A DNA stretch of 64,000 nucleotides from Alkalihalobacillus sp. AL-G (lineage in GTDB: Bacteria > Bacillota > Bacilli > Bacillales > Fictibacillaceae), in the NCBI RefSeq assembly GCF_030643805.1, contig NZ_CP094656.1:3472001-3536000 (forward strand). The letters are read 5' to 3'. The notes under the pieces are model-generated. The model was given only the letters and a program-made list of their open reading frames with translations. It was not told the origin of the DNA and did not search any database. Position 1 is the stretch's first letter. Each line of letters starts with the position of its first letter. Below, one piece after another: positions 1 to 64,000 of this stretch. The translations under genes were made by a program, and so were the position numbers.

Positions 1-1039
1 GCGTAAAAGAATATCCCCATACCCAATCCGTTTTCTGATCGGGACTGAATGGTGTAAATGGAAAGCCTTCCCGAGTATACTGTTCTTTCTCATGCACCCC
101 TACTGATACGGGATTCAGAGCCTGATCCATTAAGTTGCGGAAACTATCATGAACTACAGTACGTTTTCCACCGGGCGCAATCCCGCAAGACCGTTCCAAC
201 CCTTCTAAAATAGCTGTCATCTCACTATGTTCATATGAATGAGTCCGCCCTGCTACTCCTTCATCCGCGTTCATCAATGGGAGATTTACAATTACATCAG
301 CAAACGGCGGCACTGAGTCGTGCATTTTACCGTTGAACAATCCAGTCCGATGATCAAGGTAGTCTTTCACAAGTACGTTTTTCAGGTCAGCCAATCGACG
401 GCATCGGTAACTATCCGTACTGGCTTTCGGACTTGGATTAAGAGAAATTCGAGCCTCTTCCGCTGAGTCATCAGGTAACGGACTACATACCGGACACAAC
501 GAATCCGGTAAAATGAAATGGCAGGAACTCTCCAATGTTTGCAGGTTTACTAAAACCATCCTTCCTTCCGAGTTGGTCAAACTACCTTCCAAAGCCTTCT
601 GCACCTCTGCCACTAGAAGGCAAGCTATCTGAAGTAATCCCGTATGTGATGCCCATACATCAGATGTTATTTCGTTGTTCTGCTTCCGTTCCTGTAGGAT
701 CTCCCACATCTCTTTTCGATCACGGCCTGCCTTGAGACGTCGCGTATCCGCACACTGGGAGCATCCAGGTACATCAGGAAGCACCATCGGCCCGATAACC
801 CCTTCACCAAATGAAACGAAACCACGTATCCAGGGGATGCCTCGCGATCGTAATACTTCTTCTGCCTGTTGATGAACAGTTGGGAGCCATACATCATGTA
901 ACACTAAAACCAAATCAGCATTTTCAGGGACTCCCGCTTCAAAATCAGTGCAACGGACTATCTCGTACTTTGAGGACAATTTTTCACAAGCATAGTCCGC
1001 CAACATTCCCTTTCCGACAATCCCTACAACCGCAGTCAC
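1..1039 (-). CDS. TOMM cyclodehydratase, E1-like/YcaO fusion (partial, runs off left edge)
   Basis: Heterocyclising enzyme of a thiazole/oxazole-modified microcin pathway: it would turn Cys/Ser/Thr of the precursor peptide into azolines with ATP. The reading frame is open from the GTG at 1039-1037 to the window edge (about 346 codons; such fusions are usually over 600). An N-terminal ThiF/E1-like half holds CSQC and, later, CPVC (likely zinc ligands), followed by the family-typical stretch PDDSAEEARISLNPSPK and the start of the YcaO domain (TAILEGLERSCG). The GTG overlaps the stop of the upstream gene as GTGA, with a GAGGAGG ribosome binding site, so translation is probably coupled. The family call rests on remembered motifs; the ATP-binding YcaO core lies outside the window. 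Confidence 0.85.
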   Translation of the reverse strand, partial: MTAVVGIVGKGMLADYACEKLSSKYEIVRCTDFEAGVPENADLVLVLHDVWLPTVHQQAEEVLRSRGIPWIRGFVSFGEGVIGPMVLPDVPGCSQCADTRRLKAGRDRKEMWEILQERKQNNEITSDVWASHTGLLQIACLLVAEVQKALEGSLTNSEGRMVLVNLQTLESSCHFILPDSLCPVCSPLPDDSAEEARISLNPSPKASTDSYRCRRLADLKNVLVKDYLDHRTGLFNGKMHDSVPPFADVIVNLPLMNADEGVAGRTHSYEHSEMTAILEGLERSCGIAPGGKRTVVHDSFRNLMDQALNPVSVGVHEKEQYTREGFPFTPFSPDQKTDWVWGYSFT

Positions 1040-2988
1040 CGAGATGCCTCCTCTCGCAACAACACACCGAACACGCTAAGTATTTCCTTTTTTAACATCG
1101 GTTCGAGCATCAGCTCAAAAACCAGCAGCCGCTTTTGATTATTTTCTAAAACCTGAATGGCAGACCGTAAAATCTCAGTTTGTTCATGGTCTTTACACGC
1201 TCGGATGTCGATGCTTCGTTGTTCAGTTTGTTCTTGTGGAACCTGTGAAAACTCTAACGCCTTTCTCGTATCGTAATCCAATTCGTTTTGTGCCTTCAAC
1301 AGTGCGTGCTGTAATGCATTCCGTAACGCCAATGTTTCGTTTAAACCAACACTGCCATACCAGTTATCATCCGAACCGACCCAAACGACTGGGAAACCAG
1401 AAACTTCTTCACCTAAGCCGATAATAGGAGCTCCATGTGTCTTGGTCAGCGCTTCCAAATAAAAACGGCAATGATCATCTTCGACCGAATTCACCTTTAC
1501 CGGAGAAACAGTCGTCTTATGGTCGGCCTTTTTCTTGAAAACCTCAAACAAATACGTTTGCAGCCCGCGACAAACACCTTCCGCAAACGATTCACCCGCC
1601 CCGACACCGACAAATTCTTGAGGTTTTAACCCACGATCCTGATCAAACGGTGGGGGTGGAACGAACTGATCAATCATTTGTGTAACATACGTCTCAATTC
1701 CTATGAGCCCGGCTTCTCGCCGTGCCTGCTCATGCGTCAGTTCTGAACAAACATGCTTGGGTAGCAGATCGGCAGGTCCTTCTGACTTCGGATCGACTAC
1801 CTGTACAAGGCACTGAGCTAGAGGCAATTGTTTTAGATCCCCCTCCTCCCAAATATGGAAAATCCCTGATACTGCCGATGTCAGTTGGCTGAAATATAGG
1901 AACAACGGATCCTTATTATTTTTGCCCACGGTCTGTGTTAGCCGTAGATTGATATCTTCAACCCATTCAGCAGAGGTTCGATCCGTTACAAAAGGATGCG
2001 ACTTATAAGAATGCCATTTTCCTTCCAGGGTCTCAAGATTTAGAAGGAAGAAGCGATTCATTGAATCCAATTCGGTCACGCCGGTATTCCTTTTAAATAA
2101 TTCAAAAACAATCACATTGGCTAGCATGGCTCCTGCTGGTGAGGAGCAGGAGTGTATATTCGTATCCCTGGAAAATACGGATCGGTGTATCGACCGCCAT
2201 GCAGACTCCCAACAACCCTCTGATTCTGCATCTACGAGCGGACCCGCAAGACCTACATGGTCCAATAACATCGCGGGAATCAATCGCTTTTTCTCATCCC
2301 CACAAATCCTATTAAGGACTCGAAGCTGCTCTACATCCCCTACCTCCGACACATATAAAATCGAATCAAACGGCTGTATGGCCTCTCTCCAGGAACTCTC
2401 CACATCCTCTAGGAGATTGACCTCTTCTATCGCTGCTTCAGGAACGGTTCTACGAGTATGCTCTATCAACTCTTTTATCCGAAACCGGTTCGTCGACACA
2501 GAGTCCGTAACCAGAATATGGAATTTCGGTAACCCAGACTCAATCAACGCAGAAACTAATGAAACGAAAAAAGAACCAGAGCCGATCGCCAGCACTTTAG
2601 CCTGACGGTACATTTGAAAGCGGGAAGCCCCCGACTCGCCTAAACTGTCCAAAAATTCAATTTGAGAAGCATATTTTTCCAGAACCTGCTCCGACAGCTG
2701 ATGTGGACGGTCTTGGCTAACATCCCGAACAAACCCGTTTCGATACAAAACTTCTGTAATTTCATATACTCGCTCACGGTATGGACCCGGCAATCCGTCG
2801 GTCAAATCCCCCAATGTACTCTCACCGTTAAACATCGGTATCAGCTTTTCAATCCACTGATCAATCGTACTGCCTTGCATACGGAACGAACTTGAATTGT
2901 TCCGAAAATACACACCACTGTTTGAATCAGGGAGAAAAAAAGTGTCCCTTTTCACTTTCGGACGCATGGAATGGGTCAAATTTTTCAT
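1036..2988 (-). CDS. Putative thiazole-containing bacteriocin maturation protein (ThiF-like)
   Basis: A 650-residue protein resembling the ocin_ThiF-like maturation proteins that accompany heterocycloanthracin-type precursors in Bacillus. The N-terminal part (about residues 10-110) looks like a winged-helix/RRE-type peptide recognition region; residues 130-260 form a Rossmann-like ThiF segment (KVLAIGSGSFFVSLVSALIE). The gene is preceded by AAGGAGGAGCGG and sits between the precursor gene and the YcaO gene, which it overlaps by 4 bases. It likely delivers the precursor to the cyclodehydratase. The exact catalytic role is not known to me, and no adenylation residues can be asserted. Confidence 0.75.
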   Translation of the reverse strand: MKNLTHSMRPKVKRDTFFLPDSNSGVYFRNNSSSFRMQGSTIDQWIEKLIPMFNGESTLGDLTDGLPGPYRERVYEITEVLYRNGFVRDVSQDRPHQLSEQVLEKYASQIEFLDSLGESGASRFQMYRQAKVLAIGSGSFFVSLVSALIESGLPKFHILVTDSVSTNRFRIKELIEHTRRTVPEAAIEEVNLLEDVESSWREAIQPFDSILYVSEVGDVEQLRVLNRICGDEKKRLIPAMLLDHVGLAGPLVDAESEGCWESAWRSIHRSVFSRDTNIHSCSSPAGAMLANVIVFELFKRNTGVTELDSMNRFFLLNLETLEGKWHSYKSHPFVTDRTSAEWVEDINLRLTQTVGKNNKDPLFLYFSQLTSAVSGIFHIWEEGDLKQLPLAQCLVQVVDPKSEGPADLLPKHVCSELTHEQARREAGLIGIETYVTQMIDQFVPPPPFDQDRGLKPQEFVGVGAGESFAEGVCRGLQTYLFEVFKKKADHKTTVSPVKVNSVEDDHCRFYLEALTKTHGAPIIGLGEEVSGFPVVWVGSDDNWYGSVGLNETLALRNALQHALLKAQNELDYDTRKALEFSQVPQEQTEQRSIDIRACKDHEQTEILRSAIQVLENNQKRLLVFELMLEPMLKKEILSVFGVLLREEASR

Positions 2989-3085
2989 TCCGCTCCTCCT
3001 TACGCGTTAGCTATCCCAAATCTACATTGTGTTTCACTTTAATAGCCTATGTTCCTAAATTTGTCTCTTATGTCTAATCTAATAG

Positions 3086-3116
3086 AAAAAGCCCCTGTAC
3101 GAACGCATACAGGGGC
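3086..3116 (-). terminator. Hairpin terminator/attenuator behind the bacteriocin precursor gene
   Basis: Nine-bp GC-rich stem (GCCCCTGTA with TACAGGGGC) with an 8-nt loop, followed on the minus strand by a short U run. It lies between the precursor gene and the maturation genes, where partial termination would give more precursor than enzyme mRNA. Confidence 0.7.
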
Positions 3117-3153
3117 CTCTGGAGACAACAACCGTTCTTGATTGAAGTACAAA

Positions 3154-3444
3154 TCAAGAACCGCAACGGCTGCAATTACTGCATCGACTGCATCGACTGC
3201 AATTAGAGCAATTGTGACAACGGAAACAATTAAAGCAATTGAAGCAGCTAAAGAAGCAACTAAAGCACCGGAAACAATTGAAGCATCGGAAGCAATTAGA
3301 ACAACGACCACCAAAACCACCACCAAAACCAATAACTTGTCGATCAGGATCGCCATCGTACGGGTTTTGGTCGCTGGGAACCAAATCGTCTGCATGAAAA
3401 TCACCAACATTCAACGATTCGAGTTCCTTATGAAAATCATCCAT
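3154..3444 (-). CDS. Heterocycloanthracin/sonorensin-type bacteriocin precursor
   Basis: A 96-residue precursor peptide. Residues 1-47 are an acidic, Cys-free leader ending in a Gly-rich stretch (GFGGGFGGR). Residues 48-96 are a core with 16 cysteines at a strict every-third-residue spacing, apart from one CFFSC step: CSNCFRCFNCFRC at the start and CSRCSRCSNCSRCGS at the end, with a hydrophobic Phe-rich first half and a Ser/Arg-rich second half. The 9-nt periodicity is visible in the DNA. The ATG has a clear AGGAGG site. Cysteines are the expected azoline substrates of the neighbouring YcaO enzyme. Product activity and cleavage site are inferred from the family. Confidence 0.88.
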   Translation of the reverse strand: MDDFHKELESLNVGDFHADDLVPSDQNPYDGDPDRQVIGFGGGFGGRCSNCFRCFNCFRCFSCFFSCFNCFNCFRCHNCSNCSRCSRCSNCSRCGS

Positions 3445-3713
3445 TTACATAACCTCCTAATCTTTATTAGATCGATGTAAAGTCATTAAACAAATGAACA
3501 TCATCAAAGTCACTAGAACAGGAGAATCAAATACTCTCCTCAACAAAATATGAATGATGCTTGGGTGTTGTTACTGATACAAATACCTATTACAATATCA
3601 ATCCCGCAATCCTTATAAATTCATAGTCTCAAAGCAACTAAAAGAAGCACTGCTCAATGCAATGCTTCCGTCGTTATAATTTAAAATTAGCTTACTCATT
3701 AGAATTCATAAGC

Positions 3714-4061
3714 TTAAGTTGTACAGGCTAGTAATTTATTTCCCTCCGGATCGTAAAAATGGCATCCTTGCATCGATTCGCCAAACGGTTCGATTGGGTC
3801 CACCTTGACTCCTTTTTGCTTCAGTTCCTTTTGTGTCTTTTCAACATCGGTCGTTTCAAAAAAATAGACGGAATAAGGAAGTGGCTTAATCTCATCGACC
3901 ATTGCTTTTAAAAGCACAAGCTTCGTTCCTTCCATTTTAAATTCTAAAAAACCATCTCCTTCTGCTTCAACCTCGAAATCAAACACATTTTTGTACCAAT
4001 CTTTCGAGTGCTCGAAGTCTACCAAATGAATGAAGCACATATTGATTTTATTTTTCACCAA
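3714..4061 (-). CDS. VOC (glyoxalase/bleomycin-resistance fold) family protein
   Basis: A 115-residue single-module vicinal-oxygen-chelate fold protein: opening beta strand (INMCFIHLVDFEHSKDWYKNVF), middle EFKMEGTKLVLL, and a C-terminal FYDPEGNKLLACTT that carries the usual metal-ligand Glu position. Substrate unknown. It stands alone on the minus strand, divergent from the sigma factor gene at 4252, with about 180 bases between them that could hold both promoters. The start has only a weak purine stretch upstream. Confidence 0.7.
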   Translation of the reverse strand: MVKNKINMCFIHLVDFEHSKDWYKNVFDFEVEAEGDGFLEFKMEGTKLVLLKAMVDEIKPLPYSVYFFETTDVEKTQKELKQKGVKVDPIEPFGESMQGCHFYDPEGNKLLACTT

Positions 4062-4251
4062 TATACTAATCCCCTTTCAATCCTGATTCACTTTTAAGAC
4101 GTACTATCTAGCAAAAAGGATACGAAAAATTTCAAACCACTTTTCAATGATAATAAAGCTACGCCAGCTACCCTTATCATTCCTTTAAAAGTATAAAAAA
4201 AGGAGAATACAAGACTTTTGTCAAAGCTTAGCAGGTGAGGTGAAAAGAGCA

Positions 4252-4929
4252 ATGAATTTAGAAGAGAAATATCAACTTACTCTAGAAGAGTACGGTGATC
4301 AGATTAAAGGATACTGCTACAAACTGGCTGGGGTACCTTGGGATGGGGATGATCTCTATCAAGAAACACTCCTTAAAGCATATAAGACAGCAGGCCAATG
4401 GACTGAAGTGGAAAATCCCAAAGCTTATCTTTTTAAAATCGCAACCAACACATGGATTGACATATGCCGTAAGAAAAAGGTTCACATAGAGACATATGAA
4501 GATAACTTCTTAATCGATCCGGCACCGATTGATTTTACGATTATGGAAGCGTTAGAGGAACTCGTACACAAATTGCCGACCCGCCAAGCTTCTGTCATTT
4601 TGTTGATAGATGCTTTCGCATTTTCAATCAAGGACACAGCAAGCATGTTAAAAATGACAGCAGGTGCTGTGAAATCTGCCCTTCACCGCGCAAGGACAAC
4701 CTTAAAAAGCGCCTATCAGAATAAGGAAAAATCAAAGGGAGACAATGCTGATTTAATCAGCCGTTTCCTTTCAGCTTTTAAAAGAGGTGAACCACACGAG
4801 ATCGTCACGATTTATCACGAACTGGCTGATAGGGGCGTTACAGTAAATCGTACCCCTGGAATAAATGGCTATTATTTTGAATTTAAAGACCCTGACGGCA
4901 ACATTTTGTCCGTTTTTCAAAAAAAGTAA
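4252..4929 (+). CDS. ECF-type RNA polymerase sigma factor with VOC-like C-terminal tail
   Basis: About 225 residues. Region 2 covers residues 10-75 (WDGDDLYQETLLKAYKT), and region 4 follows at about 95-155 (LPTRQASVILLIDAFAFSIKDTASML, AVKSALHRARTTL). After it, LISRFLSAFKRGEPHEI resembles the start of the SnoaL-like domain found on such sigma factors, but the last about 35 residues (GYYFEFKDPDGNILSVFQKK) read as the end of a VOC protein. I prefer the ATG at 4252, nine bases after GAGGTG, over the GTG at 4240. No anti-sigma gene is adjacent. The tail suggests a deletion that fused two genes. Confidence 0.72.
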   Translation: MNLEEKYQLTLEEYGDQIKGYCYKLAGVPWDGDDLYQETLLKAYKTAGQWTEVENPKAYLFKIATNTWIDICRKKKVHIETYEDNFLIDPAPIDFTIMEALEELVHKLPTRQASVILLIDAFAFSIKDTASMLKMTAGAVKSALHRARTTLKSAYQNKEKSKGDNADLISRFLSAFKRGEPHEIVTIYHELADRGVTVNRTPGINGYYFEFKDPDGNILSVFQKK

Positions 4930-5003
4930 AGAATGTGCGTATCCTTTTTGGAAAATTGTTCGTTATGGGATATGTAAGCATAAGAATTAAAGGGGGAAAA
5001 CAA

Positions 5004-5414
5004 ATGAAAATACGGATTGGCAGCATCTTTATACCTGTAACAGACTTGGAACGTTCAATTAAATGGTATGCCGAGCATTTGGGACTTCAATTAGTGAACC
5101 GGTGGGAAAACAATTCAGGAGCAGGGTTTTCCTTCGAACATGGTGATGCATTCCTCGGACTCGTTAACGTGGAACGGAGACAACCGACAGATTTCGAAGT
5201 ATCAAAGGATAGCAGCTTCCGAAATTGTTATTACAACTTTGAACCGGAGGATGTTTATGCTATGCACACAAAACTGAAAGAAAACGATGTAGAAGTAACC
5301 GATGTCATAGACTACGGACCTATGGTTGGATTTGATTTTTTCGATCCGGATGGCAATTGCCTCAGTGCAGTCCGTGATAAGCAAGGCCAAGCCTATTACC
5401 GCGATTTCGATTAA
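5004..5414 (+). CDS. VOC family protein
   Basis: A 136-residue glyoxalase-fold protein (IGSIFIPVTDLERSIKWYAEHLGLQL at the N-terminus, GFDFFDPDGNCLSAVRD at the C-terminus). The start at 5004 follows AAGGGGGAAAAC; an upstream in-frame extension to 4935 has no ribosome binding site. It lies 74 bases after the sigma factor gene and 12 before the BtrH-like gene on the same strand, so the three are probably co-transcribed. Substrate unknown. Confidence 0.7.
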   Translation: MKIRIGSIFIPVTDLERSIKWYAEHLGLQLVNRWENNSGAGFSFEHGDAFLGLVNVERRQPTDFEVSKDSSFRNCYYNFEPEDVYAMHTKLKENDVEVTDVIDYGPMVGFDFFDPDGNCLSAVRDKQGQAYYRDFD

Positions 5415-5426
5415 GGGGGGAATTAG

Positions 5427-6470
5427 ATGACAAAACAATTGGATTCTTTAAAATTCTCGTATCTGCATCATACACTTGTAGGCAGCCTAAAATCTTGTAT
5501 CGATTATTTGAACATCGACGTTTCAGAAGAATGGTTATACGGAATGAGCAGTGTGGCATTCCTTATCGCGACAGATAAAAAGGTATCGACCGATGCAGTG
5601 GCATACGGGTATGATCCGGGGATGATTTTCCGTCTTGTAGAAAACGTCGGCATCCGTGTTCGCGGTATCCATCGAGCAGAAGATCCTGTCGACCGTGATG
5701 GACTCCTCTCCTCAGCATGGGATTATGCAAAACATGCGATCGACAACAATTATCCGTGCTTCAGCTTTGAACTGGAAGAAGGACATGAGCATGCGATCAT
5801 CTTCGGCTATGACGGTAAAGGTTATTTATCCCATGGTTGGCACCACCGGGGAACGGAAAGCATTCCATGGAAAAAGCTTGGTCAACAAATGTGTCCGTGT
5901 GAACGCTGTCAAGAACAAAGAATGAACTCTGAAGAACAAGGAAATGCTCGTTTCATTGACTTACATTGGGTGGAACCTACCCCTAACAAGGTATCCGTTT
6001 TGGATGCGTTTCAACAGATGCTTTCCGTTTTGTTTCAAATCAATGATCACAGAAGTTGGGTGTACAAAGGTTGTGCTGTTGGATTAGCGGCTTATGACAA
6101 CCTTATTGATACAGTAGATAAGGGAACAGTGATTGGTAAAAACCTTGGTTATAATCTTGATGTTTATAGTGAGGCTCGCCGCCGTGCTCCACTCTTCCTG
6201 AATGAGGTTACCATGCAAATTCCCGCTGTTCCGGCTGAACTGTCTGGACAGGCGATTGACGCTTATCAAACAGTTTCTGATCGATTAAAACACGCATCAG
6301 AATTGTACCCATGGAAACAACCATTTGAACCAATTGGCATCAATGAAGAAAGTCAAAAAGCGAGCCGATTGTTGAAGGAAGCTAAGGATGCAGAAGCAAC
6401 CGGCCTTAATGCATTGAGGGAAATCTATGAAAAAATGCAGAAAGTCAGCTTGCACGAAACACACTTGTAA
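5427..6470 (+). CDS. BtrH-N-like protein (papain-like fold, function unknown)
   Basis: A 347-residue soluble protein. Residues 1-190 resemble the BtrH N-terminal/C39-like domain: an early Cys (SLKSCIDYL, residue 24), EEWLYGMSSVAFL, and GHEHAIIFGYDGKGYLSHGW carrying the likely His. A CPCERCQ motif near residue 155 could bind a metal. The C-terminal half (residues 190-340) is helical. BtrH itself is an acyltransferase in butirosin biosynthesis; whether this protein transfers acyl groups cannot be read here. GGGGGG ribosome binding site; a terminator follows at 6498. Confidence 0.55.
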   Translation: MTKQLDSLKFSYLHHTLVGSLKSCIDYLNIDVSEEWLYGMSSVAFLIATDKKVSTDAVAYGYDPGMIFRLVENVGIRVRGIHRAEDPVDRDGLLSSAWDYAKHAIDNNYPCFSFELEEGHEHAIIFGYDGKGYLSHGWHHRGTESIPWKKLGQQMCPCERCQEQRMNSEEQGNARFIDLHWVEPTPNKVSVLDAFQQMLSVLFQINDHRSWVYKGCAVGLAAYDNLIDTVDKGTVIGKNLGYNLDVYSEARRRAPLFLNEVTMQIPAVPAELSGQAIDAYQTVSDRLKHASELYPWKQPFEPIGINEESQKASRLLKEAKDAEATGLNALREIYEKMQKVSLHETHL

Positions 6471-6497
6471 AGCGATTTTTCAATAGTTTTTATGGAT

Positions 6498-6530
6498 TAG
6501 GCGGTTAAGGTTTACCGCCTATTATTTTTT
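6498..6530 (+). terminator. Intrinsic terminator between the BtrH-like gene and alkA
   Basis: Eight-bp inverted repeat (TAGGCGGT with ACCGCCTA) followed by a T-rich run on the plus strand. Placed between convergent genes, so it may also serve alkA. Confidence 0.7.
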
Positions 6531-6540
6531 GTGTGGTTGA

Positions 6541-7485
6541 CTAATTCGAGGCAAGACTTCTCCATAGGTAAAATACAGCATACGCTTCCCAGCCTTTCCA
6601 GGGTTCGAATAGCTGCTGAATCTCTTCGAGGGGAGGCTTTTGGGATCTTCCTAATAGAAGCTTCAAAGCGTTTTGCAATCCTGCATCACCGATTGGAAAC
6701 GCAGCAGGATTTCGTAAACACCTCATCAGTACATAATTTGCTGTCCACGGACCGATACCTCGGATTGATAATAACCATCGCTCGGCAGTCTTAAAATCTT
6801 TACATGAAAGGAGAGAATCCTTTGATAACTTCCCACTTTCCATAAGCTTGGCGATATCGATGATGTATTCCGCTTTTTTCCCGGTGAACTGCAGATTCTT
6901 AAGCTCCTCGACAGTTAAAGTTGAAATGTCTTGTGGTTTTGGAAACAACCAATATTTTCGGCCGTTCCATTCGACATGCTTCCCGAACGATTCAACAACA
7001 CGCTTTTTCAAAGTATAAGCAAACTTTAAGTTCACCTGTTGTCCGACGACTGCCCAGCAAAGCGCCTCAAATAAATCAGGAACGCCGACAATCCGAAGCC
7101 CATGATAATCCTCCGTCAGCCCGGACAACATCGAGTCCCTTTCAGCCATCTGATAAAAGGGACTTAAGTCGGTTTGTAGGTCGAACCATTCGTTCACATA
7201 GCTTGCAACTTGCTCATAAGCTTCCTTACTCCCAAGCTTCCTATCAAGAAAACGGACTTGTAATGAATCCTCTTGTTCACTGATTTCGATGATGACAAGA
7301 TTGCCTCCCATCTCGATCAGCTTCGTCACCTTTCCGTCTTCAACATGATGTAGGCATTCCAGAGGTGATCTTGTAAGATAAGTAAGGGTTTCTGAAAAGC
7401 TGAATTCCTTTGGTGTTGTTATCAATATACAGCCTTTCAGTTCATCAAAACTGAAAGCGGACGTGTCCTTTTTTTGTGTAATCAT
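6541..7485 (-). CDS. alkA: DNA-3-methyladenine glycosylase (AlkA family)
   Basis: A 314-residue base-excision glycosylase that removes alkylated purines. The helix-hairpin-helix is LSIRGIGPWTANYVLMRCL (about residues 240-260), followed by the GPD-type loop with the catalytic Asp in FPIGDAGL near residue 270. VGQQVNLKFAYTLKKRVVE is the family's conserved helix. The ATG has GGAGGGATATC upstream and lies 41 bases inside the end of the ogt gene, so the two are translationally linked. It is the last gene of an adaA-ogt-alkA operon. Confidence 0.88.
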   Translation of the reverse strand: MITQKKDTSAFSFDELKGCILITTPKEFSFSETLTYLTRSPLECLHHVEDGKVTKLIEMGGNLVIIEISEQEDSLQVRFLDRKLGSKEAYEQVASYVNEWFDLQTDLSPFYQMAERDSMLSGLTEDYHGLRIVGVPDLFEALCWAVVGQQVNLKFAYTLKKRVVESFGKHVEWNGRKYWLFPKPQDISTLTVEELKNLQFTGKKAEYIIDIAKLMESGKLSKDSLLSCKDFKTAERWLLSIRGIGPWTANYVLMRCLRNPAAFPIGDAGLQNALKLLLGRSQKPPLEEIQQLFEPWKGWEAYAVFYLWRSLASN

Positions 7486-8002
7486 GATATCCCTCCAATT
7501 GAAGCAATGATTCCTTCACATTCAATCCGCCTCTGAATCCCGTCAGCGCACTGCTTTTCCCTATGACGCGATGGCATGGAATGACAATCGGAATGGGATT
7601 TGCGCCATTCGCCGTTCCAACCGCCCGGACTGCCTTCGGGTTATCCAAACCATCAGCCACATCGGAATAACTCCGCGTCTCACCAAACGGAATGTCGGTC
7701 AATGCCCGCCATACAGAGGTTTGAAATGAAGTACCCCGCATATCTAATGGGAGGTTGAATGTATTTCGCTTTCCATCACAATAATCCCGCAGCTGCGAAA
7801 CATACTCTGATAGTCTTTCTTCATCCTCAATCAGCTCCGCATCCAGCACTTGCTTTTTCACCCAAGACTTCAACGTATCCATCGATTCGCTCGGCCAAGT
7901 GATTCTACATAAGCCTTTATTCGTAGCCGCCAAATACAGCGGCTGATTCTGGAAAAATGGATGTGTGAATTCCGTCCAGTAAACTTTCGGCATAGCCATC
8001 AT
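7445..8002 (-). CDS. ogt: Methylated-DNA--protein-cysteine methyltransferase
   Basis: Suicidal O6-alkylguanine repair protein of 185 residues (about 183 if the second Met is used). The active site PCHRVIG places the acceptor Cys near residue 143, followed by FRGGLNVKESLLQLEG. The DNA-binding helix-turn-helix is SYSDVADGLDNPKAVRAVGTANGANPIPI. It starts two bases after adaA ends and overlaps alkA. In B. subtilis the equivalent is AdaB in the Ada regulon. Confidence 0.9.
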   Translation of the reverse strand: MMAMPKVYWTEFTHPFFQNQPLYLAATNKGLCRITWPSESMDTLKSWVKKQVLDAELIEDEERLSEYVSQLRDYCDGKRNTFNLPLDMRGTSFQTSVWRALTDIPFGETRSYSDVADGLDNPKAVRAVGTANGANPIPIVIPCHRVIGKSSALTGFRGGLNVKESLLQLEGYHDYTKKGHVRFQF

Positions 8003-8004
8003 TC

Positions 8005-8577
8005 CTAAACCTCCTTTTTATGAACTTTCCGGTATTCATTCGGCGTATAACCTTTCTCTTTTTTAAAAACGGAAGAAAAGTGCGAGGCGCTTCTGAACCC
8101 GACCATTGCAGCGATTTCAGCGATTGAATAATCCATTTGATCAAGAAATTGCTCCGCCTTCTCCATTCTAGTTCGAAGCAACTGATTTGAAGGTGTCATT
8201 CCGGTTGTTCTTTTAAAAACACGCTGTAAATGATATGGACTCATCTTTAACTCCTCAGCAAGTAGGTCAAGCGTCAGGTTTTCATCATATCTTTCTTGGA
8301 TCAACTCGATGACTATGTTCGCCATCTTCGCATCAGGCCCATGCTGCTCTGGACTGTCCGGCTTACATCTTTTGCACGGTCGAAAACCAGCTTCACGAGC
8401 TGCCTCAATACTTCGGTAAACCATGACATTCTCCGGTTTTGGAATACGGGATCGACAAGAAGGCCTGCAAAAAATACCCGTCGACTTTATCCCAACATAA
8501 TACACACCATCATATCGAGTATTTCGCTGTAAAATCGTCTCATAAACAGATTGAAAAATAGCATCATCGCTCATCAT
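8005..8577 (-). CDS. adaA: AdaA-type methylphosphotriester methyltransferase / AraC-family activator
   Basis: About 190 residues. The N-terminal Ada zinc domain has the four Cys in FCRPSCRSR and PCKRCKP; the first is the usual methyl acceptor from methylphosphotriesters. The C-terminal AraC helix-turn-helix pair begins with LTLDLLAEELKMSPYHLQRVFKRTTGMTP and ends with FSSVFKKEKGYTPNEYRK. Self-methylation would turn it into an activator of its own operon. I start it at 8577 (GAGAGGTGGCTGG upstream) because the 30-residue upstream extension has no ribosome binding site. Confidence 0.9.
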   Translation of the reverse strand: MMSDDAIFQSVYETILQRNTRYDGVYYVGIKSTGIFCRPSCRSRIPKPENVMVYRSIEAAREAGFRPCKRCKPDSPEQHGPDAKMANIVIELIQERYDENLTLDLLAEELKMSPYHLQRVFKRTTGMTPSNQLLRTRMEKAEQFLDQMDYSIAEIAAMVGFRSASHFSSVFKKEKGYTPNEYRKVHKKEV

Positions 8578-8598
8578 CCAGCCACCTCTCTTGCTCAC

Positions 8599-8627
8599 AT
8601 TATAAACCATGGAATGCCGTCTGATAA
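8599..8627 (-). promoter_or_regulatory. Candidate promoter of the adaA-ogt-alkA operon
   Basis: Minus-strand TTATCA, 17-base spacer, TATAAT, ending about 21 bases before the adaA start. The weak -35 box fits an activator-dependent promoter. Confidence 0.5.
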
Positions 8628-8672
8628 TACAGAGCAAATAGGATAGCAAGAATTCGACAGTGTGCACACAAA

Positions 8673-8760
8673 GAAAACTCGGCGATTGCCGAGCCTTAAG
8701 GAGAAAGTAGAGTCGTAGTTGCCCTTATACTATAGAAAGTATTTATACTTTCTAAACGTG
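8673..8760. repeat. Dispersed ~85-bp repeat with hairpin, copy 1
   Basis: Begins with GAAAACTCGGCGATTGCCGA and later holds GTAGTTGC, TACTATAGAAAG and an AGAAAGTATxxxATACTTTCT palindrome. The same order of blocks occurs at 58231-58315. On the minus strand the CTCGGC hairpin followed by U residues would terminate transcripts coming from 8821-9768. Confidence 0.6.
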
Positions 8761-8820
8761 TAAAAAATAGCAGCCCGAATTTTCACCTTCAGCCCGCTCT
8801 TCGTAACACCAATATGAATA

Positions 8821-9768
8821 TTAACTTTCCCTGATGTATTCAATAGCCTCTTTTATGATTTGGTTAAAATTCTCTGGATATTCGTGATCCAAATCCCTCA
8901 CTACCTTAAATTGGTGGGCTATATTTTTTTCCTCTAAAAGCTTTGCAAATTTGCTTGAACCTTCAAAACAATCTTCATCCTTATCCCCGCAAAGAATGAA
9001 GCCTTTGATCCCTGCTTCGCTTAACTTATGTAACAAACCATCCCATTCATCAATCTCTGGCAGCCATGGTGCGACAAAAATAAATCCTTTAGCTGAAAGT
9101 CTGTCATTCAAAATGGAGTGAAGTGCAACGCTAGCTCCAGCAGAAAATCCGCCAACAATAACGGTTTCAGGATCGACGTTATTTTGTTCAAGTATCCGTT
9201 CATAATGCAGCTTTAACTCATTCGATCCCTTTTCCACATCATCCCAAACATAGCCATCCGAAAACTCGATTTGAGAAGATTGTGGTAACGCCAGAATATT
9301 GTTTTCAGATACAATCGAATTCCAATGCGCTTCCGTTATTTCACTATTTTCCTGATTTCCGTGTAACGCGATTATTAATGGTTGGTCGTCTAAGTCATTA
9401 CTGCCTTTTAAAATTTTCAATTCGGGCTGTGTACCACTTTTAGCGCTCTCTTCTCTTTCCTTGCACAGCTTGATCATTTTTTGAAACTCATCATATTTAT
9501 GAAGTGGTTTTAAGTCATCATCTTCAATCAAATAATCATATTCATACCAAAATCCGTTTTCTAATACAGCCTCATCTAGGATTTGCAATGCCTCTTGTTC
9601 AAGGCCTGATGCACTTGCTAATGAATATCTGAAGTTATAAATTTGTGCTTGATTCCCCTTAACCTTTTCGGCATTTTCAGTAATATATCGATAGGCTTTC
9701 AAGCTCCCATTTTTCTCGTAAAGTTCTAATGTTTTATTTAATAAACCTGCATACGTGATCTTATCCAT
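8821..9768 (-). CDS. Alpha/beta hydrolase with helical N-terminal region
   Basis: A 315-residue protein. Residues 1-110 are helical and TPR-like (LYEKNGSLKAYRYITENAEK). Residues 115-315 form a phospholipase/carboxylesterase-type alpha/beta hydrolase: LIIALHGNQEN (oxyanion loop), nucleophile GFSAGAS near residue 210, acid in LCGDKDEDCF and the catalytic His in LDHEYP near residue 293. No signal peptide. Substrate unknown. It has an AGGGGG-type site before the ATG. Confidence 0.75.
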   Translation of the reverse strand: MDKITYAGLLNKTLELYEKNGSLKAYRYITENAEKVKGNQAQIYNFRYSLASASGLEQEALQILDEAVLENGFWYEYDYLIEDDDLKPLHKYDEFQKMIKLCKEREESAKSGTQPELKILKGSNDLDDQPLIIALHGNQENSEITEAHWNSIVSENNILALPQSSQIEFSDGYVWDDVEKGSNELKLHYERILEQNNVDPETVIVGGFSAGASVALHSILNDRLSAKGFIFVAPWLPEIDEWDGLLHKLSEAGIKGFILCGDKDEDCFEGSSKFAKLLEEKNIAHQFKVVRDLDHEYPENFNQIIKEAIEYIRES

Positions 9769-9836
9769 ATGTACCCCCTGTAATATAAGTGACTGACCAT
9801 GTGTTAGAATGTTTCGTTACAGATGGAAATAGTATC

Positions 9837-10982
9837 TCAAGACTCAAAATACTCTTCAATTGCTTTCATAACGTTAAAAGGACCATCATTTTGGTTTGAA
9901 GGAATGGCAAGTTTCACACCTAGTTCTGGATAATAAGCTGAATGAAAACTCACTCCAGGATCGTAGCCCATTACGTGATACTTGAAAATCGAATCGTCGT
10001 GATTGTTGATCCATATACCATACCCGTAATTAACTCCTTCTTTTACATTCACATGTGGTGTCAAGAGCATTTCCGTACATTTTTCCCCCATTAATCGATT
10101 GTCAAACAATGCTTCCCATAGCTTGACCATATCCGGAGCGGTGATGTAGGCTCCTCCATCCGCGCCACCTTTAATAGGAATCGAGTAGTTATTCGTCCTC
10201 CATGTTCCGTCATCATTGCCGATGTAACCATAAGCTGTATTTTTGGGTAGTTGATCTAGAGAAAAATACCCAGAATCGCTCATACCGCATCTATTGAAAA
10301 TATTGGTTTCGATATAATCGGTAACCGAAAGACCAGTTTTTTGTTCCACAATCAAGCCTAATACAATATACGCAGCATTATTATAATGAAACATCTCCCC
10401 AGGTTCGAACATCATTTTTCCGTTTTGGAATAACGGCAGAAAATCTCTTAAACTTTTTAACAGATACATAGGTGTCTGCTTCCATAGATCTTCGAAGTCA
10501 TCCATGACCTCTTCATCAAAGTAGTCTGGAATTCCAGAGCTGTGAGTCAATAGATGATGGACGCTTACAGTTTCACTGAAATTCGGAAATTCTACATCTA
10601 GACAATCTTTAAGTCGAGAATCAAAAGACAATATGCCTTTTTCTACGAGCTGGCAAATTGCGATTGCGGTAAACAACTTACAGCCTGAAGCAATCCCAAA
10701 ACGTGTATGTACTGTATTCAAGAGCTCTTCAGCTCGATTGGAATATCCTGATGTTGATTCCAAGATTACTTCATCCTTTTCCTTGACTAAAACAACGCCT
10801 GAAAAGTCTTCATTTTTCATGACATTTCCAATGTTTTCGACAACCTTTATATCTCGTTTCAACAAGTTCCTCACCCCGGTTTTGTGAATATTTTGAAATT
10901 CATCTATCAATTTCATATTATACCTTGCTTTCTCAAAAGTAAAACAGCCCTTTCCCGATAATTTGGAAAAAACAGTTTTCAT
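9837..10982 (-). CDS. Serine hydrolase, beta-lactamase class C fold
   Basis: About 381 residues, penicillin-binding-protein/class C fold. The SxxK motif is SGCK (GIASGCKLFTAIAICQL), the Tyr-x-Asn motif is YNN (FHYNNAAYIVLG), and HLLTHSSGIPDY is the conserved family strand. No signal peptide, so a cytoplasmic esterase or amidase role is more likely than cell-wall work. The ATG at 10982 has GAGG seven bases upstream; a TTG two codons earlier is possible. Confidence 0.78.
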   Translation of the reverse strand: MKTVFSKLSGKGCFTFEKARYNMKLIDEFQNIHKTGVRNLLKRDIKVVENIGNVMKNEDFSGVVLVKEKDEVILESTSGYSNRAEELLNTVHTRFGIASGCKLFTAIAICQLVEKGILSFDSRLKDCLDVEFPNFSETVSVHHLLTHSSGIPDYFDEEVMDDFEDLWKQTPMYLLKSLRDFLPLFQNGKMMFEPGEMFHYNNAAYIVLGLIVEQKTGLSVTDYIETNIFNRCGMSDSGYFSLDQLPKNTAYGYIGNDDGTWRTNNYSIPIKGGADGGAYITAPDMVKLWEALFDNRLMGEKCTEMLLTPHVNVKEGVNYGYGIWINNHDDSIFKYHVMGYDPGVSFHSAYYPELGVKLAIPSNQNDGPFNVMKAIEEYFES

Positions 10983-11018
10983 AAACAAACCTCAAGCATG
11001 CGTTTTCGCCCCTATCAG

Positions 11019-11051
11019 AGCGGCTTCAAATTTAAAGCCGCTTTATTATTT
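11019..11051 (+). terminator. Hairpin upstream of the serine hydrolase gene
   Basis: Eight-bp stem AGCGGCTT/AAGCCGCT with a T-rich tail on the plus strand. No plus-strand gene ends here, so it may be a relic or part of the minus-strand leader. Confidence 0.45.
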
Positions 11052-11177
11052 TGGATAACTTCTTAAAATGTTCCCGGTATCTTTTCTATATTCATTCATT
11101 TTTTCTTTTCCAAATTAAAGGTTTATATGGTACATTATATCTAAATGATATATATCAAAAAGATATAAGGTGATTTT

Positions 11178-11723
11178 ATGGCAAAAGAAACGCACACAAA
11201 GTACGCAATACTCGGGTTACTCACAACAGGCTGTCATACCGGTTATTCCATCAAACAGATGATTGACGGTAGCTTGAATCATTTTTGGAAAATTAGCTAT
11301 GGCCAGATTTATCCTACTTTAAAAAATCTTGTTGATGAGGGATTAGCAACTGTCAAAGATACTACACAGGATGGCAAACCAGATAAGAAAGAGTATCATT
11401 TAACCCAAGATGGACATCGTGCACTTCAATCATGGCTCCAACTTCCGATAAACGGCATCCCTACCGAAAAGAACGAACTCCTGTTAAAGCTATTTTTCAG
11501 CCGCCACCAAAACAAAGATATAACAATCAATCACATCGATCAGTACTTAGAAAAACTCCAAGAACGCTACAACACATATGACTCTATTGAACAAATGATC
11601 ATTGAAAACCTCTTAGATAAAGCCGATGCACAATTTTGGCTGATGACGTTGGATTACGGCAAACGAACAACACAAGCAGCCATCGAGTGGTGCAAAGATA
11701 CCACGAAGAAGCTATCAGAATGA
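11178..11723 (+). CDS. PadR-family transcriptional regulator (long form with C-terminal helical domain)
   Basis: A 181-residue regulator. The winged helix occupies residues 8-85 (AILGLLTTGCHTGYSIKQMI, KISYGQIYPTLKNLVDEGLA), and the C-terminal dimerisation helices cover residues 95-180. AGGTGATTTT precedes the ATG. An AT-rich region with GATATATATC-like dyads lies at 11140-11170, a plausible self-operator. It is followed 15 bases later by the DUF4188 gene, probably its target and operon partner. Confidence 0.85.
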   Translation: MAKETHTKYAILGLLTTGCHTGYSIKQMIDGSLNHFWKISYGQIYPTLKNLVDEGLATVKDTTQDGKPDKKEYHLTQDGHRALQSWLQLPINGIPTEKNELLLKLFFSRHQNKDITINHIDQYLEKLQERYNTYDSIEQMIIENLLDKADAQFWLMTLDYGKRTTQAAIEWCKDTTKKLSE

Positions 11724-11738
11724 TAAGGAGGAAGCCTT

Positions 11739-12209
11739 ATGGGAAAAGAAATATTTACGGGGCGTTACACATCTGAACAAGAAGACGATGTTGTTGTATT
11801 CATCATTGGTATGCGAGTTAACAAACGGTGGGCAATCCACAAATGGTTGCCTGTCTTTACAGCAATGCCGCCAATGATTCGTGAGCTTTATACAAACAAG
11901 GAACACGGCTTTTTGTCTATGGAGATGTTTTTTGGTTTGCGTACAACGATAATGATTCAATATTGGCGATCGTCAGAAGATTTAATGGCTTACGCAAAAG
12001 GCCCGACACATTTAACCGCATGGAACAACTTCAATAAAAAGATCGGCAACAATGATTCAGTAGGAATTTATCACGAGACCTATGTCGTACCGAAAGGCAA
12101 TTATGAATGTATTTACGGGAATATGCCCAAGTTCGGACTTGCAAAAGCAACAGGCCTGAAAAAAATTACGCCAGCAATTAAATCCGCACGTCAACGACTG
12201 AAGGCATAA
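11739..12209 (+). CDS. DUF4188-family protein
   Basis: A 156-residue protein matching DUF4188 (RYTSEQEDDVVVFIIGMRVNKRW, MIQYWRSSEDLMAYAKGPTHLTAWNNF, GIYHETYVV), a family I recall as having a dimeric alpha/beta-barrel monooxygenase-like fold. AAGGAGG ribosome binding site. It follows the padR gene and is followed by a strong terminator, so the pair is a two-gene unit. Substrate unknown. Confidence 0.75.
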   Translation: MGKEIFTGRYTSEQEDDVVVFIIGMRVNKRWAIHKWLPVFTAMPPMIRELYTNKEHGFLSMEMFFGLRTTIMIQYWRSSEDLMAYAKGPTHLTAWNNFNKKIGNNDSVGIYHETYVVPKGNYECIYGNMPKFGLAKATGLKKITPAIKSARQRLKA

Positions 12210-12220
12210 TTAAGAAATTA

Positions 12221-12258
12221 GCGCATTGTGGTGTTATCCCACAATGCGCTATTTTCTT
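12221..12258 (+). terminator. Bidirectional intrinsic terminator
   Basis: Twelve-bp perfect stem (AGCGCATTGTGG with CCACAATGCGCT) followed by a T-rich run, between the convergent DUF4188 and amtB genes. Confidence 0.85.
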
Positions 12259-12265
12259 TAAAACA

Positions 12266-13531
12266 TTATCCGCTTTTCTTCTCTTGATCAACTAATAGAA
12301 TTTCAGGATAACCGTAGCTTCCATGTTCGCTTATGTCCAAGCCGACAATTTCTTCTTCCTCCGTTACACGAAGTCCTTTCATCGACTTTTTTATGACGAT
12401 CAATATCAGGTACGACATGATAAACGCATAAGCCCCAGACACTGTAACACCCATCAATTGAACTCCAAGTTGCGAAAAGCCGCCTCCATAAAATAATCCT
12501 GGAGATCCAACAGTCGCAAGTTCCGGGGTAGCGAATAGCCCTGTTGAAAGAGTTCCCCAAACTCCTGCAACACCGTGAACAGACAGTGCATAGATCGGAT
12601 CATCGATTCGTCTCTTTTCAAAAAATTTCATACTGTAAAAAACACCTATTCCTGCAACAAGACCAATAACGAATGCTGCCCAAGTATCGACAAACGCACA
12701 GGATGCAGTGATGGCGACAAGACCTGCTAAAGCCCCATTCAACATGGTTGTAATCTCAGCCTTGCCTGAGATTGACCAAGAAATGATTAAAGCTGCCACA
12801 GCCCCAGCAGCTGCTGCTAAATTCGTATTCAAAGCTACGAATCCAAAAAAGCCATCACTGACTCCTAAAGTACTTCCGGCATTAAATCCGAACCAACCTA
12901 TCCACAATATCAATACACCTAATGATGTATATACTTGATTATGTCCCGTAATACCGTTTACCGATCCATCTTTATTATATTTACCGACTCTCGGCTTTAA
13001 CAATAAAGTTCCGGCAAGTGCTGCCATGGCACCTGTAAGATGAACAACGGTCGATCCGGCAAAATCTTGCTTCCCATGCTCGGATAACCATCCCCCACCC
13101 CATATCCAATGAGCAACAACAGGATAGACTAAAGCAGAGAATAACAGAGAAAATATTAAGTACACAGAGAGTTTAGCCCTTTCTGCAAATCCACCAAAGG
13201 CAATCGTTAATGAAATCCCCGCAAAGGCTAGCTGGAATAAGAAAAACACAGAAGTCGATAGTCCGATTCCATCAATTTCGTATCCGGAATAGAAAAAATG
13301 TGACATCCCGACTAAAAAGTTTCCGTTCTCACCAAAGATAAATCCATATCCTACCGCCCAAAAAACGATGGAGGATAAACCGAATGTGAAAATCGTCTTT
13401 CCGGCAATGTGTCCCGCATTTTTCATTCGTGTGGAACCTGCTTCGAGTAAGATGAAACCTCCAAGCATGAAAATGACTAAAACCGTCCCAATCATGACCC
13501 AGATACTGTTCATTAAAAATGTCGCATCCAT
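12266..13531 (-). CDS. amtB: Ammonium transporter, Amt family
   Basis: A 421-residue channel with about eleven membrane helices. The twin pore histidines sit in TVVHLTGAMAALAG and LSVHGVAGVWGT; GGFAERAKL and the cytosolic C-terminal EEEEIVGLDISEHGSYGYPE are typical of the family. It imports ammonium when nitrogen is short. No GlnK-type PII gene follows in the window: downstream is the terminator at 12221. Two TnrA/GlnR-type boxes lie 41 and 113 bases upstream of the start. In B. subtilis the gene is called nrgA/amtB and is TnrA-activated. Confidence 0.93.
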   Translation of the reverse strand: MDATFLMNSIWVMIGTVLVIFMLGGFILLEAGSTRMKNAGHIAGKTIFTFGLSSIVFWAVGYGFIFGENGNFLVGMSHFFYSGYEIDGIGLSTSVFFLFQLAFAGISLTIAFGGFAERAKLSVYLIFSLLFSALVYPVVAHWIWGGGWLSEHGKQDFAGSTVVHLTGAMAALAGTLLLKPRVGKYNKDGSVNGITGHNQVYTSLGVLILWIGWFGFNAGSTLGVSDGFFGFVALNTNLAAAAGAVAALIISWSISGKAEITTMLNGALAGLVAITASCAFVDTWAAFVIGLVAGIGVFYSMKFFEKRRIDDPIYALSVHGVAGVWGTLSTGLFATPELATVGSPGLFYGGGFSQLGVQLMGVTVSGAYAFIMSYLILIVIKKSMKGLRVTEEEEIVGLDISEHGSYGYPEILLVDQEKKSG

Positions 13532-13571
13532 CTTTGAATAAATGCTCCCTTCCCCTGTAAGTTTTAATCAA

Positions 13572-13588
13572 CGTTATATAATCTAACA
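13572..13588 (-). promoter_or_regulatory. TnrA/GlnR-type box, proximal to amtB
   Basis: Minus-strand TGTTAGATTATATAACG, matching the TGTNANAWWWTMTNACA consensus except for the last base. Its closeness to the start suits repression or a role close to the promoter. Confidence 0.65.
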
Positions 13589-13643
13589 CAGATTAATGAT
13601 TATAAGTATTTTACCCGAAATAAATAAATAAATCAATTACATA

Positions 13644-13660
13644 TGTTAGATAATCTAACA
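13644..13660 (-). promoter_or_regulatory. TnrA/GlnR box, distal, perfect dyad
   Basis: TGTTAGATAATCTAACA is a perfect palindrome around one base and fits the TnrA/GlnR consensus at every position. It is about 110 bases upstream of the amtB start, the usual place for TnrA activation. Confidence 0.85.
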
Positions 13661-13759
13661 TTATTTTTTCTCAAAGACTATTTCTTATTTAAATCGGTTT
13701 ACCATCTCTCAAAAATCATGTCATGCTTGCGATTATCCACCGCTTTAAATAAATAACGG

Positions 13760-13788
13760 TTGACAAAGAAATTCAATAGAATTATAGT
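13760..13788 (+). promoter_or_regulatory. SigA-type promoter of the siderophore uptake operon
   Basis: TTGACA, 17-base spacer, TATAGT. The expected start site falls just before the Fur box. Confidence 0.8.
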
Positions 13789-13805
13789 ATCATTGTGAGC
13801 GCAAA

Positions 13806-13820
13806 TGATAATGATTATCA
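13806..13820 (+). promoter_or_regulatory. Fur box
   Basis: TGATAATGATTATCA is an exact 7-1-7 Fur operator. It lies immediately downstream of the -10 box, so iron-loaded Fur would block the operon. Confidence 0.9.
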
Positions 13821-13858
13821 ATATCGCTTCTGATTAATTAATAAATGGAGGCTACATA

Positions 13859-14722
13859 ATGGTTCGCCTACATACGAACGATTTGAACATTGGTTATGGT
13901 GGACGCTTTATTGTAAAGGATCTCACAATTGAAATCCCCGATAAAAAAATCACGACGATTATCGGACCGAACGGTTGTGGTAAATCAACCCTTTTAAAAG
14001 CGATTACCCGAATCATTCCACATCAATCTGGTTCAATCATACTGGACGGTGGCAGCATCTCTCAGGAAAACACAAAAGAACTAGCAAAAAAAATGGCGAT
14101 TCTTCCTCAGACACCTGAAAGTGCGAGTGGTCTGACTGTTGGTGAATTGGTATCCTATGGTCGCTTTCCTTATCAGAAGGGCTTTGGCCGTTTAACCAAA
14201 AAAGACATTGAGGTAATTGATTGGGCACTTCACGTAACTGGAGTTATAGAATTTAAGTACCGTTCAATAGATGCCCTTTCAGGAGGCCAACGTCAGCGTG
14301 TTTGGATAGCGATGTCCCTTGCACAGGAAACGGAAATGATCTTCCTCGATGAACCGACCACTTACTTAGACATGGCTCATCAGCTAGAAGTGTTGGAGCT
14401 TTTACAAAAGCTGAACAGGGAACAAGAGCGAACGATTGTCATGGTTCTCCATGATTTGAACCAAGCTGCTCGTTTTGCAGATCACATCATTGCATTAAAA
14501 GATGGGGAAATCATTAGGTCTGGAACCGGTGAAGAAGTAATCCAGCAAGATGTTTTGAAAGAAGTTTTTCAGATTGACGCAGAAATAGGGCGCGATCCCC
14601 GAACGAACAAACCAATGTGTGTAACCTACAACTTACTAAAAATGGTTGTTCAAAAAGTAGACGAATCAGAAACAAGAAATTCGAGGCACGACAGTTTTGA
14701 GAACCGGAGCGTATCCTTTTAA
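13859..14722 (+). CDS. Siderophore ABC transporter, ATP-binding protein (FecE/FhuC type)
   Basis: A 287-residue ATPase. Walker A is GPNGCGKST (about residue 40), signature LSGGQRQRVWIAM (about 140), Walker B MIFLDEPTT and the switch His in VLHDLNQAAR. The C-terminal about 25 residues are a polar extension. It powers uptake with the two FecCD permeases downstream. GGAGG precedes the ATG. The order ATPase, lipoprotein, permease, permease is from one Fur-controlled promoter. Confidence 0.92.
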   Translation: MVRLHTNDLNIGYGGRFIVKDLTIEIPDKKITTIIGPNGCGKSTLLKAITRIIPHQSGSIILDGGSISQENTKELAKKMAILPQTPESASGLTVGELVSYGRFPYQKGFGRLTKKDIEVIDWALHVTGVIEFKYRSIDALSGGQRQRVWIAMSLAQETEMIFLDEPTTYLDMAHQLEVLELLQKLNREQERTIVMVLHDLNQAARFADHIIALKDGEIIRSGTGEEVIQQDVLKEVFQIDAEIGRDPRTNKPMCVTYNLLKMVVQKVDESETRNSRHDSFENRSVSF

Positions 14723-14813
14723 TACGTGAGGATCGGAAAAGCCGAGTAACGAAGAAATTCGCTGTTAATGAAGTGGATACTATTTGAACTTCCTATAAAA
14801 GGAGAAAACATTC

Positions 14814-15740
14814 ATGAAAAAACAACTAATTCCATTCCTGCTCTTGTTAGTACTCATTCTTAGCGCTTGCAGCAGCAAATCAAATACTGACGAAGGCAAT
14901 TCATCTGATGAAAAAGAACAAACACCAGAAACGATTACGTACCAATCTGAAAATGGACCGGTTGAAGTACCTGCAGATCCACAACGGGTGATATTACTTT
15001 CTGGATTCACTGGTAATGTACTAGCTTTGGATGTAAATATCGTTGGTGTTGATAAATGGTCAACAATGAACCCTCGCTTTGAAGAGGAATTAAAAGATGC
15101 AGAGCTTGTATCAGATGAAAACTTAGAAAAAATCATCGAGTTGAATCCAGACTTGATCATCGGACTCTCTAATATTAAAAATTTGGATAAATTAAAAGAA
15201 ATTGCGCCAACAGTTACTTATACATGGGGCAAGGTCGATTATTTACAACAGCATATCGAAATTGGAAAACTATTGAATAAAGAAAAAGAAGCAAGATCTT
15301 GGGTTGAAGATTTCAAGAAACGCGCCAATAAGATCGGTGAAAAGGTCAAAGCGAAAATTGGTGAAGATGCAACTGTTTCTGTAATCGAAAGCTATGCCAA
15401 GCAGCTTTACGTATTCGGAAATAACTGGGCACGTGGATCAGAGATCTTGTATCAGGCAATGGACTTGGAAATGCCAGAAAAGGTGAAAGAAACAGCTTTG
15501 GATCCAGGTTACTATACGATCTCAGCAGAGGTTCTCCCTGAATATGCCGGTGACTACATCATCTTCAGCAAAAGCCCTGATGCGGATAATTCGTTTATGG
15601 AGACTGAAACCTACAAAAACATCCCGGCAGTTAAAAATGATCGCGTTTTTGTACTCAATGCAAAGCAAGCATCCTTCAGTGATCCATTAACACTGGAATA
15701 TCAACTTGAATTCTTTAAAGAATCGTTTCTTGGAAAGTAA
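14814..15740 (+). CDS. Iron-siderophore-binding lipoprotein
   Basis: A 308-residue class III solute-binding protein. The signal peptide ends in the lipobox LSAC (Cys19), so it is a membrane-anchored lipoprotein. The mature part has the two-lobed periplasmic-binding-type signature (DPQRVILLSGF, IIELNPDLIIGLSNIKNL). It captures a ferric siderophore outside the membrane; which one cannot be read. AAAGGAG ribosome binding site. A hairpin follows its stop inside the operon. Confidence 0.9.
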   Translation: MKKQLIPFLLLLVLILSACSSKSNTDEGNSSDEKEQTPETITYQSENGPVEVPADPQRVILLSGFTGNVLALDVNIVGVDKWSTMNPRFEEELKDAELVSDENLEKIIELNPDLIIGLSNIKNLDKLKEIAPTVTYTWGKVDYLQQHIEIGKLLNKEKEARSWVEDFKKRANKIGEKVKAKIGEDATVSVIESYAKQLYVFGNNWARGSEILYQAMDLEMPEKVKETALDPGYYTISAEVLPEYAGDYIIFSKSPDADNSFMETETYKNIPAVKNDRVFVLNAKQASFSDPLTLEYQLEFFKESFLGK

Positions 15741-15750
15741 ATCGATGAAA

Positions 15751-15780
15751 AGGGATTCTTCTTAAAAGAATCCCTCTTCT
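15751..15780 (+). terminator. Intra-operon hairpin after the binding-protein gene
   Basis: Ten-bp stem (AGGGATTCTT with AAGAATCCCT) and a pyrimidine-rich but poor U tail. Probably a partial terminator or 3'-end stabiliser that raises binding-protein over permease mRNA. Confidence 0.6.
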
Positions 15781-15806
15781 AATTTAATTAAAGAAGTGAG
15801 ATACAT

Positions 15807-16817
15807 ATGACAAAACGACGTTCAAACCTATTCCCATCTACCTACAAATTCATCATTGGAATTCTTCTGTTTATTGGATCATTTATTGTTGCAATGGTCT
15901 TTGGGGCAGCCGATACGAGCCTAAATGACGTATGGCTTGCCTTCACATCAGATGTGCAAACAGATATTGTTACCATCATCCGTGAACTCCGATTGCCTCG
16001 TGAAGTTGCAGCTATTTTTGTGGGAGCTGCCCTTGCGGTTTCTGGAGCAATCATGCAAGGATTGACGAGGAACCCTCTTGCTGACCCTGGATTATTCGGG
16101 TTGACTGCTGGTGCAAATGCCGCCCTTGCCGTAACGATTGCACTTCTTCCTTCAGCAAATTATTTTACGATCATGATTGCTTGCTTTATTGGGGCTGCGA
16201 TTGGAGCGATGCTTGTTTTTGGTATTGGTGCTATGAAGAAGGGAGGATTCTCACCACTTCGAATTGTTTTAGCTGGTGCTGCCGTTTCTGCCTTTTTATT
16301 TGCAGTGGCTGAAGGGATCGGTCTTTATTTTAAAGTTTCTAAGGGGATTTCAATGTGGACTGCAGGTGGGTTGATCGGAACAACATGGAGCCAGCTTCAA
16401 ATCATCATTCCCTTTATTTTAATTGGTATTTTCGTTTCCTTCCTCCTATCCCGACAGCTTACGATTCTTAGTTTAAATGAGGAATTGGCAGTCGGATTGG
16501 GACAAAAGATTACCCAGATCAAATCCGTTCTATTTGTCATTATCATTTTACTTGCTGGTGCATCTGTTGCTCTTGTTGGAAATATGGCGTTCATCGGATT
16601 GATGATTCCTCATATCGTCCGAGCGATTGTTGGTACCGATTATCGTTTCATTCTACCAATGTCCGCCTTGATCGGTGCATCGTTCATGCTTGTTGCTGAT
16701 ACACTCGGACGCACGATCAATGCCCCTTTTGAAACACCTGTGGCATCGATCGTAGCATTGATGGGATTACCATTCTTTCTCGTTATCGTACGTAAAGGAG
16801 GAAAAGCATTCTCATGA
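15807..16817 (+). CDS. FecCD-family iron-siderophore permease
   Basis: A 336-residue membrane protein with about ten helices. Family signatures are RLPREVAAIFVGAALAVSGA, QGLTRNPLADPGLFGLTAGA and NMAFIGLMIPHIVRAIVGTD (ATPase-contacting loop). It forms the channel with the next gene, whose start overlaps its stop by 4 bases. Confidence 0.92.
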   Translation: MTKRRSNLFPSTYKFIIGILLFIGSFIVAMVFGAADTSLNDVWLAFTSDVQTDIVTIIRELRLPREVAAIFVGAALAVSGAIMQGLTRNPLADPGLFGLTAGANAALAVTIALLPSANYFTIMIACFIGAAIGAMLVFGIGAMKKGGFSPLRIVLAGAAVSAFLFAVAEGIGLYFKVSKGISMWTAGGLIGTTWSQLQIIIPFILIGIFVSFLLSRQLTILSLNEELAVGLGQKITQIKSVLFVIIILLAGASVALVGNMAFIGLMIPHIVRAIVGTDYRFILPMSALIGASFMLVADTLGRTINAPFETPVASIVALMGLPFFLVIVRKGGKAFS

Positions 16818-17821
16818 TACATCCTCGTTTACTGAAAAAACAACGATTAATCCTGCTTTTATTCCTTTCATTGATCATTCTGACTAGTTTTATAGGAATG
16901 GGGTTGGGGTACTCTACTGTTTCTTATGATCGAATTCTCCCGACATTTCTCGGTCAAGGTACGTTTAAAGAAGAGTTTGTCCTATTTTCGATTCGTATGC
17001 CGCGAATTATCATTACATTGCTTGCGGGGATGGCTTTAGCGTTATCTGGTGCAATTTTGCAGGGCGTAACCCGAAATGATTTAGCGGACCCAGGCATCAT
17101 CGGAATCAATACAGGAGCAGGTGTAGCCATCACTGTATTCTTTTTATTTTTCCCGATTGAAGCAGGATCATTTATTTATATGCTGCCAGCAGTTGCATTT
17201 ATCGGTGCCTTCATTACAGCTCTTTTGATATATGTATTTTCCTACAGCAAAAATACAGGCCTCCAACCCGTAAAATTAATACTAATCGGAGTTGGATTCT
17301 CAATGGCTCTCTCTGGTGCAATGATCGTACTTATTTCATCAGCGGAACGTATGAAAGTGGATTTTATCGCAAAATGGTTAGCCGGAAACATTTGGGGAAC
17401 GGATTGGCCGTTTATTTTGGCGATTCTCCCATGGCTCGTGATTCTCATCCCATTCACCTTGTACAAAGCAAATCGCTTGAATCTATTAGGATTAGGTGAA
17501 CCGGTAGCGATCGGAACAGGTGTATCGATTGAAAAAGAACGTATCACTTTGCTGATTACGGCCGTTGCACTGGCAGCCGCAGCGGTTTCTGTTACAGGAG
17601 GAATTGCTTTCATCGGCTTAATGGCTCCGCATATGGCGAAAGCTCTTGTTGGACCTAGAAATCAATTATTTATCCCGGTTGCGATTTTGATTGGAGGTTG
17701 GCTGCTGTTATTCGCCGATACAATCGGACGGAATTTAATTGGTCCTTCCGGAATTCCAGCAGGTATCATGACCGCCCTGATCGGTGGACCGTACTTTATC
17801 TATTTATTGATGAAAAAATAG
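16814..17821 (+). CDS. FecCD-family iron-siderophore permease
   Basis: A 335-residue second permease with the same signatures (RMPRIIITLLAGMALALSGA, QGVTRNDLADPGIIGINTGA, GIAFIGLMAPHMAKALVG). Overlaps the preceding gene by ATGA. Last gene of the operon; a terminator starts eight bases after the stop. Confidence 0.92.
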   Translation: MIHPRLLKKQRLILLLFLSLIILTSFIGMGLGYSTVSYDRILPTFLGQGTFKEEFVLFSIRMPRIIITLLAGMALALSGAILQGVTRNDLADPGIIGINTGAGVAITVFFLFFPIEAGSFIYMLPAVAFIGAFITALLIYVFSYSKNTGLQPVKLILIGVGFSMALSGAMIVLISSAERMKVDFIAKWLAGNIWGTDWPFILAILPWLVILIPFTLYKANRLNLLGLGEPVAIGTGVSIEKERITLLITAVALAAAAVSVTGGIAFIGLMAPHMAKALVGPRNQLFIPVAILIGGWLLLFADTIGRNLIGPSGIPAGIMTALIGGPYFIYLLMKK

Positions 17822-17828
17822 CAAAAAG

Positions 17829-17867
17829 AGACCTGAGTGATTTTCCTCCGCTCAGGTTTCTTTTTTC
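17829..17867 (+). terminator. Terminator of the siderophore operon
   Basis: Stem ACCTGAG/CTCAGGT with T-rich tail directly after the second permease gene. Confidence 0.8.
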
Positions 17868-18104
17868 TGGAGAGTTCTGGACGGCGTATTGAACGATTAA
17901 GTAAATCAAATCGCAAAAGAATGGACATTTTTAAATAAAAATAACCCTTTAAATGTAATAATACTGTAATTTACATGAGTAAAGATACCTTTCAGGTGAA
18001 CTCCTACACATTATAAACAGGAATTCGATATCGAAAATTGATATTTCGGCCACGAATAGTAAAAAGGTCACGAAAGCACTCTCTGCTCCAGCGGAAATGT
18101 GCCC

Positions 18105-18152
18105 AAAAAAAGCTAGCCCAATCAGATTCAAGGGCTAGCTTTGATTTTTTTT
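18105..18152. terminator. Bidirectional hairpin terminator
   Basis: Nine-bp stem AGCTAGCCC/GGGCTAGCT flanked by A7 on the left and T8 on the right, so it works in both directions; it would end the 18219-18803 transcript. The 17868-18104 stretch shows no other feature. Confidence 0.75.
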
Positions 18153-18218
18153 CGAAGATCTTTTCTTGTGCATATCGTTTTGTAATCATCTAGCAAGATT
18201 GAAGTCTACAATACTATA

Positions 18219-18803
18219 CTACCCTTTTAAAACTACATCAGCGTTTTCCAACGGTGCTTCAGTTCTTAAATAGTAATCTTCCGCTTTCCAATATCTGTTC
18301 TCAAACTTGGCTACGTTCCTCTGGGTCCCTTCACTTTCACGACGAAACCTAACATCTCTAGGACAATTTAAAAAAATCATATGATCGAAGAATCTTCTCC
18401 ACTCTTTCCGTTGAAGAAACACCCCTTCAACAACAATAACGCCTTCATCAGGAAGCTTTATGTTCTGAAATCGTTGCGTATCAATTTTATCCTCGTAGAA
18501 TGGAAGAGTAATTTGATCAGTGGTCTTAAGTCTTTCGAAAAAATGGTGAGTCAACCACTCAATGTCCCACTGCAAAAAATAGTACTCGTGCCATTCTTCC
18601 TGCCCTGTATCATAACGTTTTTCCCGCTCCACTATGTGATCATCAATATGGAAAATATGGAATGGCGTATTCTCTTTTTTCAAATACTGACTAAGTTCGT
18701 TTACGAGTGTGGTTTTTCCAGATCGACTTAACCCATCGACACCTACGATTAAACGATCATCCATCTTGAATTCCTTTATCGAATGTATAATGAGATTTAA
18801 CAA
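18219..18803 (-). CDS. P-loop kinase, uridine kinase-like
   Basis: About 194 residues. Walker A is GVDGLSRSGKTT; FHIDDHIVEREKRYDTG matches the uridine/panthothenate kinase lid, and VIVVEGVFLQRKEWR is the usual VxGhhL strand. It likely phosphorylates a nucleoside or similar small alcohol. I start at the TTG at 18803, five bases after GGGGAG, which avoids overlap with the DUF429 gene; upstream in-frame Mets lack a site. Confidence 0.68.
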   Translation of the reverse strand: MLNLIIHSIKEFKMDDRLIVGVDGLSRSGKTTLVNELSQYLKKENTPFHIFHIDDHIVEREKRYDTGQEEWHEYYFLQWDIEWLTHHFFERLKTTDQITLPFYEDKIDTQRFQNIKLPDEGVIVVEGVFLQRKEWRRFFDHMIFLNCPRDVRFRRESEGTQRNVAKFENRYWKAEDYYLRTEAPLENADVVLKG

Positions 18804-18825
18804 GTTTACTCCCCTTTTTAAAAGT

Positions 18826-19485
18826 TCAGCAGCAATAGTCATAGGGATGAAGAGGTCGGTTTGCAGGAAATCTCCATTTCGGATGAAACGAATCATCTTT
18901 CCAATGCCATGCACCCAATGCCGCTGCACACGCGTCGATTGAATGGCTTTCCTCCTCTATCTCAATTGGTAATTGTGTCAACCCTTGTTGCCCAAACCAT
19001 TTTCGTATGTAATTTCTCGCCGATTGTTCTTGTTTGTATCTTAAAACATAGTCAATATCTTGACGAGGGAGCCTTGATCCAATAATCGCACCAGGATGTA
19101 CTTCTACTATTGAAATCGGGAAAGGAGATTCAAGACTTTCGATTTCTCTACTAAGCTTGATTCCTCTTAATGTTAAATACACCATTCTAGTCAATGTTGG
19201 AGGCATGATCGAGCCAGACTTCATTCCTAACCCAATAATAAACTTCCTCAGTTCTCGATCACTCTGGCGATCTCCACCCCCATCTTCATAGGATAAAGGA
19301 GCATCTATTCCGATAACGACTTCACCAATCCGGCTTTGTTCTAAAACCTCTTCCAATATCCTTTGATCACTGATTCCAGGCATCCACTTATTCAATTTCA
19401 GTTGATTTCCCTGTTTCTCAAAAACAGTAAGCACCGTGTCTTTATGATTACTAGGTCCAGATAAGTCAATACCAATCACACGCAT
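18826..19485 (-). CDS. DUF429 family protein (predicted RNase H-like nuclease)
   Basis: A 219-residue protein of the DUF429 family. The RNase H-like opening strand is MRVIGIDLSGPSNHKDT, the second acidic position VVIGIDAPLSY, then SGSIMPPTLTRMVYLTLRG, IVEVHPGA and a C-terminal HSIDACAAALGAW. The acidic residues are in the positions expected of a metal-dependent nuclease. Function unproven in the family. Followed 22 bases later by the kinase gene. Confidence 0.8.
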   Translation of the reverse strand: MRVIGIDLSGPSNHKDTVLTVFEKQGNQLKLNKWMPGISDQRILEEVLEQSRIGEVVIGIDAPLSYEDGGGDRQSDRELRKFIIGLGMKSGSIMPPTLTRMVYLTLRGIKLSREIESLESPFPISIVEVHPGAIIGSRLPRQDIDYVLRYKQEQSARNYIRKWFGQQGLTQLPIEIEEESHSIDACAAALGAWHWKDDSFHPKWRFPANRPLHPYDYCC

Positions 19486-19509
19486 AAAAAACCTTCACTT
19501 TCGTAAATT

Positions 19510-20190
19510 CTAGTCTACTATTTCAGCAAATGCTCGAACTGGAAAGGTTCCCATTCCTTTGATTTTAGGGGGAACGGCAAAGAATAGAAATTTATTATCC
19601 AAGAGCTCTTTCAAGTTGCATAAGTGCTCGACGATCATTATTTCCACACCCAATAAGACAGTATGTACAGGGCGGGATTTACCTGATGTATCATCAATAT
19701 TGACAGAATCGATCCCGACTAGTGCAACCTTCTGCTCAGACAGGTACATCGCCGCACTTTCCGTCAAATAAGGATGATCCTCAAAGTACTGTTCTGTATT
19801 CCAGTGCCTGTCCCAGCCTGTATGAATTAAAACAGCTTTCCCTTCAAGTTTGAGGTCATGAAAAAAACCTTCATCTATTTCTTTTATTCCTTTGTCAATA
19901 TGTATCAAAATTCCTTCTAACCCAGCCATCTTACCAATTGCTGTTTCAGCTAGATCGTTTCCATTCTCATATCGATGGAATGGAACATCGACATAAGTCC
20001 CTGTGTTTGAAACCATTTCTATTTTCCCGATTTGAAATTCAGTACCACTTTCGTAATGTTTTCTAGATTCCTCTCGACTGAGATAGTCGCAAATGATCGG
20101 TGCCGGAAGACCTTTATAAGTGATAAGTCCATTTTCGATTGTATGACTTAAATCAACATACACCTTTTTTCTCATATACTTTTTCTTCAC
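19510..20190 (-). CDS. Cyclase/kynurenine formamidase-like hydrolase
   Basis: A 226-residue (or 221 from the Met at 20175) metal-dependent hydrolase of the cyclase family. VDLSHTIENG, the metal-binding GTYVDVPFHRYENG (His of the HxxxD-type motif replaced by PFHRY spacing), VLIHTGWDRHW, and GIDSVNIDDTSGKSRPVHTVLL are family blocks. Bacterial kynurenine formamidases belong here, but no tryptophan-degradation genes are nearby. The GTG at 20190 is too close to GGGCGG and the ATG at 20175 rather far from it, so the start is unsure. Confidence 0.78.
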   Translation of the reverse strand: MKKKYMRKKVYVDLSHTIENGLITYKGLPAPIICDYLSREESRKHYESGTEFQIGKIEMVSNTGTYVDVPFHRYENGNDLAETAIGKMAGLEGILIHIDKGIKEIDEGFFHDLKLEGKAVLIHTGWDRHWNTEQYFEDHPYLTESAAMYLSEQKVALVGIDSVNIDDTSGKSRPVHTVLLGVEIMIVEHLCNLKELLDNKFLFFAVPPKIKGMGTFPVRAFAEIVD

Positions 20191-20330
20191 TCCGCCCTAC
20201 AATTAGTAGTAACAATGTTCTCCCAATACAACCCCACTTTGTACTTCAATTGTTACAGCACATGATTTCTGAGTAACCTTCTGAAGGAATGCAATTAATT
20301 CAGAATGTAAACGAAAGAACAATGATACTT

Positions 20331-20663
20331 TTAAAACAATACCGCAAATGGATAGAATAACCAATAATCGTCAATGAAAATAATAGCAAAGAACCAAACG
20401 GTCACTGCGAGTATCGAATACATTAGGTGATGCGACGGTTTTTTCAGTAGCATTAATTGATTTGCAATTGCTAGTATCCATAAAATGAATGTGAATACAA
20501 GTATGTACAATCCGATTGAAAAACTACCTAAAAAGCTTACTGCATAGATTAATAAGCCTGCGAAAAAGTACATTTTAGAGGATGAATTCTTAATCGCCGA
20601 CACAGATAGAATTATTCCGAGTATTGAAAACAAGAAAAAAAGAATTGTAAAAACCACCGCCAT
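20331..20663 (-). CDS. Small four-helix membrane protein
   Basis: About 110 residues, nearly all hydrophobic, with four predicted membrane helices (VVFTILFFLFSILGIILSV at the N-terminus). No family recognised. The ATG at 20663 is eight bases after GAGGGAG; an in-frame GTG three codons upstream is less likely. Confidence 0.6.
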   Translation of the reverse strand: MAVVFTILFFLFSILGIILSVSAIKNSSSKMYFFAGLLIYAVSFLGSFSIGLYILVFTFILWILAIANQLMLLKKPSHHLMYSILAVTVWFFAIIFIDDYWLFYPFAVLF

Positions 20664-20745
20664 AATGCACACTCCCTCACGTTGCTATAATTGTAAAATT
20701 CGATACCCATAGACCGTTTCCTTTTTACACAATATGGTCGATTTC

Positions 20746-20780
20746 AAAAAGGATGCCTTCCTTTTGTAAGAGAGGCACCC
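20746..20780 (-). terminator. Terminator of the SRPBCC gene
   Basis: Minus-strand stem GGGTGCC/GGCATCC followed by U5, just after the 20791 stop. Confidence 0.7.
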
Positions 20781-20790
20781 ATCAAATAAC

Positions 20791-21225
20791 CTACTTAACT
20801 AATCCTGCCCTTAATTCATTTACGCCAAATTCTAAATAAGCCTTTAAACAAGACAACATAAAGACCCAGCCTTCTTTGTTGTCTATTAACTTATGTATTA
20901 ATTCGGCGTCATTTTCTTTAAAACCTTCTTCATTGACTTCAATGATTGTACTTGAGTCATCCAACTCGTTCAGCGTAATTGTAACAACATGTTCTTCTTC
21001 AACTGGACCCCACTTGAACACGATTTTTTTATTTTCCTCAATTCCAACTACGTTTATTGACCCTTCTGCATTATAAATATCATATTTCAATGTAATCGTT
21101 TTACCCTGTTCCCATCTTTCGGAACTCGATGAAAACCAAAAGTTTCCGATTTTCGAAGGATCTACAAACGCTTCAAACACTTCATTAGCTGGTTTTAAAA
21201 TCTTGAATTTTGTAATGTTGTTCAT
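20791..21225 (-). CDS. SRPBCC/AHSA1-type protein
   Basis: About 144 residues with the START-like fold of the AHSA1 group: ITKFKILKPANEVFEAFVDPSKIGNFWF, KIVFKWGPVEEEHVVTITL, and a C-terminal helix GWVFMLSCLKAYLEFG. Binds small hydrophobic ligands in some relatives; no ligand is known here. Start chosen at the Met at 21225 (GGGAG 12 bases upstream). Confidence 0.78.
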   Translation of the reverse strand: MNNITKFKILKPANEVFEAFVDPSKIGNFWFSSSSERWEQGKTITLKYDIYNAEGSINVVGIEENKKIVFKWGPVEEEHVVTITLNELDDSSTIIEVNEEGFKENDAELIHKLIDNKEGWVFMLSCLKAYLEFGVNELRAGLVK

Positions 21226-21312
21226 AACATTGATCAACTCCCATTTTATATCTTGTTCCCACAACTCACATTTTAACAGAGAGACTCCATTTATTTCTTT
21301 AAAGTGAACTAC

Positions 21313-22151
21313 TTATTTACCGTCATTAAACCAATGCCCAGGAATTCTTAGAGATGCAGGTAACTTAGTATGGGTATCGCCATGAGCCGAGTTAATTTGT
21401 GATTGGGTGAGAAAAATACTTCCTGTGAGGTCAGCACCACTTAAATCAGCGTCTCTAAAATCCGCACCGATAAGATCCGTCACTCTCATGTCAGCATTTC
21501 TAAGGTCAGCTCCTATTAGCAGAGCTCCTCTTAAGTTCGCCCCTTTAAGATCTGTACCTCTTAACTTTGCACCGATAAAGTCACCGCCGCTGCTTATTTT
21601 GTACTTTTTAGTTTTCTGATGAGGGACTTTTGTACGTGCCAGTTCACTTGTCTGTAAAAGCAAAGCATTAACTGTCTCTCTATGAGCTTGTACATCCAGT
21701 TCTAGAATAGCTCGTGGGTTTAGATCAGTGAGTTTTTCCGTTTTATTTAGAGCAATCTGTAAATCTCTATAAATCGGTTGAGCATCTTATAAACTTAGTG
21801 CTTCTGTTAAGTATCAAAGCATTTCATGAAGTTGTTGCATAATCGGAAAAACATCAAACATTTACTTCGCTATTTCTGGATTATCTCGCCAATCGCTTCC
21901 TTCATAAGTGACTTGAGATACCTTCTGACCTGCCGCAAAGCATTCATATACAGTACAGTCTTTGAACCCTTCTTTTCTGAAATCTTTATGAATGCTGCAA
22001 CGATATTCCGATTGTAGATTCGGACAAGGTACTCCCCCTCCTTATCAAGCGCAAAGTCAGCAGATTTTGCATAAGACAAAGTAACACAGCATAATCCAAA
22101 ACAATTCTCACAGTCTACTTTTAACTCACTCTTCCTTAGTTGATTAGACAA
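21313..22151 (-). pseudogene. Decayed pentapeptide-repeat protein gene with Cys-rich N-terminus
   Basis: The N-terminal part (MSNQLRKSELKVDCENCFG at 22151) reads in one frame to about 22035, then the protein continues one frame over (VPCPNLQSEYRCSIHKDF, TYEGSDWRDNPEIAK), meeting three in-frame stops (TAA, TGA, TAA, between about 21860 and 21788). It then runs through PIYRDLQIALNKTEKL and LELDVQAHRETVNALLLQTS into the pentapeptide repeats (GAKLRGTDLKGANLRGALLI) and ends RIPGHWFNDGK. Joined, it makes one protein of about 280 residues with a CxxC...CC/CxxC zinc-like head. One frameshift plus three stops means it is inactive. Confidence 0.85.
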
Positions 22152-22210
22152 TCCTTACATAAATTGCTTTCACTTTGACATACTTGTGAAAATGTTGTAC
22201 ATTACCAATA

Positions 22211-22251
22211 GTACGAACGTTTTTTATTCAAACAAACTTTAATATTCGTAT
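22211..22251 (+). promoter_or_regulatory. Possible PurR box pair upstream of guaC
   Basis: GTACGAACGTT and, inverted, AATATTCGTATTT resemble the two facing PurBoxes (core CGAAC) known upstream of Bacillus purine genes. Their spacing is two to three bases larger than usual, so this is tentative. Confidence 0.35.
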
Positions 22252-22266
22252 TTAGGGGTGTGTATC

Positions 22267-23250
22267 ATGGAAAATGTATTTGATTATGAGGATATCCAGT
22301 TAATTCCCGCAAAATGCGTGGTAAATAGCCGATCAGAATGTGATACTTCTATAACGTTTGGCGGACATAACTTCAAGCTGCCTGTTGTTCCAGCAAATAT
22401 GCAAACGATCATAGACGAAAAAATCGCCATCTACTTGGCGGAAAATGGTTATTTTTATGTGATGCACCGTTTTGAACCTGGGAAACGAATCTCTTTTATA
22501 AAAGATATGAAATCACGTGGATTGATCACATCAATCAGCGTGGGGGTCAAAGATGAAGAGTATGAATTCATCCAAGAATTAGCAGATAAAAGTCTTTCAC
22601 CAGAATACATTACGATTGACATCGCACATGGGCATTCCAATGCAGTGATTGAGATGATCCAACATATTAAAAAGCACTTACCTGACACTTTTGTCATTGC
22701 AGGAAATGTCGGAACTCCAGAAGCAGTTCGAGAGTTGGAACATGCTGGAGCAGATGCGACAAAAGTAGGCATTGGACCAGGGAAGGTATGTATCACGAAG
22801 ATCAAAACCGGATTTGGAACTGGTGGTTGGCAATTGGCTGCACTACGTTGGTGTGCAAAAGCTGCTAGCAAGCCGATTATTGCTGACGGCGGCATCCGTA
22901 CTCATGGTGATATTGCGAAATCCATTCGATTTGGTGCATCAATGGTCATGATTGGTTCACTATTTGCCGGACATGAAGAATCTCCCGGAGAAACAGTTGA
23001 GAAAGATGGAAAACTCTATAAGGAATACTTCGGATCCGCTTCTGAATTCCAAAAAGGTGAAAAGAAAAACGTTGAAGGAAAAAAGATGTTTGTGGACTAC
23101 AAAGGTTCATTAAAGGATACGTTAAAAGAAATGGAACAAGATCTTCAATCCTCAATCTCTTATGCCGGCGGATACAAGCTGGAAGCCATCCGTAACGTCG
23201 ATTATGTCGTCGTGAAAAATTCAATCTTCAATGGGGATAAGGTTTATTGA
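22267..23250 (+). CDS. guaC: GMP reductase
   Basis: A 327-residue enzyme that reduces GMP to IMP with NADPH. It shows the IMPDH/GMPR barrel: [12 protein letters not shown] at the N-terminus, [26 protein letters not shown], the catalytic Cys loop [20 protein letters not shown] (Cys near residue 175) and the phosphate site [19 protein letters not shown]. There is no CBS insert, which separates it from IMP dehydrogenase. Start at 22267 with AGGGGTG seven bases upstream. Confidence 0.95.
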
Positions 23251-23261
23251 AAATTTTGAAT

Positions 23262-23304
23262 GGCCGAACTTACTCGAAAAGAGTGTGTTCGGTCATTATT
23301 TTTA
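23262..23304 (+). terminator. Terminator of guaC
   Basis: Stem GGCCGAAC/GTTCGGTC with T-rich tail, 12 bases after the guaC stop. The following stretch to 23496 shows nothing else. Confidence 0.8.
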
Positions 23305-23496
23305 CCTTGATGAGTATCATTTTTTAACTGCATGGATGTATTGGATGGTTTCAAACGCTGTTAAAAGATTTTATATACTAGTATTTGAATTAAAACAAGT
23401 ATAATCACCAAGCCCCATGTGCAACTTGTAGTAATGAGAGGAACTATTAAACTGTAAAGTTTAGAGCGACAAATGTAATTTAACAATCGCCTAACA

Positions 23497-24162
23497 TCAA
23501 TTTTCTACTTGAATCTTTTTAGCTTCAGCTTGTTGAGGGTAAGAATCTTCAATCCCACCTTCAATCCATATCACCACTTTATTACCTTTATTTAAGCTAC
23601 TTGTATCATCGTAACTAAGATAAATTAGTGGAATATATTCTTCGCTTCTACTTAAGTCTTCTATTGTTTTATCATTATTTTGATTAAATTTTTCTTTCGT
23701 AATATCATAAGCAACTAATACTCTTCCCTCCTTAATATCAAGTATATAACCTTCTAATGATGAACCATCGTCTGTTGGCATTGTATCTTTTTGTTCTACC
23801 ACTAAATCTTTATCAATAAGTTTTGTTGCTTCATAAAGTACACCACTGTCATAAGATTTAATGTCGAAATATCCATTAAAATAATCCCATACACCTGAAT
23901 GTGCGGAGAATTTTTCTACATTAACGATTACTTCTTTAAAAAGTTCAGTAGCTTCTTCTTCTGATAATTGTCCATTTACCATTAGCCTAAACTTAATCTT
24001 TTTCTTTCCATCATAAGAAGATGCAGTCGTTTCTATTTTATCTAACATCCTCAGTGAGCCTTCGGATTTAACCGTGGCTTCGGTAATTTTAAAATCAGGT
24101 TGATTACTACACCCTATAATTAAGAAAAATACAAGCCCTAAGGAAAATAATCGTTTGATAAT
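23497..24162 (-). CDS. DUF3221-type lipoprotein, apparent ATT start codon
   Basis: About 221 residues. The frame of the annotated-looking part (from the Met at 24048) continues upstream through a perfect lipoprotein signal: IKRLFSLGLVFFLIIGCSNQ, with lipobox IIGC. The only initiation codon available at its head is an ATT at 24162-24160, four bases after AGGAG; no ATG, GTG or TTG is in frame there. The C-terminal part (GYILDIKEGRVLVAYDI, KVVIWIEGGIEDSYPQQAEAKKI) is a DUF3221/YobA-like domain. Either it starts at ATT or its ATG has mutated. Confidence 0.65.
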   Translation of the reverse strand: MIKRLFSLGLVFFLIIGCSNQPDFKITEATVKSEGSLRMLDKIETTASSYDGKKKIKFRLMVNGQLSEEEATELFKEVIVNVEKFSAHSGVWDYFNGYFDIKSYDSGVLYEATKLIDKDLVVEQKDTMPTDDGSSLEGYILDIKEGRVLVAYDITKEKFNQNNDKTIEDLSRSEEYIPLIYLSYDDTSSLNKGNKVVIWIEGGIEDSYPQQAEAKKIQVEN

Positions 24163-24246
24163 ATCACTCCTAAAAATTCTTATTCTTTATAACTCCTCCT
24201 TAACGGCATAACTTACAATTTCCAGATGTATCAATTAATTTCCTTC

Positions 24247-24318
24247 CTTACTGCAGAATATAGCCCTATAGATGAATAAAGAGTGCAATTCTTACTCCTG
24301 AATTGCCCCCGATTGTTT
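24247..24318. repeat. Intergenic hairpin repeat, subfamily A, full copy
   Basis: Blocks TTACTGCAGAATATAGCCC, TATAGATGAATAAAGA, GTGCAATTCTTACTCCTGAA and CCCCCGATTGTTTAATAA. On the minus strand the hairpin plus U run would terminate the epimerase gene at 24329. Related copies are listed below; together they define the family. Confidence 0.75.
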
Positions 24319-24328
24319 AATAAAAGTT

Positions 24329-25291
24329 TTATTTTGTATTCTCTATTACGTAATCCACCTTTGGCATTTTACGATATTGTGGTAACTTTTGTTTTCCTTG
24401 GTACCATTGATATGCTTTTAACATTCCATTCCTCAGGTTGATTTTCGGTGAATACAACCCTGAATTTTTTAATTTTTCAATTGACATCAAAAATGAACAA
24501 TCCCGAAAAGGGAAAAACTCCCTTGGTACAACATCTATTTCATTCATCTTCGTTGTAGAAATTCTCACCGAAGGTACTTCTTGTTCTATCACCGATGCAG
24601 CTATCTTGATCAATTGCCGCCAAGAGATATCTTCCGGGTACGCTAGATTAAATATTTGTCCCACACAATCGTTATCAATGGCACTTGAAAATACATTAAC
24701 AAGGTCATCAATGTGTACAAACTGTACTAAGGTGTTATCGTCTCCTGGATAAGGTATAGGTAGTTTATTTTGGATACGCTCGAACAAAAATGCTTCTCTG
24801 TAAAGATTGTTTCCTTCCCCATAAATATATGGAGGACGAAAAATGACGATAGGGAACCCTTTGCTATTGTACAATTGGATTAAATAATCTTCTGCATTTT
24901 TCTTATCTTCACCGTATTGTCCCCAGTTCGGATTGTTATCTTTTTCAGCAATCTCTGACATACGAGATTCAGAGGGTTTGTAAACCGCACCAGAGCTACA
25001 AAACACATATCTCTTAAGTGCTTCTGTATTTATTACTCCAGTAAATATTCTTACATCTTCCTCCGTATAGGCGGAAATATCATATACATAATCATATTGA
25101 GTATCATTCAATGTATTTGACAGTTCATTTTTATCTTTTCTATTGCAAATATAATGGATATGGACTCCTTGATAGTCTACTTCTCGTTTTCCTCTTGTTA
25201 GGATATCAACTTGGTAACCCTTCGATATTAAATGAACTACTAATGCCTTACTAACGAATTCAGTTCCGCCCATAACCAGTATTCGACCCAT
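24329..25291 (-). CDS. NAD-dependent epimerase/dehydratase family protein
   Basis: A 320-residue extended short-chain dehydrogenase. The Rossmann motif is GGTEFVSKALVVHLISKGY, the adenine site is ILTRGKREVD, and YGEDKKNAEDYLI holds the catalytic YxxxK. The C-terminal half binds the sugar or other substrate, which cannot be read. AGGAGAT ribosome binding site. Hairpin repeats lie on both sides. Confidence 0.82.
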   Translation of the reverse strand: MGRILVMGGTEFVSKALVVHLISKGYQVDILTRGKREVDYQGVHIHYICNRKDKNELSNTLNDTQYDYVYDISAYTEEDVRIFTGVINTEALKRYVFCSSGAVYKPSESRMSEIAEKDNNPNWGQYGEDKKNAEDYLIQLYNSKGFPIVIFRPPYIYGEGNNLYREAFLFERIQNKLPIPYPGDDNTLVQFVHIDDLVNVFSSAIDNDCVGQIFNLAYPEDISWRQLIKIAASVIEQEVPSVRISTTKMNEIDVVPREFFPFRDCSFLMSIEKLKNSGLYSPKINLRNGMLKAYQWYQGKQKLPQYRKMPKVDYVIENTK

Positions 25292-25338
25292 TTTTTAATC
25301 TCCTCTACAATAATTTACTTCCTCCAGGAAACTGCCGA

Positions 25339-25398
25339 GTAATTAGATATTAAACAAAAAGAGGCGTAACCCTTTTTAGATTAACGCACCCGTTTGTA
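25339..25398. repeat. Intergenic hairpin repeat, subfamily B
   Basis: TTAGATATTAAACAAAAAG followed by AGGCGTAACC...GATTAACGC and ACCCGTTTG. It sits just beyond the stop of the 25416-26288 gene and forms a terminator on the minus strand. Same blocks at 47587, 52388 and 54753. Confidence 0.75.
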
Positions 25399-25415
25399 GC
25401 ATAACTTTTATTTGG

Positions 25416-26288
25416 TTAACTGCCGAAACTTGAGTTAATACATCCTTTAACATTAGTTTTCAGCTTAAAAATCCCCCCTGCATTAGGGTATCTGTTCAGT
25501 TCCTCATCTGTTGTTCCTATTCTAGCAGTGGTTATGTATAGCTCGTTTAATTCTTCTCCTCCAAAGATACAAGAAGTTACATTTATTGCTGGAATAGAAA
25601 TAAAGTCTAACTGTTTTCCGGTGGATGGATTCCATCTTGAGATTCCCGAACCACCCCAATGTGCAATCCAAAGCATACCGTCTTGATCTATAGTCATGCC
25701 GTCAGGAAGACCTACATTTGCTGGAAATTGAATCGCAATTTTAGGTTGATCAATTCCACCACTAATAAGATCAAAATTATATTGAACAACTTGTTTCGTG
25801 GGAGTATCAATAAAATACATATGCTTATGATCCGGAGACCAGGCTAATCCATTGGAAGTACCAACATTATCAATCATCTTAGAAACCCTTAAATCAGTAT
25901 CAAGTAAATATAAAGCCCCTTTTCCATCGATACCCACCGAATCAGTAGTTCCAGCCCAGAATCTCCCGGAAGGATCACATTTACCATCATTAAATCGATT
26001 ATCTTCCAAATGACTCTCTGGATCATTGATTTGTTTCAAGACTTCATCTTCCCAGTCATAGAAAAAGAATCCATCCTGAAGAGCGACTATTAGACCTCCG
26101 CTTTTCCTTGGAGAAACACAGCCAACATGCTGATCAAAGTTTGCTATATTAACCTCATCAATTGTAGAATCATACTTAAAAATCTTCTTTCCTATGATAT
26201 CAACCCAGTAGAACGAATTTCTCTCATGATCCCAAATGGGTCCTTCACCTAATGAACACTTTGTATCAAACAATAATTCAATGGACAC
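25416..26288 (-). CDS. SMP-30/gluconolactonase/LRE family protein
   Basis: A 290-residue six-bladed beta-propeller lactonase-type hydrolase: CSLGEGPIWDHERNSFYWVDI with the metal-binding Glu, NRFNDGKCDPSGRFWAGTTD (Asn/Asp ligands), TSNGLAWSPDHKHMYFIDT and GLPDGMTIDQDGMLWIAHWGGSGI. It probably opens sugar lactones. I start at the GTG at 26288 (CAGGAGG eight bases upstream); the longer in-frame Met lacks a site. Confidence 0.88.
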   Translation of the reverse strand: MSIELLFDTKCSLGEGPIWDHERNSFYWVDIIGKKIFKYDSTIDEVNIANFDQHVGCVSPRKSGGLIVALQDGFFFYDWEDEVLKQINDPESHLEDNRFNDGKCDPSGRFWAGTTDSVGIDGKGALYLLDTDLRVSKMIDNVGTSNGLAWSPDHKHMYFIDTPTKQVVQYNFDLISGGIDQPKIAIQFPANVGLPDGMTIDQDGMLWIAHWGGSGISRWNPSTGKQLDFISIPAINVTSCIFGGEELNELYITTARIGTTDEELNRYPNAGGIFKLKTNVKGCINSSFGS

Positions 26289-26386
26289 TTTGTTAACCTC
26301 CTGCCATTTTTCGATCAGCTGCAAATTCTTTAAATTAAATGCTGTAACTCAATGATTAATCCGTAAAAAAAGAGACCTGCGTTATT

Positions 26387-26938
26387 TTAAGGAAGGTAGA
26401 AAAAGATTGTACGGCCGCTTTTTCTCTTTTCTTCGACTTCGGGAATAAGATCGTAGAGTTCATTAAAGATTTTCTCTTCCTTTTCAACAGGTATGTCTAT
26501 AATAGCTCCATTTTCCTCTAATTCTTTAATCAAAAAAACCGTGACGTTTTTTATGTATTCTTCCCCTTCTACCCCATCGCCTTTATCACCTTGGTTCGGG
26601 TCAGCCCATACAAGAGCAATATAACTTAGGTAATTTGCCACTTCTTCTATGTGTGGTGCACAAGAGCCAATAGTTCTCTTGCAAAATATCGCCCTTTGGT
26701 TTAGAGCCATTGCAGCCTCACCAATTGCTAAAGCAGCCTTCTTTTTATTGTCCCAAGATGTTTGATAACCAAGGAAATGTCCGCCAGATATAACTCCCGA
26801 TACGAATTGATTATAAGAGTATTCCTTCCAATTCTGTATTCTTTGCTCTTGCTTATAATCTTGATAATTAAACCATATTGATATCAGAAATCCTAATCCC
26901 ATCATTACTAAGGTAAGCTTTTTCAATGTAAACGACAT
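26387..26938 (-). CDS. Membrane-anchored hypothetical protein
   Basis: A 183-residue protein with one N-terminal helix (KLTLVMMGLGFLISIWF) and an extracytoplasmic helical domain with two Cys (FCKRTIGSC) and an acidic C-terminus. Family not recognised. AGGAGGGCTGT precedes the ATG. Confidence 0.55.
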   Translation of the reverse strand: MSFTLKKLTLVMMGLGFLISIWFNYQDYKQEQRIQNWKEYSYNQFVSGVISGGHFLGYQTSWDNKKKAALAIGEAAMALNQRAIFCKRTIGSCAPHIEEVANYLSYIALVWADPNQGDKGDGVEGEEYIKNVTVFLIKELEENGAIIDIPVEKEEKIFNELYDLIPEVEEKRKSGRTIFFYLP

Positions 26939-27002
26939 ACAGCCCTCCTAAATATTATTGAACATGTTGTTAGATTAAAACTGTCTAATACTCCAGCAAG
27001 AG

Positions 27003-27040
27003 AAAAGCGATCACCTTGTGAAGCAATCGCCCCCATTCGT
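27003..27040. repeat. Intergenic hairpin repeat, subfamily C
   Basis: AAAAGCGATCACCTTGTGAA then GCAATCGCCCCCATTCGTAT. Nearly the same element stands at 56570. Confidence 0.65.
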
Positions 27041-27099
27041 ATTATAAGGTCAGCCAGTCATTTTTCTGGTTGCCTTTTTTTATATGGTCTTATTATAAC

Positions 27100-27390
27100 A
27101 GTAGCCAGGGTAGAACGTCCGCCCCCGTGGGACTTAGATCCCGTGAATTAAACCGTTCACCCACTACTGGTAGAAACATGTTTGAGGCTGGTTAGGACTG
27201 AGAACTCGTATAACAAGCGAAGCTATGATACTACTAGTAGGAATTAAGGGTTACTGGCAAGTTCAATTTGAGGAGGAGATTTAGAATGAATCCAGTCGTT
27301 GGTCTGGATGTTTCAAAAGGAGAAAGTGAAGTTCAGGCTTTTTTAGATAAGGGGGAAACCATCGTCCCGTGTTTTTATATTCCTTTATGA
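27100..27390 (+). mobile_element. Remnant of an IS110-family element (left end and start of recombinase)
   Basis: The ATG at 27286, after GAGGAG, opens MNPVVGLDVSKGESEVQAF, the typical start of IS110-family DEDD recombinases (GLDVSK holds the first catalytic Asp). The frame stops after 34 residues and the rest of the element is missing. The about 180 bases before it are rich in short dyads and match the position of the noncoding end from which IS110 elements make their bridge RNA. Boundaries are approximate; inactive. Confidence 0.7.
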
Positions 27391-27457
27391 AATTAGGTAT
27401 TCCAAGGTATATACCATTCATTAAATGAAAAAGCGATCCCTGATTGTTCAGGAATCG

Positions 27458-28027
27458 TCATCGAGAAAGAACTTTATTGAGGACTTTAAAAGCAGGGATA
27501 CTTAATTTCTTCCAAATCCAGCTATATACTAAGGAAAAGGCAAATGTCCCTAAAATAACCATACTATTAAAATGAGGTGTTACCGATGGTCCTAGTATAG
27601 AAAATTTAAATCCATATAATAAAATACTTATACCTAGTGTCAAACATAAAGCTGCAAATGGAATAATAAATATGCTTCTCTTTAAATACTTAAGACCAAT
27701 GCCTAAACTGAGTCCTAATAATCCTGTGGTAAAGAGGAACACCAATAGCTCACTTGGCTGGAGCATTGCCAATAGAAATATGGTTACGAAATAAGTCATC
27801 ACACCTATTCTTAGTGACAATAGGGTAGCAAGCACAAGTGGACCAGTGCTCATCATGCTAAGTATATAGCCAATACCAGTGAAAATCCCCGCAGATTGAA
27901 AAATTACGGCTATTGAACCTAATAGGGCACCAACTACAAGCCGCATTGTCTTAGAATAACTGTCAATCGTTAGGGCTAACTCATCTCCCCAAACAGTAGA
28001 TGTTACTTTTTTGAAAAATGACCGCAT
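27458..28027 (-). CDS. Multispanning membrane protein of unknown function
   Basis: A 189-residue protein with about six membrane helices (LVVGALLGSIAVIFQSAGIF, GPLVLATLLSLRIGVMTYFV) resembling the S-component or YybS-like small transporters, without a conclusive signature. TGGGGGTG precedes the ATG. Hairpin copy overlaps its 3' end. Between it and 28381 I see only a terminator. Confidence 0.55.
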   Translation of the reverse strand: MRSFFKKVTSTVWGDELALTIDSYSKTMRLVVGALLGSIAVIFQSAGIFTGIGYILSMMSTGPLVLATLLSLRIGVMTYFVTIFLLAMLQPSELLVFLFTTGLLGLSLGIGLKYLKRSIFIIPFAALCLTLGISILLYGFKFSILGPSVTPHFNSMVILGTFAFSLVYSWIWKKLSIPAFKVLNKVLSR

Positions 28028-28220
28028 CTGACACCCCCATAATAGGTAAATGCAGTGAGAAAGAAGTTTATGCTAAAAATTGTTCAAAATAAGTTGCCCT
28101 TTTTCTAGACATTTCCCTAATACTGTATCGAGAATTTTACCAATATGTTGATGCATTGTATTTTGATGAAAAAATGGGAATTCGGTCCTTTGCAGCATCC
28201 GAAGACCGCTAGAATGAATG

Positions 28221-28256
28221 AAATCACTCCCCTAAATGCCAAGGAGTGATTTTTTG
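28221..28256 (+). terminator. Orphan intrinsic terminator
   Basis: Stem AATCACTCC/GGAGTGATT followed by T5 on the plus strand. No intact plus-strand gene ends here, so it probably marks a lost gene. Confidence 0.65.
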
Positions 28257-28380
28257 CTGTATCGCGCTGGTACGGAAAAAGGTGCAATGCCTTGAAGATT
28301 CAGCAGCTCTAATTGGTACTACTAAAACAGTTCTACTCATATTCTTATAAAGAAAACAATTAGAAGGGGTGTAAAGTGAA

Positions 28381-29826
28381 TTGATAAAAGTTAAGGTTAG
28401 TTTACGTCCCATTGTAAATAGGATAAATTTACCCACTGTTTTGAAAACAACTATACTTCCGGGTGACTCAATTGAAAGAGTATTTATTGCAACCCAGGTA
28501 GGAGAAATCTTTTACATAGGGAACGGGGATATTAGGACTTTTTTAGATATTCGACCGCGCATCTTAAAACTAGGTGATCCTGGTGGTGGATATGATGAGC
28601 GGGGATTGCTAGGACTAGCGTTTCATCCCCAATTTTATTATAACGGTTTGTTTTATCTCCATTATTCAGTTGCTGGAACACAAGGTCCAGGTGCTCTTCC
28701 TAATTCAGAATCTGCAAGACAGGGTCTTCCCGAATTTTTTAATCCTGACCCGTGTGATCCTAAAACTTTAAACCTAAGGTGGACAAATAGAGATACTCAA
28801 TATGATCATATTGATACAGTTGAAGAATGGATTTTACAATCGAATGGTCAACCTCAAAAACGACGGACATTACTTAACTTAAGAAGGCCATTTTTTAATC
28901 ATAATGGTGTTAATAGCTTAAACTTTTCACCTGAAACAGGAAAACTTGTTTTAACAACCGGAGATGGTGGATCAGGATATGATCCTTTTAATTTAAGCCA
29001 GGATGAGATGGAAATCGCGGGTAAAATAATTGAAATTGATGTAGTTAAAAATACATCCATCTCTAATCCACCCGTAGTCACACGGTTTAATGAACTGCCT
29101 GTACCTATTCAGGAAACACTTACGGTAATTGCCAAAGGGGTTCGCAATATACCTGGGATTTCATATCAAAGATTTTATAATCAGTATATAAAATATGCGG
29201 GAAATGTCGGACAGGATTTGGTAGAGTCGATTTTTTCATTCGTTCAATATAAACCAATACCGGTTACTCAGCTTATTCAAGCCTCTTTAATGAAATCTGA
29301 ACCTGACCAAGAAGGATTTGTTAACTTTGGATGGCGAGGGTGGGAAGGTGCTTTTCCTACTTCGATTATTAGGAGCTGCTCTACAAATCCGAATTTGGAT
29401 GAGAAAACGATTGCTTATTACGATGAAGTAATTAAAACTTCAGTGAGGCGGATTCAGCCTTTAACTAGTTATTTCCATAAAGATCCCCGACCCGATAAGT
29501 TTGGGGGAACTGCACTTACAGGAGTACAACCATATATGGGGAAAGGAATCCCCGCTTTAACGGGAAGCGTTGTGTTTACCGATATTGCCCGTAAGGAACA
29601 ACCTCAAACTCCGGGTAGAGGGGTCTTAGCTTATACTAGGGTAAGGTCTGATTGTAAACTAAGTGATTTTAGTGTAATTGAAACCGATTATGATTTCGGG
29701 GCTCAATCTGCTTATTATGTTAGTCTGGGAATCAATCTTGACCAAACCCGATTATATTTAGGGGTTTATGGCTCTATGAAAGTGACTGATTTTAACCAAG
29801 GCACTGTTTTTGAAATTGCTCCATGA
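28381..29826 (+). CDS. PQQ-dependent sugar dehydrogenase-like beta-propeller protein
   Basis: A 481-residue protein related to glucose/sorbosone dehydrogenases: RGLLGLAFHPQFYYNGLFYL, HNGVNSLNFSPETGKLVLTTGDGG, KIIEIDV, and later NFGWRGWEGAFP are the propeller blades that hold PQQ and calcium in the family. No signal peptide is present and no PQQ synthesis genes are near, so the cofactor is uncertain. TTG start at 28381, with AAGGGGTG nine bases upstream. It is one of few plus-strand genes in this stretch. Confidence 0.65.
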   Translation: MIKVKVSLRPIVNRINLPTVLKTTILPGDSIERVFIATQVGEIFYIGNGDIRTFLDIRPRILKLGDPGGGYDERGLLGLAFHPQFYYNGLFYLHYSVAGTQGPGALPNSESARQGLPEFFNPDPCDPKTLNLRWTNRDTQYDHIDTVEEWILQSNGQPQKRRTLLNLRRPFFNHNGVNSLNFSPETGKLVLTTGDGGSGYDPFNLSQDEMEIAGKIIEIDVVKNTSISNPPVVTRFNELPVPIQETLTVIAKGVRNIPGISYQRFYNQYIKYAGNVGQDLVESIFSFVQYKPIPVTQLIQASLMKSEPDQEGFVNFGWRGWEGAFPTSIIRSCSTNPNLDEKTIAYYDEVIKTSVRRIQPLTSYFHKDPRPDKFGGTALTGVQPYMGKGIPALTGSVVFTDIARKEQPQTPGRGVLAYTRVRSDCKLSDFSVIETDYDFGAQSAYYVSLGINLDQTRLYLGVYGSMKVTDFNQGTVFEIAP

Positions 29827-29969
29827 TTCATAACAATATCTAGATACATTTCCAACTTAAATTTAATTGTGTCGAAATATAAAACAAACAAGAGAGCACT
29901 CAGCTCCCTCACACTTCCATAAATTTTAATATAAATATCCATTTAATTTAAAAATGAGTTACCAACAAT

Positions 29970-30006
29970 CTAGCCCTATAGATGAATAAAGAAAAGCCCC
30001 CGTTAG
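29970..30006. repeat. Intergenic hairpin repeat, subfamily A, internally deleted
   Basis: TAGCCCTATAGATGAATAAAG joined directly to AAAAGCCCCCGTTAGAG: the hairpin arms of the full element have been lost between the conserved ends. Confidence 0.65.
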
Positions 30007-30098
30007 AGTTTAAGTGAACTAATTCACAATGTTACATTTCTATTGTAGAATGACAACAATGTTATTTAATTTTATACCTAGGTTACTTCGTCATAAAG

Positions 30099-30482
30099 TT
30101 ACTTCTGTATTATCTGAATAAGGTTGCCGCATGTATCTTCGAAGACAGCTATTGTGACTTCGCCCATTTTTGTTGGCTCCATAGTAAACTTCACGCCGTT
30201 TTCCAATAATCGTTCGTACTCTTTACGAATATCTGCAACGCCAAACATTGTTGCTGGGATGCCTTCGGCAACAATCTTCTTTTGATACTCCTTTGCGGCT
30301 GGATGGTCATTCGGTTCGAGTAAAAGCTCGGTACCTTCTCGATCATCGGGAGAAACAAGCGTTATCCACCTGAATTTCCCTATGGGAACGTCCTCCTTTT
30401 TTACAAACCCCAGCTTTTCAGAATAAAACTTCAGTGCCTTGTCTTGATCTTGTACGAATATACTGGTAACAATGATTTTCAT
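30099..30482 (-). CDS. VOC family protein
   Basis: A 127-residue glyoxalase-fold protein (IVTSIFVQDQDKALKFYSEKLGFV, RWITLVSPDDREGTELLLEP, VAVFEDTCGNLIQIIQ). The start at 30482 follows AAAGGAGG; the longer in-frame version has no site. It follows the ArsR-type regulator gene by 110 bases and is probably controlled with it. Confidence 0.78.
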   Translation of the reverse strand: MKIIVTSIFVQDQDKALKFYSEKLGFVKKEDVPIGKFRWITLVSPDDREGTELLLEPNDHPAAKEYQKKIVAEGIPATMFGVADIRKEYERLLENGVKFTMEPTKMGEVTIAVFEDTCGNLIQIIQK

Positions 30483-30592
30483 ACTGTTTTTGCCTCCTTT
30501 GATATTTGTGACGCATGGTGCTGTGCTAACAATCTGGCTGCAAGCAAAACAATCCACATATTAGTCAGAAGTCCTGTTCGGATTTTATAAAA

Positions 30593-30871
30593 TTACACTA
30601 TCCATCCTTTCAGCAAATTTTTAAGTGGTTCGTTGTTGAATATAAGTACTCGATATTTCCCCCTTCGTATTGATTTTACGAGCCCAGCATCTTCCAATGC
30701 AGTAAGATGTTTAGCGATCGCCTGACGCGAAATGGAAAGGTCGTGCTTCATAATGAGACGTGCCGTAAGTTCATACAACGTCAGTTCATTGCGTTCGGTT
30801 AGTTCGTCTAATATAAGCCGCCGAGTCGAATCGCCAAGTGCTTTGAATATAGCGTCTTTGTCCCAATTCAT
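30593..30871 (-). CDS. ArsR-family transcriptional regulator
   Basis: About 92 residues: a winged-helix repressor (AIFKALGDSTRRLILDEL, LSISRQAIAKHLTALEDAGLV, RRGKYRVLIFNNEPL). No metal-binding Cys pair is seen, so it belongs to the non-metal group often paired with VOC or SRPBCC genes. Its promoter carries two identical 16-base operator-like sites. Confidence 0.85.
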   Translation of the reverse strand: MNWDKDAIFKALGDSTRRLILDELTERNELTLYELTARLIMKHDLSISRQAIAKHLTALEDAGLVKSIRRGKYRVLIFNNEPLKNLLKGWIV

Positions 30872-30877
30872 ATATCG

Positions 30878-30929
30878 AGTATAAGCAACTGTATGGTTGC
30901 ATGTCAAGCATATGCAACTGTATGGTTGC
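30878..30929 (-). promoter_or_regulatory. Promoter with duplicated operator for the ArsR/VOC pair
   Basis: Minus-strand TTGACA (30907-30902), 18-base spacer, TATACT (30883-30878). The 16-base GCAACTGTATGGTTGC occurs twice, at 30885-30900 inside the spacer and at 30914-30929 upstream of -35. Each copy is a GCAAC/GTTGC dyad. Binding to the inner site would block RNA polymerase. Confidence 0.75.
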
Positions 30930-31028
30930 TTGATAAAGGTACCTATTATGTAATCTTTTTCTTCAACAGCCTAAGTTCACTTCATCAGCTGAAAAAACCT
31001 TATTCAATTATCTGGCCCTTTTCATGCA

Positions 31029-31068
31029 GAAAGGCGCATTTCCTTACTCCGGAAATGCGCCCTTTAAA
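31029..31068. repeat. Intergenic hairpin repeat, subfamily A
   Basis: GGCGCATTTCCTTACTCC followed by GGAAATGCGCCC: an 11-bp stem just beyond the stop of the CGNR gene. Confidence 0.7.
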
Positions 31069-31075
31069 TATCAAC

Positions 31076-31618
31076 TCACGACCCTCGATGTTTTTTTACA
31101 TGGAAACGTGTAGAACAACGTTTACTACAAAACCGTTGTTGACCGTTTTTTGAATGATCCACAAATATTTCTTCACAAGGTACTGAAGCACACTGTTTAA
31201 GACGCAACCTTCCCTTATTTACCAATTCCTCCCCCAATGTAAATGCACAAATTGCAATGATCCGGTCGGCAAACGAATAATTATTCCCAATTAATTGGTG
31301 ATAAACAAACTTAAATTTCCCACTTCCTATTGGATATAATGATCTCTGGAAAGAAGATCTTGATTCATATTCCATCAAGGACTCAGACAACCTCTTATCA
31401 CTAGCCTCAATAATCTGTTTTCGAATTTTATCTCTAAAATCCCGGATAACTGAAACATCCTTAAGTGTGGGGGATTTATCCAAGAACATCCCATGTTTTT
31501 GAATCAGTTCCTGTAATTGGTCTACCGTATTTAACCTTTCAGACACCTTATAGTATGGGTCGTACGTGTTTATAATATCTAACGTCAACGCTAACCATGA
31601 TTCGTTGTAATACTCCAT
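31076..31618 (-). CDS. CGNR zinc-finger/ABATE-domain transcriptional regulator
   Basis: A 180-residue protein. The helical ABATE-like N-terminal part covers residues 1-135; the C-terminal zinc finger reads CASVPCEEIFVDHSKNGQQ then RFCSKRCSTRFHVKKHR, with four Cys ligands and a basic helix for DNA. Divergent from the arginase-fold gene at 31710, which it probably regulates; a long inverted repeat lies between them. Confidence 0.8.
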   Translation of the reverse strand: MEYYNESWLALTLDIINTYDPYYKVSERLNTVDQLQELIQKHGMFLDKSPTLKDVSVIRDFRDKIRKQIIEASDKRLSESLMEYESRSSFQRSLYPIGSGKFKFVYHQLIGNNYSFADRIIAICAFTLGEELVNKGRLRLKQCASVPCEEIFVDHSKNGQQRFCSKRCSTRFHVKKHRGS

Positions 31619-31645
31619 TTACCATTGACTCCTTACATAATATAT

Positions 31646-31677
31646 TGTAATATCTTAATTGTAATTTAGATATTACA
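31646..31677. promoter_or_regulatory. Inverted repeat between CGNR and arginase-fold genes
   Basis: TGTAATATC and GATATTACA, nine-base perfect arms separated by 14 bases, in the about 90-base divergent intergenic region. Likely operator for the regulator. Confidence 0.6.
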
Positions 31678-31709
31678 TATGGTCAATATCCAAGTAAGGA
31701 GTGAGACGG

Positions 31710-32618
31710 ATGCAAAGTAATATACAAGTTATACATGCCCCTATTAACCTAGGTCTCAGAAGGGATCAGTATGGTAGAGAACGTGGATGCGATAAGCTTC
31801 CAAATGCCCTTGAAGCCCTCGATTTTCATTCATCAATTGGCGCGACAGATGTTAGAAGAATGACTAAACCGTGTTATCCTAAGGAAGAAATTTATGTTGA
31901 TGGTGCTTTGAATAGCTCACAAATAGCTTCTTTTTCAGTAGACTTAGCAAATGTTGTAGAAGACATTTTAAACGCTTCAGATTTTCCTTTAGTAATAGGT
32001 GGCGATTGCAGCGTATTAGTTGGGAGTACATTAGCGGTAGCACGAAGAGGAAAATATGGATTGATCCATATAGATGCACACCCAGATTATTATAATAAAT
32101 ACAACAAAGAACGCGCCGCTACAGCTGGTATGGATTTGGCCATTGTAACAGGAAAAGGGACCGATATTCTTGCAAACTTGGAAAACCGAAAACCCTATAT
32201 ATCTAGTGAACTTGCTTTTACTTTTGGGTATCGGGAATCTGATCCAGAAAAAGAAATTATTGAAGAGGTAGTAAAGGATGGGATTACCTGTTGGAGTGCA
32301 GAACGATCAATTAGAGAAGGAATAGAAAAGACAGCTAATGCGTTAACATCTTTTATAAACCGGGCTGATATTGATGGCTATTGGCTACATTTAGATGCCG
32401 ATGTCCTAGATGCTAGTATTATGCCATGTGTAGACTGTCCTGAACCAAATGGTTTGCAATGGAAAGACCTTACTTATATTCTTAAGTCACTCCTAGCAAC
32501 AAATAAAATAACGGGGATGAATGTGACTATACTGGATCCCTTATTGGATTCATCTGATGAAGTAACAAGAACATTCAACAAAATGCTAATTGAAGTATTA
32601 CGAGAGTTAAACGTTTAG
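31710..32618 (+). CDS. Arginase/ureohydrolase-family protein with altered first metal ligand
   Basis: About 302 residues with the arginase fold. The metal motifs DAHPD (GLIHIDAHPDYYN) and DAD (LHLDADVLDASIMPCVD) are present. The canonical GGDH is GGDC here (VIGGDCSVLVGS), so the first Mn-bridging His is a Cys. Such members may act on substrates other than arginine or use another metal. ATG at 31710, eight bases after AAGGAG. Hairpin repeat follows downstream. Confidence 0.82.
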   Translation: MQSNIQVIHAPINLGLRRDQYGRERGCDKLPNALEALDFHSSIGATDVRRMTKPCYPKEEIYVDGALNSSQIASFSVDLANVVEDILNASDFPLVIGGDCSVLVGSTLAVARRGKYGLIHIDAHPDYYNKYNKERAATAGMDLAIVTGKGTDILANLENRKPYISSELAFTFGYRESDPEKEIIEEVVKDGITCWSAERSIREGIEKTANALTSFINRADIDGYWLHLDADVLDASIMPCVDCPEPNGLQWKDLTYILKSLLATNKITGMNVTILDPLLDSSDEVTRTFNKMLIEVLRELNV

Positions 32619-32721
32619 TAATTGGGGGTGAATTTTACACTGGAAAAAATTTCACCCCACTAAACCGCGGATTGCTCAATACCAATCATTTCAAGTTTGA
32701 TCGTTTTTTGCACATACCTTT

Positions 32722-32790
32722 ATTCAAGAATATGGCCCTATAGATGAATAAAGAGCGCAATTCTTACTCCAGAATTGCGCCTTTAATTAT
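32722..32790. repeat. Intergenic hairpin repeat, subfamily A, full copy
   Basis: AAGAATATGGCCCTATAGAT, GAATAAAGAGCGCAATTCTT, ACTCCAGAATTGCGCC: the best-preserved stem (GGCGCAATTCT/AGAATTGCGC). On the minus strand it terminates the 32818-32985 gene. Confidence 0.75.
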
Positions 32791-32817
32791 GCTCCAATAA
32801 AATACGCATCAATTTTA

Positions 32818-32985
32818 TTAATTCCCTTTTTGTAACGAGTCTAACTTTTCTTCAATACGATTTAATTGTTCTTTTTTCTTTTTTGATGAGCGCCAAAATA
32901 AAAATAGGATTACTATAAAAAATATTGGAACTCCTAAAGCAAATAATTGAAAAATAATATCCCCGACATTTACTCCTGCATTCAT
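32818..32985 (-). CDS. Small DUF4083-like membrane protein
   Basis: 55 residues: one N-terminal membrane helix (IIFQLFALGVPIFFIVILFL) followed by a basic, coiled-coil-like tail (KKKKEQLNRIEEKLDSLQ). This is the DUF4083-type layout. The ATG follows AGAGGAG by five bases. Its stop is followed by a hairpin repeat. Confidence 0.7.
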   Translation of the reverse strand: MNAGVNVGDIIFQLFALGVPIFFIVILFLFWRSSKKKKEQLNRIEEKLDSLQKGN

Positions 32986-33047
32986 ATTTTCTCCTCTTTC
33001 ATTTCATCTTTAAAAAATTTGTAATTCCCTTCACTTTACCATTTCTT

Positions 33048-33115
33048 GTTCCACTAATAGTCCATTACATAAAGAATGAGCGCAATTCCTACTCCATAAT
33101 TGCACCGTTAGTTCA
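33048..33115. repeat. Intergenic hairpin repeat, subfamily A, degenerate
   Basis: TCCATTACATAAAGAATGAG, CGCAATTCCTACTCCATAA, TTGCACCGTTAGTTCAAGAA. Lies between the GNAT stop and the start region of the DUF4083-like gene. Confidence 0.65.
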
Positions 33116-33152
33116 AGAAGAAAGAGCTGTGTTCAACATTATTAAAAAATTC

Positions 33153-33713
33153 CTATTTTGCGTTTTTATAATACACCAGGTTATCCGTCCACTCTCCAAA
33201 TTCAAATATGAATCCTTTTCTGATGCATTCAAACTCCATTCCCACACTCTCCGCTAATTTAATGGAGGGCCTGTTATCAACATTGATATGGGCTTCAATA
33301 CGATGGAAGTGGAGATTTTCAAAGGCAATATTGAACGCCTCTTTTACAGCCTCTTTTCCGTAACCTCTTAGCCAGTATTGATTATGAATTGTATATCCTA
33401 AGAGACCCCACTGGAACTCTTCTCTCATAATCGTGCAAAACTCAACCTTACCAACGTGTTTTCCATCCGATTTTCGAAAAACACCAAAAACATATGCCTC
33501 ATCTCGATCGACTAATCTATGATGTCTCTCGACCACACCATTGAACTTCTCTTGCGTCCATTCAGTCGAATCCATTTTGTCATCGTCGTATTTGTACTGT
33601 GAAGGAAGTCTGTTGCAAAATCCTTCTAGCCACGGTTCATAATCCCGGCTCTGTAACAGTCTTAAAACCAACCGTTCTGTTTCTGATTGGAATTTGTCTT
33701 TGTCCGTTTTCAA
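33153..33713 (-). CDS. GNAT acetyltransferase, RimJ/RimL type
   Basis: A 186-residue acetyl-CoA-dependent N-acetyltransferase: ETERLVLRLLQSRDYEPW, VGKVEFCTIMREEFQWGLLGYTI, WLRGYGKEAVKEAFNIAFENL (acetyl-CoA loop), HFHRIEAHINVDNRPSIKLAESVGM. The substrate could be a ribosomal protein or a small amine. AGGAGATGTCAC precedes the ATG. Its upstream DNA is duplicated at 40095. Confidence 0.85.
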   Translation of the reverse strand: MKTDKDKFQSETERLVLRLLQSRDYEPWLEGFCNRLPSQYKYDDDKMDSTEWTQEKFNGVVERHHRLVDRDEAYVFGVFRKSDGKHVGKVEFCTIMREEFQWGLLGYTIHNQYWLRGYGKEAVKEAFNIAFENLHFHRIEAHINVDNRPSIKLAESVGMEFECIRKGFIFEFGEWTDNLVYYKNAK

Positions 33714-33729
33714 TGTGACATCTCCTTAG

Positions 33730-33927
33730 CATAGATTTTTTTCTAATTACATAGCCTTCTCTGTCAACGTGGTTTCGCTTATATGCCATAAGACATCACA
33801 CCTCTCGTTCAAATTATGTAAAAATTATACCATTTTTCATTAGCTGTCTGAAGTGCTTACTCCAGAAATGGCCCAAAACAAAAAGAGCGCGAGATCCTTA
33901 CTTAAGATTCGCCCCCGTTGAATACCG
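33730..33927. repeat. Long direct repeat, copy 1
   Basis: About 195 bases nearly identical to 40095-40288 (shared runs include TTCTCTGTCAACGTGGTTTC and GCTTATATGCCATAAGACAT), ending in a subfamily A hairpin. The two copies bracket the exporter module. Confidence 0.85.
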
Positions 33928-33962
33928 ATAATTAAATAAAACCAAAGCCCTAATACAAAGTG

Positions 33963-34225
33963 TTAGTCTATTATTGGCTCTACTTTAAACTTAAAATGAT
34001 CTATGTCCCAGATATCATCGCTTGTGTTGGTCTCAACTATTACTTTCGGCTTATCTGAAATTTCATAATCTTTCACATTCCAACTGAAATGTAATCCAAA
34101 GTTCCTTAAGTTAATGACGTTTATTACCAAATCGGTTTTGCTTCGGAATCCACTCGTTTTACTATCAGTTGTATCTATGGGCTTTATTCTTTTAATTTTT
34201 TCCTCCTGGGAAAGAGTACTACCCG
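33963..34225 (-). pseudogene. C-terminal remnant of an unrecognised protein
   Basis: An open frame of about 88 codons without a start codon: GSTLSQEEKIKRIKPIDTT, LVINVINLRNFGLHFSWNV, VIVETNTSDDIWDIDHF, then a stop. It is interrupted upstream by a TGA inside the 58-residue gene. Possibly the mature part of a lost lipoprotein. Confidence 0.4.
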
Positions 34226-34402
34226 CTATAAATCTTCTAACTCATGCTTGGCAAACCTAGCGTTAGGATAAGTGATCGAGCTGCCACCTATCACACCAAT
34301 TTTGAGGGTTTCATCGTTGCCCCGGCATATAAGCAGCCTGCCTTCCATGTGATAGCAAATACATTCATCGCAGCGGCTGACTATTGATTTTGTAAATCCC
34401 AT
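34226..34402 (-). CDS. 58-residue Cys-containing protein in the exporter module
   Basis: ATG at 34402, ten bases after the permease stop, then MGFTKSIVSRCDECICYHME and an end AKHELEDL. Four Cys (residues 11, 14, 16, 26) suggest a small metal site. Base composition matches the GC-richer exporter genes and not the flanks, so it probably travelled with them. Family not recognised. Confidence 0.55.
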   Translation of the reverse strand: MGFTKSIVSRCDECICYHMEGRLLICRGNDETLKIGVIGGSSITYPNARFAKHELEDL

Positions 34403-34412
34403 AATGGTGTAC

Positions 34413-35162
34413 TTACCCTAACTGGCGTTTAAATACCTTACTGGCAACGAAGTAAGCAATGACCATGATGCCGACACACCAGGCAAGCGCGGTCCAGATA
34501 CCGTTGCCAACAGATCCTTCATACAAGAGGGCACGAATCGAATTCACGATTGAAGTCACGGGCTGGTTCTCAGCGAACGCACGAACAATTTTAGGCATGG
34601 TTTCTGTGGGGACAAAAGCAGAACTGATAAACGGCAGGAAAATCAGTGGATACGAGTATGCTGTCGCCCCTTCCATAGACCCTGCTGTCAATCCGGGAAT
34701 GACCGCCAGCCATGTCAGCGCCAGCGTAAACAGCCCGAGTATCCCAACTACCGAGAGCCAATCCAGGATATCAGCGTCGGAACGGAAGCCCATCAAGAGC
34801 GCAACGAGGATAACCACCACCACAGTAAGCCCATTGGAAACAAGCGAGGTCAACACGTGAGCCCATAATACCGACGAGCGCTTGATGGGCATGGTAATGA
34901 AACGCGCCATCAGCCCGCTCTTTATATCCGTAAATAGCCGCAATGAAGTGTAAGCTACGCCGGATGCGATAGTGATCAACAAGATTCCCGGCAATAAATA
35001 ATTGACGTAGTTGTCCGTGCCTGTCTCTATGGCGCCGCCAAATACGTAGACAAACAGCAGCATCATCATAATCGGCGTAATCGCCACCGTGATAATCGTA
35101 TCCGGGCTGCGCATGATATTGCGCATTAAACGCCCTAGTAATACCCCTGTTTTTCTTTTCAT
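34413..35162 (-). CDS. ABC-2 type permease (DrrB-like)
   Basis: A 249-residue membrane subunit with six helices (TVAITPIMMMLLFVYVFGGAI, LPGILLITIASGVAYTSLRLF). The family's LPFISSAFVPTETMPKIVRAFAENQPVTSIVNSIRALL stretch near residue 185 is clear. It works with the adjoining ATPase to export a drug or lipid-like compound. Starts immediately after the ATPase stop. GC content is higher than in neighbours. Confidence 0.88.
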   Translation of the reverse strand: MKRKTGVLLGRLMRNIMRSPDTIITVAITPIMMMLLFVYVFGGAIETGTDNYVNYLLPGILLITIASGVAYTSLRLFTDIKSGLMARFITMPIKRSSVLWAHVLTSLVSNGLTVVVVILVALLMGFRSDADILDWLSVVGILGLFTLALTWLAVIPGLTAGSMEGATAYSYPLIFLPFISSAFVPTETMPKIVRAFAENQPVTSIVNSIRALLYEGSVGNGIWTALAWCVGIMVIAYFVASKVFKRQLG

Positions 35163-35924
35163 TTACATCTCCTCCTTTTTGCCGATTATCGCGAGGAAAA
35201 TTTCCTCCAATGTCGGCTGCTTCTCGATGTATTCCACTTTCGCTGGTGGGAACATCTCCTTTAGTTCGGTAAGGGTACCGGTCGTAATGATGTTTCCGCC
35301 ATGCAGGATGGCGATACGGTCTGCCAGTTGTTCGGCTTCCTCCAGGTACTGGGTCGTCAGCAAGATGGTCTTGCCACCACCTGCAAGTTCCTTGATGGTA
35401 TCCCAGACTTCAATCCGTGCTTCAGGGTCAAGCCCTGTGGTCGGTTCGTCGAGAAAAATGACTGCTGGCGTCCCGATCAGGCTCATGGCGATGTCAAGCC
35501 GGCGCTTCATCCCGCCGGAATACTTGTCAGCCCGGCGGTTTGCCGCATCGATCAGGCTGAATCTTGTAAGCAGATTGTCGGCGACTTGAGCGGGATTGGA
35601 AACTCCCCGCAATTTGGCGATCATCATCAGATTTTCCCACCCGGTTTGCATGCCGTCTAAAGCTGCGAACTGTCCTGTCAGGCTGATGCTCTGGCGAACA
35701 TGATCCGGTTGACGCTGAACGTCAAAGCCGCAAATACCTACTTCCCCACTATCTGGCTTCATCAGCGTCGAGAGGATGTTGACTGTCGTCGTCTTGCCCG
35801 CTCCATTTGAGCCCAGCAGTGCGAAAATTTCGCCACGCTGTACCTCAAAATCCACCCCCTTTAATACTTCCTTGTCTTTAAAGGATTTTTTTAACCTTTT
35901 AACAGAGATCGCTGTATTGCTCAT
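35163..35924 (-). CDS. ABC transporter ATP-binding protein (DrrA-like)
   Basis: A 253-residue ATPase: Walker A GSNGAGKTT, signature YSGGMKRRLDIAMSL, Walker B VIFLDEPTTGLDPEAR, switch LLTTQYLEEAEQLADRIAI. DrrA-like exporters carry daunorubicin-type compounds; the substrate here is unknown. AAGGAGG before the ATG. Lies downstream of padR and two DUF1048 genes, a common arrangement in which PadR senses the exported compound. Confidence 0.9.
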   Translation of the reverse strand: MSNTAISVKRLKKSFKDKEVLKGVDFEVQRGEIFALLGSNGAGKTTTVNILSTLMKPDSGEVGICGFDVQRQPDHVRQSISLTGQFAALDGMQTGWENLMMIAKLRGVSNPAQVADNLLTRFSLIDAANRRADKYSGGMKRRLDIAMSLIGTPAVIFLDEPTTGLDPEARIEVWDTIKELAGGGKTILLTTQYLEEAEQLADRIAILHGGNIITTGTLTELKEMFPPAKVEYIEKQPTLEEIFLAIIGKKEEM

Positions 35925-36069
35925 ACTTTTTCCTCCTTAAAAAGCACCTTGCGGAGCTAGATTGCCCACACGCATCTACTTAGTCTGACTGATAATCCGT
36001 ATTACTTAGTACCTAGTAAAAAATATAACTGAATAGTGAAGGTGGCAATGCACACTTGTAAACAGCTAT

Positions 36070-36273
36070 TCAGTCGGTATTATCTATTGAATTAACTTTT
36101 TTCCCAATCGCTTCATTTATACTCTCATTCAAATCTTCACGATACTTGGCGACAAAGGTTTTAACGTTTGCCACTATTTCGTCGGCAAAGGACGCCACAT
36201 CTCTCCCGGTTATTTCCAGCACTAGTCTACCTTCCGCCGCACCGGCTTCGAACAACTCGACTAATTTATACAA
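36070..36273 (-). pseudogene. Truncated DUF1048 gene
   Basis: 67 codons matching only the C-terminal half of the intact DUF1048 protein at 36500: VELFEAGAAEGRLVLEITG, DVASFADEIVANVKTFVAKY. The N-terminal half has been replaced by AT-rich DNA and there is no ribosome binding site. Confidence 0.75.
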
Positions 36274-36499
36274 TCGAGCAGTTTAGTTAAATAAGGACAG
36301 AGAAATATTCAAAACAGTTTTTAATTATTTTATTACAAAGAGGAGATAAAACTCGATGTTTAATGAAATTATTATTAATAATCTTTTAGCAAAGTAAATA
36401 AAAAACAGAACGTTATCAGTACGGAACAAACTTGAACAATATTTCCGGGTTTGCGTCGTTAGTGTCGGTGCTAGGCGAAAATCCACTAGGATTTCGCCA
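36274..36499. other. AT-rich insertion between the two DUF1048 copies
   Basis: About 225 bases, much richer in A+T than both sides. On the plus strand GAGGAG and an ATG open a 13-codon frame (MFNEIIINNLLAK). A hairpin GGCGAAAATCC/GGATTTCGCC lies at 36474-36499. It looks like the scar of an insertion/deletion. Confidence 0.5.
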
Positions 36500-36838
36500 T
36501 TAGCCACGACCAATCGTATCGTTCAACTTCGCGCGATACTTATCCATCCAAGTTTTCGCGTCCTTCACTAGTTCGTCGCAGAAAGCGGCCACGTCCTCAC
36601 CCGTGAGATCAGTGACTTTCTTGCCTTCCGCTGCACCTTCCTCGAAGAGGTCGAGAATGCCGCCAAAGATACGGCTGGTGTCCTTCCAGTCGGTTAGACC
36701 ACCAGAGGTCCACATATATTTTTGGATAGCGTAGTAAGCGTTGCGGTACTCACTTGGAAGTGCCTTCGCTCGCGCCTCCATTGCCTTCCATTCCCGCTTG
36801 TCATCCAGATTTCCGATGATTTTTTCAATAATATTCAT
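36500..36838 (-). CDS. DUF1048 family protein
   Basis: 112 residues, helical: [77 protein letters not shown]. The family is usually encoded next to PadR and an ABC-2 exporter; biochemical role unknown. ATG overlaps the padR stop (ATGA), so the two are coupled. Confidence 0.85.
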
Positions 36839-37173
36839 ATAACTTCTCCTTTTGATTTAGTTTTGAGTTCGTTAATTTTACTTGAGACAAATTCCCATTT
36901 TTCCCAAAAAACTTTAAGATGCTCTTGACCTGCTGCGTTGAGTGTGTAAAATTTTCTCGGCGGTCCCTTAGTGGATGGCTTTTTCTTGATGTCCACCAGA
37001 TTGTGTTTCTCAAGCCGCATGGTAATCGTATAAACTGTGCCTTCAACCACATCAGTGAAGCCAAGCTCTCGCAGCTGTTGCGTGATTTCATAGCCGTAAG
37101 TTTCGCCACGGCTGATGATTTCAAGGACACAACCCTCAAGCACCCCTTTCAGCATTTCTGTGATATGTTCCAA
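36835..37173 (-). CDS. PadR-family transcriptional regulator (short form)
   Basis: 112 residues: [47 protein letters not shown], then wing and helix [21 protein letters not shown] start at the TTG at 37173, six bases after GGAGG; the 17-residue extension to 37224 has none. It likely represses the exporter operon through the dyad in its own promoter. Confidence 0.87.
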
Positions 37174-37269
37174 ATTTATCCTCCATTTGTATTTTACTAT
37201 ATTTTTTTCAGTACTTTGTATCACAGGTATTGCGTGATACAGATATTAAGTATTACTGATTACCGGTAT

Positions 37270-37299
37270 ATAGTAACGCAGAATAGCATTACTTGTCAA
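37270..37299 (-). promoter_or_regulatory. Promoter with internal dyad for the padR-exporter operon
   Basis: Minus-strand TTGACA (37299-37294), 18-base spacer, TACTAT (37275-37270). GTAATGCTATTCTGCGTTAC, an interrupted dyad, fills the spacer and is a likely PadR operator. Confidence 0.65.
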
Positions 37300-37313
37300 G
37301 AATACTTTTCGTC

Positions 37314-37336
37314 AAAAAAGCCCGTTTATTACGGGC
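37314..37336 (-). terminator. Hairpin terminator upstream of the padR operon
   Basis: Stem GCCCGT/ACGGGC flanked by A6 on the left, so it terminates minus-strand transcripts coming from the right. The following 37349-37628 stretch holds nothing I can support. Confidence 0.7.
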
Positions 37337-37628
37337 TTCATAGTTTTTATCAAGATAGGTCATAATTTAGTAAAATTGATCTCCTTAACTGCGTCTTTAA
37401 AGTTTTCGTATAGGACAGACTGAGTTGTCAACTGGATAATTGTCAATAGGTTCGCATGCCTGATGTAACAACGGGATTATTTGAGGGAGGAAACGGGGTT
37501 ATGTTCTCACTAAAATACTTATAATCTTGACGATTTAAAAAACAAAATCACTGTGGACACCTCCTACATCTACCAAAGTATTTAAGAAACTTTACACTAG
37601 GTCCTATTTCATATCACTAATTTTTACA

Positions 37629-37712
37629 TCAAAAATACTTGTACAAAGATATTATAATTACAATTGATATACCCCATGCTATGAACAAGTAGATTAAGAT
37701 AGCTTGTACCAT
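37629..37712 (-). CDS. Possible 27-residue hydrophobic peptide
   Basis: MVQAILIYLFIAWGISIVII followed by ISLYKYF: a single membrane helix with a short basic end, preceded by a weak GTGGAAG. Layout fits small toxin-like or spore membrane peptides, but the call is speculative. GC-rich imperfect dyads lie at 37755-37800. Confidence 0.3.
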   Translation of the reverse strand: MVQAILIYLFIAWGISIVIIISLYKYF

Positions 37713-37991
37713 TAAAATGCTTCCACTTTGTATTAAACTACAGCTACTACTGCCTGCAATGCTCGGGGCTTCCCCTAAAAGCCTGCCCCCATGCCGGGCA
37801 CACTACAAAAAGAATAGATGATCTACTCCTTTTCCTTAAAAATTTATTTATTGTTTATTGTTCTTTTCTTGCTAATTCATTTCTATCTGATACCATTGGA
37901 GGCTGGTTTTGAACAGCTTTTAAATGGTTACGAAACGGATACTTTGCTCCTTTTAACGTAATCAGAAAATTGGATCCGTTTTAAGTTCCTG

Positions 37992-38504
37992 TTAATTAGC
38001 AAACTTAAAAGGAATATCGAAGTTTAATATCAAGAAAATTATTATAAAAATGGATAAGATATAGGCTGTGAAAGGCTTATACTGATGCAATGCAATAACT
38101 GAAAACATAACGATGTCAAATAGAAATGAACACCAAAATTCCCAGCCATTCTGATATGAAATTCTCCCAAACATATGCAAAAACCACTCAATGGTGATGT
38201 AAATAACAGACCAAAGCAATATGTAAAGCATTCGATGAAACCATTTTTCTGGAAAATGGGAGAGAAAAAGAAAAATACTAACAGGCATCGTAATAAGAGC
38301 ATATACAATAATTGTCATATCATGTCCGTATAAAAAATCAGCATGGAACTTCCATAAAGTATTGTCTTTTACTATAAATTCATAAAGCAAACCACCTGTA
38401 GCAATAAAAAACATACTAGCATGGTATTCCCGCCAATTTCTCCAATTCCCCCACTTAAAAGAAGCCATAATCGTTAAAACTGTAATAGCAACGTGCATAC
38501 TCAT
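37992..38504 (-). CDS. CBO0543-family membrane protein
   Basis: 170 residues with five membrane helices (HASMFFIATGGLLYEFIV, TIIVYALITMPVSIFLFL, MLYILLWSVIYITIEWFLH). The EWFLHMFGRISYQNGW block matches the CBO0543-type proteins of spore formers. Role unknown; likely sporulation-related. Confidence 0.65.
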   Translation of the reverse strand: MSMHVAITVLTIMASFKWGNWRNWREYHASMFFIATGGLLYEFIVKDNTLWKFHADFLYGHDMTIIVYALITMPVSIFLFLSHFPEKWFHRMLYILLWSVIYITIEWFLHMFGRISYQNGWEFWCSFLFDIVMFSVIALHQYKPFTAYILSIFIIIFLILNFDIPFKFAN

Positions 38505-38744
38505 TATCCTTTCAAGGACTTTTATAAAAAGTTTCCCCTATTTATCATTATTTATTGGGTTTTGGTAACTAAAGTAATCAACAAAACCAGTATGAAGAAA
38601 ACAAAAAAGGAGAAACAATGGATTATCCTTTAAGGCTTTTATACCCATCGCAAAAACAGGAGAATTTTTACTTCAGCTGTTCTTATAAATATTTAATTTT
38701 AACACAAAATAAATAAAGCTATATCAAGGAGGAAATAAAAGACT

Positions 38745-39785
38745 ATGGATTTTAATGATTGCAACAATCAGAACGGTCAGGAAACACCACATAACGTAAG
38801 GCTTACAGCTCCTGAAATCGCCAACATTTGGTCCCAGTACCAGAATGATACGATGGCGATATGCGTATACAAATATATGCTTAAAATTGTTGAAGACGTG
38901 TCCATCCGTCCCATTCTGGAATATTCTTTAAGTTTGGCGGAAAACCACATTACAAAACTTAAGGATTATTTTACTCAGGAAGGGTTTCCCGTTCCCCACG
39001 GATTTACCTATAATGATGTAGATAGGACGGCCCCACGTTTGTTTTCAGACGAATTATGCTTAACATATACCTATATCATGTGTGTAAATGGTTTAGCAGG
39101 ATACGCTGCTGCTTTAACTACAAATATGCGTCGGGATGTAAGGGATTACTTCGTACAATGTCAAAATGAAACAATGGATCTATTCAATAAATCATTAGAT
39201 TTGCTATTGGAGAAGGGTATTGTATCCAGACCACCTTTTATCAACCCTTCAAACAAGTTTGAATTTATTGAACAGCAGAAATTCATGGCAGGTATCTTAG
39301 GAGGAAAAAGACCGTTAAATTGCATTGAAATAAGTAATGTATTCTGGGATTTAAAAAAAATCCAGTTAAGCAAGTCGTTAACAATGGCGTTCGCTCAAGT
39401 TGCAAAATCACAAGAGGTTAAAGAATATTTGTGGCGTGGTGCAGAAATATACTCAAAGCATATTGAAGTTTATGAATCGATATTGTCCCAAAATAATTTA
39501 CCACATCCGAAATCAGAAGAAGCTGAAATTACGAACTCAACTATTGCACCTTTTTCTGACCGACTTATGATGTATCATAAATCACTTCTTGGCTCTACCA
39601 CTATCGGTATGTATGGCTCAGCCATCGGTACCGCCCAACGGGCTGACTTAGTAACCCATTTCACAAGACTTATGGGTGAAATGGCAAAATATATGGAAGA
39701 TGGGCTTAATATTATGATTGAAAAAAAATGGGCTGAACAACCCCCATTAGCTGATGACAGAGAAGAATTGGGAAAAAAACAATAA
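38745..39785 (+). CDS. DUF3231 family protein (spore coat CotF-like)
   Basis: 346 residues made of two similar halves of about 170, each a ferritin-like helical bundle: LTAPEIANIWSQYQNDTMAI in the first and LNCIEISNVFWDLKKIQLSK in the second, both followed by EYSLSLAENHITKL- or LWRGAEIYSKHIEV-type helices. DUF3231 proteins of Bacillaceae are usually spore associated. CAAGGAGG precedes the ATG. Plus-strand gene divergent from the CBO0543-type gene. Confidence 0.8.
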   Translation: MDFNDCNNQNGQETPHNVRLTAPEIANIWSQYQNDTMAICVYKYMLKIVEDVSIRPILEYSLSLAENHITKLKDYFTQEGFPVPHGFTYNDVDRTAPRLFSDELCLTYTYIMCVNGLAGYAAALTTNMRRDVRDYFVQCQNETMDLFNKSLDLLLEKGIVSRPPFINPSNKFEFIEQQKFMAGILGGKRPLNCIEISNVFWDLKKIQLSKSLTMAFAQVAKSQEVKEYLWRGAEIYSKHIEVYESILSQNNLPHPKSEEAEITNSTIAPFSDRLMMYHKSLLGSTTIGMYGSAIGTAQRADLVTHFTRLMGEMAKYMEDGLNIMIEKKWAEQPPLADDREELGKKQ

Positions 39786-40094
39786 TTTAAACAGTTCTTC
39801 AATAGATTAAATGTAAAAGTTAGAGGTGAATGAAAAAATCTGATGAAAGCTGAAATACTTCTTTGGAGTTTTAAACTTTACCGGGGTTTGGACAGTTCCT
39901 CAAGCAAAATATGTAAAAGGGTTTTGATTCATTATATATTAGAAGAACTTTTGATAATCTACATATTCTGCTATGCTTTAAAACGTCTGTGTGTATTACG
40001 TTAACGTAACATCTCAAGCAAAGTACAACATACCTTAAAATGATATCCCAAGCTAAACTTGCTACCACTTTAAAATCATTTTCATTCTCCATAA

Positions 40095-40288
40095 CATAGA
40101 TTTTTTTCTAATTACATAACCTTCTCTGTCAACGTGGTTTCGCTTATATGCCATAAGACATCATACCTTTCGTTCAAATTTTGTAAAAATTAGACCACTT
40201 TTCATTAGCTGTCTGAAGTGTTACTTCAGAAATGGCCCAAAACACTCAAAAAGAGCGCAGATCCTTACTCAAAATTCGCGCCCCTTTT
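40095..40288. repeat. Long direct repeat, copy 2
   Basis: Near-identical to 33730-33927, with small substitutions and a 5-base insertion (ACTCA after CCCAAAAC). In copy 1 this DNA is the upstream region of a GNAT gene; here no gene follows on that side, so copy 2 is the derived one or marks a deleted gene. Confidence 0.85.
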
Positions 40289-40310
40289 CTTGAATAAAAA
40301 CGGAATAAGT

Positions 40311-41168
40311 TTAATTGAATGAGTACTCATCTTGGCTCCATGTTAGAATTTCACTAGCTACCCTTTCAGGATTATCCCAATGAATATTATGTTTAGTGTT
40401 TGCTATACCTATCACCTGTACATTTTTTATACTCTCTTTAATTTTCTTAATTCCTCTGTTTCGAGAAGGATCTATATCTGGAATTGTGGAATGGAATAAT
40501 AATACAGGACACTTAATATGATTATAAGTTGCTGAGCATGGTTCGTGATAGAATGCTTTAATTGTTGCTAATAGACTTAAACGATCAGCACTTAATACAT
40601 AATTACTACCATTCTTCTTAAAATTAGAGCTAATAATTGAATTCAGTTGTGCATCCCATTGTTTTGTTGTGTACTCCTGATATGTATTAATTACTTGATC
40701 CCATGATTTATATGTGCTTGATTTAATATATTCTATCCAGTCTGATAGTGCTCTTTCTTCTGCCATATCAACAACATGTTCAGGAAATACATAACCTCCG
40801 TCTATTAAAATCACACCTTTTATTTTATCTGGATAGGTAACCGCGAAGTTTAAAGAAAGGTCTGCTCCCCAGGAATGTCCTAAAATATAAAAAGGTTCAT
40901 TTGTAACCTTTTGAATAACTGAGTAAATTCGTTTTACGAGAGAAGAAAACTTATAATCTTCTTCGAGTTTCAGTGAACTTGTCTCTCCATGACCTGGAAG
41001 ATCTAAAAAAATAAGATGAAAATTATTTTTTAGGTATTCGTTAAGTCCAAGAAAGCTTTTAGAGTCACCTGTCATTCCATGAAGACAAACAATTGAAGGA
41101 AGATTTCCATCCCCACTTTCATACCCATGAAAAGTATAGTTATCTACTATTTTCCTGAATTCCTTCAA
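40311..41168 (-). CDS. Alpha/beta hydrolase
   Basis: 285 residues: VCLHGMTGDSKSFLGL (oxyanion), LDLPGHGETS, nucleophile GHSWGADLS near residue 97, catalytic His in NTKHNIHWDNPERV. MhpC/haloperoxidase-type cytoplasmic esterase fold. AGGAGGAAT ribosome binding site. Substrate unknown. Confidence 0.82.
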   Translation of the reverse strand: MKEFRKIVDNYTFHGYESGDGNLPSIVCLHGMTGDSKSFLGLNEYLKNNFHLIFLDLPGHGETSSLKLEEDYKFSSLVKRIYSVIQKVTNEPFYILGHSWGADLSLNFAVTYPDKIKGVILIDGGYVFPEHVVDMAEERALSDWIEYIKSSTYKSWDQVINTYQEYTTKQWDAQLNSIISSNFKKNGSNYVLSADRLSLLATIKAFYHEPCSATYNHIKCPVLLFHSTIPDIDPSRNRGIKKIKESIKNVQVIGIANTKHNIHWDNPERVASEILTWSQDEYSFN

Positions 41169-41252
41169 ATTATTCCTCCTTAAATCTAATTAATGTCTGA
41201 GCCATTTTTGTGGAGCCAACCCCTATCGCTAAAAAAGAATTGTTTCAAGCTT

Positions 41253-41573
41253 TCATTTATTATTAACTTCCTTATGTTCAATTTGTTCTAAAAACCAGGG
41301 GTTATCTCCTTCTTTTGCATAAGAAGTAAAATACTCTTTATTTTCCTCAATTAAATTCCAAACCATCTCTTGTTTAACAACAATCTTAAAAGCTTCTGCT
41401 TTTGTTTGATTGTTCGGATCGTATGCTTTTATCCAGTATTCTTCGTAGTCTTTGGAATGACCTTTTTCTATTACAATCAACATTGAAGTGGTTGAATTAA
41501 AAGGCCCCCCACAAGATGTAATCAATAATAAAATAAAGACAATAAATAAACTCGAATACCTTAGCATTTTCAC
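41253..41573 (-). CDS. Small lipoprotein
   Basis: 106 residues. Signal peptide YSSLFIVFILLLITSCGG with lipobox ITSC (Cys near 21), then a short mature domain with DPNNQTKAEAFKIVVKQ. Secreted and membrane anchored. No family recognised. AGGGGGGTG precedes the ATG. Confidence 0.65.
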   Translation of the reverse strand: MKMLRYSSLFIVFILLLITSCGGPFNSTTSMLIVIEKGHSKDYEEYWIKAYDPNNQTKAEAFKIVVKQEMVWNLIEENKEYFTSYAKEGDNPWFLEQIEHKEVNNK

Positions 41574-41647
41574 CCCCCTCTAAAGATAAGAAAATTATGC
41601 CCGATTGCTTAATACCAATTATTTCAAAATTTTTGACTTATCACAAT

Positions 41648-41706
41648 CCTATATTTTTAAAAGAAGACGCTTTCCTTCTTACAGAAAAGCACCCGATTGT
41701 TAAAGA
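41648..41706. repeat. Intergenic hairpin repeat, subfamily A
   Basis: AAGAAGACGCTTTCCTTCTTACAG and AAAAGCACCCGATTGTTAAAG; a second partial unit follows near 41725. Confidence 0.55.
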
Positions 41707-41837
41707 TCACTAATTAAATCTTATTGAAGTAAAGCACCGTTAGTTGAACAAAAAGCCTTAAACATAAAAATGATTATATTATAACAAAAGATAAGAATTT
41801 CAATATAAAATCCTTAATAATGTATAGTACTCAGCAA

Positions 41838-44450
<2,613 letters not shown>

Positions 44451-44767
44451 CTAATCATTACATTTGGTTTCTTTGATACATTTATCCCTCTCAACAAATC
44501 TTATTAAAGTTCTATTGTATTTTAGCAGTAGCAAATGAGAATAAATAGTCTATATTTACCATTTTTTATATGCTATAATTAAATTAGAAAGAGTTAGAGT
44601 TCAATTTTAAAAAAATAGCTAGATCATACCATACAGTAACCTGATAACCTGGTACATCCCCTCGCATAAATAGTGTTGCCTCTCTTTATAATCAAAGTTC
44701 GAAAATGAAAATAAAAAAAATCTTTGTATTAATTTGCCCCTCTAATTCCTTCGATTTTCTGTTTCTA

Positions 44768-44826
44768 CATGGCCCTTTACATAAAGAAAAAGCACAACTC
44801 TTGTTAAAGAATTGTGCCCAATTGAA
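44768..44826. repeat. Intergenic hairpin repeat, subfamily A
   Basis: ATGGCCCTTTACATAAAG, AAAAGCACAACTCTTG, AAGAATTGTGCCCAATTGAA. Terminator-like for the 44861-45211 gene on the minus strand. Confidence 0.7.
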
Positions 44827-44860
44827 TAAGACTTTTAAGTGTGCCTATAAACGGATTCAT

Positions 44861-45211
44861 TTATAGATGAGTTAAAATATTGATGAGTTTCCCGAACGGA
44901 TCCCTAACGTAAAAACGCCGAACTTCCCATGGTTCCTTAGTTGGTCCATACTCAATTGGAACTCCAGCTTCTTTTATGCGAGTGAGCGCAGCGTCGAGAT
45001 CATCAACTTCAATTGACAAATCAGGTACTGGTGTTCCGGATCCTCCCTCTGAAAGGAAACTGATTTGAGTGGCCATATTCTCATGTGAAACGTAGGTTGC
45101 AATAAATCCAAGATCCATTAATTGATCAAGTCCTAGTATTTCCTCGTAGAAGTGCTTTGCTTTAGAAATGTCCTGCGTCTCAATATTGGCAACAATTCGC
45201 TTGACCTTCAT
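44861..45211 (-). CDS. VOC family protein
   Basis: 116 residues: IVANIETQDISKAKHFYEEILGL, VDDLDAALTRIKEAGVPIEYG, and RRFYVRDPFGKLINILTHL with the usual Glu metal ligand replaced in this last strand. GGAGGTG precedes the ATG. Substrate unknown. Confidence 0.8.
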   Translation of the reverse strand: MKVKRIVANIETQDISKAKHFYEEILGLDQLMDLGFIATYVSHENMATQISFLSEGGSGTPVPDLSIEVDDLDAALTRIKEAGVPIEYGPTKEPWEVRRFYVRDPFGKLINILTHL

Positions 45212-45253
45212 TTTTACACCTCCAAGATATTTTGAAGCTTAATTTTTTCGTTA

Positions 45254-45322
45254 CTCCATAATATGGCCTTTTACATAAAGAAAGCCATTCCTTGCTACAG
45301 AAAAGCCCCCGTTTGTTTAATA
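45254..45322. repeat. Intergenic hairpin repeat, subfamily A
   Basis: ACTCCATAATATGGCCTTTT, ACATAAAGAAAGCC, CTACAGAAAAGCCCCCGTTT, GTTTAATAAC. Between the VOC gene and the small coiled-coil gene, at the latter's 3' end. Confidence 0.7.
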
Positions 45323-45325
45323 ACT

Positions 45326-45550
45326 CTATGTAGATGATTTTTTGAATTGAAGATATACATAAATTATAAAAGTTATTGCTATTATACCTAAAATAACATT
45401 TGTTATTAGTATAGAACCTGCTAGGTTTTCAATGTCCTCTGACAGTCTATCTATACTATTACGTATTTGGATATTTGATGAATGAATATCCCCGATAGAA
45501 CTTTGTAGGATATCTCTTACCTCATTTAGTGACTTTACTGTATCATTCAT
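45326..45550 (-). CDS. Small coiled-coil membrane protein
   Basis: 74 residues: an N-terminal coiled coil (LNEVRDILQSSIGDIHSSNI, IDRLSEDIENL) and a C-terminal membrane helix (ILITNVILGIIAITFIIYVYL). ATG at 45550 with GAGAGGAG upstream. No family recognised. Confidence 0.6.
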   Translation of the reverse strand: MNDTVKSLNEVRDILQSSIGDIHSSNIQIRNSIDRLSEDIENLAGSILITNVILGIIAITFIIYVYLQFKKSST

Positions 45551-45699
45551 TACTTTCTCTCCTCTCACAAATCTATAAGTGCTTCTATATTGTGTGAACT
45601 TTAGAGTAGGTTCTCCAAAATGAATTTTTTGTTAAAATTGGACTTTCCTTAATATTAATGGTTTCAAATTTCCATAATCCTTACAAGTCAGCTTTGTTA

Positions 45700-45745
45700 T
45701 TTACATAAGGAAAGGCACTTTCCTAGTTACAGAAAAGCCTCCTTT
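45700..45745. repeat. Intergenic hairpin repeat, subfamily A, shortened
   Basis: TTTACATAAGGAAAGGCACT, TTACAGAAAAGCCTCCTTTA. Follows the frameshifted small gene at 45768. Confidence 0.6.
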
Positions 45746-45767
45746 AATTGAGTAAAATACAAGGAGA

Positions 45768-45913
45768 TTAATACCACACAGTAACTACTGTTAGAACAAC
45801 GTAAATAGAAATAAGGATAATTAAGATAATAGTGGATTCATTGTTTTCTTTTGCTCTTTTATTTCTTTTCTATATATCTTTTGCACCTTCGTTTTCTTTT
45901 TAAATGAATCCAT
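45768..45913 (-). pseudogene. Frameshifted small membrane protein gene
   Basis: MDSFKKKTKVQKIYRKEIKE starts at 45913 after AAAGGAGAGGG; a one-base loss near 45835 diverts it to an early stop. The next frame continues ESTIILIILISIYVVLTVVT to a stop at 45768. Restored, it would be about 48 residues: a basic head and one membrane helix. Confidence 0.55.
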
Positions 45914-46055
45914 TCCACCCTCTCCTTTAAAAGTAGGTTTATTTTGTAGTGTAAATTTGGTTATTTTGTCTTATTTCCGTGAATATCCAATAGTTAGTTA
46001 AACGAATAGACGCGTTATCCTTATTGGATTATTGCCCGCTTTTGTTGTAAAACAC

Positions 46056-46484
46056 TTAACCATTCTTTTGAATACTCCTGACTAAATTAAAGCCCAAAAC
46101 TGTTGTTACAACCATTCCAAACTTATAACGATCGTTAACGAATAAATCGGGCAATGGCTTTACCAAATCATAAATTGCGATGTTAATGTAATATCCAATT
46201 GATCCGATTAAAAGAATTAACATTGGTATACAGACCACCAATAACTTGTAAATGCTTACTCTCCATTTTCCTTTTTTCTGGTATTGTTTTATCAGATGAG
46301 GAATACCTAAGTAAAAACCAAACCCTAATGCAGTTATCAATGAATAGAAAAAATATGGTCTTGAGTTAAAGTTGTTAGCCCCATCGACTTTCAACACAAT
46401 TAAATATGTGTATATTTCCAACAATCCTATAACCAAGACAAGATAGTATAAAAGCCAAAGAACCTCTTTTTTTTGTTTTGACAT
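46056..46484 (-). CDS. Four-helix membrane protein, unknown
   Basis: 142 residues with helices near 8-28, 44-62, 78-100 and 120-138 (VLWLLYYLVLVIGLLEIYTY at the start) and a basic loop KQYQKKGKWR. GGGGGG-rich ribosome binding site. No family recognised. Confidence 0.55.
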   Translation of the reverse strand: MSKQKKEVLWLLYYLVLVIGLLEIYTYLIVLKVDGANNFNSRPYFFYSLITALGFGFYLGIPHLIKQYQKKGKWRVSIYKLLVVCIPMLILLIGSIGYYINIAIYDLVKPLPDLFVNDRYKFGMVVTTVLGFNLVRSIQKNG

Positions 46485-46598
46485 CTAATTCCCCCCTTAA
46501 ACTTACTCATTATGTCCTACTTACCACAGTTCTTTAAAAAAACTGGAAACTGAATCGATCTTCAGTTCTCGCTCCCTTTTCTTTAACAAGGTGCCGTT

Positions 46599-46754
46599 TT
46601 ATTCTCGCTTATCCTCGTCTTCATTAAGAACTTTCAATAAGCTAATAATTTCTTGGTTTTGTTCTATTTGCTTATCAGAATTTATCTTTATAAGACGAAT
46701 CCACCTAATTGTAAAAATCATCAATATAATGAAAAGAACACTAAAAAATTCCAC
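46599..46754 (-). CDS. Small membrane protein, DUF4083-like layout
   Basis: 51 residues from a GTG at 46754 after GGGGG: an N-terminal helix (EFFSVLFIILMIFTIRWI) and a charged coiled-coil tail (KQIEQNQEIISLLKVLNEDE). Same design as the gene at 32818. Confidence 0.6.
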   Translation of the reverse strand: MEFFSVLFIILMIFTIRWIRLIKINSDKQIEQNQEIISLLKVLNEDEDKRE

Positions 46755-46877
46755 TGACTTTATACCCCCATTAATATCGAATCCTTTTAGTTTACTTACA
46801 TATTTAAAATGATATATGTATTATTGAAATTACTTCTGTTAGAGCCTCGTTTCGTTGAAGAGGCACGAACAAAGATT

Positions 46878-47252
46878 CTATTTTTTCCTTATGATTGTTA
46901 TACCTGCTAAAACTATAATTGTTAAAAGTAGCAGAAATTCATACATATAGATCAAATCAATACTTTCAAAACCTAAATAGTCAAAAGTAAAAACGCATAT
47001 ATACATAACTCCAATTGTTACTATTGCCACATAACTCAAGAATCTTCTTACCATTGAATCTATACGTTCATCACGTTCAGGTATATTATTATCTTTAGGC
47101 TTGTTAAACAACTTAAATGTCAAAAATACCACTCCTATGCCAAATACGCCACCTAAGATAGTAGGCAGATAATTGGTATCGCCTGAAATTAACAGGGGTA
47201 TTAAAACTCCAAACAATCCACCTGCTGCTGCAAACATAATTCTCTTATTCAT
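46878..47252 (-). CDS. DUF2178-like membrane protein paired with an XRE regulator
   Basis: 124 residues with four helices. IPERDERIDSMVRRF between helices 2 and 3 is the motif of DUF2178-like proteins. It starts eight bases inside the regulator gene, so the two are translated together. Such regulator/membrane-protein pairs are common in Firmicutes; role unknown. Confidence 0.65.
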   Translation of the reverse strand: MNKRIMFAAAGGLFGVLIPLLISGDTNYLPTILGGVFGIGVVFLTFKLFNKPKDNNIPERDERIDSMVRRFLSYVAIVTIGVMYICVFTFDYLGFESIDLIYMYEFLLLLTIIVLAGITIIRKK

Positions 47253-47460
47253 TGCCCTTTTCCCCCTTTAATGTAAACAGTGCCTCAACTGACATCTTGA
47301 AATAGGCACTTATTTTTAACGCCAACTCTAAACTGGGATTATATTTATTGTTCTCAATTGCAATAATTGTTTGACGTGTTATCTGTAAATCTTCTGCCAT
47401 TTTCAACTGGGTAACTTTATGATTCCTTCTTACTTCTTTTAATCGGTTTTCAACTGGCAT
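47245..47460 (-). CDS. XRE-family helix-turn-helix regulator
   Basis: 71 residues, one helix-turn-helix (LKEVRRNHKVTQLKMAEDLQ, ITRQTIIAIENNKYNPSLEL). Short YozG/YgzD-type repressor. GGGGGAAT precedes the ATG. TGTAAA/TTTACA dyads upstream are its likely sites. Confidence 0.85.
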   Translation of the reverse strand: MPVENRLKEVRRNHKVTQLKMAEDLQITRQTIIAIENNKYNPSLELALKISAYFKMSVEALFTLKGEKGNE

Positions 47461-47479
47461 TATAAAGATTCCCCCAAGA

Positions 47480-47552
47480 TGTAAATAATTCTTTACATAT
47501 AAGTATAAAATAAAAAGCAGAAAAATGTAAATAAAACTTTACATTTTTCTGC
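47480..47552. promoter_or_regulatory. Paired TGTAAA-N6-TTTACA dyads, second inside a 36-base palindrome
   Basis: TGTAAATAATTCTTTACA at 47480-47497 and TGTAAATAAAACTTTACA at 47526-47543. The second lies in a palindrome (47517-47552) with perfect 15-base arms, GCAGAAAAATGTAAA and its complement, which can also terminate minus-strand transcripts. Likely operator set of the XRE regulator. Confidence 0.65.
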
Positions 47553-47586
47553 ATTAAATTTTTTCCCATAAAAAACTCTCAATAGT

Positions 47587-47645
47587 TAGATATTAAGCGA
47601 AAAGAGGCTTAATCCTTCTTGGATAATAGCTCCCGTTTGCTTAAG
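47587..47645. repeat. Intergenic hairpin repeat, subfamily B
   Basis: TTAGATATTAAGCGAAAAGA, GGCTTAATCCTTCTTGGATA, AGCTCCCGTTTGCTTAAG. Downstream of the ABC-F gene, with a further hairpin (ACAGGGAAT/ATTCCCTGT) near 47680-47710. Confidence 0.7.
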
Positions 47646-47727
47646 ATTACAAATGCATTTATTAACCGGATAAGTATTAGATGCAACAGGGAATCAACCT
47701 GACAATTCCCTGTCGATTTTTTAAAAG

Positions 47728-49458
47728 TCATAATAGATTGTTCAATTTTCTCTTTATATCCATACATTTCACTAGTTCTTTGTCAATTCTGTCATATTCT
47801 TCAGTACCTGCAGACATGTAACTGATTTTTCCTAGAAGTTCTGTGATTTTAGTTTCAATGAGTGCTAATTCTTCTCTTACATCTTGTTCTTTTCGTGTAT
47901 ACTTGTTCTTTTTGCGTTCCTCATACTCTTTAACTCCCATTTCAACTTGATTAATTTTACCATTTTCAATTACTAATAATTTCGTACACAGTTTTTCAAT
48001 CAAGTACCTGTCATGTGATACGATCAAAAGTGTACCCGTATAAGTACTTAAAGTTCTTTCTAGCTCTTCCCTGCTTGGCAAATCTAAATGATTCGTTGGT
48101 TCATCTAAAATTAAAAGGTCATATTCCATCAGAATCATATGAATAAGTTTAATTCGTGTTCGTTCGCCAAGACTCAATTGAGAAATCGGTTTTTCAAGAA
48201 CTTTTTGCTGAATAGCCATATTTGAAAAAAGAGTTCTGGCTTTCGTTTCCTGTTGTCGATTATTAAGGTCAAGGTATTCTAATGGTGTTTTTCCGATTGG
48301 GAGGTCATCTACATCCTGCGATAGGTAGGCTACTTTTGTAGATTCACTTATCCAAAGCGAACCTTTCGTCAGGGTTTCTTGCTCCAGCAGGATTTTGATA
48401 AACGTTGTTTTCCCGGCTCCATTTGATCCAAGAAATCCAATCCTATCACCATGCTTTACATAAAAGTGGCTTTTATCAAACAGTACGTGATCACCAAATT
48501 GTTTTTTAATTCCTTTTGCTTCGAGAATCCTCTTACCTCGTTTATGAGCTGAATTAAAGTGAAAAGAAACAGATTTCTCTTCATTTGGCTTTGTCACTTT
48601 ATGCTTTGATAACTCTAGATTTAAGCGTTTCAGTTTTGATTTTATCTGATTATCTTTTTTCTTTGCCTTCGCTCGTTCGAATTCCCGCAATCCCAACTGA
48701 CGATTTTCAGCATTTGATCCCCCTTTTCCTGCTTGACGATGCGCCTTAGCTGACCAGTCTTTTAAGGTACTGATTTGCCTTTCAATCATCTCTACTTTAC
48801 GTTGTTGTTTTTCATAATCCCGCTTATCTTGCTCATATCTTCTCTGTTTTTCGTTACTATAGGACGAATAATCCCCTTCATATAACATTAATTTTCCTGC
48901 TTCAAGTTCAAATATTTTTGACACTGTTTCGTCTAAAAAATATCGATCATGTGAAATAATGATGGCGGCACCTGAATAATTTCTTACTTCTTCAATCAAC
49001 CAGTTAACCCCTTGCATATCCAAATGGTTTGTTGGTTCATCTAAGATCAAAAACTCTGGGGAATTTTCCCAAATCTTTGCTAAAGACAATTTAAGCTTTT
49101 CTCCACCGCTTAAATGTTGCAAGTCATCTTTGTCCAATCGATTTTTCGGAAAACCAAGCTGCCTGCTTTTTTCCATTAATTCCTTACCGTTATCGATCAA
49201 TTCAGATTCAATCGATAGTGTGTTATCAGTTGATTGAGGTAAATAACCAATTTTCAAATAAGATGGCCACATTGTGACAGAACCTTTGTCAGACTCAATC
49301 ATATTCATAAGAATCTTTACAAATGTGGATTTCCCAGCACCATTCCAACCGACGAGACCAATCTTTTCACCTTTACGTATGTCAAAGCTAACTTCGCTTA
49401 GAATTTTCCGTTCTCCAAAACTTTTCTGCAGTCCTTTACCTTGTAATACAAGAGTCAT
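47728..49458 (-). CDS. ABC-F family ATPase (ribosome protection type)
   Basis: 576 residues with two ATPase domains and no membrane part. Walker A: GWNGAGKST and GSNGAGKTT; signatures LSGGEKLKL and LSLGERTRI; Walker B FLILDEPTNHLD and LLILDEPTNHLD. The linker (about 190-290) is charged and long, as in antibiotic-resistance ABC-F proteins of the Vml/Msr/Vga type, which push drugs off the ribosome. The C-terminal coiled coil ends KELVKCMDIKRKLNNLL. ATG at 49458 after GAGGTG. The structured leader suggests induction by ribosome stalling. Confidence 0.85.
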   Translation of the reverse strand: MTLVLQGKGLQKSFGERKILSEVSFDIRKGEKIGLVGWNGAGKSTFVKILMNMIESDKGSVTMWPSYLKIGYLPQSTDNTLSIESELIDNGKELMEKSRQLGFPKNRLDKDDLQHLSGGEKLKLSLAKIWENSPEFLILDEPTNHLDMQGVNWLIEEVRNYSGAAIIISHDRYFLDETVSKIFELEAGKLMLYEGDYSSYSNEKQRRYEQDKRDYEKQQRKVEMIERQISTLKDWSAKAHRQAGKGGSNAENRQLGLREFERAKAKKKDNQIKSKLKRLNLELSKHKVTKPNEEKSVSFHFNSAHKRGKRILEAKGIKKQFGDHVLFDKSHFYVKHGDRIGFLGSNGAGKTTFIKILLEQETLTKGSLWISESTKVAYLSQDVDDLPIGKTPLEYLDLNNRQQETKARTLFSNMAIQQKVLEKPISQLSLGERTRIKLIHMILMEYDLLILDEPTNHLDLPSREELERTLSTYTGTLLIVSHDRYLIEKLCTKLLVIENGKINQVEMGVKEYEERKKNKYTRKEQDVREELALIETKITELLGKISYMSAGTEEYDRIDKELVKCMDIKRKLNNLL

Positions 49459-49461
49459 GCA

Positions 49462-49539
49462 GTTCACCTCTTTAATTATTTTTTATTAAGAGGTTTATAG
49501 AACATAATAAGCCTCTCCAAGAATCCTGGAGAGGCTTAT
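49462..49539 (-). promoter_or_regulatory. Structured leader of the ABC-F gene
   Basis: On the minus strand a 13-bp perfect hairpin (49539-49527 with 49519-49507, ATAAGCCTCTCCA arms) is followed by ACCTCTT (complement of 49488-49494), which pairs with AAGAGGT containing the ribosome binding site (49466-49472). Sequestering the site fits translational or transcriptional attenuation. Confidence 0.55.
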
Positions 49540-49650
49540 ATCTAATCCAATATCAAAATAAATGCAATCGCTTAAACAAATAAAGATTTCGACACAAATA
49601 CAGAATTTACGTCTACTATTATTTGTAACGTTACATATTGAAATGATAGC

Positions 49651-49689
49651 TTAAATGGACAGACTAATCCTATTTCTCCAGGTTCTCAT
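49651..49689 (-). CDS. Possible 12-residue leader peptide
   Basis: MRTWRNRISLSI, about 190 bases before the ABC-F start. Arg-rich short leaders are known ahead of resistance genes, but the ribosome binding site is weak. The rest of 49540-50215 shows degenerate hairpin-repeat pieces only. Confidence 0.2.
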   Translation of the reverse strand: MRTWRNRISLSI

Positions 49690-50215
49690 TTTTAAGAAAA
49701 TATGAGTTTTATACCTTTTAAATAAGATTAATTCCACATCCGCTTAGTACCATTCCTTCCATATTTTTCTTACATATTCAGTATATTTATCAAGGAGAGT
49801 ACTGTCAACCAGTATCCTTCAATAGTTCTATAAACACATACAAAAGTTAAATTCGATATGAAGATCAGTTAAGATCCATGTAACAAAACTTATTTCTGAT
49901 TTAGAATAGACCATTTTGCCAGCAATTCTTGCTTATATTTTCCATTAAAAATATCTGTAACAAACCATTAGTTTTGTACAACTTTATTTACTTTATAAAG
50001 ATGTATGTTTAACTACTACTTTTATTCAGCAAGCGCCCCCTATTCTTGAATAACGAACACATTCCAATACTTCTGAATTGCGTCCGATTACTGAAGAACG
50101 AATATAAAACCTTGGTACCAAATAGCATTGTCATTTATTTATGATACGGTTCACCGCACCTATTCAAGCAGTGATTTTTTTAAAACTGTCAGCCTTTTAA
50201 TTTCACACTTCTACT

Positions 50216-50713
50216 TTAAATCGACGCTGCTGAAGAAGCAGCTGCTTGATCAGCCTTCACACAATCAATTGCAACAACGAGTGCAGTAATAATGGTTTCC
50301 ATCTCTTCATCTATTATTTGAACCTCGTAGCTATCGCCCCAAGTGAACCACTCCTTGCCCACTTTACCTACGGTTTTACCATGCTGTAAAACTTGAAAGT
50401 CCATATCCCACCAATTACCATATACTTCAATGCCTTCCGCATCAATTGTATATCGTGCTTTTAAGAAGGAAAATTCCTTCTTTATTGTTAATACCTCTCG
50501 ACCATTCACCTCAACCAAAAACTTTGGTAAAAAGCTGAACACCTTTTTCGTAATGAGTGCTACTTCATCTCTTGCTGTATTCATAATGGAGAAAGTCTTT
50601 GGAACTTGCATAAAACTTCCCTCCACGTAATATATATCCTTCTCCTGCTGATCCTTAACTGTGAATTTCCCGCTAAGACTGAATACCTTCTGCTTTATAT
50701 AAAGCTGCCTCAT
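50216..50713 (-). CDS. LURP-one-related/YxjI family protein
   Basis: 165 residues with the beta-barrel of the LURP-one-related (scramblase-like) family: LYIKQKVFSLSGKFTVKDQ, YYVEGSFMQVPKTFSIMN, FLVEVNGREVLTIKKEFSFL, RYTIDAEGIEVYGNWWDMDF. Function in bacteria unknown. Last residues AAASSAASI are a low-complexity tail. Confidence 0.8.
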   Translation of the reverse strand: MRQLYIKQKVFSLSGKFTVKDQQEKDIYYVEGSFMQVPKTFSIMNTARDEVALITKKVFSFLPKFLVEVNGREVLTIKKEFSFLKARYTIDAEGIEVYGNWWDMDFQVLQHGKTVGKVGKEWFTWGDSYEVQIIDEEMETIITALVVAIDCVKADQAAASSAASI

Positions 50714-50904
50714 ACTTTTGCCTCCAACCTTAAGTCTTTTACATTACTTACGTTTGAAATGGGCATTGGTTCCAAACTTCTGCATTAAATTCCAAATAAT
50801 AGCTCCACTCAAAAGCGCGTTCTTTTCGGTTCACCACTATTTATCCTTAACTAATTTACCTTGTGTAAAGTCAGCAATTCTTCCTTCGCAATCTGGCTCT
50901 TATA

Positions 50905-50945
50905 TGGAAAACGGACGCCTTCTTATTCCAGAAGTGCCCCCTTTA
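50905..50945. repeat. Intergenic hairpin repeat, subfamily A
   Basis: ATATGGAAAACGGACGCCTT, CTTATTCCAGAAGTGCCCCC, TTTAACTGAAG, at the 3' end of the 50957 gene. Confidence 0.55.
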
Positions 50946-50956
50946 ACTGAAGATGA

Positions 50957-51331
50957 CTATCTAAATTGGCTGGGATCTTTCTCTCTCACTATTGGTCCGT
51001 TATGCGAAAGACTCCATTCAATCACACGGTCGGTTATTCTGTCGTATAGATCATCTTCCAGATATGGTTGTTGATAATTATATAATATGTCAATATCTGC
51101 TTTTATTTCTTGTAACACTGCTTTATTAAAAGTGCTATTGTCATTTAAGGTTTCCCAAAGATTCGTACAAAATCGATCAAAGCCCTCATCCCAGTTACCA
51201 TTTTCGTTGTTTTGTGCTTCATACCTAAGTTTTTCGATTGCTCTGAGCAGCTCACCTTCAACCGTATCTGCTTGACCACTCTTTGGTACATACTTTTTCC
51301 AAATTGTTTTGGCTTCTTCAAAATATTTCAT
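50957..51331 (-). CDS. Hypothetical helical protein
   Basis: 124 residues from the ATG at 51331 (GGAGAG upstream): KYFEEAKTIWKKYVPKSGQA, EGELLRAIEKLRYEAQNNEN, GNWDEGFDRFCTNLWETL, DLYDRITDRVIEWSLSHNGP. Resembles small immunity-type hypothetical proteins of Firmicutes, without proof. No toxin gene is beside it. Confidence 0.55.
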   Translation of the reverse strand: MKYFEEAKTIWKKYVPKSGQADTVEGELLRAIEKLRYEAQNNENGNWDEGFDRFCTNLWETLNDNSTFNKAVLQEIKADIDILYNYQQPYLEDDLYDRITDRVIEWSLSHNGPIVREKDPSQFR

Positions 51332-51456
51332 ATCAACTCTCCAAACTTTATCAATTATCAATTCTATTCCAGAATATTGCACAGATTCCGGATAAGAGAT
51401 TAGCCAAAATCATTATTGTTCCTCAATTTTCGCCCCCGATAGTTCAGGAAGAGGGA

Positions 51457-52275
51457 TTATCCTTCAAACGGTAATGGTTGAGTTCCATCTACATCGGTGA
51501 AGCCATATTTTCTCGCTAGTTCAGCTACCATTATTGCGTCGCCAGAAAACTTAGATACCGTAGAGTCTGTTGCCAATGCCACAACTGCACGACCCACATA
51601 CGCTGTTGTTTCCGTTGTTCCATCCTCTGGTCCAAAACCTGAATCTATAACTCTTTCTGTCCTCATCCAACCTGGGCAAACAGCAATGGTTGAAACGTTG
51701 TAGTCCTTTAATTCCTTTGCCATTCCTAGTGTCATTCGATTGATAGCATTCATAGCTAAATCATAATATAAATTACCTGAAATTTTGTCCTTGATAAAAA
51801 ATGTGATATTTACAATTAACGCTTTATGGAGTTGCTTCATCAGAGGTACAGCGTATCGAGTAGTCAGCAAATAAGCTTGCGGTCCAGCAACCATCATAGC
51901 ATCCCAATGCTCCAGTGGTCGTTCCCAAAAATGTCGTCCATCTCCTGATGGTAGAGAACTTTCGGAGCCACCAAATACACTATTGACTAAAATATCAATC
52001 CGACCATGTTCCCTTTCAATTTGCTCAAACAGGTTTCTCACGTCATTGTCGCTTGTATGGTCACATCGTATGGCGATGCCTTTACCCCCTCGTGAAGTGA
52101 CACCATCGGCAGTTTCCTCAATGGTTTCTGATCGATCATCGGTTATAGCTCCCTTTACACTCCGACCTGTCACATACACCGTCGCTCCTGCACTGCCTAG
52201 TTCATAGGCAATCCCCCTACCCGCACCACGGGATGCACCTGTAACAACAGCAATCTTCCCTTGTAATGGTTTCAT
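51457..52275 (-). CDS. Short-chain dehydrogenase/reductase
   Basis: 272 residues. NAD(P) motif TGASRGAGRGIAYELG, NxxG-type strand DILVNSVFGGSE (Asn-Ser in place of Asn-Asn-Ala), and active-site YDLAMNAINRMTLGMAKELK with the Tyr/Asn in place of the usual YxxxK. DHRS1-like group. The odd active-site spacing leaves activity in doubt. AGGAAAATATG start. Confidence 0.8.
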   Translation of the reverse strand: MKPLQGKIAVVTGASRGAGRGIAYELGSAGATVYVTGRSVKGAITDDRSETIEETADGVTSRGGKGIAIRCDHTSDNDVRNLFEQIEREHGRIDILVNSVFGGSESSLPSGDGRHFWERPLEHWDAMMVAGPQAYLLTTRYAVPLMKQLHKALIVNITFFIKDKISGNLYYDLAMNAINRMTLGMAKELKDYNVSTIAVCPGWMRTERVIDSGFGPEDGTTETTAYVGRAVVALATDSTVSKFSGDAIMVAELARKYGFTDVDGTQPLPFEG

Positions 52276-52387
52276 ATTTTCCTAACTCCCTTACCTATCT
52301 TAATTTTACATACAAAAAAATAATTTAACGTAAATAGTGATATTCTTCCATAAGGGACTTAAATCCTTGTTCAACTAACCTGCCAAT

Positions 52388-52447
52388 CAGTTAGATATTA
52401 AACAAAAAGAGCGTTAATCCTTTATTAGATCAACGCCACCCTATAGT
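52388..52447. repeat. Intergenic hairpin repeat, subfamily B
   Basis: AGTTAGATATTAAACAAAAA, GAGCGTTAATCCTTTATTAG, ATCAACGCCACCCTATAGTT. 3' of the DUF1963 gene. Confidence 0.75.
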
Positions 52448-52457
52448 TGAAGAAGCC

Positions 52458-53276
52458 TTAATGACAATCCCAGTTGTAAATAACATTTTTGAAGTTTAAA
52501 GCTTTCAAATCCTCTTCCTTAATAAACAAATTAGCTATCCCCGCATCACCCCACATGATTCCTTTATCGTCTTCTGTATCTATTTGTAAGAGCAATACAT
52601 TATGTTCCTGATATCTTTTTTCATAATCTCTTGGATCTGTCTGAGTAAAGTATGGATAGCCTCCCATTTTATGACCATCACCTAAAAATGTATCAGAATA
52701 GACTTCCCATAATTCTTTATCACCATTGTCTTTTTCAACAGATAGGTCAACTGATTCACCTAATAAATCACTATTTCTGTAGTCCTCAACTGAGATAGGC
52801 TCGTACTCTAATGTAAATGATAAGGACAGTTCATCTTGAATAGGAAAAAATTCCTCATTAAGGCTATCCATATATGAGAAATCAGTTACCAATAGTGATT
52901 TATCTTCTATAATATTAGAGTGATATATAACTTTAAAATTAGATTGATCCGTCAAATCATCAAAATTAATTCCCATTAGGTCATCTTCACCTGAGATAAA
53001 AAGCTGTAGGATTCCTTTTTCAGGCATCGATTCTATATTGGGAATCTCTTCAAAGTTTATTTGTGCTAACAATTTCATAGGAAGTCCATTTTTATCTTTT
53101 GGATGTTCAGTATACTTAGGTAAATATGGGTTACCTGAAAATTTACTTTGAAATAGATTAGTATTATTTTTGTGAGTAGAAATCCTTATGTATGGCTTGA
53201 TAGTTTTTGTGATTTGTTTCCTATAACACTCTAATTCATTTGGTAAATTTAGATAAGGTAATTTTGATTCCTTCAT
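52458..53276 (-). CDS. DUF1963 (YwqG-like) family protein
   Basis: 272 residues: the family's SKFSGNPYLPKYTEHPKDK, LLAQINFEEIPNIESMPEKG, LQLFISGEDDLMG, KMGGYPYFTQTDPRD, LLLQIDTEDDKGIMWGDAGI and NLFIKEEDLKALNF. These proteins are often found in polymorphic-toxin immunity or unknown contexts. AAGGAGGT precedes the ATG. Confidence 0.85.
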   Translation of the reverse strand: MKESKLPYLNLPNELECYRKQITKTIKPYIRISTHKNNTNLFQSKFSGNPYLPKYTEHPKDKNGLPMKLLAQINFEEIPNIESMPEKGILQLFISGEDDLMGINFDDLTDQSNFKVIYHSNIIEDKSLLVTDFSYMDSLNEEFFPIQDELSLSFTLEYEPISVEDYRNSDLLGESVDLSVEKDNGDKELWEVYSDTFLGDGHKMGGYPYFTQTDPRDYEKRYQEHNVLLLQIDTEDDKGIMWGDAGIANLFIKEEDLKALNFKNVIYNWDCH

Positions 53277-53383
53277 GTTAAACCTCCTTAATTACAACAT
53301 CACTTTTATAACAGATTATCCTAAAGATAAGCCCCCTTTTCTTGAATAAAAATTATCTTTTTGAATGATACTTTTACGCCTTT

Positions 53384-53476
53384 TTAATCAATAACATCCC
53401 TAATAATAGTTAACTGATAAGCTATGTATATCAATGTTAATAACAAACCAACTAACAAGAATTTAATTGTTTCCAT
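53384..53476 (-). CDS. Possible 30-residue membrane peptide
   Basis: METIKFLLVGLLLTLIYIAY followed by QLTIIRDVID: one helix with a short charged tail. GGGAG lies somewhat far upstream. A hairpin-repeat end (GCCCCCTTTTCTTGAATAA) follows at 53328-53347. Confidence 0.45.
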   Translation of the reverse strand: METIKFLLVGLLLTLIYIAYQLTIIRDVID

Positions 53477-53580
53477 ATCTAAACTCTTTTCTCCCTTTAC
53501 AACCTACTCTGTTTATCTCATTCTTAGACGGTAGACAGCACAACAATCTATCGTTTTTGCCCACGTTTGATAAATAAACT

Positions 53581-53733
53581 TTATTTCGTTTGTTTCTTAC
53601 TAATACTATAAGCTATATATATAATTACTCCAAATGTCCCTCCTCCAAGTAGTATTAAACCAAAATTACTTAGTGCTGCGACTAGAGCATATGCCACGAT
53701 CATACCTAGTATGATAAATAAAAATACTTGCAC
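53581..53733 (-). CDS. 50-residue membrane protein
   Basis: GTG at 53733 after GGGGGAAA. Two hydrophobic helices around a GGGTFG turn (VFLFIILGMIVAYALVAAL, LILLGGGTFGVIIYIAY) and a basic end SKKQTK. No family recognised. Confidence 0.55.
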   Translation of the reverse strand: MQVFLFIILGMIVAYALVAALSNFGLILLGGGTFGVIIYIAYSISKKQTK

Positions 53734-53784
53734 TAAATTTCCCCCTTATCAACAACTAGTATATGTATTTCTTTCTAGAGGTCC

Positions 53785-53825
53785 GTTAATAGATCTTCAG
53801 CTCTCGCCCCCGATTCTTGAAGAGT
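53785..53825. repeat. Intergenic hairpin-repeat remnant
   Basis: AGATCTTCAGCTCTCGCCCC and CGATTCTTGAAGAGTAC; the same text, slightly changed, is at 46558-46592. Confidence 0.45.
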
Positions 53826-53866
53826 ACAAATGATACGAAAAAAGCCATATCATCAATGTACTGGAT

Positions 53867-54121
53867 TTATAATCCTCCCCTTATTCCTGTTAGTCCGACC
53901 AGTAGAAACAATGAATAAATAATTAATAAAAAACCTGAAACCCACTTATTATTTTTTAAAGCTATTATGCTTAAAATAAATGATATAACCACTAATATAT
54001 AGTTGGTAATATAGAATATCACATTATTTCCCCACATAATGTCATAACCAGTTAAAGCCTGGATAAAAAAGTAAGAGTATAGAATAATTATGCTTATAGG
54101 TAATGTTTTCAAAAAATTCAT
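53867..54121 (-). CDS. Small membrane protein, unknown
   Basis: 84 residues with three helices (FLKTLPISIIILYSYFFIQAL, VIFYITNYILVVISFILSI, SGFLLIIYSLFLLVGLTGI). ATG at 54121 after AGGTGATTGG. No family recognised. Confidence 0.5.
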   Translation of the reverse strand: MNFLKTLPISIIILYSYFFIQALTGYDIMWGNNVIFYITNYILVVISFILSIIALKNNKWVSGFLLIIYSLFLLVGLTGIRGGL

Positions 54122-54300
54122 TTTTACCAATCACCTATCTTGGGTTTTTGTTTTATTTTAACATTGACTCACAATTAGTAGAGTAAGAATAATGAAAGTG
54201 ATCCTCTTAAAAGTTAACAAAGAGGCTTTCCCTATTTCGGATAAGCCTCCCCATTCTGGAATATCAAATATTAAATCGCTCCCATTTAGGATTGAACTTT

Positions 54301-54612
54301 TTACACACCACCAGTAATCGCTAGTACAACAAGGAGTTGAAAAACAACTACTACAATGAAACCAATCAATAAAAATAATAGTAATAAATCTCGTTTCTTA
54401 TTTGTTTGTAATTTAAAACAAAAAATGACAAATAATATACTTCCTAAGAGTAATAAAATTGAATGTTCTACGAAAAAGTAAATATGTTTTGCTTTACTAT
54501 ATTTAAACCAAGACTCAGGAAACAGTAACCTAATAAAATACCAAATGTAAAGTATCGACACATAGAATGTAAATTTTTTCCTCACAATTGAATTCTCCTC
54601 ATTTATTGACAT
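54301..54612 (-). CDS. Small membrane protein, unknown
   Basis: 103 residues with three helices (TFYVSILYIWYFIRLLFP, FFVEHSILLLLGSILFVIFCF, LLLLFLLIGFIVVVVFQLLVV) and a basic loop between the last two (KLQTNKKRD). GAGGAGAAT precedes the ATG. No family recognised. Confidence 0.5.
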   Translation of the reverse strand: MSINEENSIVRKKFTFYVSILYIWYFIRLLFPESWFKYSKAKHIYFFVEHSILLLLGSILFVIFCFKLQTNKKRDLLLLFLLIGFIVVVVFQLLVVLAITGGV

Positions 54613-54752
54613 GCTTCAGGGAGATTTCTCAGGCTATAAAGTTCCTTTCCGGTTGGGGCATAGTTATACGTTACCAGATCTTTATTTGATTGAAATTAAG
54701 TCCCATAAACTCCCTCATTTATTCGAATGTCTTATTCAATTAAACTACCCAA

Positions 54753-54812
54753 TTCTTAAGTATTAAACAAAATGGGGCGTAATCCTTCCTGGATTATCGC
54801 CCCCTTATATGG
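54753..54812. repeat. Intergenic hairpin repeat, subfamily B
   Basis: TTAAGTATTAAACAAAATGG, GGCGTAATCCTTCCTGGATT, ATCGCCCCCTTATATGGAAT. A shorter relative lies at 54220-54262. Confidence 0.7.
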
Positions 54813-54837
54813 AATACTCGATTTCGAGAAATGGTTG

Positions 54838-55095
54838 TTACTCTATTGGTCCTTTCATAGGTTTAATGTCGATTTTACTTTTCTTATCAAAGTAAAATAA
54901 TAATATGGTACCGACAATAATACAAATCAAAAAGACAAAAGGTGAGTTAGAAGTATATTTAATTAGGTCTAATTTTAGAAAGTTATGCAACAGAGATCCA
55001 AGCAAGCCTATGATGCCTATATTTTGGATTATTAACCCTAACTTCCCCATGAAGGGTAGTTCCTTCCATTTACTACGTTTTATATTTATTTCCAA
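54838..55095 (-). CDS. Small two-helix membrane protein
   Basis: 85 residues: KLGLIIQNIGIIGLLGSLLH and FVFLICIIVGTILLFYF helices, basic ends (KKSKIDIKPMKGPIE). GGGGGTACTTG before the ATG. No family recognised. Confidence 0.5.
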   Translation of the reverse strand: MEINIKRSKWKELPFMGKLGLIIQNIGIIGLLGSLLHNFLKLDLIKYTSNSPFVFLICIIVGTILLFYFDKKSKIDIKPMKGPIE

Positions 55096-55166
55096 AACAA
55101 GTACCCCCGTTATATTTTATTCATGTAACAAGGTATGCCTGTACAGTTTACGTCCCCGATTGTTAA

Positions 55167-55211
55167 AGAGAATAAAACTCGTACCCTTCCTGGAAACGAG
55201 TTTTATTCTCT
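55167..55211. terminator. Long perfect hairpin (terminator of the DUF2628/TPR gene)
   Basis: AGAGAATAAAACTCGT and its exact complement, 16-bp arms with a 13-base loop, at the 3' side of the 55267 gene. Confidence 0.75.
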
Positions 55212-55266
55212 ACTTTCTACCTTTATCAAACGATGATTAATACAACAAAAAAGGTGAGAAGTTTGT

Positions 55267-56037
55267 TTATTTTGTATTAATGAGTTCTTCTTTTAATTCT
55301 AAGCCACGTTTATCTCTAGGAACTAATTTTAGAAAGGTTTCGATATGCTTTAATGCTTTTTTATACTCTCCTTTAGAACCGTAAATTAGTGCTTTATTAT
55401 AATAAATAGAAGGGATAGGATAATTGCGATTTTCTATGTCATCATAGATATCGATAGCTTCTTCTAGTTGACCTGATTTTTGCAGTTCTGCAGCTTGTGT
55501 GAATTTTGGTATTGCATAAGCATAATATACTTTCTCTTCTAAAAAAGTGATTGAAAAAGTATAAATTATTAATACGAAAGCAAATATGATCGCACATAAC
55601 CAACTGACTCCACCATTCTTACGAATGGCAAGAAGACGTTCTTCACGGTTTGGATATTGATTTTTTAAACTTTGTACTTTCTTTAATACAAAATCAAAGT
55701 AGGTCTTATTAGCGATTAATCCTATAACGATAAACATACCAGCCAACTCAGTTGACAGCGTTGTTCTTTTAAACAATATGATTGATAAGATATCAAGTAC
55801 AACAAAAATGCCTAGAAGAAGATAAACATAAACATTCATTTTCCGATAACCAAACCAAAATAAACCTAAAATTAATGAACTCCAATTCCAAGAGAATATA
55901 GATTTTCGATTTGAAATTTTTCCCCATTTCTTTTCATAGTACTCTTTATTTCTACCGACATATTCTAATACATCTTCACGTGTTTCTTCATCAAGATCTA
56001 AAAAATTCACCTGATGTTTCTCTTTCTTTGAAAACAT
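55267..56037 (-). CDS. DUF2628-like membrane protein with C-terminal TPR
   Basis: 256 residues. Residues 45-130 have SIFSWNWSSLILGLFWFGYRKM, the DUF2628 type, with two to three helices. A further helix (SWLCAIIFAFVLIIYTFSITF) leads to TPR-like repeats (KFTQAAELQKSGQLEEAIDIYDDI, YYNKALIYGSKGEYKKALKHIETFLKL). Probably a membrane scaffold. GGGGGT start. Confidence 0.65.
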   Translation of the reverse strand: MFSKKEKHQVNFLDLDEETREDVLEYVGRNKEYYEKKWGKISNRKSIFSWNWSSLILGLFWFGYRKMNVYVYLLLGIFVVLDILSIILFKRTTLSTELAGMFIVIGLIANKTYFDFVLKKVQSLKNQYPNREERLLAIRKNGGVSWLCAIIFAFVLIIYTFSITFLEEKVYYAYAIPKFTQAAELQKSGQLEEAIDIYDDIENRNYPIPSIYYNKALIYGSKGEYKKALKHIETFLKLVPRDKRGLELKEELINTK

Positions 56038-56078
56038 TCAATTGTACCCCCGTTCGTACAAATAAGATATCTCAAATT

Positions 56079-56513
56079 TTATACTTCAAAGCCATCCTTT
56101 TCCAAGTCAAAACAGTAGTATTTTAAATTACTATCTTTAAGCCAATTTTCTAAAGGTATTACCCAAGGACGAAACTTTAAATATTCTCGTATTTTATTGA
56201 TTGGGATAAATTTAGTTTCAATTACATCTTGGTCTGGATCATCTTGTGTATCCATTTCGGATATAATTTCTCCAATATAATAAATCTGCAAATACTGTCC
56301 ATATTCCTTTGCAGTATATTCTGTTATAAAAGCAACATCTTCAATATTTAATTGATAACCTGTTTCTTCAAGTCCTTCCCTTTTAGCAGTTGTTAATAAG
56401 GTTTCACCATTTTCAGTTGAACCTTTTGGCAAACTCCAACCATTTTTATCTTTAACCAAGAGAACTCTATTGTCTTTAACTACTATAACCCCACTTACTA
56501 AGTGATGAGCCAA
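56079..56513 (-). CDS. NUDIX hydrolase
   Basis: 144 residues. NUDIX box GSTENGETLLTTAKREGLEETGY matches GX5EX7REUXEEXGU. Removes nucleoside diphosphate-linked or oxidised nucleotide substrates in the family; no specificity is visible. GGAGGGGT precedes the ATG. Confidence 0.88.
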   Translation of the reverse strand: MAHHLVSGVIVVKDNRVLLVKDKNGWSLPKGSTENGETLLTTAKREGLEETGYQLNIEDVAFITEYTAKEYGQYLQIYYIGEIISEMDTQDDPDQDVIETKFIPINKIREYLKFRPWVIPLENWLKDSNLKYYCFDLEKDGFEV

Positions 56514-56569
56514 AAATACCCCTCCAACTTTCAGAAATCTTCCTCACCAAAACTGCCTCAATTCTTCAG

Positions 56570-56618
56570 TAAGGCGAAAGGCGATCACCTTATGCAGCAA
56601 TCGCCCCCGTTAGCTTAA
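56570..56618. repeat. Intergenic hairpin repeat, subfamily C
   Basis: GAAAGGCGATCACCTTATGC, AGCAATCGCCCCCGTTAGCT, TAATAAG; closest relative at 27003. 3' of the 56629 gene. Confidence 0.7.
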
Positions 56619-56628
56619 TAAGAACTTT

Positions 56629-56916
56629 TTACATTTTACCTTCTTTTATCCATCTCCAAATACGGTAACTACCGAATACTGACACTAAAAAAAGTAAAAT
56701 CATAAATATAACGTAAATTGATAATCTATTGATTTCTCGTAACCCTTCACCATTAGCCACTACCCACATTGTTAATCCAAATAGCAGTAAGTAACAAAAT
56801 ACATTAGGAATAATCCATACGATTCTTAACTTTGTATTTTTCAAAAATATCCCCCCAAAAGTTAGTACGAATATCAGCAAGAATAGGTTCCAAATAAGTA
56901 ATTCCTTATTAAACAA
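56629..56916 (-). CDS. Small membrane protein, unknown
   Basis: 95 residues with three helices (LLIWNLFLLIFVLTFGGIFL, IVWIIPNVFCYLLLFGLTMWV, LSIYVIFMILLFLVSVFG) and RIWRWIKEGKM at the end. No clear site for ribosomes; the start could differ. No family recognised. Confidence 0.5.
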   Translation of the reverse strand: MFNKELLIWNLFLLIFVLTFGGIFLKNTKLRIVWIIPNVFCYLLLFGLTMWVVANGEGLREINRLSIYVIFMILLFLVSVFGSYRIWRWIKEGKM

Positions 56917-56965
56917 AACTGCCCTTTTCTGGCATAACGTACAATTTCAATATGCTCTATCTAAT

Positions 56966-57005
56966 TACCTTCCTTACTCCAGAATATGGCCCGATTTTCG
57001 AATAA
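56966..57005. repeat. Intergenic hairpin-repeat half unit
   Basis: CCTTACTCCAGAATATGGCC, CGATTTTCGAATAACTCAGG: the conserved right half of subfamily A, without its partner arm. It marks the right edge of the array, next to the endonuclease gene. Confidence 0.6.
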
Positions 57006-57120
57006 CTCAGGATAAGTTATCACATTCTGGATAATCTTGAATTGCAATGATAGGTATGTAAATGTAAAATAAAAGGATACACACATTCCCATTTTTGTGT
57101 TATAGATAGGGAGGGATGGT

Positions 57121-57528
57121 ATGAAAAAATGGGAGGCTGCATATTTGGCTGGTATCATTGATGGTGAAGGTAGTATTACTCTAACTCGTATGCACCAAAG
57201 TGAGCACCGTCGTCCTTGTATTACAATTGCATCAACAGATAAAGAACTTCTAGTATATGTTCAAACTTTAACTAATGGTGTCATTAATAATAAAAAGAAC
57301 TATAATCCTATTAAACATAAAAACTCATATACTCTAAATATAAAGAAAAAAGAGGATGTATTTTCAACATTATTATCTACTGCTCCCTATCTGAGAATTC
57401 CCCAAAAAAGAAATCGAGCACATTGGATTCTTGATCATTATAATGAAGTTACTCAGAGAAATGGGAAATATAATAAAGAATTGATGGAAAAGAAGTTATT
57501 ATTTGAGGAGCCTTTTTTCAGGATATAA
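57121..57528 (+). CDS. LAGLIDADG-type homing endonuclease, single motif
   Basis: 135 residues. The LAGLIDADG motif is YLAGIIDGEGSITL (residues 10-23, catalytic acids Asp/Glu); then HRRPCITIASTDKELLVYVQ, and the second half has TAPYLRIPQKRNRAHWILDH. One motif means it should act as a dimer, cutting a near-palindromic site. AGGGAGGGATGGT precedes the ATG. It is convergent with the intron-split tmRNA gene and stops 36 bases from the tmRNA 3' end, so it lies outside the intron and is not part of its RNA. Confidence 0.85.
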   Translation: MKKWEAAYLAGIIDGEGSITLTRMHQSEHRRPCITIASTDKELLVYVQTLTNGVINNKKNYNPIKHKNSYTLNIKKKEDVFSTLLSTAPYLRIPQKRNRAHWILDHYNEVTQRNGKYNKELMEKKLLFEEPFFRI

Positions 57529-57541
57529 TAAAATTTTTCAT

Positions 57542-57569
57542 AAAAAAACCACCATAGTATGTATGGTGG
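57542..57569 (-). terminator. ssrA terminator sharing the tmRNA 3' end
   Basis: CCACCATA (57569-57562) pairs with TATGGTGG (57556-57549), followed by U7. The 5' arm includes the CCA end of tmRNA, so processing must open the hairpin. Confidence 0.85.
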
Positions 57570-58210
57570 AGACGGTGGGACATGCTGTTCCATGCTTTCG
57601 TCATGGCACTGACTATATCTTGAACCTGAATGTTGATCAGGTCCTCCGGCGTATTATGCAAAATGTAAATTTACTTGAATCGATCAAGTAGGATTTCGCA
57701 TCCTAGTACTACCTTGAAGGCAGCCTATGAGTCGATAAATGGCTGTTGGATTGCTCCACATACCACTCGATATTGCCCTATTGCTTCGTTGTAACGAAAC
57801 AACTTAGGTTTCATCGATAAAGCCGGATTATCACTTTTGTGTTGCCACAAAAGGCGACTAATTACTAATCGAACCCACGTCCAAAGATATCGTGACTTAA
57901 GCTTCTACGAGCATAGTCGATATATTAGCATTTCGCCAGCATTTCTGCCTATCGACAGGCTTCCATGTGACTAGCCTGATTGTTCTCTTCCTTCATCCTC
58001 AGGCGGTGGAATCCGGCGTAGCCTACTTCAGTTGAGTCCCTTACCCTAGCACATAGGCGATGCAGGGAGGAACCGCTAAGCTACTGTTACGCAGCTAGTG
58101 CGAAGTTGTTGTTTTCTTTGCCAGTTATAGGCGTTGGCGTTTTAACGAGGCCGACCCCCTCGGCTCGCAACTCAAGCTCGACCTATCCCTGTCGAATCCG
58201 TAACGTCCCC
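57564..58210 (-). ncRNA. ssrA: tmRNA gene interrupted by a group I intron
   Basis: 5' exon 58210-57868 (343 nt) and 3' exon 57580-57564 (17 nt) give a mature tmRNA of about 360 nt. The acceptor ends GGGGACG and CGTCTCCACCA pair. The resume frame reads GGC AAA GAA AAC AAC AAC TTC GCA CTA GCT GCG TAA, tag GKENNNFALAA after a leading Ala (near 58120-58085). The T arm GGACGTGGGTTCGAT is cut and resumes with TCCCACCGTC, so the uninterrupted T loop is restored only after splicing. It rescues stalled ribosomes with SmpB, encoded directly upstream. Confidence 0.93.
57581..57867 (-). other. Group I intron in the tmRNA T-loop (287 nt, no ORF)
   Basis: The 5' splice site follows a U. A P1 helix forms: exon CGAU with intron GUCG, giving the U-G wobble at the splice site, extended by UAG/UUA around a UAA loop. 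The intron ends in G (57581). AAGATATAGTC at 57621-57611 is the conserved P7 segment of group I introns. With no reading frame inside, it depends on self-splicing and on outside help for movement. Confidence 0.88.
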
Positions 58211-58230
58211 ATATAAAATGAGTGTTACAT

Positions 58231-58315
58231 AGAAAACTTGGCTCAGCCAATTAGGTTGGCAGAGTCTTAGTTGCACTTGTACTATAGAAAGGATTAGGAT
58301 CCTTTCTTAATGTGC
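58231..58315. repeat. Dispersed ~85-bp repeat with hairpin, copy 2
   Basis: GAAAACTTGGCTCAGCCAAT, CAGAGTCTTAGTTGCACTTG, TACTATAGAAAGGATT, ATCCTTTCTTAATGTGC. Same block order as 8673-8760. It lies inside the leader between the ssrA promoter and the mature 5' end. Confidence 0.6.
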
Positions 58316-58366
58316 ATGAAAAAAGTTGCTTAAAATCAATACTTTATATAACTGGCGACAACACTT

Positions 58367-58395
58367 ATTATAGCATAATCAAGGTGCTTTGTTAA
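58367..58395 (-). promoter_or_regulatory. Promoter of ssrA
   Basis: Minus-strand TTAACA (58395-58390), 17-base spacer, TATAAT (58372-58367). Transcripts would carry about a 150-nt leader before the mature tmRNA. Confidence 0.65.
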
Positions 58396-58410
58396 TAGAT
58401 TTACATTTAC

Positions 58411-58878
58411 TTACATTTTTTGGCGTTCTCGGAAAGCTTTTTCGATTTCGCGTTTTGCCGTCTTTCGCTTGAGATCTTCACGCTTATCGTATTTCTTCTT
58501 TCCTTTTCCGATTCCGATCAGGACCTTCGCAAATCCGTTCTTGATATAAAGCTTCAACGGGACAAGCGAATAGCCGGACTCTTTCGTTGCGCCGATCAAT
58601 TTGCTGATTTGTTTTTTGTGTAAAAGCAGTTTGCGTGTTCGGAGCGGTTCGTGATTGAACCGGTTTCCTTGTTCGTAATGACTGATATGCATGTTATGGA
58701 GGAAGACTTCACCATTCTGGACACGTGCGAATGAATCCTTCAGCTGGACTCGGCCAGCCCGGATCGCCTTGATTTCGGTTCCTTGTAATACGATTCCGGT
58801 TTCGTACGTTTCTTCGATGATATAGTCGTGTCGTGCTTTTTTGTTTTGTGCAACTAACTTTCCTTCATGACGTGGCAT
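58411..58878 (-). CDS. smpB: SsrA-binding protein SmpB
   Basis: 155 residues, the normal length. [29 protein letters not shown] is the tRNA-like-domain-binding barrel; the basic tail [21 protein letters not shown] reaches into the ribosomal decoding site. Start at 58878 (AAAGGGGAAACG upstream), not at the in-frame codon seven positions earlier. Directly upstream of ssrA and downstream of rnr, the classical order. Confidence 0.95.
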
Positions 58879-59006
58879 AACAATCGTTTCCCCTTTCAAA
58901 CCGCATGATACATTTTAACAACTTTGGTCAAGGAAAGTCAAGAACAGCGCAGGGCTGACCGATTCTTGTGAACGTGTATTGTACACATTTCAGATCAGCC
59001 CATCTC

Positions 59007-61328
59007 TTATTTTTTACGCTTTTTCTTTCCACCTTTTTTCTTTTGAACGTTCATATAAAACGGTTTATCTTTTTTATTTTTCTTTTTCTTTTTGGATTGT
59101 GGGCCGCCGCCATTTTGTTTGTCGTTCTTTTTTCTTTCTTTCGTAGGGCTCTTACCACCGCTCGAAATGACGCGTGCACGGTCCTTATGTCGACGTTGTG
59201 CAGGCGCCTTCATTCCGACGATTTCAAAGTCGATTGCGCGTTCATCAATGTTAACGGAGATAACACGAATTTGCAGCTCGTCACCGATTCTGAACACTTT
59301 TCCGGTTCGTTCTCCGATCATCGCATATTGCTGTTCGTTGAAATGATAGTAATCGTCGGTTAAATAACTGACGTGGACAAGGCCTTCAATCGTGTTCGGC
59401 AACTCGATGAATAGACCAAAGTTGGTGACGCCGCTTATCACTCCATCGAACTCTTCACCGATTTTGTCCTGCATGAACTCCGCCTTTTTCAGATCGTCGG
59501 TTTCCCGTTCGGCATCGACAGCACGCCGCTCACGTTCAGATGCATGCTGGGCAATTTCAGCGAGCCGTTCCTTCCAATGGCTGACCGTTTTCTCATCCGT
59601 TTTTCCTTCGATTAAATAAGTTCTGATCAGCCGGTGAACGATCAAGTCCGGATAACGTCTGATCGGTGAGGTGAAATGGGTGTAAAACTCGGTGGACAAC
59701 CCATAGTGTCCTCGGTTCTCAGGCTCATAGCGCGCCTGTTTCATCGAACGGAGCATTACTTTACTGATGACCGCTTCCTCTGGCTCACCTTGTACCTCTT
59801 CTAAAATTTGTTGCAAGGCACGTGGGTGGATCGAGTTCGCAGACCCACGTACGACATAACCAAAGTTGGTGATGAATTCTAAGAAGTTTGTGAGCTTTTC
59901 TTCGTCTGGATCATCGTGAACCCGGTACATGAATGGGACTTTCATCCAATGAAAGTGCTCCGCTATGGTTTCATTCGCCGCAAGCATAAACTCTTCAATC
60001 AATTTTTCCGCAACAGTTCGGTCACGTAACACGACATCGACTGGCTTCGACTCTTCATCGACTAGTACGCGTGCTTCACTGAAATCGAAATCGATTGCGC
60101 CGCGTTCAAATCGTTTTTTCCGTAATATATCTGCAAGCTCTCCCATCTGATCGAAAAACGGGACAAGCTCTTTATAGTGCTCCAACACTTCATCATCTTC
60201 ACGCTGTAAAATTTTCCGGACATCCGTATAGGTCATCCGTTCATTCGTGCGAATCACACTTTGGAAAATGTCATGATTCACGACATCTCCGCTTGGGGTA
60301 ACCTCCATCTCACACGATAACGTCAACCGATCCACTTTCGGGTTCAAGCTGCAGATTCCGTTTGAAAGCCTGTGGGGAATCATCGGAATGACGCGGTCGA
60401 CTAAATAGACGGACGTCCCCCGATCAAGTCCCTCTTGATCAATCGCAGACCCTTCTGTCACATAATGACTGACGTCAGCGATGTGGACACCAAGCTTGTA
60501 GTTTCCATTATCGAGCTTGACTACATTTACTGCGTCATCAAGGTCTTTTGCATCCGCACCATCGATTGTAACGATAGTTTCGTCGCGGAGATCCCGTCTT
60601 CCTTCTAAGTCTGCAGGATCGATTTCATCAGGAACTGAATTGGCATGTTCAAGCGCTGCTTGAGGAAAGTCTCTAGGTAAGCCATGCTTATAGATGATTG
60701 ATAAAATATCAACACCGGGATCGTTTTTATGGCCGAGGATTTCAATGATTTCTCCTGTTGCACTTGAACGGCCTTCAGGATAGGACGTGATTTTTACAAG
60801 TACTTTGTGTCCCTCAACTGCACCGCCTGTCGATTCTTTAGGGATGAAAATGTCGTTCGGGATACGTTTGTCATCTGCTGCGACAAACCCGAAACTTTTG
60901 CTATCGATGTAGGTACCGACGATTTCGGTTACACCACGTTTAATGATCCGGATGACCGTCCCTTCAGGCTTGCCGTCCCCACGCCGAGATGAAACACGAA
61001 CCAGGACTGTATCGCCACTCATCGCACCATTCAGCTCAGAAGCTGAAATATAAACATCCTTTTCAGTTTTCAGTTCAGGGATTAAAAAGGCAAACCCTTT
61101 CGCATGTCCCTGTAGCCTTCCTTTAAGTAGGTTCATTCGTTCTGGAACACCGTAACGGTTGCTGCGCGTACGAACGACGTCGCCCTTATCTTCCATTTCA
61201 TTTAACGTTATGACAAGCGCTTTAAACCCGTCTGCACCAGAAATACCAAGCTCCTGTTCGAGCTCTTCGACAGTCAGCGGTTTATAGGCTTCTTCTCGCA
61301 TAAACGCTAGTATTTGTTCTTGATCCAT
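59007..61328 (-). CDS. rnr: Ribonuclease R
   Basis: 773 residues. Order: winged helix ([20 protein letters not shown]), cold-shock domains (about 75-220), RNB catalytic domain ([18 protein letters not shown] with the metal-binding Asp cluster, about 260-580; [19 protein letters not shown]), S1 domain (about 640-720; [18 protein letters not shown]) and a Lys-rich tail. Degrades structured RNA 3' to 5' and works with tmRNA on rescued messages. GGAGGGAAAGAAG precedes the ATG. Confidence 0.95.
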
Positions 61329-61406
61329 TCTTCTTTCCCTCCTTCGTCTAGGGTGTGATTTTCTTTTTTTGGTTTGTATTTTCTTATTTGATTTTGAATT
61401 TTCTCG

Positions 61407-62150
61407 TTAGCTCCAATCTAATCCGTTTAAAAATTGTAAAACATCCTCGTGCAGCTTGTCTTTTTCTTTGTCCAGCGTAATAACGTGTGTTGAGTTTTCG
61501 TACCATTTCAAGTCTTTTTCATCCGACTCGATCGCTTCATAAATGATGTTCGCACTGTCGGTATTGATCATTTCATCGTGGCGGGCTTGGACGATGAACG
61601 TCGGTGTATAAATCATATCGATATTCGAGCGTACGTCTGCAATTAGTTCTCGTAAGGCTTTTAACGTGTTCATCGGGGTTTTTTTGAATTCGTCCATTTC
61701 GCTTTCAACCTGATCCTCCGGCTTTTGCTCACGCTTTTTATATTCACGGGCGTATTCGAGAACGCCTTCGTACATGACTTCTTCGCTTTTTATATGCATA
61801 GGCGCACACATTGGCACGATTCCCTTAACCGTATTGGTATAACCAAGTTTCAGCGAAAATACACCACCTAGTGACAGCCCTGCAACGGCGATTTCCTCAT
61901 AGCCTTTTTCTTTTAGCTCATTATACCCGTTCAGAACATCCTCCCACCAATCCTCGGGACCTGTGTGGACAAGCTCTTCAGGGGGTACTCCATGACCTTT
62001 ATATTGAGGTGCGAGACAGGAATAACCCTGCTTTTGCAGAAACCGCCCGAGCATTCGGACATCCGCTGAACTCCCCGTAAAACCGTGAAGGAGCAATACC
62101 CCCCTCGACCCACCTTCAAAGAAAAATGGTTTAGGTGCTACGACTTTCAT
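61407..62150 (-). CDS. est: Carboxylesterase (Est30/YvaK type)
   Basis: 247 residues: [17 protein letters not shown], nucleophile [13 protein letters not shown] near residue 94, acid [13 protein letters not shown], His in [10 protein letters not shown]. Short-chain carboxylesterase of the type next to rnr in many Bacillus. Overlaps the preceding hydrolase gene by 20 bases. Confidence 0.88.
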
Positions 62151-62871
62151 GTTGTACTACCTCTCCTTTACTTTCATCTGTATCTGTATTCGTTAAAAAT
62201 GAATAGACGTGACGAATGACATCTTTTTGTTCAACATCGTGACAAATGATATGCTTGGACTGTGGTAAGTAAACAAGCTGTTTTTCTTCACTTTTTATCG
62301 TGTCATAGATGTATTGGGCACTCTTTTTCGGGACGACCCCATCGCATTCCCCTTGTACGATCAACGTCGGTATCGTGATTTTATTTAAAAAAGGTTTAAG
62401 TATCCGGACGAGCTTCCGAAACTGAACGGTCATCGAAAAAGGTGTTAGTTTAAACTTTCGCTGATATCGTTTAAATAATTCATTTTCCGCTAGTTTTCCT
62501 TTCCGGACATCCTTTACCATTATTCTGATGTCGTTTAATAGCTGGCGGGGACTGACGTAATAGGCTGCAGCACTGAGAAGCACGAGCTTTTCGATTTTCT
62601 TGGAGGTTGCGAGATACCCTGCAATCATGCCTCCCATTGAAAAACCGACCAAATAAACGGTATCGCATTTTTGTTGGAGAGCCTGAAGTTCGGATTCTGC
62701 AGTCCTGATCCAATCTTTAAACGACACCCGTTCCATTCTCCCGACTGTACCATGTCCAGGAAAAGTCGGTGAAACGATCAGCCAATCTGTGTGCTCCTCC
62801 AAGTACTTAACAAGTGGTTCAACCTCATATGGGCTTCCGGTAAATCCGTGAAGGCATAGACATCCAATCAT
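62131..62871 (-). CDS. Alpha/beta hydrolase related to the downstream carboxylesterase
   Basis: 246 residues and clearly a paralogue of the next gene: [21 protein letters not shown], nucleophile [34 protein letters not shown], His in QSKHIICHD. Ends in a polar tail ([15 protein letters not shown]) overlapping the downstream start, so coupled. Substrate unknown. Confidence 0.85.
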
Positions 62872-63084
62872 CAGTTTGCCTCCTTATAGGATGTTCATAA
62901 TGCGTAACATCGGTTTCAAACAAAATTTAATCTTCTTTCCTTTAGTTTGCCCTTGCTATCGCATGATAAAACGCTCAATCTATAGATACACGATTAATCG
63001 CAATAAGCTTTTGATTTCCTATAGCCTGATGCGTATGTAAAGCAATATGTAAGAAACGAATGATTCGTTTCCTTTTTTATAAGT

Positions 63085-63120
63085 GCAAAAAGAAAACAGC
63101 AAGCTTTTTTAAACTTGCTG
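63085..63120 (-). terminator. Terminator after secG
   Basis: CAGCAAG/CTTGCTG stem followed on the minus strand by a U-rich run, just after the secG stop. Upstream of the hydrolase operon. Confidence 0.8.
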
Positions 63121-63132
63121 CCCTTAGTTTGA

Positions 63133-63363
63133 TTAATAAATGTATGCGAGAACAACGCTTAAGATAAAGAATACGATTCCAAGTACCGTAGTTGATTTAA
63201 GAAGTACGGCATCTACACCACGAGCTTTTTGCTTACCGAACAATTGCTCTGCTCCACCCGTAATCGCTCCAGATAAGCCAGCGCTTTTACCAGACTGTAA
63301 AAGTACGACTGTTATAAGTGCTAATGCATTAATAATCAACAGGACAGTTAGGAATGTTTCCAT
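63133..63363 (-). CDS. secG: Protein-export membrane protein SecG
   Basis: 76 residues: two helices ([40 protein letters not shown]) around [27 protein letters not shown], the conserved loop of SecG. Third subunit of SecYEG. Start at 63363 with GGAGGTGGAGCAC upstream. Confidence 0.95.
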
Positions 63364-63552
63364 GTGCTCCACCTCCAACGACACAATCCAATATCATAAA
63401 TGTACCATATAAAAGCCGGAAAATTCAACAAATCTTTTTAACAGTGGCAATACAAATTTCGAGCGTATTGATATTTGCACTTGAAGCTGCTTTTTCCCCT
63501 ATGTTCGGGTTTTTGCACGAAAACTCGGCGTATAGAAGTATTTTGGCCAAAT

Positions 63553-64000
63553 TCAGCGAATATAAAAACTTGCACCGTCGACAATTTCGATATTGTCATG
63601 TCCACGTAGGTCCTCCATCAGTTTAAAGAGTGCGGCATCTTTTTTCTTCGCCTCGATCATACAATCGATTTGCGGCACACTTCCTTTAATCTCATTCAAA
63701 AAATCCATGAACATTTCGGCATCGACATAATCGGCATGGCTTCGAAATTGTTTTTCATCTTTAGGACTGGATATATGCATTTTTATTGGCAAATAGGAAT
63801 CCTTCCATGTCGCAACAACACGCTGCCATTCATCCGCCCAGTTTCGATGCTGAAAATGAGCCAGGTGGTGATGATAATCAAAAACGAGTGGTATACCAAG
63901 CTTTTCACATAAGTACAAGGTGTCATTTAAATGGTAGGACTTATCATCATTCTCCAAAATAATCATTTCCTGAATTGTTTTCGGAACGACCATCCAATTT
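63553..64000 (-). CDS. uvsE: UV damage endonuclease UvsE (partial, runs off right edge)
   Basis: The C-terminal about 149 residues of a UVDE-family TIM-barrel endonuclease: IILENDD and FDYHHHLAHFQ hold metal ligands (Glu, Asp, His), VKMHISSPKDEKQFRSHADYV and IDCMIEAKKKDAALFKLMEDL follow. Cuts 5' to UV photoproducts. The frame continues past the window's end through TGG before the apparent first Met, so the true start lies outside. Confidence 0.88.
   Translation of the reverse strand, partial: NWMVVPKTIQEMIILENDDKSYHLNDTLYLCEKLGIPLVFDYHHHLAHFQHRNWADEWQRVVATWKDSYLPIKMHISSPKDEKQFRSHADYVDAEMFMDFLNEIKGSVPQIDCMIEAKKKDAALFKLMEDLRGHDNIEIVDGASFYIR

Follow-up and report, generated by a model that had tools for sequence, protein, structure and literature searches.

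Group I introns in the T-loop of tmRNA genes are already known biology. For these introns, 883 unique tmRNA genes have been reported, with position 7 as the main loop position, where introns occur in 21 phyla, mostly Bacillota, and 36 of the 883 introns (~4%) carry an internal endonuclease gene (PMC11915505). In phages, a group I intron and a free-standing endonuclease can act together in what is called collaborative homing, known from F-CphI with the psbA intron of cyanophage S-PM2 and from T3/T7-like phages (PMC6083498, PMC3984707, PMC10448857). The origin of this arrangement has been called unclear (PMC10448857). For phages, it has been discussed by what route group I introns lacking an endonuclease gene spread and how free-standing endonucleases became their partners; we found no description of collaborative homing outside phages in the literature searched.

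Here we analyzed a stretch of 64,000 nucleotides of Alkalihalobacillus sp. AL-G (the window), in which the ssrA gene (58210-57564, minus strand), with smpB directly upstream, is interrupted in its T-loop (Table 1). The interruption shares with the introns of PMC11915505 the gene, the T-loop position (after loop nucleotide 6, which by our own count is their position 7), the U at -1, the terminal G and a length close to the 293-nt average of the founding set. The initial annotation of this DNA rightly stated that T-loop introns had been described, whereas its “few bacteria” falls short of the number of sequences and phyla given above. The more interesting part of the locus, an endonuclease gene next to ssrA, escaped it. 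The endonuclease genes of PMC11915505 are intron-internal, whereas this one is external, antisense and past the 3' exon, and no mention of flanking free-standing endonuclease genes was found in the available part of that study. A free-standing endonuclease gene beside an endonuclease-less group I intron is also what the F-CphI/psbA and T3/T7-like cases present. Unlike those phage systems, however, the pair in the window lies on a bacterial chromosome, in a tmRNA gene, and its enzyme is LAGLIDADG rather than Endo VII-like. The insertion site is the target in the phage systems, whereas for the ssrA pair this is only proposed. Among the matches listed in a literature search with most subscription journals outside its scope, judged by titles, opening lines of abstracts and selected passages, no paper described a tmRNA intron with a free-standing endonuclease as its neighbour.

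Table 1 Features of the ssrA locus, in window coordinates
Feature	Position	Strand	Remarks
LAGLIDADG homing-endonuclease gene	57121-57528	plus	135 aa, motif LAGIIDGEG
Terminator-like hairpin of ssrA	57549..57569	minus	consensus scan only
ssrA 3' exon	57580-57564	minus	17 nt, TCCCACCGTCTCCACCA
Group I intron	57867-57581	minus	287 nt, T-loop insertion TTCGAT|T
ssrA 5' exon	58210-57868	minus	343 nt; tRNA-like 5' end, tag frame GKENNNFALAA, pseudoknots
Promoter-like site 5' of ssrA	58367..58395	minus	TTAACA-17-TATAAT, consensus scan only
smpB, tmRNA partner protein gene	58411..58899	minus	Pfam SmpB 1.5e-62

The tmRNA model RF00023 matched the window with 159.5 bits (E 5.4e-63; gathering 47), and the match stopped inside the T-loop. 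The 5' half of the T-arm ends in TTCGAT, and its second half and the acceptor end resume after 287 nt. ARAGORN found no tmRNA in the window and none in the unspliced gene; on the joined exons, which restore the T-loop TTCGATT, it called a tmRNA of 360 nt with the tag GKENNNFALAA. The candidate terminator hairpin, found by consensus scan only, overlaps the encoded CCACCA end and is followed by a T-run. The group I model RF00028 matched positions 57877-57590 over its full length with 40.8 bits, a score below the gathering score of 50 and hence unreported at that threshold, yet far beyond chance (E 4.1e-9). The intron fold was more stable than expected (z = -6.5), with none of 200 shuffles equally stable.

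Relatives of the intron were collected with both boundaries at 122 loci (104 distinct sequences), some of which share a genome; several clostridial introns whose 3' boundary was not located were left out. For 43 introns with <88% identity (two longer than 320 nt were omitted), RNAalifold predicted 80 pairs, with at least one compensatory change in 41 of them, the P7 pseudoknot lying outside the model. This covariation, together with the RF00028 match, agrees with a group I core (P3-P9). The U-G pair of the 5' splice site in P1 was present in all 43 aligned introns, and the terminal intron base was G in 122/122 loci. Since the covariance match, the covariation among relatives and the callable tmRNA from the joined exons agree, the sequence comparisons support the group I assignment. 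The initial annotation was correct in what it observed and exact in its coordinates. One relative (L332 in G005, 805-1234) has an intron of 430 nt with two matches to the 5' portion of the intron profile, which looks like a partial duplication.

For the RNA to work as tmRNA, the predicted intron would first have to self-splice out. The assembly consists of a single contig of 4,155,898 bases with one ssrA above the cut-off. Neither a second ssrA (searched with the tmRNA model and T-arm patterns), which would have spoken against the initial annotation, nor an uninterrupted T-arm (two exact patterns) was found in it. Because no second ssrA was found, trans-translation appears to rely on splicing here. 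The earlier proposal that ribosome rescue depends on splicing is thus a sound inference for trans-translation, with splicing itself predicted, and a more tentative one for ribosome rescue in general.

The endonuclease gene lies outside the intron, antisense to ssrA and 35 nt past its 3' end. Its product matched Pfam PF14528 with 34.8 bits (cut-off 22.5), and no family for it was found in an NCBIfam search. The LAGLIDADG motif residues were invariant (74/74). The predicted fold matched I-CreI (VIA-align), with a structural sequence identity of 15-23% to the I-MsoI/I-CreI type. Single-motif LAGLIDADG endonucleases of that type are encoded inside rRNA introns, a further difference from the enzyme of the window. 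The I-CreI-like fold, itself a prediction, fits collaborative homing, in which the protein would cleave DNA, but does not raise its probability; the 135-aa protein is a probable DNA-cutting homing enzyme. Its dN/dS values (median 0.265, range 0.07 to 0.55 in 33 pairs, the more distant pairs being near saturation) indicate purifying selection on the gene. We found no vehicle for its transfer among plasmids, phages or viral contigs: plasmids held no relatives, the 10 relatives recorded in phages all had <60% identity (39% for the best-ranked), and of 182 relatives in viral contigs the 80 retained had 26% to 49% identity, with mostly partial coverage. Beyond the endonuclease gene, the minus strand at 55267-56916 carries a NUDIX gene, a gene of the TPR/DUF2628 type and an ORF that matches no Pfam family, and is perhaps a variable region.

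We then asked how often the two parts occur together in 397 genomes drawn evenly from the order in the Bacilli. A covariance model built on the intron with its flanking exons matched 98 genomes, 90 of them at >200 bits; the eight with only weak scores (30 to 64 bits) were dropped and not counted as tmRNA introns. Two such weaker matches, G185:C44:58526-58769 (64 bits) and G170:C1:977869-978131 (56 bits), are possibly other group I introns, and in both genomes an uninterrupted T-arm of ssrA occurs at another place. A profile built from seven endonucleases matched 54 genomes, 37 of them at >=100 bits. The intron was found in 37/37 genomes with an endonuclease at >=100 bits compared with 53/360 others (Fisher 1.4e-27, with genomes treated as independent and kinship uncorrected). 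At any endonuclease score, 48/54 genomes had the intron and 6/54 were intronless; seen from the intron, 48/90 genomes had an endonuclease match and 42/90 had none. Of the 48 pairs, 45 were on one contig and three were split between contigs. Position and orientation are conserved: in 38/38 pairs at <=1 kb the endonuclease gene is antisense to and downstream of ssrA, and the orientation is the same in 6/7 farther pairs on one contig, G173 being the exception. In three of eight loci that were translated and read by eye (L129, L154, L165), the endonuclease gene is flanked at its 3' side by ORFs resembling TniQ and TnsC of Tn7-type transposons. Islands apparently landed between the endonuclease gene and ssrA, and may have separated some pairs.

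The association was also found in a second sample, 194 genomes of a clostridial order. There, 28 genomes had an endonuclease at >=100 bits, 23 with the intron and five without, and 22 of the remaining genomes had the intron and 144 did not (Fisher 5e-13); one of the 23 intron calls, G605, scored only 73 bits and adjoins a run of N. All 16 close pairs and all six farther pairs on one contig share the antisense downstream layout, and one pair was on different contigs. The endonuclease gene is apparently intact in one of the five intronless genomes, G595, which carries an intronless T allele, and partial in G507, G519, G495 and G546; in G507 and G519 it directly adjoins the intronless ssrA. Among all loci compared, open endonuclease genes near an intronless ssrA were seen in G595 and at locus L190. 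Partial genes adjoin an ssrA that lacks the intron and has C at -1 at L319 (G375, 3752-3993), L356 (G507), L358 (G519) and L362 (G448), and are perhaps the aftermath of intron loss or allele replacement.

Within the window's own family, 33 of 34 genomes were counted; G033, with no tmRNA at the cut-off and an endonuclease match interrupted by a contig end, was excluded. Seven had the pair, 11 the intron only and 15 neither, and no genome had an endonuclease without the intron; in G001 a frame change disrupts the gene. When the pair, intron-only and empty states were mapped onto a phylogeny of the flank on the smpB side, nine changes were needed, so that states have changed repeatedly. G012 and G018, both intron-bearing, differ by the clean presence or absence of an endonuclease cassette of ~540 bp. 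Endonuclease and intron distances were correlated with SmpB allowed for (partial r 0.53 for 60 loci and 0.45 for 57 Bacilli), and 0/2000 permutations reached the observed value in either case. Short endonuclease remnants were found in one of 46 intron-bearing genomes without the gene (G151, 19.1 bits), with 0/30 in intronless controls and 0/230 in shuffles. Visible decay was therefore rejected as a general picture of endonuclease loss. In G026 and G028 a few C-terminal endonuclease codons seem, by eye, to be left, too short to count.

The base 5' of the intron, which forms the U-G pair, was T in 122/122 loci. Uninterrupted T-arms in 338 genomes had C at -1 in 191 and T in 53, as found with exact patterns that miss variants. 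There was zero overlap between the 53 genomes with an intronless T allele and the 90 with the intron, and in a check by eye no C-allele genomes were seen among the 90. The T could have been brought with the intron by co-conversion, or it could be needed for splicing.

The tight co-occurrence in the sampled relatives suggests that endonuclease and intron form a two-part mobile element. We consider it quite probable that the free-standing antisense LAGLIDADG gene is the mobility partner of the T-loop intron in collaborative homing. The endonuclease would cleave ssrA alleles that lack the intron, at their uninterrupted T-arm, and repair from an intron-bearing donor would copy the intron, with the neighbouring endonuclease gene following by co-conversion, so that the two would be transferred as a unit. 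In its own genome the intron would break up the target and shield the host ssrA from the enzyme. After fixation of the allele, the endonuclease gene would decay or be deleted, and the intron may stay alone. Because genomes with the endonuclease and without the intron are rare, we infer that the target site spans the insertion point. In the window a free-standing endonuclease gene adjoins a group I intron that has none of its own, and the near pairs of the two orders (38/38 and 16/16) have the gene antisense and downstream. The genome that speaks against collaborative homing is G595, with its apparently intact gene and intronless allele. The T-arm was also considered as a palindromic target of a homodimer, and this was rejected: 6/11 half-site positions matched in three intronless alleles, below the mean shuffled maximum of 7.6.

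Other readings of the pair are conceivable. The intron may be real but now immobile, with the endonuclease gene a passenger in the 3' flank of ssrA, an island hot spot, and with a target elsewhere. Islands do seem to land there, as the TniQ/TnsC-like ORFs beside the endonuclease gene indicate, and 42/90 intron-bearing genomes have no endonuclease match; a passenger with another target should, however, also adjoin the intronless ssrA of the majority, yet in the Bacilli order each of the 37 strong homologs accompanies the intron, and both orders show the same antisense downstream placement, so that we regard this as unlikely. That the protein is a trans-acting maturase that aids splicing rather than a nuclease is improbable because 42/90 intron-bearing genomes have no endonuclease match. 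An enzyme with its cleavage site at another point of ssrA or in the flank, which homes alone, the intron hitch-hiking by co-conversion and giving no protection, would agree with the partial genes beside intronless ssrA in G375, G507 and G519 and with the open ones in G595 and at L190. Such intronless homing predicts, however, that genomes with the gene and an intronless ssrA are common, which in the Bacilli order they are not (0/37 at >=100 bits, 6/54 at any score), and it seems very unlikely.

Returning to collaborative homing, it appears somewhat probable that a chromosomal element of this kind extends across Bacilli and Clostridia, its endonuclease and intron parasitising the tmRNA T-loop through empty, pair and intron-only states, and that trans-translation in many species thus depends on a selfish ribozyme. 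If the partner often adjoins, as the matches in 48/90 intron-bearing genomes suggest, part of the apparent lack of endonucleases in tmRNA introns (~4%) may be explained. The many intermediate states among species of Bacillales would allow direct tests of the homing cycle in an RNA gene with a core housekeeping function.

A scan of the whole collection gave 173 endonuclease loci, the best 80 of which, a sample biased by ranking on similarity to the window's query, had an intron-bearing ssrA within the 3-kb flank in 71 cases and elsewhere in the genome in eight; the remaining one, in Clostridium folliculivorans, had an intronless ssrA. Finally, a diverged subfamily of open endonuclease genes, with 36-38% identity, was seen at L316, L317 and L318 in genomes with an intronless ssrA (G146, G290 and G349). 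Two of the three have a LAGMIDG-like motif, and the L317 copy is antisense to and downstream of ssrA.
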